A DNA stretch of 64,000 nt, taken from NCBI RefSeq assembly GCF_030065545.1, contig NZ_JASJNC010000002.1, positions 310,001-374,000 of the forward strand. The letters run 5' to 3'. A program made the translations under genes and the position numbers. Of this stretch, positions 1 to 64,000 are shown one piece after another. The stretch comes from Marinicella marina. Lineage in GTDB: Bacteria; Pseudomonadota; Gammaproteobacteria; Xanthomonadales; Marinicellaceae. The first letter of the stretch is position 1. Every line of letters starts with the position of its first letter. The notes below the pieces were generated by a model. The model ran no database searches, had not been told where the DNA came from, and was given only the letters and a program-made list of their open reading frames with translations.

Positions 1-957
1 AACAACAGCAATTGGGGCAACGCCGATGTCGACAGTTGGTTTGGGGTTTCTGCTTTTGGGCCCGTTGAAAAATTTGTTTGGTTTTTGGATTTAAACGATA
101 ATAATTTGAATGGCATCATACCCAGCAACATCGGTGACTTGACTCAGTTGGTGTCATTGAATCTGAGTAACAATGATTTATTCAGTTTCATTCCATCAAG
201 TATTGGTGATTTGGCTTCATTGGAATTTTTATTACTGGGCAACAATCAATTGACGGGAACAATACCCAATGAACTGTCAAGCTTAACTGCCTTGAGGATT
301 CTTCAGCTACAAAACAATCAGCTCTCAGGTGAAATCATGCCCTACGTAACGGCAATGACTGATTTGACTGATTTGTGGATTGATGACAATGATTTCGCAG
401 AAACCATCCCTGCAGAGATAGCACAAATGGTGTCTTTGGAATATTTTTCAGCCCAGAATGTCGGCTTCACTGGATTTTTACCCAATGAAATTACTGAACT
501 ACAAGCTTTGGAATTTTTATTGTTACCGGGTAATGACCTCAGCGGTAAACTGCCGCATTGCATCGGACGCATGAGTGGTTTGAAACAGCTTGACCTGAGT
601 AACAATCAGCTCAGTGGCCGCCTACCAGTTTCTTGGGGCGCGCTGAATGGTTTTGAATTCATTGGCCTGACCAACAATCAACTTTCAGGTGAAATACCTG
701 ATTCTTGGTCACAAATGACGGCACTTTTCGGCTTTTATTTGAACCAAAATCGATTGACTGGCATGGTGCCTGTTGGTTTTGGCAACATGAATGCCATGAA
801 CCAATTTTACCTCGATGGCAATGACATGTCAGGCAGTGTGATTCCTGCAGCCATCGATGCTTGGTACCAACAAATCCCCAACAGAAGTATTCAATTCCAA
901 GGCTTCACCGATGAAGTTTTTTATGCTGATTTTGACGGTGATTGTGTGGTTCAGTGA
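1..957 (+). CDS. Leucine-rich-repeat protein, 5' end outside window
   Basis: The reading frame is open from the first base, so this is the C-terminal part of a longer protein. A TTG at 85 is internal, not a start. About nine tandem repeats of roughly 24 residues follow the plant-type pattern LxxLxxLxLxxNxLxGxIP (for example LVSLNLSNNDL and LKQLDLSNNQLSGRLP). Such repeats form a curved binding solenoid and in bacteria of this kind are usually exported. The chain ends in VFYADFDGDCVVQ, a short aromatic/acidic tail resembling the ends of three other secreted proteins in this window. Its stop overlaps the stop of the convergent lipoprotein gene by 7 bp. The ligand and the N-terminal export signal cannot be seen. 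Confidence 0.85.
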   Translation, partial: NNSNWGNADVDSWFGVSAFGPVEKFVWFLDLNDNNLNGIIPSNIGDLTQLVSLNLSNNDLFSFIPSSIGDLASLEFLLLGNNQLTGTIPNELSSLTALRILQLQNNQLSGEIMPYVTAMTDLTDLWIDDNDFAETIPAEIAQMVSLEYFSAQNVGFTGFLPNEITELQALEFLLLPGNDLSGKLPHCIGRMSGLKQLDLSNNQLSGRLPVSWGALNGFEFIGLTNNQLSGEIPDSWSQMTALFGFYLNQNRLTGMVPVGFGNMNAMNQFYLDGNDMSGSVIPAAIDAWYQQIPNRSIQFQGFTDEVFYADFDGDCVVQ

Positions 958-1733
958 GCGCTTGGAAAACCCAGTAATAGGTCCACCAATGGTTGATCTG
1001 TAGACCATGAGCTGGAGTGGTTTTTCCACAGAATCTGTCCGCTGCCGCGATGAATCCAAAAAGCACTGGCTTGCCGCTGACTGCTCAGGTCTAAACCCAC
1101 ATGGGCATAATCAGCCTGGCTGGCAATGGCACCTGTCAGCAATAAAGTCCCCAGTTGTTTCATCACGCCCGGTGCTGATTGGTTGATGTGTAGGTAGAAA
1201 ATAGCCGCGTCATCTGGAAGCTGCATGCTTTGAAAATGATAGCCCATTTGCATGCCGCTCAGACTCAATGGGTCGGCTGCATGATGCCGGCGTTGTGCCA
1301 AGTATTTCACCATGATGGTTAAGAATTCTTGGTGTTGTGCTTGTTGTTCTACAGTGACGTTTTGTTGCGCCAACAGGTAAGGCGGGTAAAGCAGCTTTTC
1401 TTGTGCTTGGTCCTGAATATAATGCTCAACTGCAAACTCAGGATCAATTAACAGGCCGCTACTGAGCAGGTATGCGCTGACTGCAGGATAACCATTGTTA
1501 GCCAAAAACTGTTTGGTTTGGAGGAAGGTATCATCCAGTATTCTTTGGTGATAAAAACTATCAAAATCCCAGTACTTCCCGACATCATCGCCCAGATTCA
1601 GGTAATCAATCACTACCACTACTTGATTGATTGGGTAGGTTTCGGGTGCAGGGTGTTGATAGGTAAAACTGCCTTTGGGCTGGCAAGCAGCCAGCCCAAA
1701 ACAACACACCAAGTAAAGCCACACTCTGCTCAT
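951..1733 (-). CDS. Hypothetical lipoprotein
   Basis: A 260-residue protein with a classic lipoprotein signal: a hydrophobic stretch from about residue 4 followed by the lipobox LAAC near residues 14-17. After cleavage and acylation it should be membrane-anchored. I do not recognise a domain; the mature part is mixed alpha/beta with a VVVVIDYLNLG strand near the start. Its ATG overlaps the TGA of the upstream amidohydrolase (ATGA), so the two are probably translationally coupled and functionally linked. The 3' end overlaps the convergent leucine-rich-repeat gene by 7 bp. Function is unknown. Confidence 0.75.
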   Translation of the reverse strand: MSRVWLYLVCCFGLAACQPKGSFTYQHPAPETYPINQVVVVIDYLNLGDDVGKYWDFDSFYHQRILDDTFLQTKQFLANNGYPAVSAYLLSSGLLIDPEFAVEHYIQDQAQEKLLYPPYLLAQQNVTVEQQAQHQEFLTIMVKYLAQRRHHAADPLSLSGMQMGYHFQSMQLPDDAAIFYLHINQSAPGVMKQLGTLLLTGAIASQADYAHVGLDLSSQRQASAFWIHRGSGQILWKNHSSSWSTDQPLVDLLLGFPSAH

Positions 1734-3010
1734 TGTTTGTGTACTTTGCCCCCTTTCATCACAAAGTCCACGTCTTGTAATTCTTTGATGTCATCCAACG
1801 GTGAGCCATCGGTGGCAATGATGTCAGCCAATTTACCCACTTCTAATGTGCCTAATTGTGCCGACATACCGATCAAGTCAGCCGCATTGATGGTGGCTGT
1901 GACGATGATTTCATCATTTGGCATGCCTGCCTCACTCATCAGTAACGCTTCATTGGCGTTGGTGCCATGCACTGAAATACCGCTGTCGGTGCCATAAGCA
2001 ATTTTTACGCCGGCTTTGTAAGCTTTGCCAAAGTTACCTTGCATGTCCGCTCCAACTTTGATGGCTTTGGCTGCAACGGCAGGCGGTAACATATCGGTTT
2101 CCTTAGCGATTCTCACCACGGTATCACCAGCCAATAAGGTAGGTACCAAATATGCACCGGTTTGTTTGAACAGTTTAATGGCCTCTTTGCCGGTGTAAGT
2201 GCCATGCTCAATGCTGTGAACACCAGCTTTCAGAGCCGCTACGATGCCGTCTTCTTGGTGTGCATGTGAGGCCACTTTCCGCCCCATACGCTTGGCTGCC
2301 AGCACCACTTCTTTCAATTCATCCATTTCCATTTGTTGTCCGGTGCCAGTGGCACGATCGGTCATCACTCCGCCGGTAGAGGTGATCTTAATCAGGTCAG
2401 CACCGTACTTGATTGCATCACGCGTGGCGCGGCGACAATCAAATGGACCATCGCAAATGCTTTTGTCAGTATAGAACTCCATCAAGTCAGGCTTGATGCC
2501 ACTGACATCGGCATGGCCACCGGTGATGCCTACGCCGCCAGCTGCAATCACTCTGGGTCCATCCACCCAGCCATTGTTGACCGCATCTCGATAGGCGTAC
2601 ATGTATTGCGAATCAGAACCCACATCTCTGACAGTAGTGAAACCAGCCATCAGGGTGTTTTTTCCATAATGAATGGTGCGCATGCCTTTGAGCTGGTCTG
2701 ACATCTTCAATGCATCGCGGTCATTCATTGGGCCCAATTCTCCTTGCAGGTGAACATGCATGTCCATCAGTCCCGGCATCACAAACGAGTCACGCAGGTC
2801 AATGATTTGCATGCCATCGGTTTGATCAAAGCGGGTGAATCCAGATTTCACAGCTATAATCTTTCCATTTTCAATGGTAACTGTTTGGTTTTTCAGCGGT
2901 TTCTCGCCAGGAACGGCCAGTAATTTTCCGGCGTAGATGACTGTTTGTGCCGTTGCGATTTGAAAGTTGCAAGTCAATGCGAGGATTGCGGTCTTTATTA
3001 CTCTGTTCAT
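1730..3010 (-). CDS. Exported metal-dependent amidohydrolase (imidazolonepropionase/prolidase-like)
   Basis: The protein has an N-terminal signal peptide ending near AQT, then the small beta-sandwich and TIM barrel of the amidohydrolase superfamily. Metal ligands are visible in order: HVHLQ (HxH), a Lys in LIKITSTGG, His in ASHAH, His in HSIEHG and Asp in GTDSG. Secreted relatives hydrolyse dipeptides (Xaa-Pro types) or cyclic amides, and the substrate here cannot be fixed. An ATG five codons upstream (3025) is also possible; I prefer 3010 because GGGA lies about 9 nt before it and it leaves a compact signal sequence. It is the first gene of a two-gene unit with the lipoprotein. Confidence 0.85.
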   Translation of the reverse strand: MNRVIKTAILALTCNFQIATAQTVIYAGKLLAVPGEKPLKNQTVTIENGKIIAVKSGFTRFDQTDGMQIIDLRDSFVMPGLMDMHVHLQGELGPMNDRDALKMSDQLKGMRTIHYGKNTLMAGFTTVRDVGSDSQYMYAYRDAVNNGWVDGPRVIAAGGVGITGGHADVSGIKPDLMEFYTDKSICDGPFDCRRATRDAIKYGADLIKITSTGGVMTDRATGTGQQMEMDELKEVVLAAKRMGRKVASHAHQEDGIVAALKAGVHSIEHGTYTGKEAIKLFKQTGAYLVPTLLAGDTVVRIAKETDMLPPAVAAKAIKVGADMQGNFGKAYKAGVKIAYGTDSGISVHGTNANEALLMSEAGMPNDEIIVTATINAADLIGMSAQLGTLEVGKLADIIATDGSPLDDIKELQDVDFVMKGGKVHKQ

Positions 3011-3136
3011 TTTATTTGGTCCCATAAATACGTGCCAATTATCTTAACAGAACAACAACAAACAGCGTCAATTAAGCTCATTTTATTGGGTACAATAGGA
3101 CAACAATCAATCAACACTTTTTAATCAGGAGTTACC

Positions 3137-4087
3137 ATGTCAAATGAACTCAAAGTCGGTTTGATCCAACTTGCCCCAATTTGGCTTGATCGCATCAAGA
3201 CCACCGAAAAAATCATTGATTATTTACATCAAGCCGGGCAACAAGGTTGTCAATTGGTGGCCTTGGGTGAGGGGGTTCTGCCTGGTTATCCGTTTTGGAT
3301 AGAGTTAACTCAAGGGGCGCGTTTCAATGCCGAGGATCAAAAACAATTTCATGCCCATTATTGTCAGCAAGCGGTACAAATTGAACGCGGCGATTTAGAT
3401 GGTATTTGTGCGGTTTTAAAACAGCATAACATGGCTTGTTATTTGGGCATCATCGAACGCCCGGTCGATCGCGGTGGACACAGCTTGTATTGTTCGATTG
3501 TCTATATAAATGAACAGGGTGTTATACAATCCGTACACCGTAAACTACAGCCTACTTATGAGGAGCGTTTGACTTGGTCACCCGGTGATGGCAATGGGCT
3601 ACAAACCCATAAATTGGGTGCATTTACCGTCGGTGGTTTGAATTGTTGGGAGAATTGGATGCCCTTGGCACGAACCGCATTGTATGCCCAAGGTGAAGAT
3701 TTACACGTAGCCAACTGGCCTGGCAGTATCAGGAACACCCATGACATCACCCCCATGATGGCCAAAGAAGGTCGTTCTTTTGTGATGTCTGTGGGCGGTT
3801 TGATGCGACCATCAGATTTTCCTGATAACAGTCCGCATTATGCGGCTTTGATGAAAGATTGCCCAGATGATTTCTTAACTGATGGTGGTTCCTGTTTGTG
3901 TGCGCCAGATGGATCCTTCATCATTGAACCACAAGTGGGAGAGGAGGGTATCTACACCGCCACCATTGACCACACCAGGGTTTTTGAAGAACGACAAAAT
4001 TTTGATCCAGTGGGCCATTACTCCAGGCCTGATGTGTTGCAGTTAAAGGTCAATAGAAAGCGCTTGAATCACTTGGATGAGATGTGA
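3137..4087 (+). CDS. Nitrilase / C-N hydrolase
   Basis: A 316-residue member of the nitrilase branch of the carbon-nitrogen hydrolase superfamily. The catalytic triad is readable as Glu45 (ALGEGVLPGYPFW), Lys136 (HRKLQPTYEE) and Cys170 (GLNCWENWMPL). The CWENxMP context is typical of true nitrilases, which convert nitriles to carboxylic acids and ammonia, rather than of amidases. No signal peptide is seen, so it is cytoplasmic. AGGAG sits 6 nt before the ATG, and TACAAT at 3091-3096 is a plausible -10 element. It is flanked by genes of opposite orientation, so it is probably monocistronic. The natural substrate is unknown. Confidence 0.9.
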   Translation: MSNELKVGLIQLAPIWLDRIKTTEKIIDYLHQAGQQGCQLVALGEGVLPGYPFWIELTQGARFNAEDQKQFHAHYCQQAVQIERGDLDGICAVLKQHNMACYLGIIERPVDRGGHSLYCSIVYINEQGVIQSVHRKLQPTYEERLTWSPGDGNGLQTHKLGAFTVGGLNCWENWMPLARTALYAQGEDLHVANWPGSIRNTHDITPMMAKEGRSFVMSVGGLMRPSDFPDNSPHYAALMKDCPDDFLTDGGSCLCAPDGSFIIEPQVGEEGIYTATIDHTRVFEERQNFDPVGHYSRPDVLQLKVNRKRLNHLDEM

Positions 4088-4090
4088 GGT

Positions 4091-4125
4091 TTCAGGTGCG
4101 CTCTAGTAATCAAGGCACACCTGAA
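4091..4125 (+). terminator. Inverted repeat after the nitrilase gene, possible terminator
   Basis: TTCAGGTG (4091-4098) pairs with CACCTGAA (4118-4125), starting 4 bp after the nitrilase stop. There is no convincing T-tract, so termination is only a suggestion. It lies between two convergent genes. Confidence 0.35.
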
Positions 4126-4145
4126 GTTTGTATCTAAAGGATGTT

Positions 4146-4685
4146 TTAGAAAATGAACCTGAAACCCAGTTTGGCATTCAAGTCACCGTCTAGGCTGCCC
4201 AATTCTGTTTTCAGCGCAACTTGATCATTGAATTTGTAAAGGCCTTCTAAACCAAATTCATAAAACCCATCATTGGCATCTTCCACTTGTGTGTAGCTGA
4301 GGCCAGTATTCAGTTCAACTGCTTCAGTTATTGCTGTTCGGGTACCGAATTTAGCGCCGTAGGTAAAACTATCAGAAAACTGGTCAATAATACCCAATTC
4401 TAATTGTGAGTAGAAATCGGTTATACTGGCAATTTCAGTATGAAAGCCAACAATTGCACCAGTTCTTTGCAAGTTCCTGCTGCCAGCGTCTAAGTTACTG
4501 TAAAAACCTCCTAAGTAGATTGATTCTGAAACTGCCCCGGTACCTTCTAAAAAGAGGCCGTTGATACTTCTTAAATCAGAATCGAAGTGTTCCACGCCTA
4601 CCTCAAAATAACTGTAGCTGATGTTGTCTTGGGCTTGAACCAAAAAAGAAGCAAAAAAAAGTGGTAAAAAGGTAAAGTATTTCAT
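4146..4685 (-). CDS. Small outer-membrane beta-barrel protein, copy 1
   Basis: A 179-residue protein with a signal peptide cleaved after VQAQ, then alternating amphipathic strands with aromatic girdles (SYSYFEVGVEHFD, FYSQLELG, FYEFGLEGLYKF). It ends in FRFIF, the C-terminal aromatic typical of proteins inserted by the BAM complex. It aligns over its whole length with the next gene (4867-5412); shared landmarks are NDGFYE/NDGFFE, TQVE.ANDG, FTYG and GTRTA. The length suits an eight-stranded barrel. The start is followed by a clear signal sequence. The function, whether structural, adhesive or transport, cannot be told from sequence. Confidence 0.75.
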   Translation of the reverse strand: MKYFTFLPLFFASFLVQAQDNISYSYFEVGVEHFDSDLRSINGLFLEGTGAVSESIYLGGFYSNLDAGSRNLQRTGAIVGFHTEIASITDFYSQLELGIIDQFSDSFTYGAKFGTRTAITEAVELNTGLSYTQVEDANDGFYEFGLEGLYKFNDQVALKTELGSLDGDLNAKLGFRFIF

Positions 4686-4866
4686 TATTTTCTCCGTGAA
4701 AAATTAAAGGTAATAAATTGGTTTGTCAATTAAAACAAATGAATTAGTCCATAATTCGCCGGCGATTATAAGTAATTCATTGGTAATGTCAATCATTCAA
4801 AATGTATCATGACCTTTCTGCATTCAACTGTTGTTGATTTAAAGCATAAGAAGTGGCTGGGAGAAT

Positions 4867-5412
4867 TCAAAATGAAAATCTGAATCCAGCTTGGGCACCA
4901 AAATCACCGTCAATACTCTTTAAGCCCAAAGTGAAAGCTTTGCTTTCGTCCAATTTAAACAAGCCCTCGACACTGGCCTCAAAAAAACCATCATTGGCTT
5001 TTTCCACTTGGGTGTAACCGGCTGAGGTGATTAATTCAAATGTTTCAGTGAATGCTGTTCTGGTGCCGATTTCTAAACCATAGGTAAAACTGTCATCAAG
5101 ACGCAAATCTAATTGGCCCAGTCTTAAATTGGTGTAAAAATCGGTGTTGTTGCTGATACCTTGATGAAACCCAAATAAGGCGCCATACCTCTTGCTGTCT
5201 ATATTTCTGGACTCTAAATGATTCAGGTAACCACCCAAATAAAATTGATCAGACAATTCAAATGAAGCGTCCAAATAGTAACCGTCTGTGGTGCGTCCAT
5301 TATTCAGGTCCAGGTAGTCATAACCCAGTTCAAAATAGTTGTAATTGATGTCGTCATTGGCTTGTGCATTTAAGCTAAGGGTCAAGCAAGCTGCAATCAA
5401 GTATTTTCTCAT
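4867..5412 (-). CDS. Small outer-membrane beta-barrel protein, copy 2
   Basis: A 181-residue paralogue of the downstream barrel gene with the same plan: signal peptide ending ...SLNAQAND, repeated amphipathic strands, and terminal FRFSF. The two copies lie head to tail, 181 bp apart, on the same strand and have diverged clearly, so the duplication is not recent. A purine-rich GGAGAAAC stretch precedes the ATG. A perfect 9-bp inverted repeat lies about 58-81 bp upstream and could act as an operator or a 5'-UTR hairpin. The family is not recognised beyond a barrel porin-like fold. Confidence 0.75.
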   Translation of the reverse strand: MRKYLIAACLTLSLNAQANDDINYNYFELGYDYLDLNNGRTTDGYYLDASFELSDQFYLGGYLNHLESRNIDSKRYGALFGFHQGISNNTDFYTNLRLGQLDLRLDDSFTYGLEIGTRTAFTETFELITSAGYTQVEKANDGFFEASVEGLFKLDESKAFTLGLKSIDGDFGAQAGFRFSF

Positions 5413-5469
5413 TTCATGTTTCTCCTATTTAATAAATATTAACCACTTAATTCCATGGTTGTTGGTTGA

Positions 5470-5493
5470 AACACAACCCGAGTTGGTTGTGTT
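5470..5493 (-). repeat. Perfect 9-bp inverted repeat upstream of barrel gene
   Basis: AACACAACC (5470-5478) and GGTTGTGTT (5485-5493) are exact inverse complements with a 6-bp loop. Neither side has a T-tract, so a terminator is unlikely. Its place upstream of the barrel gene suggests an operator or an mRNA leader hairpin. The rest of 5413-5695 shows nothing I recognise. Confidence 0.5.
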
Positions 5494-5695
5494 GGGCGGA
5501 TTATAGGAAGTTGAAAATGAACCCGTTCTGAACCAACAATGTCTGTTTTTATTTCATGCAGTATAAAAACACCTTATTACTGTCGTTTGTTTATCAAGCC
5601 TAAAAAAGAAGTTAAAAATGGATGTGTAAATTGTTGTGAAGGTTGTTTCAATAGTTCAGTTTGACAGACGCCGAGTCAGATAATTACGTTCTTTT

Positions 5696-6355
5696 TTAAG
5701 TCAAATGTCCAGTTTTGACCCAAATAATGGTTTCTTCATCGACATAAGGGTGATGTGAGCTGAGGTGAGGGCTGCGGATCCAGGTGCCTTTGGGGTAGTT
5801 GCCGTTTTCATCTTTGAAGGTGCCGGATAGCACAAAAATTTCCTCCCCACCGAAGTGGGTATGTGGTTGAAAAATTTCGCCTTTGGGCCATTTGACCAAT
5901 GCGGTATTTTCGTGGATGTGGTTGTGCAAGGGCATCACCTCCAAGCCACCGATGCCTGGGCGCCATGGGGTGTTGTTGGTGTCAATCTTAATTTGAGCCG
6001 TGTCGGTGTCTTGAAACTGGCATAACTTGACTAATAACACACAACCCTTTTTACTGAAAGGAGCGTGTGAAGTGCCATCTGGGTTGCGCAGGTAAGTGCC
6101 GGCTGGATAATCCCCGTGTTCATCGGAAAACACCCCATCCAAAACTAATATTTCTTCGCCTTTGGGGTGGTGGTGGGTTTTGAAAGTGGCGCCTGGTTCG
6201 TACTTCACTATACTGGTGGCATGACCTTGTTCCGCCTCTGCCCGTGCCAACCTTTTTCTGAATACGGTGGGTGATGGACTGGCCGACCACTGCATTTGTT
6301 CGGTTTCCATAACCAACCGTTGGGTGAAGTCCATATTGAGGTTTGTTTGATTCAT
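5696..6355 (-). CDS. Double cupin protein, ChrR-like
   Basis: A 219-residue protein made of two tandem cupin domains (about residues 35-115 and 125-215). The first has the metal-binding THHHPKGEEILVLDG motif and the second QPHTHFGGEEIFVLSG. Each is followed by a PxGTxxRxPxxxSH motif, as in the cupin half of the anti-sigma factor ChrR and related small-molecule-binding cupins. There is no N-terminal zinc anti-sigma domain, so an anti-sigma role is not supported. Likely a cytoplasmic metal-dependent binding or enzyme protein. It is divergent from the kinase gene. TGGA lies 6 nt before the ATG. Confidence 0.8.
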   Translation of the reverse strand: MNQTNLNMDFTQRLVMETEQMQWSASPSPTVFRKRLARAEAEQGHATSIVKYEPGATFKTHHHPKGEEILVLDGVFSDEHGDYPAGTYLRNPDGTSHAPFSKKGCVLLVKLCQFQDTDTAQIKIDTNNTPWRPGIGGLEVMPLHNHIHENTALVKWPKGEIFQPHTHFGGEEIFVLSGTFKDENGNYPKGTWIRSPHLSSHHPYVDEETIIWVKTGHLT

Positions 6356-6531
6356 GTTTTTCCAGTATTTAATTGTGGTTTGCTATGATATCTCTTTCGA
6401 TACCTCCAAAGGCTCAGGTAAAACATTTGGTTTATATGAATGTACCATAAGACTAATGGTAACTGAGGCACAACTTGATTATTTTGAGACAGACACTTAA
6501 GCTATTGATATGAAGAGGGGTGTAAACTGTC

Positions 6532-9252
6532 ATGAGTGAAGATTCTAAACTGAATGACATAATCAAACGTGTGTTTGCGTCGTTGGATGACGGCAATCAT
6601 GACGCCAATGAATTGGAAGATAACTTGCCGGCCATCACTGAATTTTGGTCAACCCAGTCAGGTGAACCGATGAAGGGCCAAGTCATAGGTGAATGGCGCA
6701 TTGAATCTTTATTGGGTAAAGGCGGTATGTCAGTGGTTTACTTGGTACAGCGCAATGATGACAGTATCCAACAACAAGCAGCATTGAAAATCCTGCCCAT
6801 TGAATTGGCCAGCCAACAAGTGGTTGAGCGCTTTGTCAGAGAACGTCAAATCCTGGTTGATTTAGATCATCCCAATATTGCTAAACTTTTGGATTTAGGT
6901 GTAACCGAGAGCAACATACCTTGGTATGTAATGGCTTATATTAAAGGCCAAGACATCATTGGTTTTATCAGTGAAATGAGTGCCAACTTAACTCAAAAAA
7001 CCAACTTGTTTAAACAGGTTTGTGAGGCCATCGCGCACGCCCATGATCGTGGTGTGGTACATCGAGACATAAAGCCAGGTAACATATTGGTTAATGATAA
7101 TTATGAAGTTAAGGTATTGGACTTTGGAATTGCATTGAAAGATGAGAATACGGCTTTAACCATGACGGGTGCAGTGATGGGAACGCCAGGGTATATGTCT
7201 CCCGAACAAAGCAAAGGACAAAATCACTTGATTGACGCGAGAAGTGATGTGTTTTCATTGGGCACGTTGTTCTATCACATGCTGGCGGGGAACAAGCCAT
7301 TCTCGGCTGATAGTGCTGCTGAAATGGGTTTTCAAATCATTAATGATGAACCGTTGCCATTACCTGCATCCATTCCCGGTGACCTCAAAGCGATTGTGCA
7401 AAAATGCATGTCCAAAGACGCCGATCAACGTTACCCATCTGCCATCAGTTTGTTACAGGATATCAAGGCTTATATGAGTGGTGATGTGATTCAAGCAAAA
7501 CCAGTTTCTTGGTTCGGTTATTGGGTTAAAAAAGGGCAAAAATACCCTAAGACAACTGGTTTGGTTTTTACTTTGATGTTGGTATCTGTTTTGGCTTTAG
7601 CGACTTACTTTTATCAAAACCACCTTAATAGCAATAGGTTGAAACAGGCAGAACTATTTGTACAACAAGCCGAAACTATTAAAAACCAAGTCAGGCGTAT
7701 TCACATGCTCCCAGTACATAATGTACAACCTGAATATGAACGGATTCGAGCAGAAATAACCCATTTGCAACAACAAATTAGCAACAGTGGTGTTGATCAA
7801 TCAGGATTGACTGACTTGGCATTGGGTTCTGCATACTTGAGCATGCGCGACTATGATCTTGCCTTGCAGTTTTTGCAACAAGCTCAAGACAAAGGTTGGC
7901 AATCCGTTGAGCTTGATCGACAGTTAGGTTATGCCAGGGCTGTGGAATGGTCTTATCAACTAAAAAAGGGCAAAAGAATCAAGGGTGAAGACGAACGGGC
8001 ATTGCATTTGGCATCAGCTAAGGTTAATCACTATAACCCAGCGGTGGAATTGTTAGGCAAAACCCAACAGCAATCTCATTTTCTTGCAGGTCGATTGGCT
8101 TGGATTGAGGAGCGATATGATGATGCAATAGAGCATTATCAACTAGAGCTGACTGAAAACCCCTGGCATCATGAAGCTGCCAAACAAATTTCAGAAGTTT
8201 ACATGAATAAATTCAGAACCACAGGCGCCACTGATGGCTATGATGCAGCCATTCCATTCATGGACAAAAGCAATGAATTCCTTAATCAAGCCATTTTGAT
8301 AGGCCGATCTGACCCTCTGAATCACGTTTCTCGCTGTACCAATGCGGGCATTGATATTCAAATCAAACGGTATTTGAAAAAATACGATGCGATTCCCCAA
8401 GCATTTAACGAAGGCATGCAAGCTTGTGAGAATGCATTGGTGTTAGAACCATCTGCTTTTTCGCCCTGGGCCAATATGAATTTGTTGTTGTTAAACCAAG
8501 CGCAAATGTTTGAAGCACAAGAACAAACAGCCACTGATGTCTACCAACAGGCGCTGGATATAGCAGAGCGTGGGTTGCAATTACACCCCACAAAAATACC
8601 TTTGATGGTGGCTAAAATCAAACCACTGACCGAATTGGCAGACGCCGCCATCGAAAATGGTGATGATCCAAGTTCTTATTTCCAACAGGCAATGGCTACA
8701 GCAGATGAGGTGATAGCAACCGATGAAAAATCATCACAAGGCTGGAAAGAATTAGCTCGTGTGCATTGGGCGATTGCTGATTTCAATCAATTTGATAAAA
8801 AGGATTATGTGTTGGCTCAGTCACACCTTAAATCAGCTCAACAAGCTTACCTTAATCAACAACAATCTCAAATTTCTGTCACATCGCAACTCAATGCTGC
8901 TTTGATAGAATCACAATTGGCACAACTACACATTGAATTAGCAGAAACTGCTGCAGCCATAAAAACCATGCAAGCCAGCATTGAGCGTCGCATCAAGCAC
9001 TTGCCGAGCAGTAAAAACTACTTTTCTTATCATCAGAGCGCGCTAGAAGATGGTATTTTGTTGTTTGATTGGTTCTTAACGGCTGATAACAATAATAACC
9101 AGGTCGTGACTGAATTACTTCAATCATTGGTGGTTAAAACTTGTGTTATCAGTGGATTAAATGATGAACAAACATCAGGCTTTAATGCGATTCTCAGCCA
9201 AGCAAATCTAAAAGCATCGGCTTCGATAAAACCTTGTGAGTTTGAGGGTTGA
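6532..9252 (+). CDS. Membrane Ser/Thr protein kinase with TPR-like C-terminal region
   Basis: Residues about 54-315 form a complete Hanks-type kinase: glycine loop LGKGGMSVVY (61-70), Lys86 in ALKIL, catalytic HRDIKPGN (Asp179), DFG (Asp197) and the GTPGYMSPEQ activation segment. A single membrane segment lies at about residues 341-362, followed by some 540 residues of helical TPR-like repeats (YLSMRDYDLALQFLQQA, WIEERYDDAIEHYQLEL). The kinase is thus cytoplasmic and the repeats are probably periplasmic, if topology follows similar kinases. GAGGGG lies about 11 nt before the ATG. The stop is one base from the start of an ECF sigma factor, so the pair is co-translated and the kinase probably phosphorylates that sigma factor. 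Confidence 0.92.
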   Translation: MSEDSKLNDIIKRVFASLDDGNHDANELEDNLPAITEFWSTQSGEPMKGQVIGEWRIESLLGKGGMSVVYLVQRNDDSIQQQAALKILPIELASQQVVERFVRERQILVDLDHPNIAKLLDLGVTESNIPWYVMAYIKGQDIIGFISEMSANLTQKTNLFKQVCEAIAHAHDRGVVHRDIKPGNILVNDNYEVKVLDFGIALKDENTALTMTGAVMGTPGYMSPEQSKGQNHLIDARSDVFSLGTLFYHMLAGNKPFSADSAAEMGFQIINDEPLPLPASIPGDLKAIVQKCMSKDADQRYPSAISLLQDIKAYMSGDVIQAKPVSWFGYWVKKGQKYPKTTGLVFTLMLVSVLALATYFYQNHLNSNRLKQAELFVQQAETIKNQVRRIHMLPVHNVQPEYERIRAEITHLQQQISNSGVDQSGLTDLALGSAYLSMRDYDLALQFLQQAQDKGWQSVELDRQLGYARAVEWSYQLKKGKRIKGEDERALHLASAKVNHYNPAVELLGKTQQQSHFLAGRLAWIEERYDDAIEHYQLELTENPWHHEAAKQISEVYMNKFRTTGATDGYDAAIPFMDKSNEFLNQAILIGRSDPLNHVSRCTNAGIDIQIKRYLKKYDAIPQAFNEGMQACENALVLEPSAFSPWANMNLLLLNQAQMFEAQEQTATDVYQQALDIAERGLQLHPTKIPLMVAKIKPLTELADAAIENGDDPSSYFQQAMATADEVIATDEKSSQGWKELARVHWAIADFNQFDKKDYVLAQSHLKSAQQAYLNQQQSQISVTSQLNAALIESQLAQLHIELAETAAAIKTMQASIERRIKHLPSSKNYFSYHQSALEDGILLFDWFLTADNNNNQVVTELLQSLVVKTCVISGLNDEQTSGFNAILSQANLKASASIKPCEFEG

Positions 9253-9253
9253 G

Positions 9254-9802
9254 ATGAAAGAAGTTGAAATCACATTGTTAATTGAACAGGCGTCTGATGG
9301 CGAACAACAAGCTTTGGACCAATTGATTCCAATTATTTATCCAGATTTAAAAATGATCGCTGCTGGCATCAGACGTAAACAATTCAATGCCAATGAAACA
9401 TTGAACACAACCTCTTTGGTCAATGAGGCTTGGTTGAAATTAAGAAAGTATGGTGTGCAAGCCACCAGCCGAAAACATTTCTTTTGTATTGCTGCTAAAG
9501 CCATGCGACAAGTTTTGATGAATGCTGCCAAAGCCAAAACAACAAACAAAAGACAAGCCATGCTGTCATCTATTGATGACATTCAAATTAAAAACACCGA
9601 ATCAGCTGATTGGTTGTTGAAATTAGATGAAGTGATCAATGCAGTCGCACACCACAACAAAAGAACCGAGGAAGTTTTTCACCTTAAGTATTTCCTCGGT
9701 TTAAGTAATGCTGAAATTGCTGATTTAATGGCGGTTGATATCAGGACCATCAAACGTGATTGGACTGGAGTAAAAACTGTTATTAAACAGGTTTTGGGGT
9801 GA
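9254..9802 (+). CDS. ECF sigma factor, kinase-linked (ECF43-like)
   Basis: A 182-residue two-domain sigma factor: region 2 (about 15-95, with NTTSLVNEAWLKL) and region 4 HTH (about 125-180, with LKYFLGLSNAEIADLMAVDIRTIKRDW). This matches the ECF-like family often encoded beside Ser/Thr kinases. In the characterised ECF43 pair of Vibrio parahaemolyticus (PknT/EcfP), kinase phosphorylation of a region 2 threonine activates the sigma factor; Thr52 and Thr53 are candidates here by analogy. ATG at 9254 is chosen over GTG at 9236 because GAGG lies 6 nt before it and the kinase stop is one base away. No anti-sigma gene is adjacent. Confidence 0.88.
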   Translation: MKEVEITLLIEQASDGEQQALDQLIPIIYPDLKMIAAGIRRKQFNANETLNTTSLVNEAWLKLRKYGVQATSRKHFFCIAAKAMRQVLMNAAKAKTTNKRQAMLSSIDDIQIKNTESADWLLKLDEVINAVAHHNKRTEEVFHLKYFLGLSNAEIADLMAVDIRTIKRDWTGVKTVIKQVLG

Positions 9803-9804
9803 AT

Positions 9805-11334
9805 TCACTCATTCGCCTGAAAGTCAGCTTTGAAAATTGTATCGTTTCCATAGATTACATAAGCCTTGCCAACATCTGAGGTTATACCAACAGTCCTAGT
9901 CCATGCGCCAATAATAACATCTGCAATACCATCGTTATTAAAATCGCCAGCTGCAGAAACATCATCGCCAAATCTATCGTCACTTCCACCACGTAATAAG
10001 AAACCAGCATCCACCAATGGAAATGCATCGATTTGTGCTGGCGGATTGACTCTGCCATATATAAGATACGCCCAGCCTGTGTCATTAAAAGCACCAGCAC
10101 CGACCACCAAATCATCGATTCTGTCTCCATTAAAGTCACCTACAGAAGCTACTGATTTACCCGCAAAGCCGCTTGGATTGAAACCGTTAATGATAACGCC
10201 TGTATTAATATCTAAGTCACCCAAGTTATAAATTGCTGCTAAAGGAGTTTCACTGCCATAAATCACATAAGCCCTGCCAACATTAGAACCAAAGTCGTCT
10301 CTGGCATAAGGTGCACCAATGATGATGTCTTTCAGTCCATCGGCATTAAAGTCAATATTGCCTGATAAGCCTATACCCGCAAAATCATCCGTCTCAGTGC
10401 CGACAAATTTTGTGCCGTTGGAACCATTTATGGTGGAAAGTTGTATGGGGTATGTCGGAAATTGACTGCCATAAATTAAAAAAACATGGCCTTTATAATC
10501 ATCTGCTGCGCCAGCAGCACTGATTAAAATATCATCTATCATGTCACCATTAAAATCTCCAGCACCATCTAGCTGGAAACCACTGGTGTCATCGATAACT
10601 GCACCATAAATTGCTGTACCGTTAGAGCCATTGATGTCATCAAGGTTGAATGGATTCAATGCCAAAGTGTTTGTACCATATACCACAAATGTTGTTCCTG
10701 AATCAGTGGCGCCATCATCTGACCAAATTGAACCAATCATGATGTCATCGAATCCATCGTTATTGAAATCACCTGCTTGACTGACTACAAACCCTGGAGT
10801 CTCGTTCAGCATTGGACGGTTAAATTTAATACCTTCACTGGAAGACAATTGATTCAGATTAACAGTTTGAAGCATCGGCAGGGTGTTGCCATATAGAACG
10901 TATGCAATGGCATCTTCACCAATCAGCGAATAATTGGCTGCTACCAATAAGTCATCAATACCATCGCCGTTAAAATCGCCTGCTGAAGACACTGAAATCC
11001 CGGTGCCTGGGCTACCAATGACAGAAAACCCATTGCCACCATCAATGAGGTTAGGGTTAATTGGGTTGTCAGCTTGAAATGAGCCACCGTAAATGACATA
11101 GGCGCGATCATTGGAGCCTCCTGGTTTACCAACTACAATGTCATCGATGCCATCACCATTGAAATCACCTGCTGTACTTACTGACCGTCCCATCCAATCG
11201 TTTTCGTCGATTCCTTCAACTGTAAACACTTGTTCATCATTTAAATCTGAGATGGGAATATTGCCTGTGTATTGAGCTAAAATGTTTTGCGAACTCAGTA
11301 ATAAGATTAAAATTATTTTATGTGTATTATTCAT
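9805..11334 (-). CDS. Secreted FG-GAP repeat (integrin-alpha-like) protein
   Basis: A 509-residue protein with a signal peptide ending near ILAQ, followed by about seven FG-GAP repeats. Each repeat carries a calcium-binding DxNxDxxxD loop (for example SAGDFNGDGIDDLLV) and a YVIYG strand. The repeats should build a seven-bladed beta-propeller with Ca2+ loops, as in integrin alpha chains and bacterial surface proteins. The C-terminus IFKADFQANE matches the short tail motif seen on other exported proteins here. The gene converges on the sigma factor gene with only 2 bp between stops, so it is not part of that operon. Its binding partner is unknown. Confidence 0.88.
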   Translation of the reverse strand: MNNTHKIILILLLSSQNILAQYTGNIPISDLNDEQVFTVEGIDENDWMGRSVSTAGDFNGDGIDDIVVGKPGGSNDRAYVIYGGSFQADNPINPNLIDGGNGFSVIGSPGTGISVSSAGDFNGDGIDDLLVAANYSLIGEDAIAYVLYGNTLPMLQTVNLNQLSSSEGIKFNRPMLNETPGFVVSQAGDFNNDGFDDIMIGSIWSDDGATDSGTTFVVYGTNTLALNPFNLDDINGSNGTAIYGAVIDDTSGFQLDGAGDFNGDMIDDILISAAGAADDYKGHVFLIYGSQFPTYPIQLSTINGSNGTKFVGTETDDFAGIGLSGNIDFNADGLKDIIIGAPYARDDFGSNVGRAYVIYGSETPLAAIYNLGDLDINTGVIINGFNPSGFAGKSVASVGDFNGDRIDDLVVGAGAFNDTGWAYLIYGRVNPPAQIDAFPLVDAGFLLRGGSDDRFGDDVSAAGDFNNDGIADVIIGAWTRTVGITSDVGKAYVIYGNDTIFKADFQANE

Positions 11335-11508
11335 ATCAATTGCCTTTTAAAATGTCTGATAGTGATACACACAGGATTAATCATTAAAAAGGACATTTTT
11401 AATTCAAATAATATGTTCAAGCTAACTATTATCTAACGCAAGTTCAGTTATTATTCAAAATTGAAACCTTAAAATAAGATTAAAATAAAGCTGATCCAAT
11501 TGAAACTT

Positions 11509-12396
11509 ATGAAAAAAAAATTATTGCTTCTTTTTATTCTATTTATAAACGTTAATGCACTTGCGGTTACTTTGGAACAACAAAAAATAGTAACCAATGC
11601 CTTAGCGACCAATGATTGGGACATGGCTATGGATTTAGCGGAGGATTTGGTTGATGACTTCCCTAAAAGTTCAACAGCTCATTATTTATTGGCCAGTGCA
11701 ATCAGGGTGAAAATGCAAGATGTGAGCCAAGTTAGAGCGATGTTTTCATTGGGAGATTACAAAGAGGCTTTGGCCACAGCCATCGAGCTGGACCCCCAAA
11801 ATGTTGATGCCAGAACAGAGGAAATTGGTTTTTATATGGTGGCTCCAGGTGTGGCCGGTGGTGATAAGGAACTGGCGGCTGAAAAAATCAAGGCGCTGAA
11901 AGTTGTTGATCAGCTTAAGGGCCTGGAGATGGAAGCACAATTGGCAGCGGTCAACCAAGACCCAGTCAAGGCCAAAGCGGTGCTGGAAGAATTGGTTTTG
12001 CTTAAACCTGACAGTCCAGGTGCCTTGATGCAATTGGCTGTGATGGCCATGCAACAAAATGATTACCTCAAAGCCGATGGGTATTTATTGAAAATCAATG
12101 CTGAAGAGGATGCTGGTTGGCCATTGATGGCGCAATACCAACGGGCCAAGGCCAGGGTTTTGGCCAAGCAAGATTCCGACACTGCCATCGCGTTATTACA
12201 GTCTTACCAACAGTCTTTTTCAATTGTTGATACAGACCTGAACCTGCCCGATACAGCAGCAGTTTATTGGCGCATGGCTCTGGCTCATGAGAATAAAGGC
12301 GAGCAGGTTAAAGCCGTCGATTTACTTAAACAAAGTATCAAACTGGATGGTGATTTTAAACCAGCACAAAATGATTTGAAGCGCCTTTCAGACTGA
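11509..12396 (+). CDS. Periplasmic TPR protein
   Basis: A 295-residue protein with a strongly hydrophobic signal peptide (MKKKLLLLFILFINVNALA) and helical repeats of TPR type throughout (DWDMAMDLAEDLVDDFP, DYKEALATAIELDP, EQVKAVDLLKQSIKLDGDF). A TTG at 11500 is in frame, but the ATG at 11509 gives a canonical signal sequence. Likely periplasmic and acting as a scaffold in a protein complex. No enzyme motif is seen. The neighbouring genes give no specific clue. Confidence 0.75.
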   Translation: MKKKLLLLFILFINVNALAVTLEQQKIVTNALATNDWDMAMDLAEDLVDDFPKSSTAHYLLASAIRVKMQDVSQVRAMFSLGDYKEALATAIELDPQNVDARTEEIGFYMVAPGVAGGDKELAAEKIKALKVVDQLKGLEMEAQLAAVNQDPVKAKAVLEELVLLKPDSPGALMQLAVMAMQQNDYLKADGYLLKINAEEDAGWPLMAQYQRAKARVLAKQDSDTAIALLQSYQQSFSIVDTDLNLPDTAAVYWRMALAHENKGEQVKAVDLLKQSIKLDGDFKPAQNDLKRLSD

Positions 12397-12493
12397 ATAA
12401 TTTAGGCTCTGTGATATGAGCATGTTGTTACCAGTCAGTTAATCACATAAATAGTTCCACCAGTAAGAAAAACTGTACAGCACCTTTTTTTAG

Positions 12494-12523
12494 TTGACAC
12501 ATGGGTGGTATATGTGTCTTAAT
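12494..12523 (+). promoter_or_regulatory. Promoter with overlapping 7-bp inverted-repeat operator
   Basis: TTGACA (12494-12499) is a perfect -35 element, with CTTAAT (12518-12523) as a -10 after an 18-bp spacer. GACACAT (12496-12502) and ATGTGTC (12512-12518) form a perfect inverted repeat with 9 bp between the arms, covering the spacer. This position would block RNA polymerase. It lies upstream of the membrane protein/HTH pair, so the HTH protein may be autoregulatory. Confidence 0.55.
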
Positions 12524-12567
12524 GTAACCTCAGGGTATCAATTAGGGATGCTCGGGTATCTTTAATT

Positions 12568-13056
12568 ATGGAAAATATTATGAAAAATGAAAATTGTGCA
12601 GAAAAATCAGATCAAATATGTTCACGTTTGGCATGGATTATGCTGGCCACAGGCTTGTTATATGGACTGAAATTAATCACAGGATGGGTGACACCGGATT
12701 GGCAAAACACATTGCAAATGATTATCACTATTTGGGGCTTGGTGATCAGTCTGATGATTATCTGGACACTGGCGCCGACATTCATAAAGAAAATTAAATT
12801 TCAAACGGTCGAACATCCCGAGCTACAGGGTTATGTGACCAATATCTTGAACCGATCCTTGGTGATATCATGGGGTGTTACTTTTGTTGGAATGGTGATG
12901 TTACACGCCATCGATACCGTGTTGTTGAGCGGTTCATTGTCAGGTGCTGCATTTTTTGATGCCATGTTGGCTTTGATGACTTTATCGGCCAGTGTGACTT
13001 TTTTGTACCTCACACACTCGGGCTATGATCAGACTCAAGATGAGGGTTGGGATTGA
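12568..13056 (+). CDS. Four-helix membrane protein paired with HTH regulator
   Basis: A 162-residue hydrophobic protein with four predicted membrane segments (about residues 20-38, 48-66, 95-115 and 125-148) and short loops. It resembles small DUF2975-like membrane proteins often found beside a YozG-like HTH regulator, but I cannot confirm the family. The stop TGA overlaps the ATG of the HTH gene (TGATG), a strong sign of coupling. An alternative ATG lies four codons in (12580). It may sense a membrane signal or be the main target of the regulator. Confidence 0.7.
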   Translation: MENIMKNENCAEKSDQICSRLAWIMLATGLLYGLKLITGWVTPDWQNTLQMIITIWGLVISLMIIWTLAPTFIKKIKFQTVEHPELQGYVTNILNRSLVISWGVTFVGMVMLHAIDTVLLSGSLSGAAFFDAMLALMTLSASVTFLYLTHSGYDQTQDEGWD

Positions 13057-13271
13057 TGGCATTATTACTGCACAATCGCATCAGGGTCTATAGGGCTGAA
13101 CATCGATTGAGTCAAAGTGACTTGGCAGCTGCCATTGGTGTTTCAAGAAAAACCATTTCAACCATTGAGGTGGGTCGTTTCGTACCCTCCACTGTCATCG
13201 CCTTAAAAATAGCCCAATACTTTGATGCAGCCGTTGAGGATATATTCAGTTTGCCAAAAAAGGCGCATTGA
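13056..13271 (+). CDS. Small XRE/Cro-type HTH regulator
   Basis: A 71-residue protein that is essentially one helix-turn-helix domain (NRIRVYRAEHRLSQSDLAAA, then IGVSRKTISTIEVGRFVPST), ending in VEDIFSL as in the YozG/Xre group of short regulators. I take the ATG at 13056, which overlaps the upstream stop, rather than TTG at 13047. The pairing with a multi-pass membrane protein and the inverted repeat over the shared promoter suggest autoregulation. There is no ligand-binding domain. Confidence 0.85.
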   Translation: MALLLHNRIRVYRAEHRLSQSDLAAAIGVSRKTISTIEVGRFVPSTVIALKIAQYFDAAVEDIFSLPKKAH

Positions 13272-13287
13272 AGGGCTTTAAAACCAT

Positions 13288-13740
13288 TCAATCTATTTGA
13301 TGCAAAGCATCATAAACACGAGTCATCAGTTCAAGGTTGGCTTGAATTTCACGGTCGCTGAGTACCGCGGTCATGGCCTGCACGACAGTGATTTGTACCT
13401 GCATCGATTGAGCCAGTTTAGCTTCGCCTTTGGCAGTTAAATACAGTTGATGATTGCGACCGTCTTCAGGGTTTCTTTTTCTCTCAATCAAGCCGCGGTT
13501 GTGAAGTTTTTTTAACAAAGCCGAGGTGTTACTTTTGACCACCAATAATCGGTCGCTGATTTGTTGTTGGGAACTGCCTGGTTTGTGGTTGATGTTCATC
13601 AACAACTCATGCTGGGCAGCAGTTAAATTCAAGGCGGCCAGTTTGCTGTTCATGACTTTCTGGCATTTGAGGTAGCATTTGACTACTGATAACCATGAAG
13701 CGTGGCCTTTGATGTCGCTGGGTGTAATTTTCTGTGTCAT
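13288..13740 (-). CDS. MarR-family transcriptional regulator
   Basis: A 150-residue protein with the MarR winged-helix layout: N-terminal dimerisation helix, LTAAQHELLMNINHKPGSS, recognition region QQISDRLLVVKSNTSALLKK, and the wing ERKRNPEDGRNHQLYLT. Such dimers bind palindromes and usually release DNA on binding small aromatic or oxidising ligands. TTG at 13776 would add 12 residues; the ATG at 13740 gives a normal family length. The gene is divergent from an alpha/beta hydrolase, and the spacer contains palindromes well suited as operators (13863-13893). It probably controls itself and the hydrolase-thioesterase pair. Confidence 0.9.
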   Translation of the reverse strand: MTQKITPSDIKGHASWLSVVKCYLKCQKVMNSKLAALNLTAAQHELLMNINHKPGSSQQQISDRLLVVKSNTSALLKKLHNRGLIERKRNPEDGRNHQLYLTAKGEAKLAQSMQVQITVVQAMTAVLSDREIQANLELMTRVYDALHQID

Positions 13741-13862
13741 TTTTACTAATGGTTCGGTTAAGTGAGTCGTTCGCAACTTCTTTTATGTGCCATAAAAACC
13801 GTTGTTTCAGGCTGCTGAGTAAAAAATTGTCTGGCTCGGTGAACTCGCCAAGCCAATTTAAA

Positions 13863-13928
13863 GTGAACATTTACAAAATGTTCACATGTGAACTATATAC
13901 TGTATAATGAAACCGTTCACAAGTAAAC
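13863..13928 (+). promoter_or_regulatory. MarR operator cluster and promoter
   Basis: Two exact palindromes overlap: GTGAACATTT/AAATGTTCAC (13863-13885, 3-bp centre) and GTTCACATGTGAAC (13880-13893). A third degenerate copy, GTTCACAAGTAAAC, lies at 13915-13928. TATAAT at 13903-13908 is a perfect -10 between them. All three share the GTTCAC half-site. The layout implies repression of the rightward hydrolase gene by the divergent MarR protein. Confidence 0.7.
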
Positions 13929-13933
13929 CAATA

Positions 13934-14659
13934 ATGCAAATGACATCCTATCCACCATCAGCTGGTCCTTTGAAGCCGCCCACTAAATTCAATACTTTAC
14001 GAGAAATCAGGGCGCCTTTAGAGTGGCTGTTCTCTTATGGCAACCGCAGAAAACTGGCATCTGTGCCTCGTGGTAAAGGCCAATTGGTGGTGCTGGTACC
14101 TGGATATGGTGCCGATGAATGGTCAATGCGGCCGTTGAAAAAATTCCTCAAATCAATCAACTACAAGGTATTTGATTGGGGACACGGTCGTAACAAAGGG
14201 CATGTAGAACATGACAAGGGATTGTTGCTGCAGACCGTGCAGCAAATATCTGACAATCATGGCGGCGATGCAGTGACATTGATTGGCTGGTCATTGGGTG
14301 GCGTATTGTCCAGAGAGGTGGCCCGCTTACATCCTGAATTGGTGCAAGGAGTCATCACCATGGGAACGCCGCTGATGGGTGGGCCCAAATATACTGTGGT
14401 GGCAAACAAATACGCCAAATCAATGAAGATGGATCTAGATGCTTACGAGGCTGAAATCCATGACATCAATTCACAAGGCATTTCGCAGCCATTGACTGTG
14501 ATGTACAGCAAGTCCGATGGCGTGGTTGGCTGGCGCGCATCGGTTGATCGATACAACGAACATGCCAGAAATATTGAGATCAGTTGTTCTCACCTGGGCA
14601 TGGGCGTCGATGCTGAAGTTTGGCGCATCATAGCCGAAACATTGGCCAAACAGGATTAA
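13934..14659 (+). CDS. Alpha/beta hydrolase (lipase/esterase-like)
   Basis: A 241-residue alpha/beta-fold hydrolase. The nucleophile elbow is GWSLGG, strand VVLVPGYGADEW carries the oxyanion region, and the likely acid and base are Asp in YSKSDGVVGW and His in SCSHLGMG. An ATG at 13907 overlaps the perfect -10 element, so translation probably starts at 13934 (or 13940). Two bases separate it from the thioesterase gene, so they form an operon under MarR control. The pairing suggests hydrolysis of ester or acyl substrates such as a toxic or lipid-like compound, but the substrate is not known. Confidence 0.85.
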   Translation: MQMTSYPPSAGPLKPPTKFNTLREIRAPLEWLFSYGNRRKLASVPRGKGQLVVLVPGYGADEWSMRPLKKFLKSINYKVFDWGHGRNKGHVEHDKGLLLQTVQQISDNHGGDAVTLIGWSLGGVLSREVARLHPELVQGVITMGTPLMGGPKYTVVANKYAKSMKMDLDAYEAEIHDINSQGISQPLTVMYSKSDGVVGWRASVDRYNEHARNIEISCSHLGMGVDAEVWRIIAETLAKQD

Positions 14660-14661
14660 TC

Positions 14662-15471
14662 ATGCAATTTGATGAAATCATCAAGACACTGCTGGAGTCA
14701 GATGACAAGCAAGTAGTGGTAGATGAAAACTGGGCTCAAGGCAGAACAGTATACGGTGGACTGTCCGCTGCCATGGTGTTTGCTTGTATGCAACAGCAAG
14801 TCAGCAACAATCAACCCAATGAACATCGACCCGTCAGGTACCTTAATTACAGTTTCATTGGTCCGCTGATGACGGCTGTACCGATTTTTGTTGAGGTGGA
14901 AATCATGAGAAGCGGTCGCAGTGCAACGCAATTGACAGCGAAGATCATGCAAAATGATCGGGTGTGTGTGATGGCACAGGGCTGTTTTGGTATCGCACGA
15001 ACATCTAAAATCAACATAACTGACAAACACAATCACCACATGCCATTACCCAAGAAGGGTAATTTTTTACCACAAATCCCCAAAGTGGTGCCCAAGTTCC
15101 TGCGTCACTTCGAGATTAATTTGCAGCAAGGTCGTTTGCCTTTTATGCACAGTAAAAAAGATTACATGCATGGCTGGATGCGTTTCAAACAGCGGCCCAA
15201 TGGATTTGATGATGGTCATTTAATAGCCGCCATTGATGCCTGGCCATGCACCGTGCTACAACAATTAAAACTGCCTGCTGCCGCCAGTACCATGAACTGG
15301 AATTTGGAGTTTCCACAGCATCAAAAACTGCCAGATGCTGACCAATGGCTGGCCTATCAGGCCCACACAGAACATGCCAGCGATGGCTATGTTTTCAGTG
15401 ACGCACAAATCTATAACCCTGAGGGTGGTTTGTTGGCCTTAAGTCGACAGACAGTTGGGGTGTTTGCTTGA
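14662..15471 (+). CDS. TesB-like acyl-CoA thioesterase
   Basis: A 269-residue double hot-dog protein of the TesB/4HBT_3 type. N-terminal half: NWAQGRTVYGGLSAAMVF, then YLNYSFIGPLM. C-terminal half: LIAAIDAWP and ASDGYVFSDAQIYNPEGGLLALSRQ, where the second-domain catalytic region normally lies. These enzymes hydrolyse acyl-CoA to fatty acid and CoA. The start at 14662 follows the hydrolase stop by two bases, with CAGGA 6 nt upstream; the longer frame from 14620 overlaps the hydrolase and is not needed. Cytoplasmic. Its stop is 1 bp from the convergent lyase-like gene. Confidence 0.85.
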   Translation: MQFDEIIKTLLESDDKQVVVDENWAQGRTVYGGLSAAMVFACMQQQVSNNQPNEHRPVRYLNYSFIGPLMTAVPIFVEVEIMRSGRSATQLTAKIMQNDRVCVMAQGCFGIARTSKINITDKHNHHMPLPKKGNFLPQIPKVVPKFLRHFEINLQQGRLPFMHSKKDYMHGWMRFKQRPNGFDDGHLIAAIDAWPCTVLQQLKLPAAASTMNWNLEFPQHQKLPDADQWLAYQAHTEHASDGYVFSDAQIYNPEGGLLALSRQTVGVFA

Positions 15472-15472
15472 T

Positions 15473-16231
15473 TTAACTCAGTAATTGATTCAACCTGGCA
15501 TAATCAAGGGTTGCTGAATGCGGTGCTGTCAAAGCAGTATAAGCTTGAATGAATGGGTTGGGACCCAGTGATATTCTTTTTACCCCAGCTTTTGTCAAGG
15601 CTTCGAGATTTTTTTCTGCCGACTCAGTCATGATGTTCACAGGTAACTTGATGGCTTGAGTCAGATGTTGAATGGTTTGTTCATCTTCAAGGCCAGGAAT
15701 AAAGATACCATCAGCACCTGCGGTTTGATACAGTTGTGCCCGCGATTTAATTTCAGCTGTTTGTGTATGCTTAAAGTGCAGTGAGCGCAATAACACATCA
15801 GTCCTGGCATTGATAAAAAAGTCAGTATCAGTAACTGTGGTTTTAATGGCTTTTATTTTATCGACCAACAGCTTGGGTTCATCAACACCATCTTCAATAT
15901 TGATGCCAGCCACACCAAGCGCCGCCAATTGTTGAACCAATGAGGCGACATCTGCTGGGTTTTTTGTATAACCATCCTCGATATCAACGCTTAATGGGAT
16001 GTTTGTGATTCGCATGATTCGTTCAATGGCTGCCAATAAAACCTGCCTTGGCAAGCTACCATCATCTGCATAGCCATTGGCCCATGCCAGCGCAGCACTG
16101 CTGGTGGCATGAGCTTGGGCGCCTGCCTGTTGGACTATGGCGGCACTTGCTGAATCCCAAATGTTGGTTAATCTAAGCGGTTTTTGTTGCTGGTGTAATT
16201 GTTTGAAAGAAGGTTTATATTGTTGAGTCAT
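15473..16231 (-). CDS. Isocitrate lyase/PEP mutase family enzyme
   Basis: A 252-residue TIM-barrel protein of the ICL/PEPM superfamily. Landmarks are NIWDSASAAIVQQAGAQAHATSSAALAWANGY, given here only as the outline of strand 1 and loop, then SVDIEDGY with metal-binding acids, GINIEDG and NARTDVLL. The family splits C-C or P-C bonds of 2-oxo acid-like substrates, and this short subgroup includes oxaloacetate decarboxylase and carboxyvinyl-phosphonate-type enzymes. The isocitrate-lyase KKCGH signature is absent. The ATG at 16231 fits the family start better than 16261. The substrate is unassigned. Confidence 0.85.
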   Translation of the reverse strand: MTQQYKPSFKQLHQQQKPLRLTNIWDSASAAIVQQAGAQAHATSSAALAWANGYADDGSLPRQVLLAAIERIMRITNIPLSVDIEDGYTKNPADVASLVQQLAALGVAGINIEDGVDEPKLLVDKIKAIKTTVTDTDFFINARTDVLLRSLHFKHTQTAEIKSRAQLYQTAGADGIFIPGLEDEQTIQHLTQAIKLPVNIMTESAEKNLEALTKAGVKRISLGPNPFIQAYTALTAPHSATLDYARLNQLLS

Positions 16232-16315
16232 GTTGTTTATTGCTGTATGAAGAACAAACAATCATACTGGCCCTTGAACTCATAAATGGTCAGATTCGGA
16301 ACTCAACCCTTAAGA

Positions 16316-17620
16316 TTATTTCACGTAACGTTTGAGGCCGTTGGGGGTAAATAAGTTGTCTTTGGCTATCTCACCGTCATAGACATTGCCTCTGGGTGCC
16401 TCATTTTGTAGTCCCATCACATGGTATTCTCTGGCATTCAGATCATGAAACACATTGAGCACGGGAAAGGTTCCTGGCATGTTGTTATCCTGCATCAAGT
16501 AGGACAAGCTGACACGAAACAATTGACCTTGTTTGTCGTATTGATCAGCGATCACCACCGACCATGAATCCTCATCCAAATAAAAATCCCTTTGGCTGTA
16601 TAGGTGCCGCCATTTTTCCTTCAGGGTGGCTCTGATGACCCAAACCCGATGTAGCTCATAGCGGGTATGTACTGGGTTAATGTGGCCATTAGTTAAGATT
16701 TCCTTATAAGTTAAATCGCGGTTACTTAAGCGGTTGTTGTTGTATGGGATATATAAGGTTCTTGGTTCCAGCATTTGCCAGTTGAAGCGATCCGGCGAAC
16801 CATTGATCATATCGGTGTCATCGGCGGTCCTTAAACCACTGGCTGAACTGACCGGTTGGTCGTAAGAAACATTAGGTGCCCTCACAACACGGCGGCGCCC
16901 TTTGTCCCAAATCCAAGCAGAACGGGGCTGCTGGATCTGATCTATGGGTTCCAGCACCAAACCGCCACCGCCTGATAATTTAGCCGGTGCAGTGGTTTTG
17001 GAAATAGCAGAAAACAGTCGATTGGGGTTTTTGTTGTCGGGGATGTAATGATCAAATTTAATCAAGGATTCGCGGCTGGATAGTGAAATCACACCTTTGT
17101 CATTGACTATGGCATCACTGGCAAAGTTCTCTAACTGCAGCCCGCGCCAACGTGCGATGTGATTGAAATAGACTTCAATAGCGGACTGGGGGATGGGAAA
17201 AGGAATACCGGCCTGGCTGTTGCTGAAGCCGGTTTTTTCTGTGTTCAGTTGCGCCGTTGTGGCATTGCGTTTGGTGTTTTCATAAACCTCATTGGGTGCA
17301 GAAAACGTTCTTCTGCTGGCATATATCGGCATGCTAAAGGTTTCAGGATAACTTTCAAATAAAGCCACTTGACCTGCCGTTAAATGGTTTGTGTGTTGTT
17401 GGTAGTTGTCTTTGGTGATGGTAAACAAAGCTGTTTCGTCTTCATCAACAGGATTTAAATCTGGCCAGGCCGGAATGCCCAGTGCTTCATCACCAGCTCG
17501 GGTGGCACCCATTGGCGTCAGCGCTTTGTCTAGCATGGCAGCTTGTTCGATGGTGACTTGGCTGAAGGCAGCTTGCGGTGTGAGCAGACAAAATATGGCC
17601 AATACAGTGTAAGGTTTCAT
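16316..17620 (-). CDS. DUF1329 periplasmic/outer-membrane LolA-like protein
   Basis: A 434-residue exported protein with a signal peptide cleaved after AAFS. It matches the DUF1329 family: an early RAGDEALGIPAWP segment, a central QPRSAWIWDKGRRRVVRAPN strand pair and a C-terminal region with YSQRDFYLDEDSWS and MPGTFPVLNVFHDLNAREYHV. The family has a lipoprotein-carrier-like half-barrel and usually sits beside DUF1302 and an RND exporter in steroid or lipid-related export loci. Neither partner is present here. It lies 17 bp downstream of a GNAT gene. Function is inferred only as lipid or hydrophobic-substrate handling. Confidence 0.85.
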   Translation of the reverse strand: MKPYTVLAIFCLLTPQAAFSQVTIEQAAMLDKALTPMGATRAGDEALGIPAWPDLNPVDEDETALFTITKDNYQQHTNHLTAGQVALFESYPETFSMPIYASRRTFSAPNEVYENTKRNATTAQLNTEKTGFSNSQAGIPFPIPQSAIEVYFNHIARWRGLQLENFASDAIVNDKGVISLSSRESLIKFDHYIPDNKNPNRLFSAISKTTAPAKLSGGGGLVLEPIDQIQQPRSAWIWDKGRRRVVRAPNVSYDQPVSSASGLRTADDTDMINGSPDRFNWQMLEPRTLYIPYNNNRLSNRDLTYKEILTNGHINPVHTRYELHRVWVIRATLKEKWRHLYSQRDFYLDEDSWSVVIADQYDKQGQLFRVSLSYLMQDNNMPGTFPVLNVFHDLNAREYHVMGLQNEAPRGNVYDGEIAKDNLFTPNGLKRYVK

Positions 17621-17637
17621 GCTTTTAGTTTACACCC

Positions 17638-18117
17638 TCATTTATCAGGGTTAAAGCGCATCTCAATTAAATGTGATTCAAAACCTGATTTTTCATAGGC
17701 TTTGATGGCGCGTGGGTTTTTGGCATACACATGCAGGATGATTTCACTGATGCCTTGTTGTTTGAACCAACTTCTGATGGCATCAATCAGGGCCTGGCTC
17801 ACGCCTTGTCCACGATGGGCTTTTCGCACATACATGAAACCGATGTATCCTAGGTGACTGGTTTGGAAAAAGTCTTTGCGGGGTCTGATTTGGCCATAGA
17901 TACTGCCTATTATTTGAGTCTGATTTTCCGCAACGAGCACCTCTGTCTTTGGGTCTTCTAAGTATTCAGCTATGGGATAATAACTGATGGGTTGGTCTTG
18001 AATCATGCTGGGATCCATAGGCCGCTCAGTGGCAATAATCTTCTGTTCAAAATCTAATAAACAGTTCAGATCCTCTACACGTGCCCGCCGTATGGAGTGG
18101 TTATTGGTGTCTTTCAT
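17638..18117 (-). CDS. GNAT-family N-acetyltransferase
   Basis: A 159-residue acetyltransferase. Motif A of the GNAT fold, YVRKAHRGQGVSQALIDAI, binds acetyl-CoA, and motif B appears as NPRAIKAYEKSGFES. The N-terminal beta strand starts SIRRARVEDLNCLLDFE. The frame stays open upstream to 18237, but the ATG at 18117 matches the family start. The acceptor, an amine on a small molecule or a protein, cannot be predicted. It precedes the DUF1329 gene and may be co-transcribed with it. Confidence 0.88.
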   Translation of the reverse strand: MKDTNNHSIRRARVEDLNCLLDFEQKIIATERPMDPSMIQDQPISYYPIAEYLEDPKTEVLVAENQTQIIGSIYGQIRPRKDFFQTSHLGYIGFMYVRKAHRGQGVSQALIDAIRSWFKQQGISEIILHVYAKNPRAIKAYEKSGFESHLIEMRFNPDK

Positions 18118-18236
18118 TGCATCGATTTTACTAGAATTCAGCGGACAGCAGATGAATATTTTAAGCCGCAGGCACATCTTGTTAAAGCTGTTTGTACTTG
18201 CTACTATGTCTGTGTCATATATTAAAGGGGAAAACA

Positions 18237-20033
18237 ATGCACAATCAATTCAATGTCATCAACTGTCTGACGACTTTTATTTTATTGTCAGTCATCCATT
18301 CTGTCTCAGCCGGTGTTGATGTCACTTACGACTTTGAAAACATAGGCAACGGCAACAGCAGTTTTGTTTCATCAGGCCAAACATTCACAGTCAGTGCTGA
18401 ATTAGTTGGTATAGATATTGCTACTTTTGGCTCTGATTTAAACGGTAATTTAGGTACCTCAGATGGGTATTTAGATACCGGTTTTGAAACTTCAAATGTT
18501 GGTAATGTTGGCGGCATCAATGCGCCTACAGGTCAAACCTTCAGGGCACAGCGTTTTGATGTGTGGCCCTCTGAGAATCAAGGTGGCGTCGTTCAGTCAG
18601 CAGGTGCTTTGGTCCGTGTTCTGGGTTTCAGGAATGGGCAACAAATCATTTCAGCTGATGTGGCTATGTTTGATTACGGCCAACAAACCGTTGCCAATGT
18701 CAGGTGGCACCGCATAGACTTATCAGCAACGGCTTTCGGTGCTACGGATATTGATTCTGTTCAGTTTGAATTGCTTGGTAACCAAGACTACATTGCTGTT
18801 GATAATTTTATTTACAGCGACCTTCAGTCCGCTAATAATTTGCCCACCATTTCAGGCAGTGTGTCTAACCAAGCTGTTAACGATGATGCCACTATTCTGG
18901 CTTTTCAAAACCTTCTATTAGGAGAGCCTGATGGTGAAGATGTGGCTTTAACGGTCACTCTGAATAACAATGCCAATGGCGTGTTCACACCTGCCTCTTT
19001 GGCAGCCTCTGGTTTTGTTGGCAGCGGACCATATAGCCTCTCTGCCAGAACGGCTGCGCAAGCCCAAACCGCTATTCGTTTGTTGGCTTTTGACCCCACC
19101 GATGACCAAGTGGCTCCAGGCCAAGCGGTTACTACTGTATTTAATGTAGCCAGCTTTGATGGAGTGGGTACAGTCAATGACAATGGCACTTCTGTGGTTG
19201 CCACATCGATAGATCAGGCTCCAGTGGCTGTGGCCGATGCCGTGACTGTATTAGAAGATGCTGGCGCAACAGTTATCAATGTATTAGGTAATGACACCGA
19301 TGTCGATGATGGTCCCATTGAAGTGAGCAGTGTGAATCAGCCCAGCAATGCATCAGTGACCAATAACACCTCATCATTGAGTTATGCTTCCAACGCTGAT
19401 TACTGCAACGATGGCAATGGTACAGATGATTTTACTTACACCCTCAATGGGGGCTCAACGGCCAGCGTGTCGATGACAGTGACTTGTGTCAATGACGCGC
19501 CAACCATTTCAGTGTTGGGAGACATCGATGCCACGGGTTTGCTTGATGCCAACAACCAAATTCAACTGGCCGGTTTCGTTGATGATATATCTTTCGGTCC
19601 CGATAATGAATCTGGACAAGGGGTTTTGGGCTTTTTCCCTAATTGTGGCAGCGATCCCAATGATGTGATTGACTTTATTGTGGTGGATACACAAGGTGAG
19701 TTGACCATTGAATTCACGCAAAACTTAGGCACTGCCCAGTGTACTTTAACCATGCTGGATAATGGTGGCACCCAAAACAATGGTAACAACACATCTAACC
19801 AGGTGAACTTCAATGTCAGTTTAACCGATGTCATTTTCATTGATGGTTTTGATGGTGATGAGGCTGTGTTATTGGAAATACAGATCAAGTCTGGTGCCTA
19901 TGAGGCATTGAATTATGATGCGGAGACTGGGAGGCTGAATTTTGCTGCGCATACACTGCAATTACGCCAAGACTTAAACCTGTCATCACAACAGGAAATG
20001 ATTACAGCTTGGATGAGGTCGTTGATTGAATAA
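18237..20033 (+). CDS. Secreted multi-domain protein with cadherin/VCBS-like repeat
   Basis: A 599-residue exported protein. AAAGGGG precedes the ATG at 18237, and a signal peptide ends near SVSAG. Residues about 20-195 form a beta-rich domain beginning VDVTYDFENIG. Residues about 200-330 hold a beta-sandwich repeat. A tandem Ig/cadherin-like unit follows (VADAVTVLEDAGATVINVLG, then NDTDVDDG and DDFTYTLNG). The motif VIFIDGFDGD occurs about 60 residues before the end and resembles the C-terminal motif of other exported proteins here, but in this protein it is followed by an extra helical tail (LNLSSQQEMITAWMRSLIE). Probably a surface or extracellular adhesive protein. Confidence 0.75.
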   Translation: MHNQFNVINCLTTFILLSVIHSVSAGVDVTYDFENIGNGNSSFVSSGQTFTVSAELVGIDIATFGSDLNGNLGTSDGYLDTGFETSNVGNVGGINAPTGQTFRAQRFDVWPSENQGGVVQSAGALVRVLGFRNGQQIISADVAMFDYGQQTVANVRWHRIDLSATAFGATDIDSVQFELLGNQDYIAVDNFIYSDLQSANNLPTISGSVSNQAVNDDATILAFQNLLLGEPDGEDVALTVTLNNNANGVFTPASLAASGFVGSGPYSLSARTAAQAQTAIRLLAFDPTDDQVAPGQAVTTVFNVASFDGVGTVNDNGTSVVATSIDQAPVAVADAVTVLEDAGATVINVLGNDTDVDDGPIEVSSVNQPSNASVTNNTSSLSYASNADYCNDGNGTDDFTYTLNGGSTASVSMTVTCVNDAPTISVLGDIDATGLLDANNQIQLAGFVDDISFGPDNESGQGVLGFFPNCGSDPNDVIDFIVVDTQGELTIEFTQNLGTAQCTLTMLDNGGTQNNGNNTSNQVNFNVSLTDVIFIDGFDGDEAVLLEIQIKSGAYEALNYDAETGRLNFAAHTLQLRQDLNLSSQQEMITAWMRSLIE

Positions 20034-20061
20034 TGACCATCATCCGCTTATACAGAGCATT

Positions 20062-20088
20062 AAAAAGGGCCGCGAAAGGCCCTTTTTT
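20062..20088. terminator. Bidirectional rho-independent terminator
   Basis: AAAAAGGGCC (20062-20071) pairs with GGCCCTTTTT (20078-20087) around a 6-bp loop and runs into T-tracts on both strands. It lies between the convergent secreted-protein gene and the SDR gene and can serve both. Confidence 0.9.
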
Positions 20089-20112
20089 ATTGTGTTTTCA
20101 ACTGGCTGGTAT

Positions 20113-20850
20113 TCAGCCCTCTGGTTCAGCCTCGATAACTTGGGTGGCATAATCATGATAAACCGCCTCAAACTGTTTGGCCATGGTGTCAGGGAAAACA
20201 TGAAAGGCACCAGTTGCCAATGACTCGACGATGCCGTCAGCCACCACATCTGCCGGATCGGCCTCATCAAAACCAGCCTGCTTGGCCATGTCTGTGGCAA
20301 TCGGTCCGGGGTGCACCGATAACACTTGGATGCCATCATTTGCCCAAGTTTCTCTCAAACCTTGCGTCAAAGAGTAGGCCGCCGCTTTGGATGCCGAATA
20401 GGTGGTGAATGAAGCGAAATTCTTAATTGAAGCCACAGAGTTCAATTGTACGAAGGCGGCTTCGGGTTGTTTTTTAAGTATCGGTTGGTAGGCTTGGGCC
20501 ATGCGCAGCAAGCCCAAGGTGTTGATGTTGAATTCATATGCCAGTGCTTCTTCGGCATTGGGGTCGTTGGCATCAGCTTGTTTCAGTACGCCGGCATTAT
20601 TGACCACAATTTCAGCATCAGGTGTTTGTTTGGCTAAGTTTTGAATCGCTGCTTTATCAGCCACATCAACTTGAACCGCCGCAACGCGGTTGCCATACTT
20701 TTCTTCCAGTTCTTTGACTGAGTCTAAATCACGAACTGCCAAATACACTTTCTTGGCTCCGGCTTGTAAAAATATTTCGGTGATGCTGCGGCCTATGCCT
20801 CTGTTTGCGCCGGTTACAACCGCTGTTTTATTTTTTATTTCAATGTTCAT
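20113..20850 (-). CDS. Short-chain dehydrogenase/reductase
   Basis: A 245-residue classical SDR. The cofactor motif is TGANRGIG (about residues 14-21), followed by the NNAG motif, the catalytic Ser in LNSVAS, and YSASK with the catalytic Tyr and Lys. Arg in the glycine motif and Arg in VRDLDS suggest NADPH preference. The substrate is an unknown alcohol or ketone. It is divergent from a TetR regulator, with two identical palindromes in the spacer, so expression is probably induced by a ligand of that regulator. Confidence 0.92.
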   Translation of the reverse strand: MNIEIKNKTAVVTGANRGIGRSITEIFLQAGAKKVYLAVRDLDSVKELEEKYGNRVAAVQVDVADKAAIQNLAKQTPDAEIVVNNAGVLKQADANDPNAEEALAYEFNINTLGLLRMAQAYQPILKKQPEAAFVQLNSVASIKNFASFTTYSASKAAAYSLTQGLRETWANDGIQVLSVHPGPIATDMAKQAGFDEADPADVVADGIVESLATGAFHVFPDTMAKQFEAVYHDYATQVIEAEPEG

Positions 20851-20882
20851 TATGTGCTTCCTTTTGGGTTAAACTAAATATG

Positions 20883-20921
20883 TACCGTTCGGTATGATTG
20901 CAATAATATACCGTTCGGTAT
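20883..20921. promoter_or_regulatory. Two TetR operators between SDR and regulator
   Basis: The perfect palindrome TACCGTTCGGTA occurs twice, at 20883-20894 and 20909-20920, 26 bp centre to centre. The second extends to ATACCGTTCGGTAT. ACCGnnCGGT cores are typical TetR/AcrR operators. The sites cover the divergent promoter region (a TATAAA overlaps the second site). Confidence 0.85.
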
Positions 20922-20954
20922 AAAATGGTCAAGTCTTTTAAATGATTTATTTTT

Positions 20955-21548
20955 ATGCCAGCAGGTAGACACAGAACATTTGATGAAAAACAAGCTTTAG
21001 AAGCAGCGATGCGGGTCTTCTGGCAAAAAGGTTATGCCGGTGCTTCGCTAACAGACTTAACCCATGCCATGGGTATCAATAAGCCCAGCATGTACGCAGC
21101 CTTTGGCAACAAAGAACAGTTGTTCATTGCCAGTTTGCAGAATTACCTCAATGCCTATGCCAGCAGCCATGTTGATTGCTTGAAGCAAGACAACCAAACA
21201 TTCAGAGCACGTTTGCGTGGCTACTTAATGAGTATCATCCACGGTCAATGTGGTGCCACAGCACCCAAAGGATGCTTTATTTCTGTGAGTATCTCAGAGT
21301 CTATCAGTGATGATTTCCCAGCTGCAGCGAAAGCCCAAATTGATGCCATGAAATTGGTCGGAGAAGGGGTGTTATTGGACTTTTTTTCTGCGGCTCAATC
21401 AAATGGTGAGTTAGCTGATGATCATGATGTATCGGCTTTGACACAGTACTTCATGGGCGTTATGCATGGCACTGCCGCATTGGCCAGAGCGGGTAAAAGC
21501 ACACAACAACTGACCACAGTGGTCGAAACCTCATTGAAAGTCCTTTAG
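20955..21548 (+). CDS. TetR/AcrR-family repressor
   Basis: A 197-residue regulator. The N-terminal HTH (about residues 10-55) reads AMRVFWQKGYAGASLTDLTH, followed by GINKPSMYAAFGNKEQLF. The C-terminal helical domain, with GCFISVSISES and YFMGVMHGTAALARAG, is the ligand pocket. The start has no strong Shine-Dalgarno sequence, but the family start MPAGRHRTFDE is typical. It is divergent from the SDR gene with two shared operators, so it most likely represses both itself and the dehydrogenase. The inducer is unknown. Confidence 0.92.
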   Translation: MPAGRHRTFDEKQALEAAMRVFWQKGYAGASLTDLTHAMGINKPSMYAAFGNKEQLFIASLQNYLNAYASSHVDCLKQDNQTFRARLRGYLMSIIHGQCGATAPKGCFISVSISESISDDFPAAAKAQIDAMKLVGEGVLLDFFSAAQSNGELADDHDVSALTQYFMGVMHGTAALARAGKSTQQLTTVVETSLKVL

Positions 21549-21655
21549 TCACGCAAACTAACAACATGAAAAGTCAGTTAAAGCCTCACAAATAACTTGG
21601 CCGAGGTAAAACTGGCTTAAGCACCAAATATTTTTAAAACTTAGCACGCATAAAA

Positions 21656-21686
21656 AAGGGTTGATACTTTCACGGCATCAACCCTT
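21656..21686 (-). terminator. Rho-independent terminator of the Calx-beta gene
   Basis: AAGGGTTGAT (21656-21665) and ATCAACCCTT (21677-21686) form a perfect 10-bp stem with an 11-base loop. Reading leftwards it ends in a run of T residues, so it terminates the large minus-strand gene 25 bp after its stop. Confidence 0.88.
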
Positions 21687-21710
21687 CACTTGGTTCAACA
21701 GTAAGTTGGT

Positions 21711-24700
21711 TTAATGATGCGACAGTGCCAATAGTCTCTTGCGACCGAACCAACCCATTAATAACAGCATGATCAACAATGACCAAGTACCCAAGGTAGG
21801 TACAGGCCTGACTTCACCGACGCCAACCAATGTCGGATCGCCAGCCAGCGGGGTGTTGGGGTCATCAGTTAATACATCTGCAAAATTGGTACCGCTGATG
21901 GTACCTTGATTAGAAATGATTTCACCCACTGCAACATCACCATTGATTCTGGCCTGGTAACGAATCAACACATCACTGCCGCCCAGGTTATTGATGTTGA
22001 TGGGTAAATCGCCTATGTCTACAATGATCGTGGCATCGCCTTGGTCACTGCCATCAATGATGGTGCCAGCACTGGTGCTTAAGGTGCCGCCAATCACTGT
22101 CAGATTAGGGTCAACATTGGTGGTGAAGACGACACCAGTTGCGGTTGGGCCATTGTGGCGTATAGCCACTTCGTAAGTGATGGTATCACCGGCTGCCGCA
22201 GGGGCATTGACAAGCGCCGTATTTGAAGCAGTCACTTCAGGATCATCATCGATGATGGTACCAACAGCACTGCTGCGATCCAGTGTGACGCCAGCCACAG
22301 TGACATTACTTAATGCCAGCTCCAAGGTCTCATCACCTTCGAAAGCCATATCTGCTATCACAGGCACCTGTACTTGCAGGGTTTCACCTGGAATCCCTGC
22401 AAAGTTCAGGGTGCCGCTGACAGCGGTATAATCTGAACCTGCTGTGGCAGTCACATTGACCGTGTTGTAATCAACACTCACTGCATCTTTCACTTGTGAG
22501 CCCAAAGTGACATCAAAGGTTAATACAGAATTGACGGTATTGCCCTCTGTGTTGCTGGCATCAGTGATGGATATGCTGGAGGAGTCATCATTCAAGATGG
22601 TGCCTGTACCTACCGAATCACTCAGAGTAACACCCCTGCCTGCGTCATTTAAATTGTTCAGAATCACATCAAAGTTTTCATCACTTTCAACCGCTAAATC
22701 TCCGTTCACCACAACAGTAAAGGTTTGGCTTTCGCCAGCTGTGCCGGCAAAGTTCAAAGTGTCGCTGTTGGCCACATAGTCATTGGCGGCGACAGTGGCT
22801 GAACCATCAGCACTGGCAATGTCTATGCTCAAGGCGGTATCAACCGCATTATCTAAAGATACCGTGAAGGTGTAATTGGTGGTACCTGCATTGCCCTCAT
22901 TGCTGGTGACATCATCTATACTCAATGCTGCCAAGTCATCGTTGCTGATGGTGCCAACGGCTTGTGCATCGCTGATGGTAACATCAGGGCTACTGATATT
23001 AGATAAGTTAACAAACAATGTTTCATCCAACTCTGTTACGGCATCACCATTGAGTACCACAGTGATGGTTTGTACTTCACCGGGCGAACCAACAAAGTTG
23101 AGGGTGCCATTGTTGCTGGTATAGTCACTGCCTGCAGTGGCGGTGTCATCGGCAGTGGCATAATCGACGGTCAATGGGTCTTTGACCAAAGAGCCTAAAG
23201 TCACATCAAACACCAGGTTAACTGTACCCGAATCACCTTCTGCGATGGTGGCATCACTTATGGAAATACTGGCGCTGTCATCATTGACGATGGTGGCGGT
23301 GCCAGAATTATCAGCGATGGTCACATTGCGCCCACCCAAGCCAGCCAGATTGCTTAAAGTGGCGGTGAAGTCTTCATCTGTTTCTACTGCGGTATCACCA
23401 TTGACTGGGACTGAAAAAGTTAAAGTTTGGTCAGTGCTGCCATTGAAGTTCAGGGTATTACTGGTGGCGCTGTAGTCATTGGCTGCCACAGTGGCAGTGC
23501 CATCTGCGGTTGCTGCATCTACATTGAAAGCAGCATCTACTGTGCCATTCAAAGAGACCGTGAAGTCGAAAGCCGTGGTTCCCGCATTGCCTTCATTGAG
23601 GCTGATGTCGTCGATGCTTAAGGTGGCGGTATCGTCGTTATTGATGGTGCCAACACCCAGGTCATCGGCCAAAGTCACACCGGCCACTGAGGCATTGCTG
23701 ATGGTGAGATTGAAAGTTTCATTCAATTCAACCACCGCATCACCCAATACCGAGACATTGATTTGCTGCGATTCGTTGTTGTTACCAACAAAATTCAAAG
23801 TACCTGCTGTGGTGGTGTAATCGGTGCCTGTTGCCGTGCCATCACTGGTGGTGAAATCAACGCTCACACCATCTTGTACCGCGCCAGATAGGGACACGGA
23901 GAAGCCAAAGGTTGTGGTTCCCGCATTGCCTTCTGCCAATGCCACATCAGTAATTGACAGGGTTGCACTGTCATCGTTGTTGATGGTGCCTGTGCCGTTA
24001 GCAACGGCTAAGGTGATGTCACGACTACTGGCAACTAAATTGCTTAAGTTGACAGTGAATGCTTCATTGGCCTCGACCACGGCATCGCCATTGACCACAA
24101 CAGAAATTGTTTGCGTTTCAGCAGCATTGCCAGCAAAGTTCAAGGTGCCGTTGTTGCTGACATAATCGCTGCCAGCTGCAGCTGTGCCATCGGCCGTAGC
24201 GGCATCAACACTGAATGCGGTATCCACTTGGTTATCCAAGGAAACGGTGAAGGTGAAATTGGTGGTGCCTGCATTGCCCTCGGTTAAGCTGACAGAATCA
24301 ATGCTTAAAGTGGCTGCATCATCATTGGTGATGGTGCCACTTGCAGTGGCATCACTGATGCTTATTGAGGGGTCACTGATGTTGCTCAAAGTCACATTGA
24401 ACACTTCATCAAGTTCAGTGACTGTATCACCACTGATCACAACACTGACGTTTTGAGTTTCGCCATCGGTGCCAGCGAAATTTAAAGTACCGCTGTTGCT
24501 GGTGTAGTCTGATCCAGCCAAAGCCGTGCCATCGCTGGTGGCAAAATCAATGCTCACACCGGTGTTGACATCACCCGATAAGGTCACAACAAAGTTGAGG
24601 TTGCTGCCGCCACCGTCACCTTCAGTGATGCTGGCATCAGCAATACTCAAGCTGGCCACATCATCATTGAGGATGGTGGCTGTGCCGATTGCAGTGCCAA

Positions 24701-27458
24701 TGCTGACTGGTAAACCACCGGCTTGCAGATTACTCAAAGCGGCGGTGAAAGTCTCATCGTTTTCTAAGGTGGTATCACCATTGACATTAACGCTGAATGT
24801 CACGGCTTGATTTGCATTATTACCAAAGAAAATCCTATTGCTGGCTGTATTGTAGTCACCTGATGCGGTTGTGGCCGTGCCATCTAAAGTGTTTACATCA
24901 ACGGCGAAACCACCTTGCACCTGACCTAGTAAGCTAACAGTAAAATCAAATGTCGTGTTACCTGAATCACCTTCATTTAAACTGATGTCATTGATCGAAA
25001 CTGTCGCTGAATCATCATTCAAAATAGTGAGCGTGGCACCATCAGTGATGTCAATGTTTCCGCTACTTACCGTAACGGGAGACAAGCCACTCATAGATAT
25101 TGAGACAGTTTCATCGTTCTCCACTTTGGTGTCAGCGCCGAGTGTCACAGTCAAGGTCTCCGTTTCACCGGCAGTACCAGCAAAGGTTTCGGTGGCCGAG
25201 GTCACAGCGGTATAATCAGCATCAGCCGTGGTGGCGGTGCCATCAGCGGTTGAAACATCCACATCAAAACCACCGTCAACAGCATTATCCAAAGTCAATG
25301 TGATGGTGGCAGTGCCTGAGTTTTCATTGACTGCCACATTGGCAATGGTCACAGCCGCAGAATCATCATTATTGAGCGTCAGCGTGGCGCCATCAGTGAT
25401 GTCAATGCTACCCGAACTGACTGTGACAGGCGATAGACCACTCATGGAGATGGATACAGTTTCATCGGCTTCCACTTTGGTGTCACCGCCAAGTGTGATG
25501 GTAAAGGTTTCGGTTTCACCAGCGGTACCAGCAAAAGTCTCGGTGGCCGAAGTCACGGCGGTGTAATCACCATCAGCCGTGGTGGCGGTGCCATCAGCGG
25601 TTGAAACATCAACATCAAAGCCGCCGTCAATGGCTGCACTCGAAGTCAATGTGATGGTGGCTGTGCCAGAATTTTCATTGACCGCCACATCGGCAATGGT
25701 TACCGTTGCGGTGTCGTCATTGTTGATGGTGCCTATACCTTGGCCGTCACTGATACTGGCGCCAGCAGAGGGTGCTGACAAGTTGACTGTCAGAGTTTCA
25801 TTGGCCTCAACCAGGGTATCCCCATTGATAACCACATTGACGGTTTGGGTTAAGTTGCCACCGTTGGTAAAATTAAGGGTCCCAGAATTACTGCTGTAGT
25901 CACTACCGGCAGTGGCTGTGCCATTGGCGGTGGCGAAATTCACACTGGCCGCCGAGGTGTTGTTGCTGCGGGTCACGGTGAAACTCAGGTTTGAGGTGCC
26001 AGCATTGCCTTCACTCAGCGACACATCATTGATGGAAAATTCAGGTGGTACAATCAAGGGAGTGAGTCTGAATAGTTCATCACCTATACCAACACCATCG
26101 GCAGAAAACAACATGGAGGTTAAATAAATAATTGGCCCGCCATTTTCATCGGTGACAGCAATCGGAAAGCCATCGGCCGCAGCACCGTTTAAGTCGATTA
26201 GTCGTTCATAACTGGAACCAGCAGCATTGAGCTTGAACATTTCACGACCGGTGCTACTTTCCATCACAGCATATAAGTCATCAATGAATTTAAACTGAAA
26301 AGTCAGGTTGGAGTCGCCTGCAGCAGGCGGATTGGCGTTGGTGATTTGTGATTGTGTTGCACCAACCAAGCGGAAAGGTTCGTCGTCACCACCAACGGTT
26401 GCTCGTCCTTCATAATAAATGTTGCCTTCATAAACCGTGACATTAGATGGTCTGAATGCAGTGGCGCCCGGCACTGGTTCTAATATGTTGTTATCGGCAC
26501 GCAAGCGGTACAAACCACGATCAGTGGCAGTCACATCGACGCTCATCAGTAAATCACCACCAAAAATAATTAAGTCATCGTTTTCATCTTGTAAGGGATT
26601 TGGGAAACCGTCGTCAATCCCGTTGAAATCACTGTGCCGGTTGTAGGTGTTGCTGGCGAAATCATATTCAAACAGTTCACGCCCTTGGTCACTTTCCATC
26701 ACCGCATACAAGCGATTATTAAAGACGAATTGATCGGTCAAGTTAGAATCTCCAACCCGAGGATTGGCATTGGTAATTTGGGTTTGGGTGCTGCCAATCA
26801 GTCTGAACGGCTCGTCATCACCGCCTACCGTAGCTCGACCTTCATAATACAAGTTGCCGTTGAAGACAGCCAAATTAGAGGGTCTGAATGCAGTAGCACC
26901 TGGTACTGGCTCCAGCACATTGTTATCCGCTCTGAGCCAGTGAAGCTGACGGTCTGTGGCAGCCACGTCAACACCCATCAACAAGTTGCCATTATAAATA
27001 ATCAGATCACCATTGGCATCTTTCAGCGGAATCGGAAAGCCATCGGCTGCCCCGTTGAAATTACTGTGTCTTTCATAAACCTGTGTGGTGGTGTTGTACT
27101 CGAACAGTTCACGTCCTTGGTCACTCTCCATCACCGCATACAATCGGTTGTTAAAAACGAACTGAGCAGTCAGATTTGAGTCATTGGCTGGCAGTGGGTT
27201 GGCATTGGGTATTTGTACCAAGGTGGTGCCATCAAAGCGCCAAGGCTCATCGTTACCACCAGCGTTCATGGCTTCAAAGAATAACTCGCCATTGAAAACA
27301 GCGCCTGTGCCCGGATCACCATCACCAATGCCCGGCGTCATCTCGGTGTATAACACCAGTTCAGTTGGAGTGGCGTAGGCCTGCAATGACGCCCACAGTA
27401 AAACCACGAGCGTGAATAATTTTTTTGACATAGTAATCTTAGATGTTTTGAATAACAT
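21711..27458 (-). CDS. Giant Calx-beta repeat surface protein with IPTL-CTERM tail
   Basis: A 1915-residue exported protein. AAGGGG lies 8 nt before the ATG at 27458, and the signal peptide ends near LQAYA. Residues about 30-460 hold three to four repeats of a propeller-like unit (landmarks DQGRELFEY, DGFPIPL and ATAFRPSN). Residues about 470-1760 hold eleven Calx-beta domains of about 105-120 residues, each with LxEGNAGT..., DGTA...DY and ending in INNDD-type calcium-binding acids. A DUF11-like domain follows (about 1765-1870, VNAPAAAGDTITYEVAI). The protein ends in an IPTL-CTERM sorting signal (PVPTLGTWSLL, membrane helix, GRKR). Predicted function is Ca2+-dependent adhesion or a surface layer component. 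The sorting enzyme is not in the window. Confidence 0.92.
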   Translation of the reverse strand: MLFKTSKITMSKKLFTLVVLLWASLQAYATPTELVLYTEMTPGIGDGDPGTGAVFNGELFFEAMNAGGNDEPWRFDGTTLVQIPNANPLPANDSNLTAQFVFNNRLYAVMESDQGRELFEYNTTTQVYERHSNFNGAADGFPIPLKDANGDLIIYNGNLLMGVDVAATDRQLHWLRADNNVLEPVPGATAFRPSNLAVFNGNLYYEGRATVGGDDEPFRLIGSTQTQITNANPRVGDSNLTDQFVFNNRLYAVMESDQGRELFEYDFASNTYNRHSDFNGIDDGFPNPLQDENDDLIIFGGDLLMSVDVTATDRGLYRLRADNNILEPVPGATAFRPSNVTVYEGNIYYEGRATVGGDDEPFRLVGATQSQITNANPPAAGDSNLTFQFKFIDDLYAVMESSTGREMFKLNAAGSSYERLIDLNGAAADGFPIAVTDENGGPIIYLTSMLFSADGVGIGDELFRLTPLIVPPEFSINDVSLSEGNAGTSNLSFTVTRSNNTSAASVNFATANGTATAGSDYSSNSGTLNFTNGGNLTQTVNVVINGDTLVEANETLTVNLSAPSAGASISDGQGIGTINNDDTATVTIADVAVNENSGTATITLTSSAAIDGGFDVDVSTADGTATTADGDYTAVTSATETFAGTAGETETFTITLGGDTKVEADETVSISMSGLSPVTVSSGSIDITDGATLTLNNDDSAAVTIANVAVNENSGTATITLTLDNAVDGGFDVDVSTADGTATTADADYTAVTSATETFAGTAGETETLTVTLGADTKVENDETVSISMSGLSPVTVSSGNIDITDGATLTILNDDSATVSINDISLNEGDSGNTTFDFTVSLLGQVQGGFAVDVNTLDGTATTASGDYNTASNRIFFGNNANQAVTFSVNVNGDTTLENDETFTAALSNLQAGGLPVSIGTAIGTATILNDDVASLSIADASITEGDGGGSNLNFVVTLSGDVNTGVSIDFATSDGTALAGSDYTSNSGTLNFAGTDGETQNVSVVISGDTVTELDEVFNVTLSNISDPSISISDATASGTITNDDAATLSIDSVSLTEGNAGTTNFTFTVSLDNQVDTAFSVDAATADGTAAAGSDYVSNNGTLNFAGNAAETQTISVVVNGDAVVEANEAFTVNLSNLVASSRDITLAVANGTGTINNDDSATLSITDVALAEGNAGTTTFGFSVSLSGAVQDGVSVDFTTSDGTATGTDYTTTAGTLNFVGNNNESQQINVSVLGDAVVELNETFNLTISNASVAGVTLADDLGVGTINNDDTATLSIDDISLNEGNAGTTAFDFTVSLNGTVDAAFNVDAATADGTATVAANDYSATSNTLNFNGSTDQTLTFSVPVNGDTAVETDEDFTATLSNLAGLGGRNVTIADNSGTATIVNDDSASISISDATIAEGDSGTVNLVFDVTLGSLVKDPLTVDYATADDTATAGSDYTSNNGTLNFVGSPGEVQTITVVLNGDAVTELDETLFVNLSNISSPDVTISDAQAVGTISNDDLAALSIDDVTSNEGNAGTTNYTFTVSLDNAVDTALSIDIASADGSATVAANDYVANSDTLNFAGTAGESQTFTVVVNGDLAVESDENFDVILNNLNDAGRGVTLSDSVGTGTILNDDSSSISITDASNTEGNTVNSVLTFDVTLGSQVKDAVSVDYNTVNVTATAGSDYTAVSGTLNFAGIPGETLQVQVPVIADMAFEGDETLELALSNVTVAGVTLDRSSAVGTIIDDDPEVTASNTALVNAPAAAGDTITYEVAIRHNGPTATGVVFTTNVDPNLTVIGGTLSTSAGTIIDGSDQGDATIIVDIGDLPININNLGGSDVLIRYQARINGDVAVGEIISNQGTISGTNFADVLTDDPNTPLAGDPTLVGVGEVRPVPTLGTWSLLIMLLLMGWFGRKRLLALSHH

Positions 27459-27603
27459 AAATTCAGCCCCTTTATCTGAAAATAGTTGAAAAGAATAGTG
27501 TGTACAATTTTGTTAAAATATTGTAGCAGGAATCAGCAATCACCGTGACTGTTTTCTTGACTTCTTTCACTTAAAATTACCAAAAAATGCATACTATGGG
27601 TAT

Positions 27604-28080
27604 ATGAGCATAGATAATAAATTCAATAACACCAACCAAGCCAAAAAACTAAAAAAGCTGATGAATTGGTATGGGCCCTACTTGGGAGCGGGAATTAAAC
27701 TCGAGCACATCGCAAATGACTGGAGTGAAATCACCGTCTCAATGGACATGCGTTGGTACAACCGCAATGCCGTGGGCACGCATTTTGGTGGCTCTTTGTA
27801 CGCCATGGTTGATCCTCATTACATGCTGATGTTGATGAAATTATTAGGCAAAGGATATATCGTGTGGGACAAAGCCGCATCAATTGACTTTATTAAGCCG
27901 GGCCGAGGCAAGGTTACTGCCACCATGCAAATAAGCTCAGCAATGCTCGATGAGATCAAGCAGGCCACTGCGGATGGAGAAAAATATTTGCCTGAATATG
28001 AAGTGGTCATTTATGATGAACAAGGCGAGGTCGTGGCTCGGGTCATGAAAACCTTGTACATCAGAAAAAAGCAAGAATAA
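27604..28080 (+). CDS. DUF4442 hot-dog-fold protein (putative thioesterase)
   Basis: A 158-residue protein with the single hot-dog layout of the DUF4442 family: a central helix NAVGTHFGGSLYAMVDPHYM, strand AASIDFIKPGRGKVTATM, and C-terminal EVVIYDEQGEVVARVMKTLYI. Members are related to acyl-CoA thioesterases, though activity for this subgroup is not established here. It is cytoplasmic and probably dimeric. It is divergent from the Calx-beta gene and convergent, with a 2-bp gap, with the winged-helix regulator, so it appears to stand alone. Confidence 0.85.
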   Translation: MSIDNKFNNTNQAKKLKKLMNWYGPYLGAGIKLEHIANDWSEITVSMDMRWYNRNAVGTHFGGSLYAMVDPHYMLMLMKLLGKGYIVWDKAASIDFIKPGRGKVTATMQISSAMLDEIKQATADGEKYLPEYEVVIYDEQGEVVARVMKTLYIRKKQE

Positions 28081-28082
28081 CT

Positions 28083-30419
28083 TTATTTAACTTGGCTGAT
28101 TTTTGCTTGCCATTTTTCTAACAACAATTGATCTTTAGCTTTCCAGAAATCTTTGGCCTGTGTTTTAAGTTCTGACATTAAAGTGACTGCTTGAATCATT
28201 TGATCTTCATGAGCCAGCCATTGAGCCTTAAATTTATTAAATGGATAGACAAAGCGATCGCGATTTTCTATACGATCTAACGCATCTCTAACTGTGTTTC
28301 TATTAAATGGATTTGTTAGATCATTAATCATTAAACCAATGATGACTTTATTGATGTTATTAGCAAAGCTGATATCTCGAGTAGCCATATAGGTATCTTC
28401 TAATGCCATGAGTTTTTCAATCGCTTGTTGGATAAAACCTTCTTTGAATAAAATATGGGAATCAATAGCCATCAATTCATTATCTATTGACTCGGACAAA
28501 GTGGGGTAGGCATTTAGGTATTGGGCTTTTTTTTCTTTGCTTTGAGCCGTTGGAAGCATAACTGCATTTAAGTATAAATCCAATGCTATTGCGTATGGCG
28601 CGTCTACTGGGTAGTCTTCTGGATTTGGCATTGTGATTTCCAAAAGCGAGTCGACAGTTGTTCTGGCGTGTTCAAACAAGCCATGAGCAATCGACATATC
28701 GGCCTCCAAAATAAAGGCAGTGACTTTGGGTTGTAGCGAGGCATATTCAATACTCAACTGATTCAAGGCATCAAGGCTCTTTTGGGTGGCTGATAAATCT
28801 CCTAGTTCATAATGAACCCAACCATAGGCGCTCCAAAAATTAACCAATGTTCTGGCACCTTCGACTTGGTTTAAGTATGGTTTGGCTTTTTCTAAGGCCA
28901 GTTGAGCCTCGCTAAATTGTGCCAAATAGGCATGCACATCTGACCATACCCGATAAGAAGATAATAGTCCTTCACTGTTATTACTAAGCTTGAAGTTTTT
29001 TATCGCCAATTGAATCATTTCTATGGCTTGTGGCTCCATGGAAGCTTCATTTAAGGATACCGCTAAATTATGTTGGCGCACCCCAATTACATCAGGTGAA
29101 GGATCAAATTTTTCAGTCAAGGCCAATAACTTCTGCCCCAGGATGACATCGCTTTTATCATCAATACCTTTATAGTCATTCAGTACCAACTGGTTGTTCA
29201 TGTTATACATGATGACATTGATGTTGTGACTGACTTCAGCTTGTTGCATGGATTCATCAAGTATGGTTTGTGCTTCATCCAAGCGATTTAAATAAATCAG
29301 GTTTTTAACTTGAATCGGTGCTAAATTTAGGCGCTTTTCATCGTTTAACTTACCGGATGAAATCAGCGTGTTAATTAAACCAAGGGCTTTTTCGAACTGG
29401 CCTAATTCAGTTTCAACATCAGCCAAGGTAATCCAAGCAGGGAAAAAGTCAGGATCTTGCTCAACCGCAGTATTGAGCAGAAGTTTGGCTTTATCATATG
29501 ATCTCGATTTGGCGGCAGCTAAACCTCTGAGGTAACTTTCCATAACAAAGTCTGTAGCTGTTGGCTGTTCCTGTTGTCGGTTATTTATAACTTCAACGGA
29601 TATGTTTAATTGTTGCAAGGTCCATGTTTCGATTTGCTTGAGTAACAGTGATACAGTAGCGGCTTTTAGTGAATTTTTAGCCACAATCTGTTGTTGATTG
29701 CGCAACAATAGGTTGGCGATGTATTGGTTGCCTTGAGTTTGATTTTCAACCATCAAGACGTATTCAATTCCCGGCATTTGGCTGAGCTCTATGGCAAAAA
29801 CATCTTGATCACTTTGTTCAAACCAGCTGTTTTTAGGTTGAATGGTTTGAATTTCCCGGTAGTCTAATAAACGATTGGATAAATAATTCAGTCCGCCAAC
29901 ATTGAGCCAGTCGTTGTTAGTAAATGATGGGATAATGGCCATGTTGATGGTATCTGTTGATTGCCAATCAATTTGTTTCTTGTTTTGGCTTTTGTTCAGT
30001 TGCCACAAAACCAGTACCAAAGCAAAAACTATCGATGCCACTACCCAAGCCGTATATTGATTGGATTTATCAATTGGATCATTGTTAACGGTTTCAATAT
30101 GCAGCTCACAAGTGAAACGAATTCCCACACCACGAATAGTTTCAATGAATTGGAAATCATCGTAATCGGCCAGTAGTTTTCGCAGTCGAGTGATTTGTTT
30201 ATTCAAAGCCGAATCGGTGACTATTTGATTGGGCCAGACTTGTGCAATCAGGTTATCTTTCTCAATCACATCGCCATTGGATTGAATCAATGCCAACAAC
30301 AGCACATGATTTTTTTTGCTGAGTTGAATGACTTGATTGCGGTAAGTGAACTGGTGCTGACTGGGTGTGAATTTAAAATCCAAAAATGAGTAGGTTGTGG
30401 TTTTTGAATCACCAGTCAT
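28083..30419 (-). CDS. CadC/ToxR-type winged-helix regulator with TPR sensor domain
   Basis: A 778-residue one-component membrane regulator. Residues about 10-108 form an OmpR-type winged helix (LLLALIQSNGDVIEKDNLIA, then VWPNQIVTDSALNKQITRLRKLL and IETIRGVGIRF). A single membrane helix lies at about 123-141 (YTAWVVASIVFALVLVLW). The remaining 600 residues are mainly TPR-like helices (AKLLLNTAVEQDPDFFPAWI, FEKALGLINTLI), presumably periplasmic. Such proteins bind DNA while membrane-anchored. It lies head to head with the two secreted-protein genes at 30618-32023, which are plausible targets. Confidence 0.88.
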   Translation of the reverse strand: MTGDSKTTTYSFLDFKFTPSQHQFTYRNQVIQLSKKNHVLLLALIQSNGDVIEKDNLIAQVWPNQIVTDSALNKQITRLRKLLADYDDFQFIETIRGVGIRFTCELHIETVNNDPIDKSNQYTAWVVASIVFALVLVLWQLNKSQNKKQIDWQSTDTINMAIIPSFTNNDWLNVGGLNYLSNRLLDYREIQTIQPKNSWFEQSDQDVFAIELSQMPGIEYVLMVENQTQGNQYIANLLLRNQQQIVAKNSLKAATVSLLLKQIETWTLQQLNISVEVINNRQQEQPTATDFVMESYLRGLAAAKSRSYDKAKLLLNTAVEQDPDFFPAWITLADVETELGQFEKALGLINTLISSGKLNDEKRLNLAPIQVKNLIYLNRLDEAQTILDESMQQAEVSHNINVIMYNMNNQLVLNDYKGIDDKSDVILGQKLLALTEKFDPSPDVIGVRQHNLAVSLNEASMEPQAIEMIQLAIKNFKLSNNSEGLLSSYRVWSDVHAYLAQFSEAQLALEKAKPYLNQVEGARTLVNFWSAYGWVHYELGDLSATQKSLDALNQLSIEYASLQPKVTAFILEADMSIAHGLFEHARTTVDSLLEITMPNPEDYPVDAPYAIALDLYLNAVMLPTAQSKEKKAQYLNAYPTLSESIDNELMAIDSHILFKEGFIQQAIEKLMALEDTYMATRDISFANNINKVIIGLMINDLTNPFNRNTVRDALDRIENRDRFVYPFNKFKAQWLAHEDQMIQAVTLMSELKTQAKDFWKAKDQLLLEKWQAKISQVK

Positions 30420-30617
30420 GCGCCTTTATTACTCCCAATTAATAAAATGTCAGCCAATTGTCTATTAATTGTCTGGTATTTGTCCTGCTAAGTCAAACGC
30501 CACCCATAGAATTAGAAACAGCGATGCAAATTGAGTTGCCTGTGAAGTTTATCAATTAAACCTTTAAGCAACTCTAACATGCATATTTCAGTTAATTATC
30601 TTTTCAGGAGAGGATCA

Positions 30618-31007
30618 ATGAATCTTATAAATAGACGGTTTATTTACCCAGTAAACATCAAGTGCCTCAATCAACAGAGGTGCAAAAAAAATAGCCATTT
30701 TAGATGGTTATTAATGGCTTTGATAACCAGTTTCGCTGTTGTTAGCCATGCCGAAAAAGTGAGTGCCAATGAATTAAACCAAGCAGGCACATTAAACGGA
30801 CAAATTGGTAGTCAGTTCAATATGCGTAAATCAGTCATCGCCAGTGGCCAACAAGCCCAAGGTGAAGGTTACGTTATTAATGGTGCCATAGGTCAGCCAT
30901 TAACCGGACAATCAGCCGGAGGAAACTTTCAGTTGAATGCTGGTTTTTACCGCGGTAACCGTGATCTTATTTTTAGTAATGAATTTGAAACATTTAATTT
31001 TAATTAA
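30618..31007 (+). CDS. Small secreted protein with aromatic/acidic C-terminal motif
   Basis: A 129-residue protein. AGGAG precedes the ATG at 30618. The N-terminal half is an unusually long basic n-region followed by a hydrophobic segment, FRWLLMALITSFAVVSHAE, which looks like a signal peptide. The mature part is short and glycine-rich (GQQAQGEGYVINGAIGQPLTGQSAG, outlined only) and ends LIFSNEFETFNFN, matching the tail motif of other exported proteins here. No family is recognised. It is followed after 11 bp by a second secreted protein with its own AAGGAG, which overlaps this gene's stop. Confidence 0.7.
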   Translation: MNLINRRFIYPVNIKCLNQQRCKKNSHFRWLLMALITSFAVVSHAEKVSANELNQAGTLNGQIGSQFNMRKSVIASGQQAQGEGYVINGAIGQPLTGQSAGGNFQLNAGFYRGNRDLIFSNEFETFNFN

Positions 31008-31018
31008 GGAGTATGAAT

Positions 31019-32023
31019 ATGAAACAAGCGCACAATAAATTAACCCCAAGAGTCATCATCCAAGCTGTTTTTTTTAGCTTGATTTTAACTGGTCAATTAA
31101 GTTCAGCGAATGCTGGCACAGTTGAGGTGGGTACACAGTTCACGTTCCAAGGAGAATTAATAGACAATGGCTCTCCTGCTAATGGTGAATATGATTTTCT
31201 ATTTCAATTATTCAGTAGCAGTGTAGGTGGCTCGCCAGTAGATTTTGTCAGCGTAGAGGATTTGTCAGTCAATGATGGTTTGATCAGTGTTGAGCTTGAT
31301 TATGGTGATATGCCATTTGATGGTGATGAAAAATATTTGCAAATCAACGTCAGGCTTGGTGACAGCTCTGGCAGTTTAACACCCTTGGTGCCTAGACAAA
31401 GAATCAACGTGACACCTTATGCAATACAAGCTGAATTTACTGAAAATAGTAGTTCTCCTTGGGTCGATGTAAGCGGTGGTATTCAATACAGTGATAATGT
31501 TTATGTTGGAAGTGCTGTATTTTCTGACTCATTATTAACATCAGCTGCTCCCAGTAATGTGAGTCCATTCAGAGCCAGAATTGGTGGTTCTACTCGCTTT
31601 GAAATTCAGGAGAATGGTGGTACTTCAATTGGCTCTTTTGATCCTGCACCTGCACAAGGTCTGTTTGTTGAAAGTGATGCCAAACAAAGTCTATCAGCAC
31701 ATGGTTTTGTCAAAGCAGCAACCAACATAGAATGTGCATCAGGGGTTAATGGTGGTTCACTCAGTTATTTTAATAACGTCAATGATAATGATTTTACCAC
31801 CAGCCAAAATGGCGCTGGTGGTGGATGTGTTATTACTGTGCCTTTCGATATCAGTAATGCTTTTTTTACTGTCAGTGCTTACGATACTGGAGGGGTAAAT
31901 GTTTTTGAAACTGTGGTGGCCAGCTGTTCGCCCATTTCGAACAATGAACTACAATGTCAACTACAAAAAATTGGAGCCAACACTGCGGTCAGTAACGGTG
32001 TGGTTCAATTGGCTGTCTACTGA
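31019..32023 (+). CDS. Secreted beta-rich protein
   Basis: A 334-residue exported protein with a signal peptide ending near SANA. The N-terminal domain begins FTFQGELIDNGSPANGEYDF, a motif seen in many bacterial secreted proteins of unknown function. It continues with strands up to RINVTPYAIQAEF, and the C-terminal half has two cysteine pairs. The ATG at 31019 is preferred over 31013 because AAGGAG (31006-31011) is then 7 nt away instead of 1. It probably forms an operon with the preceding small secreted protein, facing the membrane winged-helix regulator. Function is unknown. Confidence 0.75.
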   Translation: MKQAHNKLTPRVIIQAVFFSLILTGQLSSANAGTVEVGTQFTFQGELIDNGSPANGEYDFLFQLFSSSVGGSPVDFVSVEDLSVNDGLISVELDYGDMPFDGDEKYLQINVRLGDSSGSLTPLVPRQRINVTPYAIQAEFTENSSSPWVDVSGGIQYSDNVYVGSAVFSDSLLTSAAPSNVSPFRARIGGSTRFEIQENGGTSIGSFDPAPAQGLFVESDAKQSLSAHGFVKAATNIECASGVNGGSLSYFNNVNDNDFTTSQNGAGGGCVITVPFDISNAFFTVSAYDTGGVNVFETVVASCSPISNNELQCQLQKIGANTAVSNGVVQLAVY

Positions 32024-32068
32024 TGTGTTTATACTATTACTGATAGTAAATTCCTTTTGATTGTAAAG

Positions 32069-32098
32069 TCCACCAGTTTTTTGCTGGTGGATTATGTT
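32069..32098 (+). terminator. Probable terminator after the secreted-protein pair
   Basis: TCCACCAG (32069-32076) pairs perfectly with CTGGTGGA (32084-32091) around a 7-base loop, followed by TTATGTTTTA, a weak T-rich stretch. Confidence 0.6.
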
Positions 32099-32162
32099 TT
32101 AGTTACCTGTATTTGTGGCAACTTAACATTTAAAACAAAACAGTTGTTGTAGAATATTGTTC

Positions 32163-32609
32163 ATGAGTCATAAAAAAGACATTTCAATCACCATCAATAA
32201 TCAAACCCATCATTTCAATGGCAATGACATGGAGAGCATGCGTAAGCTGCCATGGTCTGAGCGCAAGGCGTTGATAGCGCTGTTAGAAAACATCAAAAAA
32301 GCTGAGTATGTTAAGTCAGTCAAAACAATTGAAACAGCAGATGAATCTGAAATAAGTGAATCAGAGGCCAGAAGCCATGAACCAGTCAGTCATCCAAAAA
32401 TGAAAAAAGCCTCGGTTGCCTCTAAAACACAGCATAAATTGGATTCACCAATAAAGTCTTCGAAGGCGGAGGCGGATGTTGATGATTTGATGAATCGTTT
32501 GATTGTTGAACAAAAGCAGACCCGCAGTTCAGTGCCTGATAAGTCTGAAGTTTATAAGTGGTTGTTGTTGATTGTGGTTGTTATTTTTGTGTTGGCAATG
32601 GTTTTTTAA
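32163..32609 (+). CDS. Tail-anchored small protein, unknown function
   Basis: A 148-residue protein without a signal peptide. The N-terminal 50 residues look folded (ISITINNQTHHFNG, then LPWSERKALIALLENIKKAEYV). The middle is charged and Ser/Glu/Lys-rich, probably disordered. A single C-terminal membrane helix (KWLLLIVVVIFVLAMVF) ends the chain, so it should be tail-anchored with its body in the cytoplasm. TTG at 32157 is possible, but the ATG at 32163 is better. I do not recognise the family. It stands alone between two hairpins. Confidence 0.65.
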   Translation: MSHKKDISITINNQTHHFNGNDMESMRKLPWSERKALIALLENIKKAEYVKSVKTIETADESEISESEARSHEPVSHPKMKKASVASKTQHKLDSPIKSSKAEADVDDLMNRLIVEQKQTRSSVPDKSEVYKWLLLIVVVIFVLAMVF

Positions 32610-32640
32610 GCCATAAAGTGCTGAGAGTTTAGGGTGGTGC

Positions 32641-32668
32641 GTTGAGCCAAACTTCAGTTTGACTCAAC
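32641..32668. terminator. Hairpin between convergent genes
   Basis: GTTGAGCCAAAC (32641-32652) pairs with GTTTGACTCAAC (32657-32668) with one mismatch and a 4-base loop. The stem is strong but lacks a T-tract on either side. It sits between the tail-anchored gene and the convergent S9 peptidase gene and could end both transcripts. Confidence 0.5.
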
Positions 32669-32684
32669 GGCAGTGACTTGCTGT

Positions 32685-34595
32685 TTATTTCAAATACTCA
32701 TCCAAGAAAGATAAGTACTTATTACTGGCTTCAATGCGGTTCTCTTTTTTACTGAATCCATGACCTTCATCATCAAACAATAAATACTCAACGTGCGTTC
32801 CGGTCTCGCGAATGGCTGCTACCATTTCATCACTCTCAACCTGCAACACCCTGGGATCGTTGGCACCTTGTACCACCAGCACTGGTTTTTTCACTTGGTG
32901 ACCAAAAAATACCGGTGAAATGTTATAAAGACGCTCTTCATCAGTTTCTGGGTCGCCCAATTCATCATACAGAGATTTTCTGAATGCTTCCCAGTAAGGC
33001 GGGATGCTCTTCAAAGTTCTGACCCAGTTGGTGACGCCGAAGATGTTCACGCCGACCTCAAATTCATCGGTAAAAGCCATCGCGGCCATGGTTAAATAAC
33101 CACCATAACTGCCACCCATAACACCAATTTTATCGGCATCAACCCAGTCTAAGGTTTGCAGGTATTTTTTGTTATACACCACGTCTTTTAAATCGTGATC
33201 ACCATGCTTTTTGTCATCCAAATGAAAGAAAGTTTTGCCGTATCCACTGGAACCTCGGTTGTTGATTTTAAATACCGCATAGCCGTTATTAACAATGTGT
33301 TGGGTCAAGGCCGAATAGCCAAAACGTGACTGTCCGCCGGGTCCACCGTGAATGAAAATTAAGGCAGGTACTTTTTCTGTTGCCGCTTGTTTGGGTTTGT
33401 ATAAGATCCCTGGAATTTCTAAACCATCAAAACTGTTAAAGCGTTTAACCTCGCCTGCAACCAAGTGGTCTTCATCAATATTAGGGTTACCAGTATCGGT
33501 CAGTCTTTTGGCTGCAGTGCTGCCCAGTTGATAGGTATACAGGTTGGATGGCGAGGTGTCAGAATTAAGGTAAAACACCATGGTGCTCGAATCGTCGCTG
33601 AAATTAACACCGCGTAAATCGCCCGCTGGTAAGTTAGGGATTTTAACTGTTTGTTGGGTTTCGGTATTAACAATGTCTAACACCGTTTGTGCATCTTGAT
33701 TGATACCAGTAACGCGGTATTTCCCATCGTCTGAAAAATAGGTAAAACTGACATCCCAATCTGCTTGGTAACTGACGCTGTGAGATTGGTCAGACAAGTC
33801 ATAAGCCATGGCTTGGTTGAATTCACCCATCGCATTGCTGCCATAGATTAAATGTTGGCTGTCTGGGGTGAAGGTGTAGATACCATGTGCCACGTCTTTA
33901 TCAGCACTGCCAGCGACCATCATGGCTGCGGCTTGATCATCATTCAAGTCAACCAAGTAAATGTCTGAATCGGCATTGGTGTTGGTTTTGGACAAGGCCA
34001 GCCAACGACCGTCTGGGCTGATGCTACCGAGTTGATAGCCGGTGTCATTCTGATAAATCAATTCACGGCTGTAATCGCTCACTGCGTAACGATAAAGGTC
34101 AAAGAACTTAGGATCCCGTTCGTTGGTCGCAATATAAAAATGCTGGTCGTTCTCATGCCAACCAGCAAAGTTAGCCTTCAAGTTATCACCGGGGGTCAAA
34201 TCAACAATGCTGCCATCCAAATTGCGCACATAAACATGGTCTAATTCATTGCCACCCTGGTCGGCGTTATAGAGTATGCGGTCATCATTTGGGAACCAAC
34301 TGTTGACAAAAATCGATTCCTCAATTGAATCAGTCAATGCCACTTTACCGCTGCCATCCAGAGCCACTTTGTAGGCATTGAAGATGCCAGATTCATCACT
34401 GCTGACTAAAACCGCTGAGCGGTCGTGGTTAATGGAAGAGCCGAACACTGAAGTGGTTTTGAAAAAATCTTCAGCAGAATAGGTTTGAAAATCATCGCCA
34501 GCGGCTTGCTCAGCCACCATGGGTTGTTTTGTTTGGCAGGCAGCCAACAAAACAAACGAAGCAATAAATAAGAGATTGAATTTCGCAGATTTCAT
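32685..34595 (-). CDS. S9-family prolyl oligopeptidase-type peptidase, lipoprotein
   Basis: A 636-residue peptidase with a lipoprotein signal (lipobox LAAC near residue 20). The N-terminal 370 residues form a beta-propeller of WD-like strands (for example GYQLGSISPDGRWLALSK and AHGIYTFTPDSQHLIYG). The C-terminal alpha/beta hydrolase domain has oxyanion motif IFIHGGPGGQS, nucleophile GGSYGGY (Ser at about 495), Asp in QGANDPRV and His in DEGHGF. This is the acylaminoacyl/dipeptidyl peptidase layout, cleaving short peptides in the periplasm. The start has no strong ribosome site. It appears to stand alone. Confidence 0.9.
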   Translation of the reverse strand: MKSAKFNLLFIASFVLLAACQTKQPMVAEQAAGDDFQTYSAEDFFKTTSVFGSSINHDRSAVLVSSDESGIFNAYKVALDGSGKVALTDSIEESIFVNSWFPNDDRILYNADQGGNELDHVYVRNLDGSIVDLTPGDNLKANFAGWHENDQHFYIATNERDPKFFDLYRYAVSDYSRELIYQNDTGYQLGSISPDGRWLALSKTNTNADSDIYLVDLNDDQAAAMMVAGSADKDVAHGIYTFTPDSQHLIYGSNAMGEFNQAMAYDLSDQSHSVSYQADWDVSFTYFSDDGKYRVTGINQDAQTVLDIVNTETQQTVKIPNLPAGDLRGVNFSDDSSTMVFYLNSDTSPSNLYTYQLGSTAAKRLTDTGNPNIDEDHLVAGEVKRFNSFDGLEIPGILYKPKQAATEKVPALIFIHGGPGGQSRFGYSALTQHIVNNGYAVFKINNRGSSGYGKTFFHLDDKKHGDHDLKDVVYNKKYLQTLDWVDADKIGVMGGSYGGYLTMAAMAFTDEFEVGVNIFGVTNWVRTLKSIPPYWEAFRKSLYDELGDPETDEERLYNISPVFFGHQVKKPVLVVQGANDPRVLQVESDEMVAAIRETGTHVEYLLFDDEGHGFSKKENRIEASNKYLSFLDEYLK

Positions 34596-34653
34596 AAAGT
34601 GAGCCCAAAATTAGTGAGCAAATATCTTGCCTGTTGCGACTTTATTTGTCAAT

Positions 34654-35103
34654 TTACTGCGGTTTTTTTGACTCAAACCAAAAAGTCACTGGACCATCGT
34701 TGACCAAACTGACCTGCATGTCAGCGCCAAATTGGCCGGTTTGTATACTTAAATCAGTTTGCTGAGCCAGTTTAACCAATTCATCGAAAATGAACTGGCC
34801 GTGCGCTGGTGAGGCGCCGCGTGAAAAACCGGGTCTGTTGCCTTTTTTGGTCTCAGCCACCAAGGTGAACTGTGATACCAGCAGCAGTTCACCCTTGATG
34901 TCATTCAAGGACAGGTTCATTTTTCCAGCGGCATCTGGGAAGATGCGGTAGCGACAGACTTTATTTAAAAGCTGAGCTGCATCGGCCACTTCATCGTCAC
35001 GTTCGACACCAACCAAAGCCAATATGCCCTGGTTGATTTTGCCGACAGTTTCACCGTTGACATCGACTTGCGCTTGCTTCACCCTTTGAATCAAAATTTT
35101 CAT
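34654..35103 (-). CDS. dtd: D-aminoacyl-tRNA deacylase
   Basis: A 149-residue protein that matches DTD over its full length. Both active-site signatures are present: SQFTL (in LLVSQFTLVA) and the cross-dimer Gly-cisPro motif in NDGPVT. The start MKILIQRVKQAQVDV is family-typical, so the ATG at 35103 is chosen over the upstream frame to 35151. DTD removes D-amino acids, and glycine from tRNA-Ala, preventing mistranslation. Cytoplasmic homodimer. The gene is about 50 bp upstream of the S9 peptidase gene and may share its transcript. Confidence 0.96.
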   Translation of the reverse strand: MKILIQRVKQAQVDVNGETVGKINQGILALVGVERDDEVADAAQLLNKVCRYRIFPDAAGKMNLSLNDIKGELLLVSQFTLVAETKKGNRPGFSRGASPAHGQFIFDELVKLAQQTDLSIQTGQFGADMQVSLVNDGPVTFWFESKKPQ

Positions 35104-35202
35104 AACAGTGCATGTTAGCAGATGAAGTTCAATGTGCCAAAGAGAAAGCATCGGGCTGGTGTTGATTATTGGGTTTTGTCATTGGTGAGCGTGCAGGCGG
35201 GC

Positions 35203-35231
35203 TTGTTGCTGAATGTTTCAGACTATATAAT
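35203..35231 (+). promoter_or_regulatory. Sigma-70 promoter for the winged-helix gene
   Basis: TTGTTG (35203-35208) and a perfect TATAAT (35226-35231) are separated by 17 bp. The ATG of the downstream gene is 31 bp further on, with no clear Shine-Dalgarno sequence. Confidence 0.55.
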
Positions 35232-35262
35232 GAATTAATCTTAGCTATAACAATAATACTTC

Positions 35263-36132
35263 ATGTCACTAGAAATTGGACCTTATGTAGTTGATGTTGA
35301 AACAGGTCATGTTTCCAAAGCAGGAGAGAGGGTGAAATGGGGCATTAAGGCCAAACAATTGTTTACACTGCTATTGCAGAACTCACCCCAAACCATCACC
35401 AAAGAAACCATCCTTGCAGAGGTTTGGAAGGGTCGGGTGGTGACCGAAAACTCACTCTATAAAACCATCAGTAAGCTGCGTCAGGAGCTCAATCCAGACG
35501 GTATAGAAATTGAATCCGTGTTTGGCGAGGGTTATCGCATCATGGCAACCAGCGCACCCATCAAACAGAAAAAAACTGGAATTCTGGTATTTAAAAGGTT
35601 CGATGTGATATTGGCTGTTGGCCTGTTGTTGGTGTTGTCAATTGTTGTGTATCGTTGGATGAGTCATAATCATTTGGTTTCACAAATGGTGGCTTTAGAT
35701 AAACATTTGGCGGTAACCAAACAAGCCTTTATCAGTCAAATATACCGTCGCAATGAATTGGGTGATTTGCTCAGTCAACGGTTTGAACTCAGCCCCGATG
35801 ACTCCTGGGAAAAGCGGTTTTATCTGTTGTATGATGAAATGAATGAACAAGAGTTATTTTTATGTCAACAAACGCGCGCTTATACTGAAGGACCTATTTT
35901 TGAAAACAACCAAGCTGTTCTGGCGTTACTGAATAACAACCCCCAAATGGTGTCTTCATTGCCCCTGTCTCAAGAATTAATCAGTCATTTGACCCTGTGG
36001 TTGAATAAATATGAGCGCGTGTTTAAAGATTCAAAAAAAATGTGTTTGTTGTATGTGGGGGTTGAGGACGGTGCCAAATACCCGTCCGACTTTGATCAAC
36101 AACTAAAAAACTGGATTGAAAACCACCAATAA
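35263..36132 (+). CDS. ToxR-like membrane winged-helix regulator
   Basis: A 289-residue protein. Residues about 5-100 are an OmpR-type winged helix (AKQLFTLLLQNSPQTITKET, then EVWKGRVVTENSLYKTISKLR and SVFGEGYRI). A membrane helix lies at about 115-130 (ILAVGLLLVLSIVVYRW). The C-terminal 155 residues, presumably periplasmic, have cysteines (LFLCQQTRAY and KMCLLYVG) that might form a disulfide. This one-component layout resembles ToxR/CadC. The second such regulator of the window (28083-30419) has a much longer sensor. The targets are not evident; the next gene is convergent. Confidence 0.85.
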   Translation: MSLEIGPYVVDVETGHVSKAGERVKWGIKAKQLFTLLLQNSPQTITKETILAEVWKGRVVTENSLYKTISKLRQELNPDGIEIESVFGEGYRIMATSAPIKQKKTGILVFKRFDVILAVGLLLVLSIVVYRWMSHNHLVSQMVALDKHLAVTKQAFISQIYRRNELGDLLSQRFELSPDDSWEKRFYLLYDEMNEQELFLCQQTRAYTEGPIFENNQAVLALLNNNPQMVSSLPLSQELISHLTLWLNKYERVFKDSKKMCLLYVGVEDGAKYPSDFDQQLKNWIENHQ

Positions 36133-36172
36133 AGTTCTGGTTCAGACCACACACCAAAACACATTTTTATCA

Positions 36173-36928
36173 TTAATTGTGCTGTAAGTAATGGTGTCTT
36201 TTTGCCGCAAATAAAAGCAACACAAATACCAACAACAAACCCAATACAGATAAACTTGGAACGGGTCTGGCCACGCCCAATACCGGCGGTGATCCAGGTC
36301 CTGTGGTGAGGCTGTCGATGGCAATTAAGTTACCATTGAATGGATTTTGGCCCACGTCTTCAACAAAATAAACCAAAGCCAACCTGCCCGCCCCATTCAC
36401 TGGCACATTGTATTCAGTCCACTCATTGGGATAGCCTAAGGGCAGTAGTTCAGGGTTGACTGTAAACAACGGAACAAAGTCACCAAAGTCAGAGCTACCG
36501 AAAGCCGCTTGATTAACATCGGAGACCACACAAGGACCGGTGTTGGTGCCTCCGGAGGCACTGTACGCCACCACCAAGCGATCTGGTGCGATGGAATTGG
36601 ACTCTGTACGGGTGAAGAAATTCAGTTGTTCAACAAAACCAATGTCAGGCAAAACCACCCAATCACACAGCACGTTCCCTGCAGTTTGTCCCGCCCCGCC
36701 TAGCAAGTATGAATCATCAGGGCCTGCGTGAGCAGTAAAAACCGAGGCAAAACCTTGATTCCAAGATAAGTCGCCGATAAAGTCAGATTGGTTATCAAAA
36801 ACCCAGCCCTCAGATGTGAGTTGATTGATGTCTTCAAAACCTTCGTTGAATTCACCAGCCAGGGCTGTGCCAAAAAAAGAGTCACCCAAAGTGAGTGACA
36901 TCAAGAAAAGCAAGGTGTAGGTGTTCAT
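36173..36928 (-). CDS. Exported protein with choice-of-anchor J-like domain and IPTL-CTERM-like tail
   Basis: A 251-residue protein with a signal peptide ending near TALAG. The body starts FNEGFEDINQLTSEGWVF and includes DDSYLLGG, WVVLPDI and VAYSASGG, the usual landmarks of choice-of-anchor J (cleaved adhesin-like) beta-sandwiches. The C-terminus has PVPSLSVLG, a hydrophobic helix and AKRHH, an IPTL-CTERM-type sorting signal also seen on the Calx-beta protein. It should therefore be exported and processed by the same system. The adhesive role is an inference. Confidence 0.82.
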   Translation of the reverse strand: MNTYTLLFLMSLTLGDSFFGTALAGEFNEGFEDINQLTSEGWVFDNQSDFIGDLSWNQGFASVFTAHAGPDDSYLLGGAGQTAGNVLCDWVVLPDIGFVEQLNFFTRTESNSIAPDRLVVAYSASGGTNTGPCVVSDVNQAAFGSSDFGDFVPLFTVNPELLPLGYPNEWTEYNVPVNGAGRLALVYFVEDVGQNPFNGNLIAIDSLTTGPGSPPVLGVARPVPSLSVLGLLLVFVLLLFAAKRHHYLQHN

Positions 36929-37116
36929 TGATATTACCTCTGTGTTTAAAGTGTCACCAAGCTTAAGTAATGTGGGTGCAAAATCGCTAATGAATTAAGC
37001 TGAATAATTCTGACCAAATCTGATTCCAAGACAAGAATCTGTAAGCCAGTCATTCATTAAATCAGCACTGCAGCTGTCAGAGGGCCACAGTGCATGATGT
37101 TCAATAATCAGAGTTT

Positions 37117-38955
37117 TTATAAAAATTCAATCTGCCATGAGTTGATGTAACCGGTGTCTTGGTTATAAATATCCACCACTTTCAAACGCCAAGTGCCGTT
37201 GGCACTGATGCTGCCTTGGTTGGTGTTGATGGTTTCATTGAGGTTGTTGGTGCTGCCGCCGCTGGGGTTGCGTAAAGTGGTGATGGTGCCATTGGGGGCA
37301 ATCAACTGCACCCTCAAATCGCCGCGGTAGGTGTGCACGATGTTGTAACTGATGGCCATGTTGCCAGCTTGTCCTGATAAGGTGGCATTGATGCTGCTGG
37401 TGGCACCTGCTGGATTGTTATCTGGGATGTTGACGTTGCTGCCATTGCTGAAGACGGTTTGTTGGGTGCTTGAATAATTGGCCACCAAGTTGACGCCACT
37501 GTAACTGGCATAAGCCCGCACCATCACATGATAGGTACCGGCTTGGATGTTACTGATGGTGCAGGTTTCGTTGTTGCCATTGAGCCACGGCCGACAGTCA
37601 TAACTTGAGGTGGTAGGTTGTGATCCAAATTTGACATACAGGTCAGCATCGCCTGAACCTCCACTGATGGCAAAGTTCAACGAGTTGGCCCCAGCAGGCA
37701 CCTCAAAGGTATAGAACTTTTGGTTGCTGGTGGATCCGGTCAGCCCGGTTTTGCTCACACCGTTACTAAGTGTATTGTCACCGCCACCAGGCAGGGTGAC
37801 TGATGCGATCGCACTGTTAGCTGATTCGTTACCGGCGTTGTCATCAGCGGTGACATAATAATAGTAGGTGTTACCTGGACTTATGGCGGTGTCGGTGTAA
37901 TTAGAAAAGGTGCGTAAGTTGGCATTCAAGGGATTGAAATTGTTGCTGTTGTTGACTGAGCGATAAACGGTGTAACCAGCCAAGTCTGTTTCATCATTGT
38001 TATACCAGTCGACATAGACTGAATTGTTGTTCACTGATGCAGTGAGGTTGGTCACAGCATCAGGTGGGGTGTTATCAATGCCGCCACCTTCACACACCAA
38101 CTCAAACACACAGCGTACCCAGCCGGGGTTATCGATAAAGGGGTTGCGGTTGCCTTGGGCTGCTGCCACTGCTTCGTTGTGCTGATGCTCATAAATATCC
38201 ACAGGATCATTCTGGTGCCACACCAACAGCACCGATAACAAGCCCATGTAGGCCACGGATTCGTTGTTACCGGTACTGGATGCGTTGATCAGTGATAGGT
38301 TGTCAGTCAAGCGCAAGTCAGGTTCACTGCTGCCGGTGACGCCATGGGTGCCACCTTCATAACGCACATCCATATAAAACATGGCACGAGCAATGTCGCC
38401 TTGACGTCCGGTCCACACATCCCAGATGCCGGTTTTGGTGAAGTTTGATTGGCCACTGCCACCGCGGTTGTTATTAACTTCAGTCGGTCGCTCACTGCAA
38501 CCACTGCTACAGATATCATAGGGTTTGTTGCTGCGTGATGAGTTGTAGGAACTGTCAGCAATGAACAAATGGTGCATGTCGGTGTAAGGGTAGTTGCTGC
38601 TGCCATCATTCGGAAAACCATATGATTTGGGCCAAGAATGTTCGCGGTTGTAGTTATTATTGCCACCGCCGACTTTGTTGTTGGCTGAGTTTTTATAAAT
38701 GGTGATGACTTGATTGGTGTTATCAACGTCTTCACCTGCCAGTTCCAACACATCCCAGGTGTCGGTGGCTGATGAAGTGTATGGAAATCGCGTGTGGTCA
38801 TCAATGATGGCATGCAATGAATTTCGCAGGGCACTGGGTGATGATTCATCTACGCTGTTGTAATAATTAGGGTCAGCTTGTGCTGCGACTTGGTTGTGAT
38901 TGAAAAACAGGCAGGCACAAAGCAGTGCGCCCACTGAGACATGGTGTTTGAACAT
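37117..38955 (-). CDS. Extracellular endonuclease I with FN3, PPC and P-domains
   Basis: A 612-residue secreted nuclease with a signal peptide ending near QVAAQ. Residues about 30-270 form the endonuclease I (EndA/NucM) domain with the beta-beta-alpha-metal core NREHSWPKS and the nearby MHHLFIADSSYNSSRS. Next come an FN3 domain (about 300-385), a bacterial pre-peptidase C-terminal domain (about 400-495, with NFAISGGSGDADLYVKFG) and a proprotein-convertase P-like domain (about 505-612, with IVHTYRGDLRVQLIAPNG and GTWRLKVVD). It should degrade external DNA for nutrients or biofilm turnover. The two C-terminal modules are better known from secreted proteases. Confidence 0.9.
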   Translation of the reverse strand: MFKHHVSVGALLCACLFFNHNQVAAQADPNYYNSVDESSPSALRNSLHAIIDDHTRFPYTSSATDTWDVLELAGEDVDNTNQVITIYKNSANNKVGGGNNNYNREHSWPKSYGFPNDGSSNYPYTDMHHLFIADSSYNSSRSNKPYDICSSGCSERPTEVNNNRGGSGQSNFTKTGIWDVWTGRQGDIARAMFYMDVRYEGGTHGVTGSSEPDLRLTDNLSLINASSTGNNESVAYMGLLSVLLVWHQNDPVDIYEHQHNEAVAAAQGNRNPFIDNPGWVRCVFELVCEGGGIDNTPPDAVTNLTASVNNNSVYVDWYNNDETDLAGYTVYRSVNNSNNFNPLNANLRTFSNYTDTAISPGNTYYYYVTADDNAGNESANSAIASVTLPGGGDNTLSNGVSKTGLTGSTSNQKFYTFEVPAGANSLNFAISGGSGDADLYVKFGSQPTTSSYDCRPWLNGNNETCTISNIQAGTYHVMVRAYASYSGVNLVANYSSTQQTVFSNGSNVNIPDNNPAGATSSINATLSGQAGNMAISYNIVHTYRGDLRVQLIAPNGTITTLRNPSGGSTNNLNETINTNQGSISANGTWRLKVVDIYNQDTGYINSWQIEFL

Positions 38956-39295
38956 GTATTACTCCCGATTTTTAGTTATGTTTCGATCAAGTAAAAAGAA
39001 ATGGTCGATACGCAACTTATCAGGGTTTTGTGACCCGATGATGAAGCAAGCATGACAATTCTAAGAACTCATCTCATTCATCACTTCCTGGTGTCATCAT
39101 CCGCACTTTTTTATCATTGTATTTATGGTGTCTTGATGATGTGCACAATCTGGTGCGGATTTATTATATAGGAGACAGTCGCAGTATTTTGCTACTGTTT
39201 CACAAAAAAACAGTATAAATGGCATTGTTATCCAACTAATTTTCATGCTATGTTTTAATCATTTTGAAATATTTTTTAAACAATGGAGAAAACTT
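38956..39295. other. Intergenic region with inverted repeats, no gene seen
   Basis: This 340-bp gap separates the divergent nuclease and small-protein genes. It holds an 8-bp inverted repeat TACTGTTT/AAACAGTA (39193-39200 and 39208-39215), and CCGCAC near 39101 with GTGCGG near 39152. These could be regulatory sites. No convincing open frame or RNA fold was found. Confidence 0.4.
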
Positions 39296-39715
39296 ATGAA
39301 ATCATCTGATAGGACGCTGAAAAGAATGGTTGTGAATCAACTCATGGTGGTATTGAGTTGTTTAATGATTGTTGTTTTGCCAGCCGGTGCAATGAGTGAA
39401 AAGGACAGTTCTGCAGCTACTATTTATTTTCAGTCAATGGCTCAGCCTGCTTTAGTGACACATTGTTCTGAGGTATGGCCTCAACTTGAAGGGGTGTTCT
39501 CTATTGCTTTGGCGCGATGGCAAGACTCTAATAAAAAAATCGTCAAACGGGGTGAGAAAGTGACCGCTAAACAACTTTCATTAAAGGGCAAAGCGCTGAA
39601 GAAGAAAATGGAGCAAGAAGCAAAATCAATATTAGCAGAATCAAAAAGTCAATCATCAAAGCAACAACAGCAACAGTGTGCGGTCATCCTAGAAACATTG
39701 ATCAGTGAAATTTAA
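39296..39715 (+). CDS. Small exported protein, unknown function
   Basis: A 139-residue protein. GGAG lies about 7 nt before the ATG at 39296, so the longer frame from 39245 is not needed. A basic start and a hydrophobic segment (LMVVLSCLMIVVLPAGAMS) form a signal peptide. The mature part is helical, with two cysteines (THCSEVWP and QQCAVILE) near each end that could pair, and a Lys-rich, Gln-rich stretch between. No family is recognised. Its 3' end overlaps the decayed mltF fragment on the other strand by 14 bp. Confidence 0.6.
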   Translation: MKSSDRTLKRMVVNQLMVVLSCLMIVVLPAGAMSEKDSSAATIYFQSMAQPALVTHCSEVWPQLEGVFSIALARWQDSNKKIVKRGEKVTAKQLSLKGKALKKKMEQEAKSILAESKSQSSKQQQQQCAVILETLISEI

Positions 39716-39897
39716 GCATTTTCTCCAAAAGATCTATCGAATGAGTATAAGCCATATAATATTTATATATATTAGAAACATATTGTACGGTTTCTCTTCC
39801 AATAACTTCAGCGGCAATTAATTCAACGTGCCCAAACCACTTGTTAGGGTCTTTTCCATTTTCTGAGGCTTTGATCCTTAGTTGTCTGACCTTAGCC
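39702..39897 (-). pseudogene. mltF: C-terminal remnant of membrane-bound lytic transglycosylase F
   Basis: About 65 codons read KVRQLRIKASENGKDPNKWF, then a segment with IAAEVIGRETVQYV and NIYKYYMAY, which I recognise as the C-terminus of MltF-type lytic transglycosylases. The catalytic and solute-binding domains are missing. The similarity begins exactly at the inner edge of the inverted-repeat element (39898), and the frame upstream runs into that element, encoding unrelated residues. There is no start codon in the homologous part. It is therefore a truncated relic, probably cut by the element's insertion or an associated deletion. The intact gene, if any, lies elsewhere. Confidence 0.7.
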
Positions 39898-40050
39898 AAG
39901 TAGGGTGGGCTCTGCCCACCAAAAAGGGCGGTATTCGTTTTTTGACTTAACAACAGTTAAGACAGATTAACTATGGGTTTTATGGGCAAACCAGCAAGCT
40001 AATTATCGTCTTGGGCTGTTATTGATTGGTGGGCAGAGCCCACCCTACTT
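39898..40050. repeat. REP/MITE-like element with 25-bp perfect inverted ends
   Basis: The 25 bp at 39898-39922 and 40026-40050 are exact inverse complements. Each arm also contains its own hairpin, GGTGGGCAGAGCCCACC (7-bp stem, 3-base loop). The 103 bp between them encode nothing recognisable. Such GC-rich self-complementary arms are typical of REP/BIME or MITE elements mobilised in trans. The element abuts the mltF relic. The 105 bp from 40051 to miaA (40155) show no gene. Confidence 0.7.
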
Positions 40051-40155
40051 TATTGAGAAAGTTTTTGAGGCCGTTCATTGCGCGGAGCAAAAGTGCATTT
40101 TAATCAGGCTTCGACTTCACTTCGCCAGCTGAGATGAGGGTGCTTTTTGATTAAT

Positions 40156-41091
40156 TCATTGGTTTTTTAACGCATCAACCAATTCTTGGAGTTTGTTTAG
40201 GTAGCCTGTTTGCATCGGATCCAGCCAAATGGCATCAGGTTCCTTGCGCAGCCAGGTCAGTTGGCGTTTGGCCAGTTGGCGGGTGGCGGCGATGCCTTTG
40301 AATATGAATTCATCCATGGTGGTCTTGCCCTCCAGGTGTTCCCAGGCTTGGCGGTAGCCCACCGAACGCATCGATGGCAGCTCATCATGGTTTCTAGGCT
40401 CTGCCATCAGAGTTTTCATTTCATCCAAAAAGCCCATTGCCAGCATTTGTTCAAAACGCATGGCGATGCGCTCATGCAGCACGCTGCGATCAGCGGGTGA
40501 AATGATGATTTTCAAAACATCATAATCCAGCTTTTGACCCGCATCCTGTGCATACAAAGTTGTCATGCTTTGGCCGGTCAACAGGTAAACCTCGTAGGCG
40601 CGGTTGATGCGTTGGGGATCATTTGGATGGATCCTGGCAGCGCTGTCTGGGTCAACTTCTGCCAGCAAGCCATGCACATGCTCCCACCCCAGTTCGTTGG
40701 CCATTTTTTGTATTTTTTCACGCACTTCTGGATCAGCTTGAGGTAACTGGGACAAACCGTTTTGCAGGGCGTTGTAATACAGCATGGTGCCACCAGCCAG
40801 CAATGGTAGGCGGCCGTTATCGATACTTTGTTGCATCAGGGCTTTGGCATCGCTACAAAAATTCGATGCCGAATAAGGCTGCCAGGTTTCACACACATCG
40901 ACCAAGGCATGAGGGGCTTTTTCTAGGGTGGCTGCATCCGGCTTGGCGCTGCCAATGTCCATGCCCTTGTAGACCAAAGCAGAATCCACCGAGATGATGT
41001 CGGCTTGGTATTGGTCATGCAATAAAATGGCTGCATCAGTTTTACCTGCTGCTGTTGGACCCATTAGGAAGATGGCTTTAGGCAACCTCAT
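40156..41091 (-). CDS. miaA: tRNA dimethylallyltransferase
   Basis: A 311-residue full-length MiaA. The P-loop GPTAAGKT is near residue 11, followed by DSALVYKGMDIGSAKP (DMAPP/tRNA-binding) and LAGGTMLYYNALQNG. The C-terminal region carries RQLAKRQLTWLRK. It transfers a dimethylallyl group to A37 of tRNAs that read UNN codons, improving decoding. The start codon is one base from the stop of the small membrane gene, so mutL, that gene and miaA form a unit. Downstream there is no hfq, the usual gammaproteobacterial neighbour, but the repeat element instead. Confidence 0.97.
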   Translation of the reverse strand: MRLPKAIFLMGPTAAGKTDAAILLHDQYQADIISVDSALVYKGMDIGSAKPDAATLEKAPHALVDVCETWQPYSASNFCSDAKALMQQSIDNGRLPLLAGGTMLYYNALQNGLSQLPQADPEVREKIQKMANELGWEHVHGLLAEVDPDSAARIHPNDPQRINRAYEVYLLTGQSMTTLYAQDAGQKLDYDVLKIIISPADRSVLHERIAMRFEQMLAMGFLDEMKTLMAEPRNHDELPSMRSVGYRQAWEHLEGKTTMDEFIFKGIAATRQLAKRQLTWLRKEPDAIWLDPMQTGYLNKLQELVDALKNQ

Positions 41092-41092
41092 C

Positions 41093-41332
41093 TTATTCTG
41101 AGTTTGTATTGATCCAGCGAATCATGGCGTTTTGCTTTAAAGAGTGGACCCTAACTGTAATCATCAAATGTATGACTAAAACACTTAGAAAGAGCTCAAT
41201 GATACTTACATTGATTAGTTTTTCCGACAACGCTACTATTCCAATCAGAAACACAAAAATCAGTACTGTACGAATGATGCTTGCATATTTATCAATTCTA
41301 CTGAAGTAGGTATTCATTTGTTCTTTAATCAT
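41093..41332 (-). CDS. Small membrane protein in the mutL-miaA unit
   Basis: A 79-residue protein with two hydrophobic stretches (IIRTVLIFVFLIGIVALS and IIELFLSVLVIHLMITV), predicted as two membrane helices, and charged ends. It starts 10 bp after the mutL stop and ends 1 bp before miaA. Tight packing supports a real gene. A second ATG at 41317 is possible. I do not recognise a family, and there is no motif hinting at a role in repair or tRNA modification. Confidence 0.6.
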   Translation of the reverse strand: MIKEQMNTYFSRIDKYASIIRTVLIFVFLIGIVALSEKLINVSIIELFLSVLVIHLMITVRVHSLKQNAMIRWINTNSE

Positions 41333-41342
41333 ATTATAAAGC

Positions 41343-43187
41343 TCATTGTCCTCTTAAGAACAATTTATCCAATTGTTTCATGTCTAATTGGGTCCAAGTG
41401 GGACGACCGTGATTACACTGGTCAGAGCGCAGGGTGCTTTCCATGTCTCGCAGCAAAGCATTCATCTCCATGATCGATAATTGGCGGTTAGCGCGCACCG
41501 AGCCATGACAGGCCATGGTCGACATGATCTCGTTGATTTGTGCTTCTATTTTTTGTGAAGACCCCAAGGCAACGATTTCTGATAAGACGTCTTTGATCAA
41601 GTTTTCAACATCGGCACCAGCCAACATCGCGGGTATTTTTCTGATGACCAGTGATTCTTCGCCCGTTATGCTGAGCTCAAACCCCAGTTGTTCGAACCAT
41701 TGTTGTTGTGCTTCAACCGCACCGACCTCACGGGCCGAGACATTGATTTGAATCGGCACCAATAATTTCTGGTTCTTCAAAGCATCCTGAGCAAACTTTT
41801 CTTTCATGCGCTCATAAGTGATGCGTTCGTGTGCGGCATGCATGTCTACAATGATCAAGCCATGCTGGTTTTCAGCAACGATAAACACCCCGTGTATTTG
41901 GGCTTTGGCATAACCCAATGGCGGAATGTCTTGACCGCCTTCGGTATGTTCGGGCAGGTTGTTGCTCGGGTAGGCTGAGAGCTGATCGCTGGCACTGGCT
42001 GCTTGATTCAGGTAATCAAATCCAGCTCCGCCAGCAGCGCCACTGGACATGTTACTTGGCCATGATTGATTGAATGGCTGTGTGGATTGGTTACTGGGTT
42101 GGCTGGCTCCTGCACCACCCAAATTCATTCGGTGTTGCATTTGTGAATAATCGGGCAGCGGTTCATTGACCGTCGCTGACATTTCACCCACTCGGGTTTG
42201 TGCCAAGGATTGGTGAATGGAACCAAAAATAAAGTCATGCACCAATTTTGAGTCACGAAAACGCACCTCGTGTTTGGTCGGGTGTACATTGACATCGACC
42301 AGTTCGGGATCAATGTCCAAGTAGAGCACAAAGGCCGGAAAACGACCATGAAACAACACATCTTGGTAGGCCTGTCTGATGGCATGGCCCACCAGTTTGT
42401 CTTTGATCATGCGGCTGTTGATGTAGAAAAATTGACGGTCGGGTTGGGCTCGGTTCCATGATGGTTTGGCTACCCAGCCTGACATCTTTAAGTTGCCGCG
42501 CTGTTGTTCGATGAAAATGGCATTTTCAATGAAGTCTTTGCCGCACAGTTGATTGATGCGTTGATGGCGCAGTATTTCAGCATCACCACCTTGCGCATTG
42601 CGGATCATTTTACCGTTGTGGCTGAGTCGAAAAGTGACATCAAAACGCGACAAAGACACCCGCTTGATCAAATCATCGATGCGCAGGTATTCGGTTCGGT
42701 CGGTTTTTAAAAATCGTCTTCTGGCTGGCGTGTTAAAGAACAAATCTGAGACAATGATGGTGGTACCCACTGGATGAGCTGCTGGCATTGGGCCTTCAAT
42801 TTCACCGCCGTGGGCGTTGACTTGGTAGGCCATATCAGCATCCATATGGCGTGAAATCATCTCAAAACGACTGACTGAGGCAATACTCGGTAGCGCTTCG
42901 CCACGAAAACCCATAGACAACAATGACTCCAAATCATCCAACGAATGAATCTTACTGGTGGCATGGCGTTGTAAGGCCATGGCCATGTCATCGTGGTTGA
43001 TGCCGCTGCCATTGTCGGTGATTTTGATGCGTTTCTTGCCGCCAGTCTGTACGTCGATATCAATCACAGTGGCGCCGGCATCTAGGGCATTTTCGACCAA
43101 TTCCTTGACCACCGAGGCCGGTCGCTCGACCACTTCGCCAGCGGCGATTTGATCAATCAGTTGATTGGGTAATTTTTTGATTTGCAT
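41343..43187 (-). CDS. mutL: DNA mismatch repair protein MutL
   Basis: A 614-residue MutL. The N-terminal GHKL ATPase has ELVENALDAGA, DNGSGI and GFRGEALPSI, followed by the transducer domain (INSRMIKDK, VDVNVHPTKHEVRF). A proline/serine/glutamine-rich linker spans about residues 330-410. The C-terminal dimerisation domain carries DMHAAHERITYE, a variant of the endonuclease motif DQHAx2Ex4E, plus ACHGSVR and CNHGRP, the zinc-site motifs. This suggests a nicking MutL as in bacteria lacking MutH. It is the first gene of the unit with the small membrane gene and miaA. Confidence 0.97.
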   Translation of the reverse strand: MQIKKLPNQLIDQIAAGEVVERPASVVKELVENALDAGATVIDIDVQTGGKKRIKITDNGSGINHDDMAMALQRHATSKIHSLDDLESLLSMGFRGEALPSIASVSRFEMISRHMDADMAYQVNAHGGEIEGPMPAAHPVGTTIIVSDLFFNTPARRRFLKTDRTEYLRIDDLIKRVSLSRFDVTFRLSHNGKMIRNAQGGDAEILRHQRINQLCGKDFIENAIFIEQQRGNLKMSGWVAKPSWNRAQPDRQFFYINSRMIKDKLVGHAIRQAYQDVLFHGRFPAFVLYLDIDPELVDVNVHPTKHEVRFRDSKLVHDFIFGSIHQSLAQTRVGEMSATVNEPLPDYSQMQHRMNLGGAGASQPSNQSTQPFNQSWPSNMSSGAAGGAGFDYLNQAASASDQLSAYPSNNLPEHTEGGQDIPPLGYAKAQIHGVFIVAENQHGLIIVDMHAAHERITYERMKEKFAQDALKNQKLLVPIQINVSAREVGAVEAQQQWFEQLGFELSITGEESLVIRKIPAMLAGADVENLIKDVLSEIVALGSSQKIEAQINEIMSTMACHGSVRANRQLSIMEMNALLRDMESTLRSDQCNHGRPTWTQLDMKQLDKLFLRGQ

Positions 43188-43265
43188 GGCATCAATTTTA
43201 ACATGGTTTATTCATCGGGTTGGATGGAAAACCGCTGACTTCATGTTCTGAGCCCAGAGGCTGGT

Positions 43266-45452
43266 TTATTGAATGTTCAGTGGGATGGTGAGGTTTTGTG
43301 TTTTACTGGCATGGCGCTTGAGGGCCTGGTAAAAAAGCCAAAGAATCACAGCACATGAGAGCAGCCAAATTAAAGCAAAAACCGGCTGTTTGTTGAAGCT
43401 AACAATTTGATAAAAACAACTGGCTATGAGGTAAGCGATGCCAGTTGAGTAAGTGGCTGAGAACAACGCCCATTGTTTGCCGGACTCCTTGGCTATGGTA
43501 GCAATCACGGTGACACAAGGAAAATACAACAGCACAAATAACAAGTAAGCATAAGCAGCAAAAGCATTAACAAATTTCTCTTGCAAGAGACCAAACAGCT
43601 GCGCCGAGACGCCTTGGTTCTCTGCCATGTTTTCCACTTCATCAACAGCAGCCAAAGACAGCCCCAACGGGTCAGTTAAGGCATCGGCCAAACCGGCGGC
43701 ATTGTCTGGAATTGACTGTAATGCAGCGATCAGTTGTTCACCCATGGTGGCATCGTCCTCAACCAAGGACTTGGAGTAAATGGCATCCAATGAGCCCACC
43801 ATCACCTCTTTGGCCAACAACCCAGTAAACAAACCAACCACAGCAGGCCAGTTTTCTTGTTCAATGCCCATCGGAGCAAATACCGGTGCGGCCAGTTGCG
43901 AACCAGCTGCCAACAGTGACTCATCCACATCGGTGTTGCCCCAGGTAAAATCACGGCCAACAGATGAGATGATTTGTAGGATCAAGACTATGATAATAAT
44001 GATTTTGCCGGCATCGATCATAAAGCCACGCAACTTATACCAGGTTGATTTGAGGATGTAACGCAGGCCCGGAAAGCGCCATTGGGGTAATTCAATCAAA
44101 AATGGGTCAGGCTTGCCAGGCAAGATGGTTTTGCGTAACAACAAACCAGTGGCCACAGCCACCAAGATGCCGGTTAAATACAATGACAGCACAATCAAAG
44201 CGGCGTTTTCAGTGAAAAATGCGGCCACAAACAAAGCATAAACTGACAAGCGAGCGCCACATGACATGAAAGGGGCCATCATGGTGGTGATGATGCGCTC
44301 GTCTTTCTTAGCCAACTGACGGGTGGCCATCACAGCGGGAACGTTGCAGCCAAAACTGACTATCAAGGGCACAAAGGCTTTACCTGAAAGACCAATTTTC
44401 TGTAGCCAATTGTTCATCACGAAAGCCGCCCTGACCATGTAGCCAGACTCTTCTAACAAGGTTAAAAATAAAAACAAAAAGCCAATGACCGGTATAAAGG
44501 TGGCCACGGTTTGAATGCCTGCGCCGATGCCATCGGCCATGACCACTGTTAGCCAAGCAGGCGCTTGGATTGTGGCCAGCAACTGGCTGGTGCCATCAAT
44601 GAACAGGGCGCCGGTGGCGATGTCAAAAAAGTCGACAAATACACTGGCCACATTGGTGGCAAAAAAGAACATCAAGTACATGACGAACAAGAAAGACAGG
44701 CTGCCGGTTAATGGGCTGGTGAGCCATCGATCTACTCGACTGAAACTTGTTTTGTTCCGATCGACCGTTGGCATTGGTGTGTGTGTGGTAACGGCATTGG
44801 CCATGTCCATGGCTAGCTTGAAACGGGCATCAAAAATGGCCTTGTTTTCACTGCTGACACCGTCTGTTGACTTGATGGCTTGTTTGTTGGCTTCATCACT
44901 GGGGTTTGCATGGGACAAGTCAGTGTGTTGGCGTTCAGCTGCAGATGAGTCTGCCAAGGCCGCTACAATGGCATCAATCAGTTCTGTCAGGCCTTGTTGG
45001 TGGATGGCTGTGGTGCTAATCACTGCACAGCCAGTCAGTGACTTCAGTTTTTCGACATCAAGCGCTTTGCCGCTGGCAGCCCGCTCGTCATCCATGTTCA
45101 GCACCAAAATGGTGGGTACATTGAGTTCCAATACTTCAGTGGTTAAGAATAATCCACGTTCTAGGTTGTTGGCATTCAATACATTGACAAAAACATCAAT
45201 GTCATTGTTCTTGATGGCTTGCTTGGCCACCAGCTCGTCTTGTGACAGATCGGTCAATGACAAACCGTAGATGCCCGGCAAATCCACCAGCATGAATTCG
45301 GTGTGCTTGTGCAATAATTTGGCTTTGGATTCACTGACAGTAACGCCTGCCCAGTTGCCGGTTTTTTTGTTTTGTCCGGCCAGTGCGTTGAATAAGGTGG
45401 TTTTGCCGCTGTTGGGATTGCCAATCAGGGCTACTCTGGTGTGATTGATCAC
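43266..45452 (-). CDS. feoB: Ferrous iron transporter FeoB
   Basis: A 728-residue inner-membrane Fe2+ transporter. The N-terminal G domain has GNPNSGKTT (G1, about residue 11), DLPGIYGLS (G3) and NMDD (G4). A longer, polar linker spans about 175-225. The membrane part has the gate repeats, including SFGCNVPAVMATR and PFMSCGARLSVYALF, each with the conserved Cys. It works with FeoA, encoded 12 bp upstream. No feoC follows. A Fur box precedes feoA, so the pair should be induced by iron shortage. Confidence 0.97.
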   Translation of the reverse strand: MINHTRVALIGNPNSGKTTLFNALAGQNKKTGNWAGVTVSESKAKLLHKHTEFMLVDLPGIYGLSLTDLSQDELVAKQAIKNNDIDVFVNVLNANNLERGLFLTTEVLELNVPTILVLNMDDERAASGKALDVEKLKSLTGCAVISTTAIHQQGLTELIDAIVAALADSSAAERQHTDLSHANPSDEANKQAIKSTDGVSSENKAIFDARFKLAMDMANAVTTHTPMPTVDRNKTSFSRVDRWLTSPLTGSLSFLFVMYLMFFFATNVASVFVDFFDIATGALFIDGTSQLLATIQAPAWLTVVMADGIGAGIQTVATFIPVIGFLFLFLTLLEESGYMVRAAFVMNNWLQKIGLSGKAFVPLIVSFGCNVPAVMATRQLAKKDERIITTMMAPFMSCGARLSVYALFVAAFFTENAALIVLSLYLTGILVAVATGLLLRKTILPGKPDPFLIELPQWRFPGLRYILKSTWYKLRGFMIDAGKIIIIIVLILQIISSVGRDFTWGNTDVDESLLAAGSQLAAPVFAPMGIEQENWPAVVGLFTGLLAKEVMVGSLDAIYSKSLVEDDATMGEQLIAALQSIPDNAAGLADALTDPLGLSLAAVDEVENMAENQGVSAQLFGLLQEKFVNAFAAYAYLLFVLLYFPCVTVIATIAKESGKQWALFSATYSTGIAYLIASCFYQIVSFNKQPVFALIWLLSCAVILWLFYQALKRHASKTQNLTIPLNIQ

Positions 45453-45464
45453 TGTGCCGACAAG

Positions 45465-45707
45465 TTAATTAATTGAAACTGAAATGGTGTTAATTAAATC
45501 TGCACCCATGGCAATGTGTCCAAATGATGTTTTAATTACTGCACCATGCTTGTACAGCGCAACCAGCTCAATCACCATGCCCAGCCCCAAACCCATAAGG
45601 GCTAATTTTTGACGCAATGTGTCTGAACATGTGTTGTCACAAATTTGATAGGTTTTGCCGGTTTTGGCTTGTGATAATTGTAATGAAATTTCTGGTGTTG
45701 CTGTCAT
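45465..45707 (-). CDS. feoA: FeoA, ferrous iron transport accessory protein
   Basis: An 80-residue SH3-like protein. LRQKLALMGLGLGMVIELV and FGHIAMGADL match FeoA, which binds and modulates FeoB. It is first in the feoAB operon. The Fur box lies 20-38 bp upstream of the ATG, consistent with an operator over the promoter. Confidence 0.92.
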   Translation of the reverse strand: MTATPEISLQLSQAKTGKTYQICDNTCSDTLRQKLALMGLGLGMVIELVALYKHGAVIKTSFGHIAMGADLINTISVSIN

Positions 45708-45726
45708 GGCTGGCTTAAATCTAAAC

Positions 45727-45745
45727 GATAATGGTTCTCATTATT
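45727..45745 (-). promoter_or_regulatory. Fur box upstream of feoAB
   Basis: The 19 bp here start GATAATG and continue to CTCATTATT, matching 15 of 19 positions of the Fur consensus GATAATGATAATCATTATC. It is placed just before feoA and predicts repression by Fe2+-Fur. Confidence 0.8.
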
Positions 45746-45928
45746 GAGCATTGTTACAGGATAAGCAAGCGCCCAAGCATTTTTGTGGCTGAAGTTTGAT
45801 ATAAATCAAAGTGTATTGTTTCGATTTTTTCTAAGAAATGACGAACAAGCGAGAAACGGGCTTTATTTGATTGGTTTACTCACCAGCAATTTGATAAAAT
45901 CGACGGTTTATTTTGACTGGAATCATTG

Positions 45929-47710
45929 ATGATTGGACACATTCAGGAATTGATCGAAAATGCTTTGGAACATTTACAAGCCAAAGGCGAATTCAATTTA
46001 GACCAAACCCCAACAATCAACATAGAAAGAACCCGCAGCAAAGACCACGGCGATTATGCATCTAACGTGGCGATGATGTTGGCCAAGCCGCTGAAAATGA
46101 ACCCGCGAGCAATTGCCGAGAAAATCATCGCAGAATTAACCGATACCAGCCACGTCAGTAAAGTTGAGATAGCCGGTCCAGGCTTCATTAATTTTTATTT
46201 GACCGATGCCTGTCGTTTGCAAGTGATCAAAAAAATCCTTAAACAAAAACATGATTTTGGTAACCAGGAACTGGGTGCGGAGCATAAAATCACGGTTGAA
46301 TTTGTTTCTGCCAACCCCACGGGCCCATTGCACGTTGGGCATGGGCGCGGTGCTGCTTTTGGTTCCAGTTTGTGTAATGTTTTGAAAAAGGTCGGTTACG
46401 ATGTGCATGCCGAATACTACGTCAACGACCACGGTCGCCAGATGGACATTTTGGCGATGTCAGTTTGGTTGCGTTATTTGGAACTTTGTGGCGAACAAAT
46501 CACCTTCCCGGTGAACGGCTACAAAGGCGAATACATCGTAGATATTGCGCGCAAAGTGCGACAAAAATTCGGTGATGATTTTCGCCATGGTCAGGTCGAA
46601 GTCTTTGCCCAAGTCAGTCCAGATGAAACTGAAGGCGGTGACAAGGAACTGCATGTGGATGATTTGGTGCTCAATGCCAAAGACATTCTGGGTAAAGGCT
46701 ACGCCAAAATTTTCAAGATTGCTTTGAAAACCATTCTTACAGGTATCGAAGATGATTTAGAAGAATTTGCGGTGTTTTATGACGAATGGTTTTCGGAAAA
46801 ATCGTTGCATGAAGGTGACACCATCGAACGGGCCTTAGCCATACTGGAAAAAGGTGGTCACTTGTACAAAAAGGACGGCGCCCTGTGGTTCAACGCCACC
46901 CATTTTGGTGATGAAAAAGACCGCGTGGTGATGCGAGAAAATGGCCTGAAAACCTATTTCGCCTCCGATGTGGCCTACCTGTTGAATAAATTTGAGCGCG
47001 GTTTTGAAAAATCGGTTTATGTTTTTGGCGCCGATCATCACGGCTACATCCCGCGTTTAAAAGCGGCGACCAAGGCATTGGGTTTTGATGCCGATAAAAT
47101 TGAAATCCTGTTGGTGCAGTTTGCGCACTTGTTTAAGGGTGGTGAAAAGCTAAAAATGTCGACCCGTTCGGGAGAGTTTGTGACTTTGCGTGAGTTGGTG
47201 GATGAAGTGGGTTGTGATGCGGCGCGTTTCTTTTATGTGATGCGCTCGCACGAGCAGCATTTGGATTTTGATATGGACCTAGCCAAGTCTCAATCCAATG
47301 ACAACCCGGTTTATTACATCCAGTATGCCCATGCGCGCATTTGTAGCATCATCCGCAAGTTGGAAGAACAGAACATGACTCACAACATCGAAATTGGTCA
47401 TGTCTCATTGGAGTTGTTGGTGGAAGAGCAGGAGCATGATTTGATCAAAGCCCTGTCGCAATACCCTGAAGTGGTAGAGAAAGCTGCGGTAAATTTCTCT
47501 GTACACAGCATCGCCAACTACTTGCGTGAGTTGGCACAGCTGTTCCACAGCTATTACAACGCCCATCAGGTGCAGATTGATAACGAAAATTTACGCAATG
47601 CGCGGTTAAACTTATGTTTAGCGACGCGTTATGTGTTGGCTGATGGCTTGGCCCTGCTGGGTTCGTCGGCGCCACAAGAAATGCGCGCGGAGGATAAGCC
47701 AGAATTATGA
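45929..47710 (+). CDS. argS: Arginyl-tRNA synthetase
   Basis: A 593-residue class I synthetase. The N-terminal Add-1 domain covers about residues 1-110. The HIGH signature is ANPTGPLHVGHGRG, and the KMSKS equivalent is LKMSTRSGEF. The C-terminal DALR anticodon-binding domain includes YAHARICSIIRKLEE. It charges tRNA-Arg. TTG at 45926 is the first codon of the open frame, but the ATG at 45929 is the natural start. The TGA overlaps the ATG of the SPOR gene (ATGA). Confidence 0.97.
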   Translation: MIGHIQELIENALEHLQAKGEFNLDQTPTINIERTRSKDHGDYASNVAMMLAKPLKMNPRAIAEKIIAELTDTSHVSKVEIAGPGFINFYLTDACRLQVIKKILKQKHDFGNQELGAEHKITVEFVSANPTGPLHVGHGRGAAFGSSLCNVLKKVGYDVHAEYYVNDHGRQMDILAMSVWLRYLELCGEQITFPVNGYKGEYIVDIARKVRQKFGDDFRHGQVEVFAQVSPDETEGGDKELHVDDLVLNAKDILGKGYAKIFKIALKTILTGIEDDLEEFAVFYDEWFSEKSLHEGDTIERALAILEKGGHLYKKDGALWFNATHFGDEKDRVVMRENGLKTYFASDVAYLLNKFERGFEKSVYVFGADHHGYIPRLKAATKALGFDADKIEILLVQFAHLFKGGEKLKMSTRSGEFVTLRELVDEVGCDAARFFYVMRSHEQHLDFDMDLAKSQSNDNPVYYIQYAHARICSIIRKLEEQNMTHNIEIGHVSLELLVEEQEHDLIKALSQYPEVVEKAAVNFSVHSIANYLRELAQLFHSYYNAHQVQIDNENLRNARLNLCLATRYVLADGLALLGSSAPQEMRAEDKPEL

Positions 47711-48288
47711 CCAAGAAAAAAGCAGTGCGTAAAACCACCAAACGCAAAACCACCCGCAAAGCCGGACACAAAAGGCCCATACCCGGTTGGATTATTCTGA
47801 TGAGTGGGGTTTTATCGGGGTTGTTGTTGGCGGTTTTTATTTACGTCAAAGGCTGGGTGCCTGAACCCATCCAAAACACCCAAACACCGGTACCCGGAGT
47901 GACTGAAGAGGTGGTCCAGCCGGTTGAAGATGTCAGTGAAAATTTAAGTAAACGCAAACCTGATTATGATTTTTACTCGGTGTTACCTGAAATGGAAGTG
48001 GTGATTCCAAAAGAAGAATTGGCACAAGAAGCAGCCAGAAACAGCAAAGAATACAGCTACATCCTGCAAGTGGGCTCATTCAAACAGTTATCAGACGCTG
48101 AAGAACTCAAAGCACGCATTGCATTTTCAGGTCAAATTGCATACATCCAAGCCATCGATGTCAACGGCACCCAATACCACCGGGTTCGAGTGGGACCGTT
48201 CGATTCCAGCCGCGAGGCCGATAAACAAAAAAGACAATTAGAGCAGGGCGGTCACAAGCCGCTGGTGCTGAAAGAAACCAAATCATAG
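47707..48288 (+). CDS. SPOR-domain cell-division protein (FtsN-like)
   Basis: A 193-residue inner-membrane protein. A very basic cytoplasmic N-terminus (KKKAVRKTTKRKTTRK), one membrane helix at about residues 27-47, a linker, and a C-terminal SPOR domain (about 115-190, YILQVGSFKQLSDAEELKAR and YHRVRVGPFDSSREAD). SPOR domains bind denuded septal peptidoglycan, so it probably acts at the division site. The position after argS is also that of ftsN-like genes in other gammaproteobacteria. Translation is coupled to argS. Confidence 0.88.
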   Translation: MTKKKAVRKTTKRKTTRKAGHKRPIPGWIILMSGVLSGLLLAVFIYVKGWVPEPIQNTQTPVPGVTEEVVQPVEDVSENLSKRKPDYDFYSVLPEMEVVIPKEELAQEAARNSKEYSYILQVGSFKQLSDAEELKARIAFSGQIAYIQAIDVNGTQYHRVRVGPFDSSREADKQKRQLEQGGHKPLVLKETKS

Positions 48289-48296
48289 GTGAACAC

Positions 48297-51200
48297 ATGA
48301 AACATCTGACCATTCTTATTATCCTAACCGCACTGATTGGCAGCCAAGCGCATGCCCAAAAAGGCGCTACTTACCAGTTACCTGCCATTGATGTGGTGGC
48401 TGAGAAGGCTGCCGAAGTATCAGCCAAAGGGCCAGTTCCCTATGGCATCAGTACTCAAATTGATGATCTGAAAATGCAACAGGGTGAAATCAAACAAGGC
48501 ACTTGGGTGAAAACAGCATCCAATGAATGGCAATGGAGATTGTCGGTGAGTGCTGAAAATGCCACCAGTTTAGATTTTGGCTTCAAAAATTTCTATTTGC
48601 CACCCTCTGCTGAATTGGTGATTGTCAGTGCGGATAAACAAGTGATGAAAGGTCCATACGATGGTTCTGTGAACCAAAAGCATGGCTATTTTTGGCCGGG
48701 AACAATACCTGGAAGCGGTGCAGAGATTACTATCACTGTGGCAGAACAATTCAAAAAGTATTTAAATTTTGACTTGTATGACATTCCTCGCGGTTACTTT
48801 CGTTTTTGGGAGCAGCCCACAACAGAAAAAAGCTTGGCATGCAATATCGATGTCAATTGTGAAGCCGGCGACCCATGGGAAAATCAAATTAATTCTGTGG
48901 CCAGGTATACTTTCACATCAAATAACCGTACCTTCTTTTGTTCAGGTCAATTAATCAATAACACGGCTAATGATGGCACACCTTATTTTTTATCAGGTAA
49001 TCATTGTGGGTTCGAGGACGCCTCGAATACCAATCAAAAAGAAGCCATTGCAGCCTCGATGAATTTTTGGTGGAACTACCAATCTCGAACCTGCAGAACA
49101 CCTGGTTCGGGACAAAGTGGTGTAACAATATCCACAGCTGGGTTCAATGACACCCAATCAGGCGCCACATACATTGCCAATAATGCTGCCAGTGATTTTG
49201 TTTTGGTCAGATTGAACCAGTCTCCTGATTCAAGTTTCGGTACAGAGTTGACCGGTTGGGACAGGCGTGCCTCAGTTCCAGACAGTGCTTTCTCAATTCA
49301 TCACCCCAGAGGTCACGCCAAAAGAATCGCTTTTGAAAACTCACCACTGAGTTTAATTTCTCCCACACCAGGTGTCAGTAACACGCACCTACAAGTATTT
49401 GAGTGGGATGAGGGTTTGACTGAACAAGGGTCTTCAGGTGGCGGATTGTGGACCAATGAAGGCCTGTTGGTTGGACAGCTGCACTTTGGAACTTTGGCTC
49501 AAGTTTGCACCGATACTGTTACTGATGGTTATGGTCGCTTTTTCACCTCATGGGATTTAGGGAATAACCCGCAATCCAGATTGAAAGAATGGCTGGATCC
49601 CATCAACACTGGCCAAGAAACTTTACAAGGCACCGGTGGCTGCGAGGCCCCCGCAGTAGATATCGTCAATGATTCTTCTAACCAAGTGGGTGATTTGTTG
49701 ACTTTCAGTGCCTTGGTCAGTGGCGGTGCCGGTGGCTATGAATATGCTTGGGAAATCAATGCAGATGAGGGCATTGATGGCCGTGATGATGACATCCAAG
49801 CCCGCTACAACCAAGAATACGTTGGAAACATTGTTTTGAACGTTACCGACTCGGCTGGCTGTGTGGGATCAGCATCGAAAGCCGTGGTGGTGGCCAGCCC
49901 CGATGTCCAAATCAATAATACAGGCGTACTGAATGACCAGCTGTTTCAAGCCTGCGGTAACAACGATGGCGTGATTGATCCAGGCGAGCGTTGGTCGGTG
50001 GCCCTGAGTGCCACCAACAGCGGTGCCTTCACTGCCAACAAAGCCTATTTGGCACTGGGTAAAAACCGCAACAGTTTCGACAGTGACATCGGTGATGATT
50101 ATGGCAACCAGGCGGCCAGTTGTGAGCGTTTGTTTATTGACATAGAAAACACCGGCACGTTGAAAACTTGGGACTCAGCAGGGTTTCAGGGTTTCGGGGC
50201 AGATGATGAGGGTTCTGCCTTGATTCAGTTGGATACCGGTTTTGACCACTATGGTCAAAACATCACCCAACTGCGTGCTTCGACCAACGGTTATTTCAGC
50301 ACCAGTGCAGATGCCATTGGTGACGATTTCAGTAATGACTGCCCATTACCGGATGCGCCCGATAGAGACACCGCAGGTGCGCGCATTGCGCCCATGCACA
50401 CTGACTTGTTAGGCTCAGCGTTTTACCACCAATCATTCGCATCATGCCCAAGGGCTGCTGAGACTGGTGTGGATTTGGCTTGTGAAGTGTTTCTGTGGAA
50501 AGGTGCTGATTATTACAGCAGTACAGATTCAACTGTTGAGGATGTTGATGTTCAAGCGATTCTTTATCCTGCTACCTCGCAATGGGTGTATCAATACGGA
50601 GGCAGTGATTTAGATGCCGGTCGTTCAACCACCGGCATGCAAAATGCATCTGGTACAGATGGCTTTTCTTATGCTTGTAACACCGCCGGCAGCATCAACA
50701 CCAACGAGGCCGTTTGTGTGTTCAATAAAAATGCCCAGCCTGAGTCTGCCAGTGCCGATTTTGTTGTGTTAGAAACGCCCTTGTTAGACCTAGGTAATGT
50801 GGCGCCGTCGCAAACGGCCAATGCCACCCTGACTTTCGCCATTGGTGAGGATGCCAGTTGTGGTGCCAGCTTTGCGATTAACCACGAAGCCAGCGTCTTT
50901 GACCAAGGTTTTAACCCGGGAGCCAATAACATCATCAGCCGCAGTATCGGTGATGGTGGCAGTTGTGATGTGGTGACCAGTTGTGGTGTAGGCGCCGCCC
51001 AACCTATAAGTAATGAGACCAACACCATCACCCCGCGTCAAGGTTTGTGGTGGAATCCAGACCGCGATGGCAATGGCTTTGATTTGTATACCATTGCCCG
51101 CAACAGCCTGGCTTATTTTTTCTATACTGGACAAGCTGACGGTGAACCTATTTGGTATTTAGCCAATGACAATGATTCAGAACACAACCAGTATTACAAC

Positions 51201-51737
51201 AACATCACCACCACCAATTACCCTGGGGGCTTTGGTGTGGGTGCGGCAAATCTATCGACGGTTGGTTGGTCAAACACCACATTCATTGATGACTCCACAG
51301 CCATCATGGTGCGTGAAATTGATGGAAAACTCAGTGCTGAAAAACAGTTCTTTTTCCAATATGGACCGAATGAAACACCCAGAATGCACACCGGACCGTA
51401 TTTCACCCCCAGTGAAAACGGTTGGGGACATTCCATTGGTACCTTAGGTAATGCCCGCGTTGCCATTTCCTTTATCTATGACAATAACGGCAATCCGTAC
51501 TGGACCATCGGTAACGGTCCCAATGATGATTCGGCATTCAATGTGTTCTACAACAATACCTTCTGTCCATCTTGTCCAAAAACAGGTACCAGTCCACAAG
51601 TGGTTGGTGAAATTCAAATGACTTTGAATGGTCAGCGCGATGGCACATTGGTTAAATACAATGTTGATGCTGAAAATGTGGATTGGGATAAATCAAACTT
51701 GCCGTTACAAATTATTTTGGTACCAGAACAAGAGTAA
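48297..51737 (+). CDS. Secreted trypsin-like serine protease (lysyl endopeptidase-like), 1146 aa
   Basis: A signal peptide ends near SQAHA. A propeptide-like region of about 170 residues is followed by a chymotrypsin-fold domain. The triad is His236 (FLSGNHCG), Asp300 (ASDFVLVRLN) and Ser380 (EQGSSGGGLW), with cysteines placed as in Achromobacter lysyl endopeptidase. Then come a PKD-like segment (about 450-530), a long region with conserved Cys, and a C-terminal beta domain (about 910-1146) starting near RQGLWWNPDRDGNGFDLY. The enzyme should digest extracellular protein. It is 8 bp from the SPOR gene, but probably has its own regulation. Confidence 0.88.
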   Translation: MKHLTILIILTALIGSQAHAQKGATYQLPAIDVVAEKAAEVSAKGPVPYGISTQIDDLKMQQGEIKQGTWVKTASNEWQWRLSVSAENATSLDFGFKNFYLPPSAELVIVSADKQVMKGPYDGSVNQKHGYFWPGTIPGSGAEITITVAEQFKKYLNFDLYDIPRGYFRFWEQPTTEKSLACNIDVNCEAGDPWENQINSVARYTFTSNNRTFFCSGQLINNTANDGTPYFLSGNHCGFEDASNTNQKEAIAASMNFWWNYQSRTCRTPGSGQSGVTISTAGFNDTQSGATYIANNAASDFVLVRLNQSPDSSFGTELTGWDRRASVPDSAFSIHHPRGHAKRIAFENSPLSLISPTPGVSNTHLQVFEWDEGLTEQGSSGGGLWTNEGLLVGQLHFGTLAQVCTDTVTDGYGRFFTSWDLGNNPQSRLKEWLDPINTGQETLQGTGGCEAPAVDIVNDSSNQVGDLLTFSALVSGGAGGYEYAWEINADEGIDGRDDDIQARYNQEYVGNIVLNVTDSAGCVGSASKAVVVASPDVQINNTGVLNDQLFQACGNNDGVIDPGERWSVALSATNSGAFTANKAYLALGKNRNSFDSDIGDDYGNQAASCERLFIDIENTGTLKTWDSAGFQGFGADDEGSALIQLDTGFDHYGQNITQLRASTNGYFSTSADAIGDDFSNDCPLPDAPDRDTAGARIAPMHTDLLGSAFYHQSFASCPRAAETGVDLACEVFLWKGADYYSSTDSTVEDVDVQAILYPATSQWVYQYGGSDLDAGRSTTGMQNASGTDGFSYACNTAGSINTNEAVCVFNKNAQPESASADFVVLETPLLDLGNVAPSQTANATLTFAIGEDASCGASFAINHEASVFDQGFNPGANNIISRSIGDGGSCDVVTSCGVGAAQPISNETNTITPRQGLWWNPDRDGNGFDLYTIARNSLAYFFYTGQADGEPIWYLANDNDSEHNQYYNNITTTNYPGGFGVGAANLSTVGWSNTTFIDDSTAIMVREIDGKLSAEKQFFFQYGPNETPRMHTGPYFTPSENGWGHSIGTLGNARVAISFIYDNNGNPYWTIGNGPNDDSAFNVFYNNTFCPSCPKTGTSPQVVGEIQMTLNGQRDGTLVKYNVDAENVDWDKSNLPLQIILVPEQE

Positions 51738-51773
51738 GCTCTTTTAGTTGCCAGATAATTAGTGATGCGTTGA

Positions 51774-51806
51774 GCAGCCAATCCGCATGGACTGGCTGCT
51801 TTTTTT
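51774..51806 (+). terminator. Rho-independent terminator of the protease gene
   Basis: GCAGCCA (51774-51780) pairs with TGGCTGC (51793-51799), and the stem continues inward with TCC/GGA. A run of seven T residues follows. Confidence 0.9.
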
Positions 51807-51820
51807 ATGTTGAGTTCTTA

Positions 51821-52705
51821 TCAATCTTCGGCTCGATAGGGCCTGGAGTCATCTGCCTGAATACTGAAGCGGCGGTAGGTCCATTGGTATTGGCTGGGGT
51901 TGATTCGAACCATCTCAGCGATGGATTGGTTCATGCTGTTAACTGAGGCTTCTAATTCACCATAAATCTCTGGTGAGGCGACTTTGAAATGTAAATCAAA
52001 CCCTTTTCCATCGGCCAAACGTTCGGCCACAGCAAAAATGACTGGTGTTTTGGTTTTCATCGCAATCTTTGAGAACAGGGTCATGGTATAGGCCGACTGC
52101 CCCATGAAAGGTGAGAACACACCTTGACCGTTTTTGGGTTGTTGGTCAGGCAGGATGGCCAGGATGTGGTTTTGTTTCAATACTTTAAACACCTGTCTAA
52201 CGCCTTTGGCGTTGGCTGTGATTTGGTTGGCACCGCCTTGGCCGCGGTTTTTTAATAGCTGTTGTTCAATTTTTTTATCATCAGGTGGCTTATAAAGGAA
52301 CGAGAAGCCATCGTAGCGAGATAGCCACAGGTTCAATACTTCCCAGTTACCAAAGTGCGGTACAGCCAACAACAACCCTTGCTGTTGTGCTAAGGCCTGT
52401 TCAAGCACCTCCAAACCATGAAAATCAACGATTAAATCATCTATTCGGCCGGCGTATTTTCGCCAAATCACACCCAATTCCAACATCGACTTGATGGTTT
52501 CTGTCAACCCCGCTTGGGCCAGTTGTTGCTGTTCTTCTTCACTCAGTTTAGGGTAACAGCACTTGATGTTGGTGGTGGTGATGCGCCGCTGCTTTTCCGA
52601 CCAGCGCCAGACCAAGCGGCTCATGAATGCGGCCCATTTATGGGCTGTTTTCAAGGAGAGCTTACTGCTGAACCAAATGATGAATTGGAATAAAAATGCT
52701 CGCAT
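51821..52705 (-). CDS. LpxL/HtrB-type lipid A acyltransferase
   Basis: A 294-residue lysophospholipid acyltransferase-like protein. The catalytic HxxxxE/D motif is HFGNWE in LLAVPHFGNWEVLNLW, followed by NQITANAKGVRQVFKVL and DQQPKNGQGVFSPFMG, as in LpxL/LpxM. A hydrophobic N-terminal helix anchors it to the inner membrane. It should add a secondary acyl chain to Kdo2-lipid IVA; which position cannot be told. The start at 52705 is preceded by no strong Shine-Dalgarno sequence. The sRNA terminator just upstream insulates it. Confidence 0.88.
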   Translation of the reverse strand: MRAFLFQFIIWFSSKLSLKTAHKWAAFMSRLVWRWSEKQRRITTTNIKCCYPKLSEEEQQQLAQAGLTETIKSMLELGVIWRKYAGRIDDLIVDFHGLEVLEQALAQQQGLLLAVPHFGNWEVLNLWLSRYDGFSFLYKPPDDKKIEQQLLKNRGQGGANQITANAKGVRQVFKVLKQNHILAILPDQQPKNGQGVFSPFMGQSAYTMTLFSKIAMKTKTPVIFAVAERLADGKGFDLHFKVASPEIYGELEASVNSMNQSIAEMVRINPSQYQWTYRRFSIQADDSRPYRAED

Positions 52706-52776
52706 GGGTGTATTCTAAACCAAAAACCAAAAGCTCGATTGATAAAACACAGGCAAAACTCAGATTAAAATAGGAC

Positions 52777-52809
52777 AAAAAAAACCGCCAACTCAACAAG
52801 TTGGCGGTT
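52777..52809 (-). terminator. Rho-independent terminator of the regulatory RNA
   Basis: An 11-bp perfect stem AACCGCCAACT/AGTTGGCGGTT (52783-52793 with 52799-52809) and a 5-base loop, followed on the minus strand by eight T residues (52784-52777). Confidence 0.95.
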
Positions 52810-52975
52810 AATTTACGAAGGCCCCAAACACAGAACCTTCTATTCCTTATTCCCGAGTATGGTACTCCTGTACCTGATTGTTTCTCCCTGTAAACAACCA
52901 TTGAATCAGTTCCTGATTCATCCATTAGCTCCTTTTGGGCCTACTGACCTGAGTCTGTCCAAAAACTCAATCCAT
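52777..52975 (-). ncRNA. CsrB/RsmYZ-like CsrA-sequestering RNA
   Basis: Read on the minus strand, this roughly 200-nt stretch has nine GGA motifs, four displayed in hairpin loops: TGAGT/ACTCA with loop TTTTGGACAG (52969-52950), TGAATCA/TGATTCA with GGAAC (52920-52902), TTGTTT/AAACAA with ACAGGGAG (52897-52878) and GGTAC/GTACC with AGGA (52874-52861). A long-range helix AGGCCCAAA/TTTGGGGCCT (52942-52934 with 52828-52819) can enclose them. It ends in a strong terminator. GGA-in-loop arrays are the binding sites of CsrA/RsmA, so it probably titrates that translational regulator. No conserved coding frame runs through it. Confidence 0.82.
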
Positions 52976-52981
52976 GCGTCA

Positions 52982-53010
52982 ATTATGTCGCTTTGAATGG
53001 GTTTTGGCAG
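52982..53010 (-). promoter_or_regulatory. Sigma-70 promoter of the regulatory RNA
   Basis: On the minus strand CTGCCA (-35, 53010-53005) and CATAAT (-10, 52987-52982) are 17 bp apart, giving a start near 52975. The -35 is weak, which fits an activator-dependent promoter. Confidence 0.65.
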
Positions 53011-53030
53011 TCCATAGATTCTGAAGCGCT

Positions 53031-53048
53031 TGTAAGAAATTTCCTACA
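53031..53048 (-). promoter_or_regulatory. GacA/UvrY/LetA-type upstream activating box
   Basis: The palindrome TGTAGG-N6-CTTACA (minus strand) differs by one base from the GacA consensus TGTAAG-N6-CTTACA. Its centre is about 65 bp upstream of the predicted RNA start, the position of such boxes before rsmY and rsmZ in Pseudomonas. Confidence 0.8.
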
Positions 53049-53107
53049 AGTACTTTTCGTAGATTGAAAGTTGTGTGTTTTTGATTGGCCATCCTTGGCC
53101 TCATTAA

Positions 53108-53353
53108 TCAGGATTTGCTTTTGGGTGATTCGGGTTTTTTTGATGTCCCTTGGTTGTCCTTTTGGGGCTTTTTGGTTTTGAAATCGGTTTCATACCAACC
53201 TGTGCCCTTGAGTCTGAAGCCAGCGGCGGAGATTTTTTTGCTGAGCGCAGGGTGATCACAAGCCGGACAATCTTTCAGCGGGTCATCAGACATGCGTTGT
53301 AGTTTTTCCATTTCATGGCCACAGTCTTGGCATTGGTATTCGTAAATTGGCAT
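53108..53353 (-). CDS. FmdB-type zinc-ribbon protein
   Basis: An 81-residue protein whose first 42 residues form a zinc ribbon: MPIYEYQCQDCGHEMEKLQR with CxxC, then DCPACDHP with a second CxxC. A flexible Lys/Ser/Pro-rich tail follows. The family is widely annotated as a putative regulator but its role is not established. Cytoplasmic. It lies between clpB and the regulatory RNA on the same strand. A terminator separates it from clpB. Confidence 0.9.
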   Translation of the reverse strand: MPIYEYQCQDCGHEMEKLQRMSDDPLKDCPACDHPALSKKISAAGFRLKGTGWYETDFKTKKPQKDNQGTSKKPESPKSKS

Positions 53354-53380
53354 GGTTTTCCTCTTGATTCTGATTCAACG

Positions 53381-53407
53381 AAAAAGGGTGTCAACTCAAC
53401 ACCCTTT
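53381..53407 (-). terminator. Rho-independent terminator of clpB
   Basis: AAAGGGTGT (53383-53391) pairs with ACACCCTTT (53399-53407), and on the minus strand the stem is followed by TTTTT. It lies 24 bp after the clpB stop and insulates the FmdB-type gene. Confidence 0.88.
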
Positions 53408-53430
53408 GTTGTCACTTTAAACTGCAACTG

Positions 53431-56013
53431 TTAGTGGGGCTGGCTGGCAGTAAATTCAAGTTGATCATCAACTAAATTCACTTCAATCACGCTGCCAGGT
53501 GGAAATGTTCCAGCCAGTAATTTGGATGCCAACGGATTCTCCAGCTCATCTTGAATCGCGCGTTTCAATGGCCTTGCGCCATATACAGGATCAAAACCGA
53601 CACTGCCCAAGAAATCTAAGGCGTCTTGACTGATGTTCAAGCCCAAATCACGAGTGGCCAAACGTTTCTGCACTTTCTTGATTTGGATCTTGGCAATCAA
53701 GCGTATGTGTTCTTGTTTCAAAGGGTGGAACACCACGATGTCATCCACACGGTTGATGAATTCAGGTCTGAAGTGGCCGCCGACCACAGTCATCACTGAA
53801 TCTTTGATCTCTTTATAGGGTTCATTGATCTTTTCTTGAATGATGTCAGAGCCTAAGTTCGAGGTCATGATGATGACGGTATTTTTAAAGTCAACGGTGC
53901 GGCCTTGGCCATCAGTCAAACGACCATCATCCAATACCTGTAACAGCACATTGAAGACATCGGGGTGGGCTTTTTCAACCTCATCCAACAAAATCAAAGA
54001 ATAGGGTTTGCGTCTGACTGCCTCGGTCAAGTAGCCGCCTTGATCGTAGCCAACATAACCCGGAGGCGCGCCAATCAAACGTGCCACCGAATGTTTTTCC
54101 ATGAACTCAGACATGTCCAATCGAATGATCGAATCTTCGGTATCAAACATGAATTCAGCCAACGCTTTACACAGCTCGGTTTTACCGACACCGGTGGGGC
54201 CGAGGAACATGAATGAACCAATTGGGCGGTTGGGATCGGCCAAACCGGAGCGTGAGCGACGAATGGCATCAGCCACTGAAGTCACAGCCTCTTCTTGGCC
54301 GATCAGGCGTTTGTGAATGGCGGCTTCCATCTGTAGCAGTTTTTCTTTTTCACCTGCCATCATCTTGGTTACTGGAATGCCGGTCCACATCGAAACAATC
54401 TCAGCAATCTCAGCTTCAGTGACTTTGTTGCGCAATAACTTGAACTGACTCATGTCTACTTCAGTGGCTTGGGATATCTGTTTTTCCAGTTCGGGTATTT
54501 TGCCGTACTGCAATTCAGACATTTTGGCCAAATCACCTTGTCTTTGCGCCACTTCGAAAGCCGCCTTGGCTTCCTCAAGCTCTTCTTTCAAATGTGTGGT
54601 GCCTTGTACCGCGGCTTTTTCGCTGTTCCAAATTTCTTCCAGATCAGAATACTCACGTTCCATGGTCTTGATGCTTTCTTCCAACTCCGCTTGGCGTTTT
54701 TTTGAGGCTTTGTCTTTTTCCCGCAACAGACTTTCACGTTCCATTTTTAATTGAATCAACTTGCGATCCAGTTTATCCAACTTGTCAGGTTTAGAGTCAA
54801 TCTCCATGCGAATGCGAGAGGCCGCCTCATCCATCAAATCAATCGCTTTATCGGGTAAATTACGATCGGTGATGTAGCGGTGAGAGAGAGTGGCTGCTGC
54901 GATGATTGCTGGGTCAGTAATTTCAACCGCATGATGCACTTCATAGCGTTCATTCAAGCCACGCAGGATGGCAATGGTGTCCTCCACTGAAGGTTCATCC
55001 ACCAAAACTTTTTGGAACCGGCGTTCAAGCGCTTTGTCCTTCTCGATGTGTGAACGGTATTCATCTAAAGTGGTGGCGCCAATACAATGTAACTCGCCGC
55101 GTGCCAGCGCCGGTTTCAACATGTTACCCGCGTCCATGGCACCCTCTGCAGCGCCAGCCCCAACCATGGTGTGTAACTCATCAATGAATAAAATTACTTG
55201 GCCTTCTTGTTTACTCAAATCATTCAACAGGGATTTCAAGCGTTCTTCAAATTCGCCGCGGTATTTCGCTCCTGCAATCAGCGCGCCTAAATCCAGCGAT
55301 AATAATTTCTTGCCTTTGACACCCTCGGGTACTTCATTATTGACAATGCGTTGGGCCAGACCTTCAACAATCGCAGTTTTACCGACACCGGGTTCACCAA
55401 TGATGACTGGGTTGTTTTTGGTACGGCGTTGCAGGATTTGAATGGTGCGCCTGATTTCTGCATCACGACCGATGATGGGGTCCATTTTCGATTGGGCCGC
55501 GCGCGCAGTTAAATCTACCGTGTACTTTTCCAGAGCCTGACGGTTTTCTTCTGCACCAGCATCATCAACAGTTGAATCACCACGGACTTCATCAATGGCC
55601 TTTTCCAGTGAGTCACGGCGCGCCCCAGCTTTCTTCAGCAGTTGTGCGGTGGTGTCGCTGGAGTCCATCAAAGCCAAAGCGAACAGTTCGCTGGCGATGT
55701 ATTGGTCGTCGCGTTTCTGAGCGATTTTATCGGCTAAATTAAGCACTTTGACCAAGTTATTCGATAGGTTCACTTGACCGGTGTTGTTAGCAATCACTGG
55801 CATCAACTCGATGGTCTCATGCACACTGTTGCGCAGTTGACCGACGTTGACCCCGGATTTCATCAAAACATGTTTGATGGATGAGTGTTCTTGGTCCAAC
55901 AAAGCGGCTAATACATGCGCCGATTCAATCATGTTGTGGTCTTTACCGACCGCGATTGATTGGGCTTCGTTTATGGCTTGTTGGAAATTGGTTGTTAGTT
56001 TATTAAAGTTCAT
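53431..56013 (-). CDS. clpB: ATP-dependent disaggregase ClpB
   Basis: An 860-residue Hsp100 protein. N-domain repeats span about residues 1-145. NBD1 has Walker A GEPGVGKT, the [10 protein letters not shown] region and a helical middle domain (about 405-525, rich in Lys/Glu). NBD2 has [25 protein letters not shown] and [11 protein letters not shown]. It resolves protein aggregates with DnaK. The open frame includes a TTG at 56022, but the ATG at 56013 has GGAA 5 nt upstream. A matched sigma-32 promoter lies just before it, so it is a heat-shock gene. Confidence 0.97.
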
Positions 56014-56044
56014 GATTTCCAATTAAATATTTCAGTTGCCAAAG

Positions 56045-56073
56045 AGATGGGGATGGTTGAGGATTTTTTCAAA
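56045..56073 (-). promoter_or_regulatory. Sigma-32 heat-shock promoter of clpB
   Basis: On the minus strand TTTGAA (-35, 56073-56068), a 15-bp spacer and CCCCATCT (-10, 56052-56045). The -10 is a perfect match to CCCCATnT and the -35 differs from CTTGAA by one base. The start would be about 25 bp before the ATG. Confidence 0.85.
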
Positions 56074-56119
56074 CCCGCCGATTCACCATGCCAAGGCAAA
56101 CTTGATATGGGTCAAAAGA

Positions 56120-56893
56120 TTAACAAATTTGATAACAACTGATGAATGATTGTATTGAGTTTAAATATTCAGGCTCAAGGTCTAAGTCATTGTGTCCTGC
56201 TTCGATATTAACCACTGCGGTGTTTTCGGCATTCAAGGCTCTGATCAATCGTGTGCTGTGTTGTGCCGGGATGACACGGTCTTGGGTGGCAGTGATGATC
56301 AGTGTTTCGGCTTTGATTTGATCGGCGCGTGAAATTGAATCGAAATGATCATGCAGCAGCCATTGAATCGGAAACACAGGTAATAAGTTTTGGACCACTG
56401 CAGCGATGCTGTCAAATGGCGTGACTAATACCAATTGATCAATGGGTCTTTGACTGGCCAAATAAGTGGCCACACCAGAGCCTAAGGAACGACCAATCAC
56501 AGTGACTGTCTTGGGTTCGGTTCTCATGATGGCCGCATAAAGATTGATGGCATCTTGGTACAAAACAGACTCACTGGCTTGCCTAGTGGATTCACCATAC
56601 CCGCGGTATTGCAGCAGGTAAGTGGTGTGATTGGGAAAAGCCTGCTCAAAGTCGGCAGCAGTGTAGGCCACTTGTTCAGCATTACCACCGAAGTAAATGA
56701 TGACATCGGTTTGATTGGGGTGGATAACAAGGCTCTGAATTGAGGCCTCAGGTAGTTTCAATGTCAGCGTCTCATAGCGATGGTTCACTGGCGCTGTGGG
56801 TTGGTAAATCACCGATCTTTGCAAAAAATACAACCCCAGACCAGTCAGTAAGTAAATGCTCAGTACCAGGCGCAACAATTTAAACAGTTTCAT
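56120..56893 (-). CDS. Membrane-anchored alpha/beta hydrolase
   Basis: A 257-residue protein with an N-terminal membrane helix (LLRLVLSIYLLTGLGLYFLQ) and an alpha/beta hydrolase domain of the BEM46/ABHD13-17 type. Landmarks are IIYFGGNAEQ (oxyanion strand), QYRGYGES, nucleophile GRSLGSG, Asp in TATQDRVIP and His in EAGHNDL. Substrate unknown; relatives are thioesterases or lipases. The ATG at 56893 follows the DUF2254 stop by one base, so they form a unit. A longer start at 56923 would overlap that gene. Confidence 0.85.
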   Translation of the reverse strand: MKLFKLLRLVLSIYLLTGLGLYFLQRSVIYQPTAPVNHRYETLTLKLPEASIQSLVIHPNQTDVIIYFGGNAEQVAYTAADFEQAFPNHTTYLLQYRGYGESTRQASESVLYQDAINLYAAIMRTEPKTVTVIGRSLGSGVATYLASQRPIDQLVLVTPFDSIAAVVQNLLPVFPIQWLLHDHFDSISRADQIKAETLIITATQDRVIPAQHSTRLIRALNAENTAVVNIEAGHNDLDLEPEYLNSIQSFISCYQIC

Positions 56894-56894
56894 G

Positions 56895-58193
56895 TCATTC
56901 GAATTGGCTGAGGCGGGTGTCAAGTACGTCTAAATCCAAAGCATTTTGTAGCTTTTCTCTGGCATCTTTGATGATTTCGTTGGCTTGTTTTTTGATGGTT
57001 TTTTTGTAGTCGTCTTTGATGCAATCTTGCAGCAGCAGGTATTCACACATCCGCAGTAATTTTGAGACAATAACGATGTCATGTGAACAATAAGCCCTGA
57101 ATGGCGCCAGAATCACATACAGCAGCTTTTCAAAATGAATGATGTTGATCTCAATCACCACTTGCTGGTCCTGTACCAAATACAATTCGTCAGACTTCTT
57201 TAACCGCAAAGTCAGTAACTCAGTCAGGTAGTCAATACAGGTCAAGGCCGTGCCTGGATCGTTGATGCCTGGTGACATGGCTTTGATGGCAATTTCTGTG
57301 ATCAATTGAAAAGCCAGCGAATAATTTTCACTCAAAGACTCGCTGTTATCGATCAGGAATTGGTTCAAAAACTCCTTGGCCACATCCTCATCCAATTCAG
57401 TTTCTGATTTAAAGATGGGCAAGCCCGCCAATAAAAAAGTGTTTTTGGTGGGGATCACTTGGATGTGGGTTTCATGCTGTTGCGCCAATTTAAGTAAGCG
57501 GGTGGTGTTGATGGTCTGGATGTAACCCGATTGGGGCACATAGTAATCATGCCAGTCACTGCTTTTATCAAACCGGCTCAAACCGGCATCGGCTATTTCA
57601 TTGTCTTGTTCCAATTGAATCAAATGCTCAATCCTTTTCTTGGCGTTATTAAAAGTGGTTTTAAGGATGTAATCAACTTGAATGGATTGTGATATTGAAT
57701 GGATGAAATAAATAAAAGAGCCCAGTGAAACGGTCACAAACAAGATCGCCAATAACACCGAAAAGCCGGGTAATTGGTAGCCAGATTGGGTCGGCTCAAT
57801 GGTTATCAAAGTGATGATGCAATAGAAAATCCCAGCCAGATGAATGCCCAGAATGCTTTGGTGCTTTTTGTTGGAAATCAGTCCTGGCAGTAGGCGAGGA
57901 GAAAAATTAGAGGCTGCTTGATTGAGGATGATCATCACCATAGAAAAACTGAAGACCAAGATTGAAATCAGACCAGCAATGAGCGTACTGAGCAGTGTTC
58001 TGGCGGTCTCCAAATCATTGATGACCAGCCAAGGCACGGCTTTTTGTAAGTATACAGAGACACCCAGTTGTTCCAGGTAAACCATCATCAAGGCGAATAA
58101 TATGCCACTGATGGCCATCAGACTGGGGTAAAACGCGATCTTGTTTTCAATCCGCCAAAAAGTTTGGGAGATGCGGTGAATCAATTGTTTCAT
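56895..58193 (-). CDS. DUF2254 membrane protein
   Basis: A 432-residue protein with four predicted membrane segments in the first 190 residues (about 22-42, 65-90, 110-132 and 140-165) and a soluble C-terminal half of about 240 residues. It matches DUF2254, recognisable from ARTLLSTLIAGLISILVFSF and ILNQAASNFSPRLLPGL, and MSPGINDPGTALTCID in the soluble part. Function is unknown. It is co-transcribed with the alpha/beta hydrolase. Confidence 0.88.
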   Translation of the reverse strand: MKQLIHRISQTFWRIENKIAFYPSLMAISGILFALMMVYLEQLGVSVYLQKAVPWLVINDLETARTLLSTLIAGLISILVFSFSMVMIILNQAASNFSPRLLPGLISNKKHQSILGIHLAGIFYCIITLITIEPTQSGYQLPGFSVLLAILFVTVSLGSFIYFIHSISQSIQVDYILKTTFNNAKKRIEHLIQLEQDNEIADAGLSRFDKSSDWHDYYVPQSGYIQTINTTRLLKLAQQHETHIQVIPTKNTFLLAGLPIFKSETELDEDVAKEFLNQFLIDNSESLSENYSLAFQLITEIAIKAMSPGINDPGTALTCIDYLTELLTLRLKKSDELYLVQDQQVVIEINIIHFEKLLYVILAPFRAYCSHDIVIVSKLLRMCEYLLLQDCIKDDYKKTIKKQANEIIKDAREKLQNALDLDVLDTRLSQFE

Positions 58194-58213
58194 GTCATCA
58201 TTTCGGTGTGTGT

Positions 58214-58240
58214 GGGCCTGAGTGATTGAAGTTCAGGCCC
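58214..58240. terminator. Inverted repeat between oxidoreductase and DUF2254 genes
   Basis: GGGCCTGA (58214-58221) and TCAGGCCC (58233-58240) form a perfect 8-bp stem, 16 bp after the large oxidoreductase subunit gene. No T-tract follows, so a factor-dependent terminator or attenuator is a guess. Confidence 0.5.
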
Positions 58241-58255
58241 GAACAGATAAGCGAT

Positions 58256-60496
58256 TTAGACCAGTCGCAAATCTTTCATTGGTAGCCTTCTGTGGCGTTT
58301 TCCATTGGCAGCAAAAATGGCATTACACAAGGCCGGCGCAAACGGTGGCAGGCCTGGTTCGCCTACACCGGTCGGCAAGGCATCACTTGTGACGATATGG
58401 GTGTGGATGTCAGGGATTTGGTTGATGCGACTCATTTGATAATCATCAAAGTTACCTTGTTCAATGATCCCTTCTTTGGCCGTTATTTCACCATAAAAAG
58501 CCAAGGACGCGCCAAAGATGGCGGAGCCTTCCATTTGTGATTTAACCCGATCAGGGTTAAGAATCTTGCCGGCATCAACCGCCATGTGCACATCTTCTAT
58601 TTTCACCTGATTACCATCAGTGGTCACTTTCACCACCACTGCGATGTAGGTCAGAAAAGAACGCCATGCAGCGATGCCCATGCCACTACCTTCCGGTAGT
58701 TTTTCGCCCCAGCCCGATTTTTCCGCAGCCAGTTCGATGACATTTTTTAAGCGGCTGGTTTCAGCGGGGTATTGTTCGGCTGATTCGCCGTAGTTGCCGT
58801 ATTTGAAGCCATCGGCGGCAAAATCTTCGACTCGATCATCACCTATCATATTGAGTAAAAAGGCTTTGGGTTCTTGACCGGCGGCATGCGCCAACTCATC
58901 AACGAATGAAGCGGCGGCGAAGACGTTGTTGATGTTGGTGACTGATCGCACCCAACCGATGCGCATGAAGGTATCGGTTTCGCCCAAAGCAATTTTGATG
59001 TTAGGCACATCAAACATCATGTCACCCTGACCCAAATCAGTGCTGCCTGCAGTTTTTGCGGCTGGATTAAAGGTTGAGCTGATGGGGTGGTTAACCATCG
59101 CATGGTACCAACTGGTTACTTGGTTATTCTCGTCCAAAGAACCGGTTAATTTTTGATAACTGGGCGAATGGTAATAACCGTGTTTGATTTCATCCTCACG
59201 GGTCCACAACACTTTGATCGGCAGGTTGGTTTCATTGGCCAAATAAGCCGCCTCAGCGACGAAGTCTGGTTTGGATTTGCGGCCAAAACCACCACCCAAA
59301 AGGGTTACATTGATTTTGACGTTGGCGGCATTTTCTTGCGGGATGCTCAAAGTGCCAACCACATTGCCTTGTGAGGCTTGTGGGGTCTGGGTGCAGGCCC
59401 AAACTTCAACCATTTTATCCGCACCTGAGCCTGTGACTCTGGCGGTGGCAGCCGGTGGCTCCATGGTGGCATGGGCCAATCCAGCGACATGGTATTCTGC
59501 GGTTAACGTTTTGGCCGCTGCTTGATTGGCTGCTGCCACATCGCCGCGGGCCCTGACCACTTCTTTGGGATCCTCTAGGGCTTTGATGAACACCGCTTCA
59601 TGATCTGCGGTGCTGTAGCTGGCATTGCTGCCATGGTCCCACTCAATTTTCAATTTTTCTCGGCCTTGAATTGCGGCCCAAGTGTGCTCAGCTATCACCG
59701 CTAAACCACCCAGCATGTTGAAACCAGCAGGTGGTTTCAATGTAGGCAGTTCAATGACTTTCAAAACACCGGGCACTTTCAGCGCCTCAACCGCATCGTA
59801 GCTTTTGACTTTGCCAAAAACCACGGGTGGTCTGGCAATCACAGCCACTTTCATGCCTTCGATGTCAACATCGTAACCAAATTCGGCCGTTCCTGTCACA
59901 ATTGCTTGGCCATCGATGTTGGCCATGTTCGGTTTGCCGACGTATTTTTGTTCGGCTTCGGTTTTCAGTCGCAAAGAATCGCGCGCTGGCACTTCCAGCT
60001 TGCTGGCGATTTTAACCAAATCCTTGAAGTCCAGGTTTTGGTCTTGGTAGGTGGCTTGGTGATTCTCGATTTGAACTTGGGCAGGGTCTACAGACCACAC
60101 TTGCGCGGCTGCCTGTTGCAGCATGGTGCGCATGATGGCGCCGGCTTCTTTGAGTTTTTGGTAATTCTTTCTGACACTGCGCGAGCCGTCGGTGTTTTGG
60201 CTGCCGTACTTGGCATCACCCAGAGCTTGTTTGACTGTGACGCGGTTCCAATCCGCTTCTAATTCATCGGCAACCAACAAAGGCAAGGTACTGCGTATGC
60301 CTTGTCCCATTTCGCTGCGGTGCGAGATGATGGTCACTTGACCGGTTTCATCCATTGAGACAAACACATCTGGTTTGAATTCAAGTTTCGACGCTGGGTT
60401 GGCCAGGGCGGGTGAAAACTGCACGCCTAACATCAATGTACCTGAGGCCAGACCGGTGCCCTGGAGGAATTTTCTGCGGCTGAGTTTCTTAATCAT
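58256..60496 (-). CDS. Isoquinoline/aldehyde oxidoreductase large (molybdopterin) subunit
   Basis: A 746-residue protein with a twin-arginine signal ([18 protein letters not shown]), so it is folded and exported to the periplasm. It has the molybdopterin-binding fold of the xanthine oxidase family, of the IorB type. Landmarks are [17 protein letters not shown] near the N-terminus, [35 protein letters not shown], and the C-terminal [19 protein letters not shown] with the conserved catalytic Glu. It hydroxylates N-heterocycles or aldehydes with electrons leaving via the Fe-S subunit. The gene starts within the end of that subunit gene (ATGA). A cytochrome c partner is not adjacent. Confidence 0.9.
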
Positions 60497-60969
60497 GCGC
60501 TTTCTCCAGAGGCTTTGTTGCTGGCTTTGGCAGCATCTTTAATCGCTGCGCGAATGCGGGGGTAAGTGCCACAACGACAGATGTTACCAGCCATGGCGTT
60601 ATCAATGTCTTCATCAGAGGGGTTGTTGTTGCGTGCCAATAAAGCCGATGCGGACATGATTTGACCGGTTTGGCAGTAACCACATTGAGCCACATGGTGG
60701 TCCAACCAAGCTTGCTGCACCGGGTGGTCACCTTTTTCTGATAAGCCTTCAATGGTAGTGATGTTTTTGTCCATGGCGTATGACATGGGTGTGATGCATG
60801 AGCGCATGGCCTGACCATCAATGTGCACCGTACAGGCGCCGCAAATGCCTTTGCCGCAGCCGTATTTGCTGCCGGTTAATTTAGCCACATCGCGCAGCGC
60901 CCATAATAATGGCATCTCTTCACTGACATTCAGTTCAGTCAGTTTGCCGTTGATGGTTAGTTTGATCAT
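60493..60969 (-). CDS. Isoquinoline/aldehyde oxidoreductase small (2Fe-2S) subunit
   Basis: A 158-residue Fe-S subunit of the xanthine oxidase family (IorA type). The plant-ferredoxin cluster is [15 protein letters not shown] plus Cys in MRSC, and the second cluster [10 protein letters not shown] and CRCGTY. No FAD domain is present. Start ATG at 60969 with GGGG 7 nt upstream; the open frame reaches 60981 only through a TTG. The stop overlaps the ATG of the large subunit, so they are translationally coupled. It has no signal peptide and is presumably exported in complex with the Tat-targeted large subunit. Confidence 0.93.
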
Positions 60970-61145
60970 TTTGTGCCCCAAATTTGCAGTTATTATTTAG
61001 TATATAACAAACCCAATAAGGAGGCCTAACTACAACCACAAGATTTTATAAAAATATCGATTTGTGTGTGTAAATTACCCTCCTAACACAATAAAAAGCC
61101 TGCATATCAGTTATAATAACAAACGTTTGAAACACAAAGAGACCG

Positions 61146-62750
61146 ATGCGTGAGTCTCACTATAATAATTTGAATACATTTGACTATATCGTGGTTGGTG
61201 CTGGCTCGGCTGGCTGTGTCATGGCCAACCGCTTATCTGCTGATGGTAAACACTCGGTTTTGTTGCTCGAAGCCGGTGGTACCGATTGGAACCCTTTGAT
61301 CCATATGCCTGCTGGATTGGCCAAACTGGTGGGCATCAAATCCATTAATTGGTGTTATGACACCGCGCCTGAGCCACATTTGAATAACCGCCAGCTGTAT
61401 TGGCCGCGTGGTAAAGTTTTGGGCGGCTCATCGTCCATCAATGCCATGTGTTATTGCCGCGGTCACCGCAAGGATTATGACCATTGGGAAGCCCAAGGCA
61501 ATCCTGGATGGGGCAGTGAAGATGTGCTGCCGTACTTCAAGAAAAGCGAAGACAACCAACGCCTGGAAAACGAATTCCACCAAAAAGGCGGCTTGTTGTC
61601 GGTGGCTGACCACAAATACACCAACCCATTGAGTGATGTGTTCATTCAGGCTGCCGAGCAGGCTGGTTATGACCGCACCGATGATTTCAATGGCTTGCAC
61701 CAGCGTGGTTTTGGCTTTTATCAGCTGACACAAAAAAATGGTCAACGCCACTCCACCGCCCAAGCATTCTTGGAGCCAGCTAAAAAACGCGATAACTTAA
61801 CCATTTGGACCAAGTCGATGGCACAAAAAGTGCTGTTTGATGGCAAGCGGGCCAGTGGCTTGTTAATCAAAAAAGGTCGCAAACAGATTGAAGTCAAGGC
61901 CAACAAAGAAGTCATACTTTCAGGTGGTGCCATCAACTCACCGCAACTGCTGATGCTGTCTGGTGTCGGTGTGGCAGCTGAATTGGCTGAGCACGGCATT
62001 GAATGTCACCATGAATTGGCTGGCGTGGGTAAAAACTTACAAGACCATTTGGATGTGTGCCTGCTACAAAAATGCACCCAAAAAATCACTTATGACACCG
62101 TCAGTGAAGTGGCGTCAGGGCTGAAATACTTTTTGTTCAAAGAAGGCCCGGGTACCTCTAATGTGGCTGAGGCTGGTGGCTTTTGGCAAAGCCCATCGGC
62201 CGACGATGACCGTCCTGATTTGCAGTTCCATTTCGTGCCTGCGATGCTGGATGATCATGGCAGAAACCGCCTCAAAGGCAGTGGATATACGCTGCACATG
62301 TGTGTGCTGCGGCCACAAAGCCGGGGTGAAATCACCTTGAACTCTGCCGATCCGGCTAAACAACCGCACATCAAGGCCAATTACCTCGATCATCCCAATG
62401 ATCTGAAATTAATGATTGAAGGTTTTAAAATCCAACGCAAGATATTTGCTTCGCCAGCGTTTGATCCTTTTCGTGGTGATGAAATTTTCCCTGGCAGTGA
62501 CGCGCAGAGTGATGAGGACATTGCTGAATTCATCCGCAATAAATCGGAATCGATTTACCACCCCATAGGCACCTGTAAGATGGGCAATGATGAGATGGCA
62601 GTGGTTGATCACAATCTACAGGTTCACGGCCTTGAGGGTTTACGGGTAATTGATGCCTCTGTGATGCCTACTTTGGTCTCGGGTAACACCAATGCACCAA
62701 CCATCATGATGGCCGAAAAAATCAGTGACGTCATATTGAATGATGCTTAA
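61146..62750 (+). CDS. GMC-family FAD oxidoreductase (choline dehydrogenase-like)
   Basis: A 534-residue GMC flavoprotein. The dinucleotide-binding fold is DYIVVGAGSAGCVMANRLS, followed by YWPRGKVLGGSSSINAM (GMC signature 1), AILSGGAINSPQLLMLSGVG-like signature 2 (seen as LSGGAINSPQLLMLSG), and the C-terminal catalytic IYHPIGTCKMG with VIDASVMP and GNTNAPTIMMAEK. It oxidises an alcohol to an aldehyde with FAD. It is annotated here only to family because BetA-specific features cannot be judged. TATAAT at 61112-61117 is a plausible -10. It is followed after 6 bp by an oligopeptide permease gene. Confidence 0.9.
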   Translation: MRESHYNNLNTFDYIVVGAGSAGCVMANRLSADGKHSVLLLEAGGTDWNPLIHMPAGLAKLVGIKSINWCYDTAPEPHLNNRQLYWPRGKVLGGSSSINAMCYCRGHRKDYDHWEAQGNPGWGSEDVLPYFKKSEDNQRLENEFHQKGGLLSVADHKYTNPLSDVFIQAAEQAGYDRTDDFNGLHQRGFGFYQLTQKNGQRHSTAQAFLEPAKKRDNLTIWTKSMAQKVLFDGKRASGLLIKKGRKQIEVKANKEVILSGGAINSPQLLMLSGVGVAAELAEHGIECHHELAGVGKNLQDHLDVCLLQKCTQKITYDTVSEVASGLKYFLFKEGPGTSNVAEAGGFWQSPSADDDRPDLQFHFVPAMLDDHGRNRLKGSGYTLHMCVLRPQSRGEITLNSADPAKQPHIKANYLDHPNDLKLMIEGFKIQRKIFASPAFDPFRGDEIFPGSDAQSDEDIAEFIRNKSESIYHPIGTCKMGNDEMAVVDHNLQVHGLEGLRVIDASVMPTLVSGNTNAPTIMMAEKISDVILNDA

Positions 62751-62756
62751 ACCCTG

Positions 62757-63689
62757 ATGCATTCAATGGTGGTCAAAAGACTGCTCATGGCCGTTCCGGT
62801 ACTGTGGCTGATTTTGACCATCACTTTTTTTTTACTGCGAGCGGCGCCAGGCGGCCCGTTTGATCAAGAGCGTGAATTAAGTCCTGAAATTGCGGCCTTA
62901 ATCAACACCAAATACCAGCTTGACCAACCACTGATCGTGCAATACGGTCAATACTTGGGTAACGTTTTACAAGGTGATTTGGGTCCTTCCTTTCAATACT
63001 CTGATTTCTCGGTGAATGAACTCATTGCCCTTGGTTTACCGGTTTCATTGAAACTGGGGTTTTATGCGCTGCTGTTGGCCTTGTTGTTGGGTGTTATGTT
63101 GGGTATGGTGGCGGCTTTGTATGCCAACAAATGGCCTGATTTGGTGGCCATGATCACAGCGATGATCGGTATCAGTACCCCCAATTTTGTCATTGCGCCG
63201 TTGTTGATCCTTTTGTTGGCTGTGCACCTGCAGTGGTTACCGGTGGGTGGCTGGTCCGGTGGCCAATGGACTTATGTGGTGTTACCGGTGATGACCTTGA
63301 GTTTGCCGTACATTGCGGCCATTGCACGCTTGGTGCGTGGCAGCTTATTGGAGGTGCTTTCACAGCCCTTTGTGCGCACCGCGCGGGCCAAGGGTTTATC
63401 CAGCGCACAGGTGTTATTGAGACACGCCTTGCGGCCTGCGATGTTACCGGTGGTTTCTTATTTGGGCCCGGCGGCTGTCGGTTTAGTGACCGGTTCGGTG
63501 GTGATTGAACAAATTTTCGGCATACCAGGCATGGGCCGCTATTTTGTTCAGGGTGCTTTGAATCGAGATTATACTTTGGTGCTGGGTGTGGTTTTGGTGG
63601 TCGGTTTGTTGATGCTGTTATTTAACCTGATTGTCGACCTGTTGTACCGTTGGATTGATCCACGCATTCAGCAAAAGGGGGCCCATTGA
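62757..63689 (+). CDS. Oligopeptide/dipeptide ABC transporter permease, OppB/DppB type
   Basis: A 310-residue inner-membrane protein with about six membrane helices. The N-terminal MxxxxxxRLLMAVPVLWLILTITFFLL is typical of OppB. The binding-protein-dependent transport signature near the C-terminus, LPYIAAIARLVRGSLLEVL to RTARAKGLSSAQVLLRHALR, includes the EAA loop. The start at 62757 is supported by its 6-bp gap to the GMC gene. It overlaps the next permease gene by one base (TGATG). The substrate-binding protein and ATPases must lie beyond the window or elsewhere. Confidence 0.92.
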   Translation: MHSMVVKRLLMAVPVLWLILTITFFLLRAAPGGPFDQERELSPEIAALINTKYQLDQPLIVQYGQYLGNVLQGDLGPSFQYSDFSVNELIALGLPVSLKLGFYALLLALLLGVMLGMVAALYANKWPDLVAMITAMIGISTPNFVIAPLLILLLAVHLQWLPVGGWSGGQWTYVVLPVMTLSLPYIAAIARLVRGSLLEVLSQPFVRTARAKGLSSAQVLLRHALRPAMLPVVSYLGPAAVGLVTGSVVIEQIFGIPGMGRYFVQGALNRDYTLVLGVVLVVGLLMLLFNLIVDLLYRWIDPRIQQKGAH

Positions 63690-64000
63690 TGAAATTCAAA
63701 TTGGGTCTGGTGCTGTTATTGGTGATTGTGTTGGTGGTATTGGTGGGTCCGCTGTTCTCCTCGTTTGATGCAGAGACCATCCACTGGGATGACATGGCGA
63801 TTCCACCTGATGCCACTTACTGGATGGGCACCGATGTGATGGGGCGTGACCTGTTTATCCGCACCTTACAAGGTGGCCAAGTGTCCTTAATGGTGGGCTT
63901 GGTGGCGACCTTGGTCAGCGTCATCATAGGGGTCTGTTATGGCATGGTGGCTGGTTTTTTTGGTGGTCGCGTGGATGCGGTGATGATGCGATTGGTCGAT
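63689..64000 (+). CDS. Oligopeptide/dipeptide ABC transporter permease, OppC/DppC type, partial
   Basis: The ATG at 63689 overlaps the TGA of the OppB-type gene. The frame is open to the window end, giving the first 104 residues. A membrane helix (LGLVLLLVIVLVVLVGPLF) is followed by HWDDMAIPPDATYWMGTDVM, GRDLF and GGQVSLMVGLVATLVSVIIG, characteristic of OppC/DppC N-termini (the GTDxxGRD motif). It pairs with the upstream permease. The C-terminal half is outside the window. Confidence 0.9.
   Translation, partial: MKFKLGLVLLLVIVLVVLVGPLFSSFDAETIHWDDMAIPPDATYWMGTDVMGRDLFIRTLQGGQVSLMVGLVATLVSVIIGVCYGMVAGFFGGRVDAVMMRLVD

What the first reader, a model, noticed from the sequence alone, without database searches (positions are those of the whole stretch)
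52777..52975. Candidate new CsrB/RsmY/RsmZ-type regulatory RNA
Minus strand: nine GGA motifs in about 150 nt, four in hairpin loops (loops TTTTGGACAG, GGAAC, ACAGGGAG, AGGA), a long-range enclosing helix, and a strong terminator with eight T residues. This is what CsrA/RsmA-sponge RNAs look like. A short open frame across it (52925-52662) reads through the terminator and is not credible. If confirmed it links the many secreted products here to the Gac/Csr global network.
Basis: partly seen in the sequence, partly recalled or inferred. Interest (0 to 1): 0.82.

Follow-up and report, generated by a model that had tools for sequence, protein, structure and literature searches.

The report
New CsrA-sponge RNA in Marinicella
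This is very probably a small regulatory RNA that soaks up the global regulator protein CsrA, of the same working kind as CsrB or RsmZ in well-studied bacteria but with a sequence of its own, shared across much of a family of little-studied marine bacteria.

Summary
The minus strand 52975-52777 can form a compact structured RNA (z -4.69) with nine GGA motifs before a strong terminator. It lies in a Marinicella-type genome. Thirteen of 18 same-genus genomes (its own included) carry a clear homologue and two a weaker one; weaker matches occur in 10 of 15 sister-genus genomes, 9 of the 10 with the dyad. Covariation supports four hairpins and the terminator (18 of 34 pairs change on both sides, 0 of 500 shuffles). 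The genome has csrA and a GacA/UvrY-like regulator. One complete genome in the family lacks csrA, gacA, dyad and RNA together. Rfam does not reach it; E. coli CsrB scores 380 bits in the same library. The short ORF is not supported, the enclosing helix is not conserved, and the RNA is probably not a leader of the next gene. Best reading: a new sequence family of Csr/Rsm antagonist RNA. Expression and CsrA binding are untested; the link to secreted products is unsupported.

The parts
53031..53048 (-). UvrY/GacA-type dyad TGTAGGAAATTTCTTACA, probable activator site, centre about 64 nt before the inferred start
   Evidence: Only perfect match to TGTARGN6CYTACA in the 3.46-Mb genome; perfect in 6 of 13 genus members, one half degenerate in 7 of 13; at one mismatch or less a site is in 21 of 33 family genomes, in 16 of them at this RNA, reversed control 0 of 33
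52982..52987 (-). -10-like CATAAT; 43 nt from the dyad (43-44 nt in 13 of 13 genus members, 42 nt in 8 of 9 sister-genus loci placed)
   Evidence: start of transcription is inferred, not measured
52777..52975 (-). predicted Csr/Rsm-type sRNA, about 199 nt
   Evidence: fold z -4.69; covariance model R1 hits; 9 GGA
52949..52970 (-). 5' hairpin with loop TTGGAC
   Evidence: G016, G012 and G017 also fold a 5' hairpin with a GGA loop, of different sequence in G012 and G017
52902..52920 (-). hairpin 1, GGA in or beside the loop
   Evidence: GGA in 10 of 13
52875..52900 (-). hairpin 2, loop ACAGGGAG, resembles the CsrA SELEX consensus
   Evidence: 5 of 7 pairs change on both sides; GGA in 12 of 13
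52861..52874 (-). hairpin 3, GGTAC-AGGA-GTACC
   Evidence: GGA in 8 of 13
52844..52857 (-). single strand CTCGGGAATAAGGA, CTCGGG invariant in 13 of 13
52817..52840 (-). hairpin 4 with invariant loop GTGTTT, no GGA in the window
   Evidence: 6 of 7 pairs change on both sides; loop GTGTTT 13 of 13
52777..52809 (-). intrinsic terminator, 12-pair stem and 8 T
   Evidence: stem cells 97.7% paired over 13 sequences
51821..52705 (-). downstream neighbour: lipid A-type acyltransferase, with its own -10-like TAGAAT at 52717-52712
   Evidence: Pfam PF03279 142 bits; -10-like box 6-7 nt before ATG in 14 of 16 genes looked at
53108..53353 (-). upstream neighbour: FmdB-type zinc-ribbon protein
53431..56022 (-). 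upstream neighbour: ClpB-type ATPase
   Evidence: named by recognition, not scanned; matches beside the RNA in 12 of 15 genus loci given (several loci are cut by contig ends)

Best explanation
A GacA/UvrY-type response regulator, when phosphorylated, binds the dyad at 53048-53031 and turns on a promoter at CATAAT. The product is a stable, non-coding RNA of about 199 nt ending at its own terminator. Its GGA motifs, several in hairpin loops resembling the CsrA consensus, bind several CsrA dimers and take CsrA off mRNAs, so CsrA-repressed genes are released. Shown here by sequence: the RNA's conserved structure, the GGA excess, the dyad and its fixed place, csrA and a GacA-like gene in the genome, and their joint absence in one complete relative. 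Inferred: transcription, GacA binding, CsrA binding, and the effect on target mRNAs.
For: Fold stability. Matches in 15 of 18 same-genus genomes, 13 of them at 108-154 bits, and weaker ones in 10 of 15 sister-genus genomes, E 4.8e-7 to 0.13, plus two more found through the dyad. Covariation 18 of 34 pairs on a plain MAFFT alignment, 0 of 500 shuffles and far above all slid controls. GGA 190 against 86 +/- 7.5 in 22 members. Dyad: single perfect site in the genome; within one mismatch in 21 of 33 family genomes, 16 at this RNA, against 0 of 33 for the reversed pattern; 43-44 nt to the -10 in 13 of 13 genus members and 42 nt in 8 of 9 sister-genus loci placed. The published UvrY site is TGTAAGN6CTTACA (PMC4682653, passages) and the CsrA SELEX consensus RUACARGGAUGU (PMC7652899, passages). 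csrA present, matching CsrA-family chains in the PDB. GacA-like gene at 275 bits for the UvrY/SirA/GacA model, 52% identical to E. coli UvrY. G018, in two contigs and rated 100% complete, lacks csrA (57), a gacA orthologue (77), dyad (46) and RNA (39).
Against: No transcript or binding data. The GacA-like protein is 5 bits under that model's curated cut-off (275 against 280). The BarA/GacS candidate scores far under its cut-off (393 against 890). GGA excess in the window sequence alone is not significant against dinucleotide shuffles (p 0.09). The dyad is imperfect in 7 of 13 genus members, and five of the 21 genomes have it only elsewhere. One homologue, G009, keeps only 3 GGA. The most invariant hairpin loop, in hairpin 4, holds no GGA in the window. 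Three same-genus genomes gave no RNA match; two of them, G005 and G015, do have csrA and gacA (completeness 89 and 81). G025 and G032 have an RNA match but no gacA match (both drafts, not looked into).
Confidence: 0.9

Rival explanations
1. A GacA-controlled sRNA that acts mainly by base-pairing or through another protein, with GGA motifs incidental.
For: Hairpin 4 loop GTGTTT and strand CTCGGG are the most invariant unpaired parts and need not bind CsrA; G009 keeps both with only 3 GGA.
Against: GGA enriched about twofold across 22 members; hairpin 2 keeps GGA in 12 of 13 while its stem changes; in sister-genus sequences the hairpin before the terminator carries GGA (by eye).
Confidence: 0.07
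2. A 5' leader or attenuator of the downstream acyltransferase gene.
For: The gene follows on the same strand in 14 of 15 genus loci and 8 of 11 sister-genus loci given.
Against: A full terminator lies between them; the gene has its own -10-like box 6-7 nt before ATG in 14 of 16 genes looked at; the two g4 loci with the RNA lack the gene nearby (L108, L111), as does L113.
Confidence: 0.02
3. A short protein-coding gene, 52925-52662 minus (87 aa).
For: Open frame exists.
Against: Start codon not kept in the nearest relative, indels of one base, overlap with the next gene, reads through the terminator; conservation follows base pairs. A codon-level test was not run.
Confidence: 0.01

Closest known systems
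CsrB/RsmB (Rfam RF00018) and CsrC of enterobacteria
   Same: Many GGA in hairpins, own promoter with UvrY dyad, terminator, csrA and a uvrY-like gene in the genome
   Different: No match to the model; about half as long (E. coli csrB 369 nt); 9 GGA against 22 in CsrB and 14 in CsrC (numbers from PMC11882849, passages); dyad about 64 nt upstream of the inferred start, whereas PMC4682653 reports UvrY crosslinking at -222 to -142 at csrB (passages)
RsmX, RsmY, RsmZ of Pseudomonas
   Same: GacA-controlled RNAs with several unpaired GGA that sequester RsmA-type proteins (PMC2375449, passages); size nearer to these (recalled)
   Different: No Rfam match to an Rsm family; sequences not compared directly
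RsmX/Y/Z of Legionella with LetA/LetS
   Same: LetA/LetS drives Rsm RNAs that bind CsrA (PMC5338858, passages); the GAAATTTC core of the dyad resembles the LetA box as I recall it
   Different: No Rfam match; the LetA box string is recalled, none of the 10 papers listed prints it
Pf1-Pf3 Csr sRNAs of Pseudoalteromonas fuliginea
   Same: Found by the same marks: GGA, promoter, terminator (PMC11882849, passages); Pf3 also has 9 GGA
   Different: Another bacterial order (recalled); studied by experiment there, not here; sequences not compared

Membership tests
Csr/Rsm antagonist sRNAs (functional class) | Several GGA motifs, many in hairpin loops | tested here: met
   9 GGA; unpaired probability 0.65 or more for 7 of 9; 190 against 86 in 22 members
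Csr/Rsm antagonist sRNAs (functional class) | Independent gene with promoter and intrinsic terminator | tested here: met
   (sequence level only)
Csr/Rsm antagonist sRNAs (functional class) | GacA/UvrY site upstream | tested here: met
   one base off the published consensus; imperfect in 7 of 13 genus members
Csr/Rsm antagonist sRNAs (functional class) | CsrA in the genome with RNA-contact residues L4 and R44 | tested here: met
   residues named in PMC7652899 (passages)
Csr/Rsm antagonist sRNAs (functional class) | GacA-type regulator and GacS-type kinase in the genome | tested here: inconclusive
   Regulator: best family by far, 275 against cut-off 280; kinase: right domains, BarA model 393 against 890
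Csr/Rsm antagonist sRNAs (functional class) | Binds and sequesters CsrA | not testable with these tools
   needs gel shift or CLIP
Csr/Rsm antagonist sRNAs (functional class) | Expressed as a discrete RNA under GacA control | not testable with these tools
   needs RNA-seq or Northern
Rfam CsrB/RsmB RF00018 or any other Rfam Csr/Rsm family | Match at the gathering score | tested here: not met
   0 matches in the window; no Csr/Rsm family among 7 matches at E up to 10; 0 in the 19 relative loci given while E. coli csrB scores 380 bits
suhB/mmgR sRNA (RF00519) | Match at the gathering score | tested here: not met
   26 against 41 bits, the alignment rests on the terminator

The most novel reading that the evidence does not exclude
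A two-part Csr RNA. Besides the GGA sponge, the Marinicella RNA gained a second functional head, hairpin 4 with an invariant GUGUUU loop next to an invariant CUCGGG strand. It stands where sister-genus sequences have a GGA hairpin, and would pair with mRNAs or bind another protein. G009, which has few GGA but keeps this head, would be a lineage moving from sponge to second function.
Probability: 0.15. Interest if true: 0.6.

Novelty: new member of a known kind. Interest (0 to 1): 0.45.

Why it matters
Csr antagonist RNAs are hard to find because they usually lack sequence conservation (stated in PMC11882849, passages). This gives a model for Marinicellaceae, with promoter dyad, covariation and partner genes, and so an entry to the Csr network of a little-studied marine lineage. 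The invariant non-GGA hairpin and the GGA-poor homologue are testable oddities.

Tried and rejected
Rfam at permissive threshold gave only weak matches, the best resting on the terminator. The idea that G009 lost csrA along with its GGA motifs was tested and dropped: the alaS-type gene, next to csrA in the window's genome, is cut by a contig end in G009, its contig ends just after it in G014, and it is not found in G007, so their missing csrA is probably an assembly gap. Ten other sites in the own genome within one mismatch of TGTARGN6CYTACA were fetched; on either strand none has more than 4 GGA in any 150 nt downstream (one search had missed some of these sites). Four genomes outside the family gave CM matches at E 0.17-0.22; the four loci read lack the dyad and look like chance. 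Pairing of the 5' CCC with CTCGGG was considered by eye and left: GGG does not vary. Papers: Marinicella with sRNA gave one paper, which looks unrelated by its title and abstract start, and Marinicella with CsrA none.

Errors put right: the core was cut short in G001, G002 and G008, redone; the FmdB frame was off, redone (ClpB against the own genome) was of no use; notebook entry 3 names L153 for the phosphoglycerate mutase-like ORF, which only L154 and L158 show.

Rows dropped: one search counted 22 of the 26 sequences of A5; L107, L109 and L111 had no -10 by my rule and L113 was not entered. A5 itself leaves out L114, L119-L123.

Full report
WHAT IS THERE. Read 5' to 3' on the minus strand, the region holds an 18-bp dyad TGTAGGAAATTTCTTACA (53048-53031), a CATAAT hexamer (52987-52982), a GGA-rich stretch and a terminator with eight T ending at 52777. 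It folds at -66 kcal/mol, z -4.69, and none of 200 shuffles folds as well. Nine GGA precede the terminator; in the whole window only one other place, inside clpB, reaches nine in 166 nt. Against dinucleotide shuffles of the sequence alone nine is not rare (p 0.09), so this count would not carry the case by itself.

WHERE IT LIES. The nearest relatives of the downstream acyltransferase are Marinicella contigs and one labelled Lysobacterales (the genome's own record may be left out there); the genus is in Marinicellaceae, Lysobacterales. The RNA gene lies between an FmdB-type zinc-ribbon gene with clpB upstream and an acyltransferase gene downstream, all on the minus strand (ClpB named by recognition).

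RELATIVES. A DNA search of 61 genomes found strong homologues in the same genus. I aligned 13, the window's own included (A1; promoter A2; 3' part A3). A covariance model from A3 (R1) found matches in 29 of 121 genomes at E up to 1: 15 of 18 same-genus genomes (13 of them at 108-154 bits, G013 at 49.9, G010 at 39.3), 10 of 15 sister-genus genomes of the family (23-48 bits, E 4.8e-7 to 0.13), and 4 of 88 genomes outside the family at E 0.17-0.22. The 13 strong ones built the model and match by construction; the others are independent. Of the 12 weaker family loci read (L107-L118), 9 have the dyad upstream by a strict pattern; of the five other loci read (L119-L123) none has. Two more sister-genus copies were found through the dyad (L156, L157) and then scored 20 and 31 bits.

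STRUCTURE. The model (four hairpins and the terminator) was drawn by hand from the window and a few relatives. On A3, aligned without regard to structure, it pairs 90.2% of cells; 18 of 34 pairs change on both sides in some sequence, reached by 0 of 500 shuffles, and sliding the partner by 1-3 columns drops pairing to 31-50%. On A4, fitted to the model and so leaning to it, the figures are 93.9% and 20 of 34.

GGA. In 22 members, measured from -10 to terminator, there are 190 GGA against 86 +/- 7.5 in mononucleotide shuffles, highest shuffle 114. By place over 13 genus members GGA is found in or beside hairpin 1 in 10, hairpin 2 in 12, hairpin 3 in 8, the strand before hairpin 4 in 13, and hairpin 4 in 4. 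Hairpin 2 (loop ACAGGGAG) resembles the SELEX consensus RUACARGGAUGU (PMC7652899, passages). The clear exception is G009 with 3 GGA.

THE DYAD. The UvrY site is published as TGTAAGN6CTTACA (PMC4682653, passages); ours differs at one of the twelve fixed bases. TGTARGN6CYTACA has a single perfect place in the 3.46-Mb genome; with up to two mismatches it is no rarer than its reversed control (237 against 345), so only the perfect site has weight. The ten one-mismatch places were fetched and none precedes a GGA-rich stretch (at most 4 GGA per 150 nt). In the family, TGTAGGAAATTTCYTACA with up to one mismatch is in 21 of 33 genomes, the reversed pattern in none. By position 16 of these 21 have it at the RNA; G002, G003, G008, G023 and G025 have it only elsewhere, and some genomes have further copies (G030 nine places). 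In the genus the dyad is perfect in 6 of 13 members and one half is degenerate in 7 of 13, so the site is not fully kept; but the spacing to the -10 hexamer is 43-44 nt in all 13, and 42 nt in 8 of 9 sister-genus loci that could be placed, 67 in the ninth.

PARTNERS. The genome has one csrA, next to an alaS-type gene (by recognition), above the cut-offs of two CsrA models and under that of a third, close to solved CsrA-family chains, with L4 and R44 (residues from PMC7652899). The best UvrY match is 52% identical, with receiver and LuxR-type domains, and hits the UvrY/SirA/GacA model at 275 bits, just under its cut-off of 280. A match to it at E up to 1e-45 is in 30 of 33 family genomes; the misses are G018, G025 and G032, of which G025 and G032 do have an RNA match. 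A hybrid kinase with HisKA, HATPase, receiver and Hpt domains is the better BarA candidate but is far from that model's cut-off. csrA is found in 26 of 33 family genomes; of the seven misses, G007, G009 and G014 lack the place next to alaS in the assembly, G028, G030 and G031 were not looked into, and G018 is in two contigs, rated 100% complete, has an alaS-type match, but no csrA, no gacA match, no dyad and no RNA match. That is one genome, so it agrees with the model but is thin. G005 and G015 have csrA and gacA but no RNA match.

ALTERNATIVES. The RNA is probably not a leader of the acyltransferase gene: a terminator intervenes, the gene has a TANAAT box 6-7 nt before ATG in 14 of 16 genes looked at (the two sister-genus starts shown do not, and may be misplaced starts), and L108, L111 and L113 have the RNA match without the gene nearby. 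The ORF is not kept at its start in the nearest relative. A base-pairing role cannot be excluded and is kept as rival and as the novel case, because the GTGTTT loop of hairpin 4 is invariant in 13 of 13 while its stem varies.

COMPARISON AND NOVELTY. E. coli csrB is found by Rfam at 380 bits, but none of the 19 relative loci given in the same call nor the window reaches any family. So it works like CsrB/RsmZ, as far as sequence can say, but is not a member of a catalogued RNA sequence family. In the held papers I found no report of it: Marinicella with sRNA one paper, unrelated by its listing, Marinicella with CsrA none; subscription journals are mostly not held. I call it a new member of a known kind.

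WHAT STAYS OPEN. No expression, start site, GacA binding or CsrA binding was measured. The link to secreted products is conjecture.

Noticed in passing
window 52817-52840 and L003-L014: Hairpin 4 loop GTGTTT is invariant in 13 of 13 genus members though it has no GGA in the window; sister-genus sequences show a GGA-loop hairpin (GGTTAGGATGACC type) before the terminator.
   Followed up: partly
L006 1501-1667 (G009): Homologue with only 3 GGA; loops of hairpins 2 and 3 read ACATGACG and GCATGATGC, yet dyad, hairpin 4 and terminator are intact.
   Followed up: partly
L154 (G025) and L158 (G023): A dyad of the same kind (one mismatch) lies shortly upstream of an ORF beginning like a phosphoglycerate mutase (recognised by eye), so the GacA-type regulator may also control protein genes there.
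   Followed up: no
L159, L160, L162, L163: A similar dyad (one or two mismatches) sits upstream of what look like gene starts in three genomes (G002, G008, G030).
   Followed up: no
window 52705-52717: The acyltransferase gene has a -10-like box 6 nt before its ATG, likewise 6-7 nt in 13 of 15 relatives looked at, which suggests a leaderless mRNA.
   Followed up: partly
G018 (genus g2 of the family): A two-contig genome of the family without csrA, gacA match, dyad or this RNA: apparent absence of the whole circuit.
   Followed up: partly
window 48297-51737: Large ORF of 1146 aa with a signal-like start, looking like a secreted trypsin-type protease (by eye).
   Followed up: no
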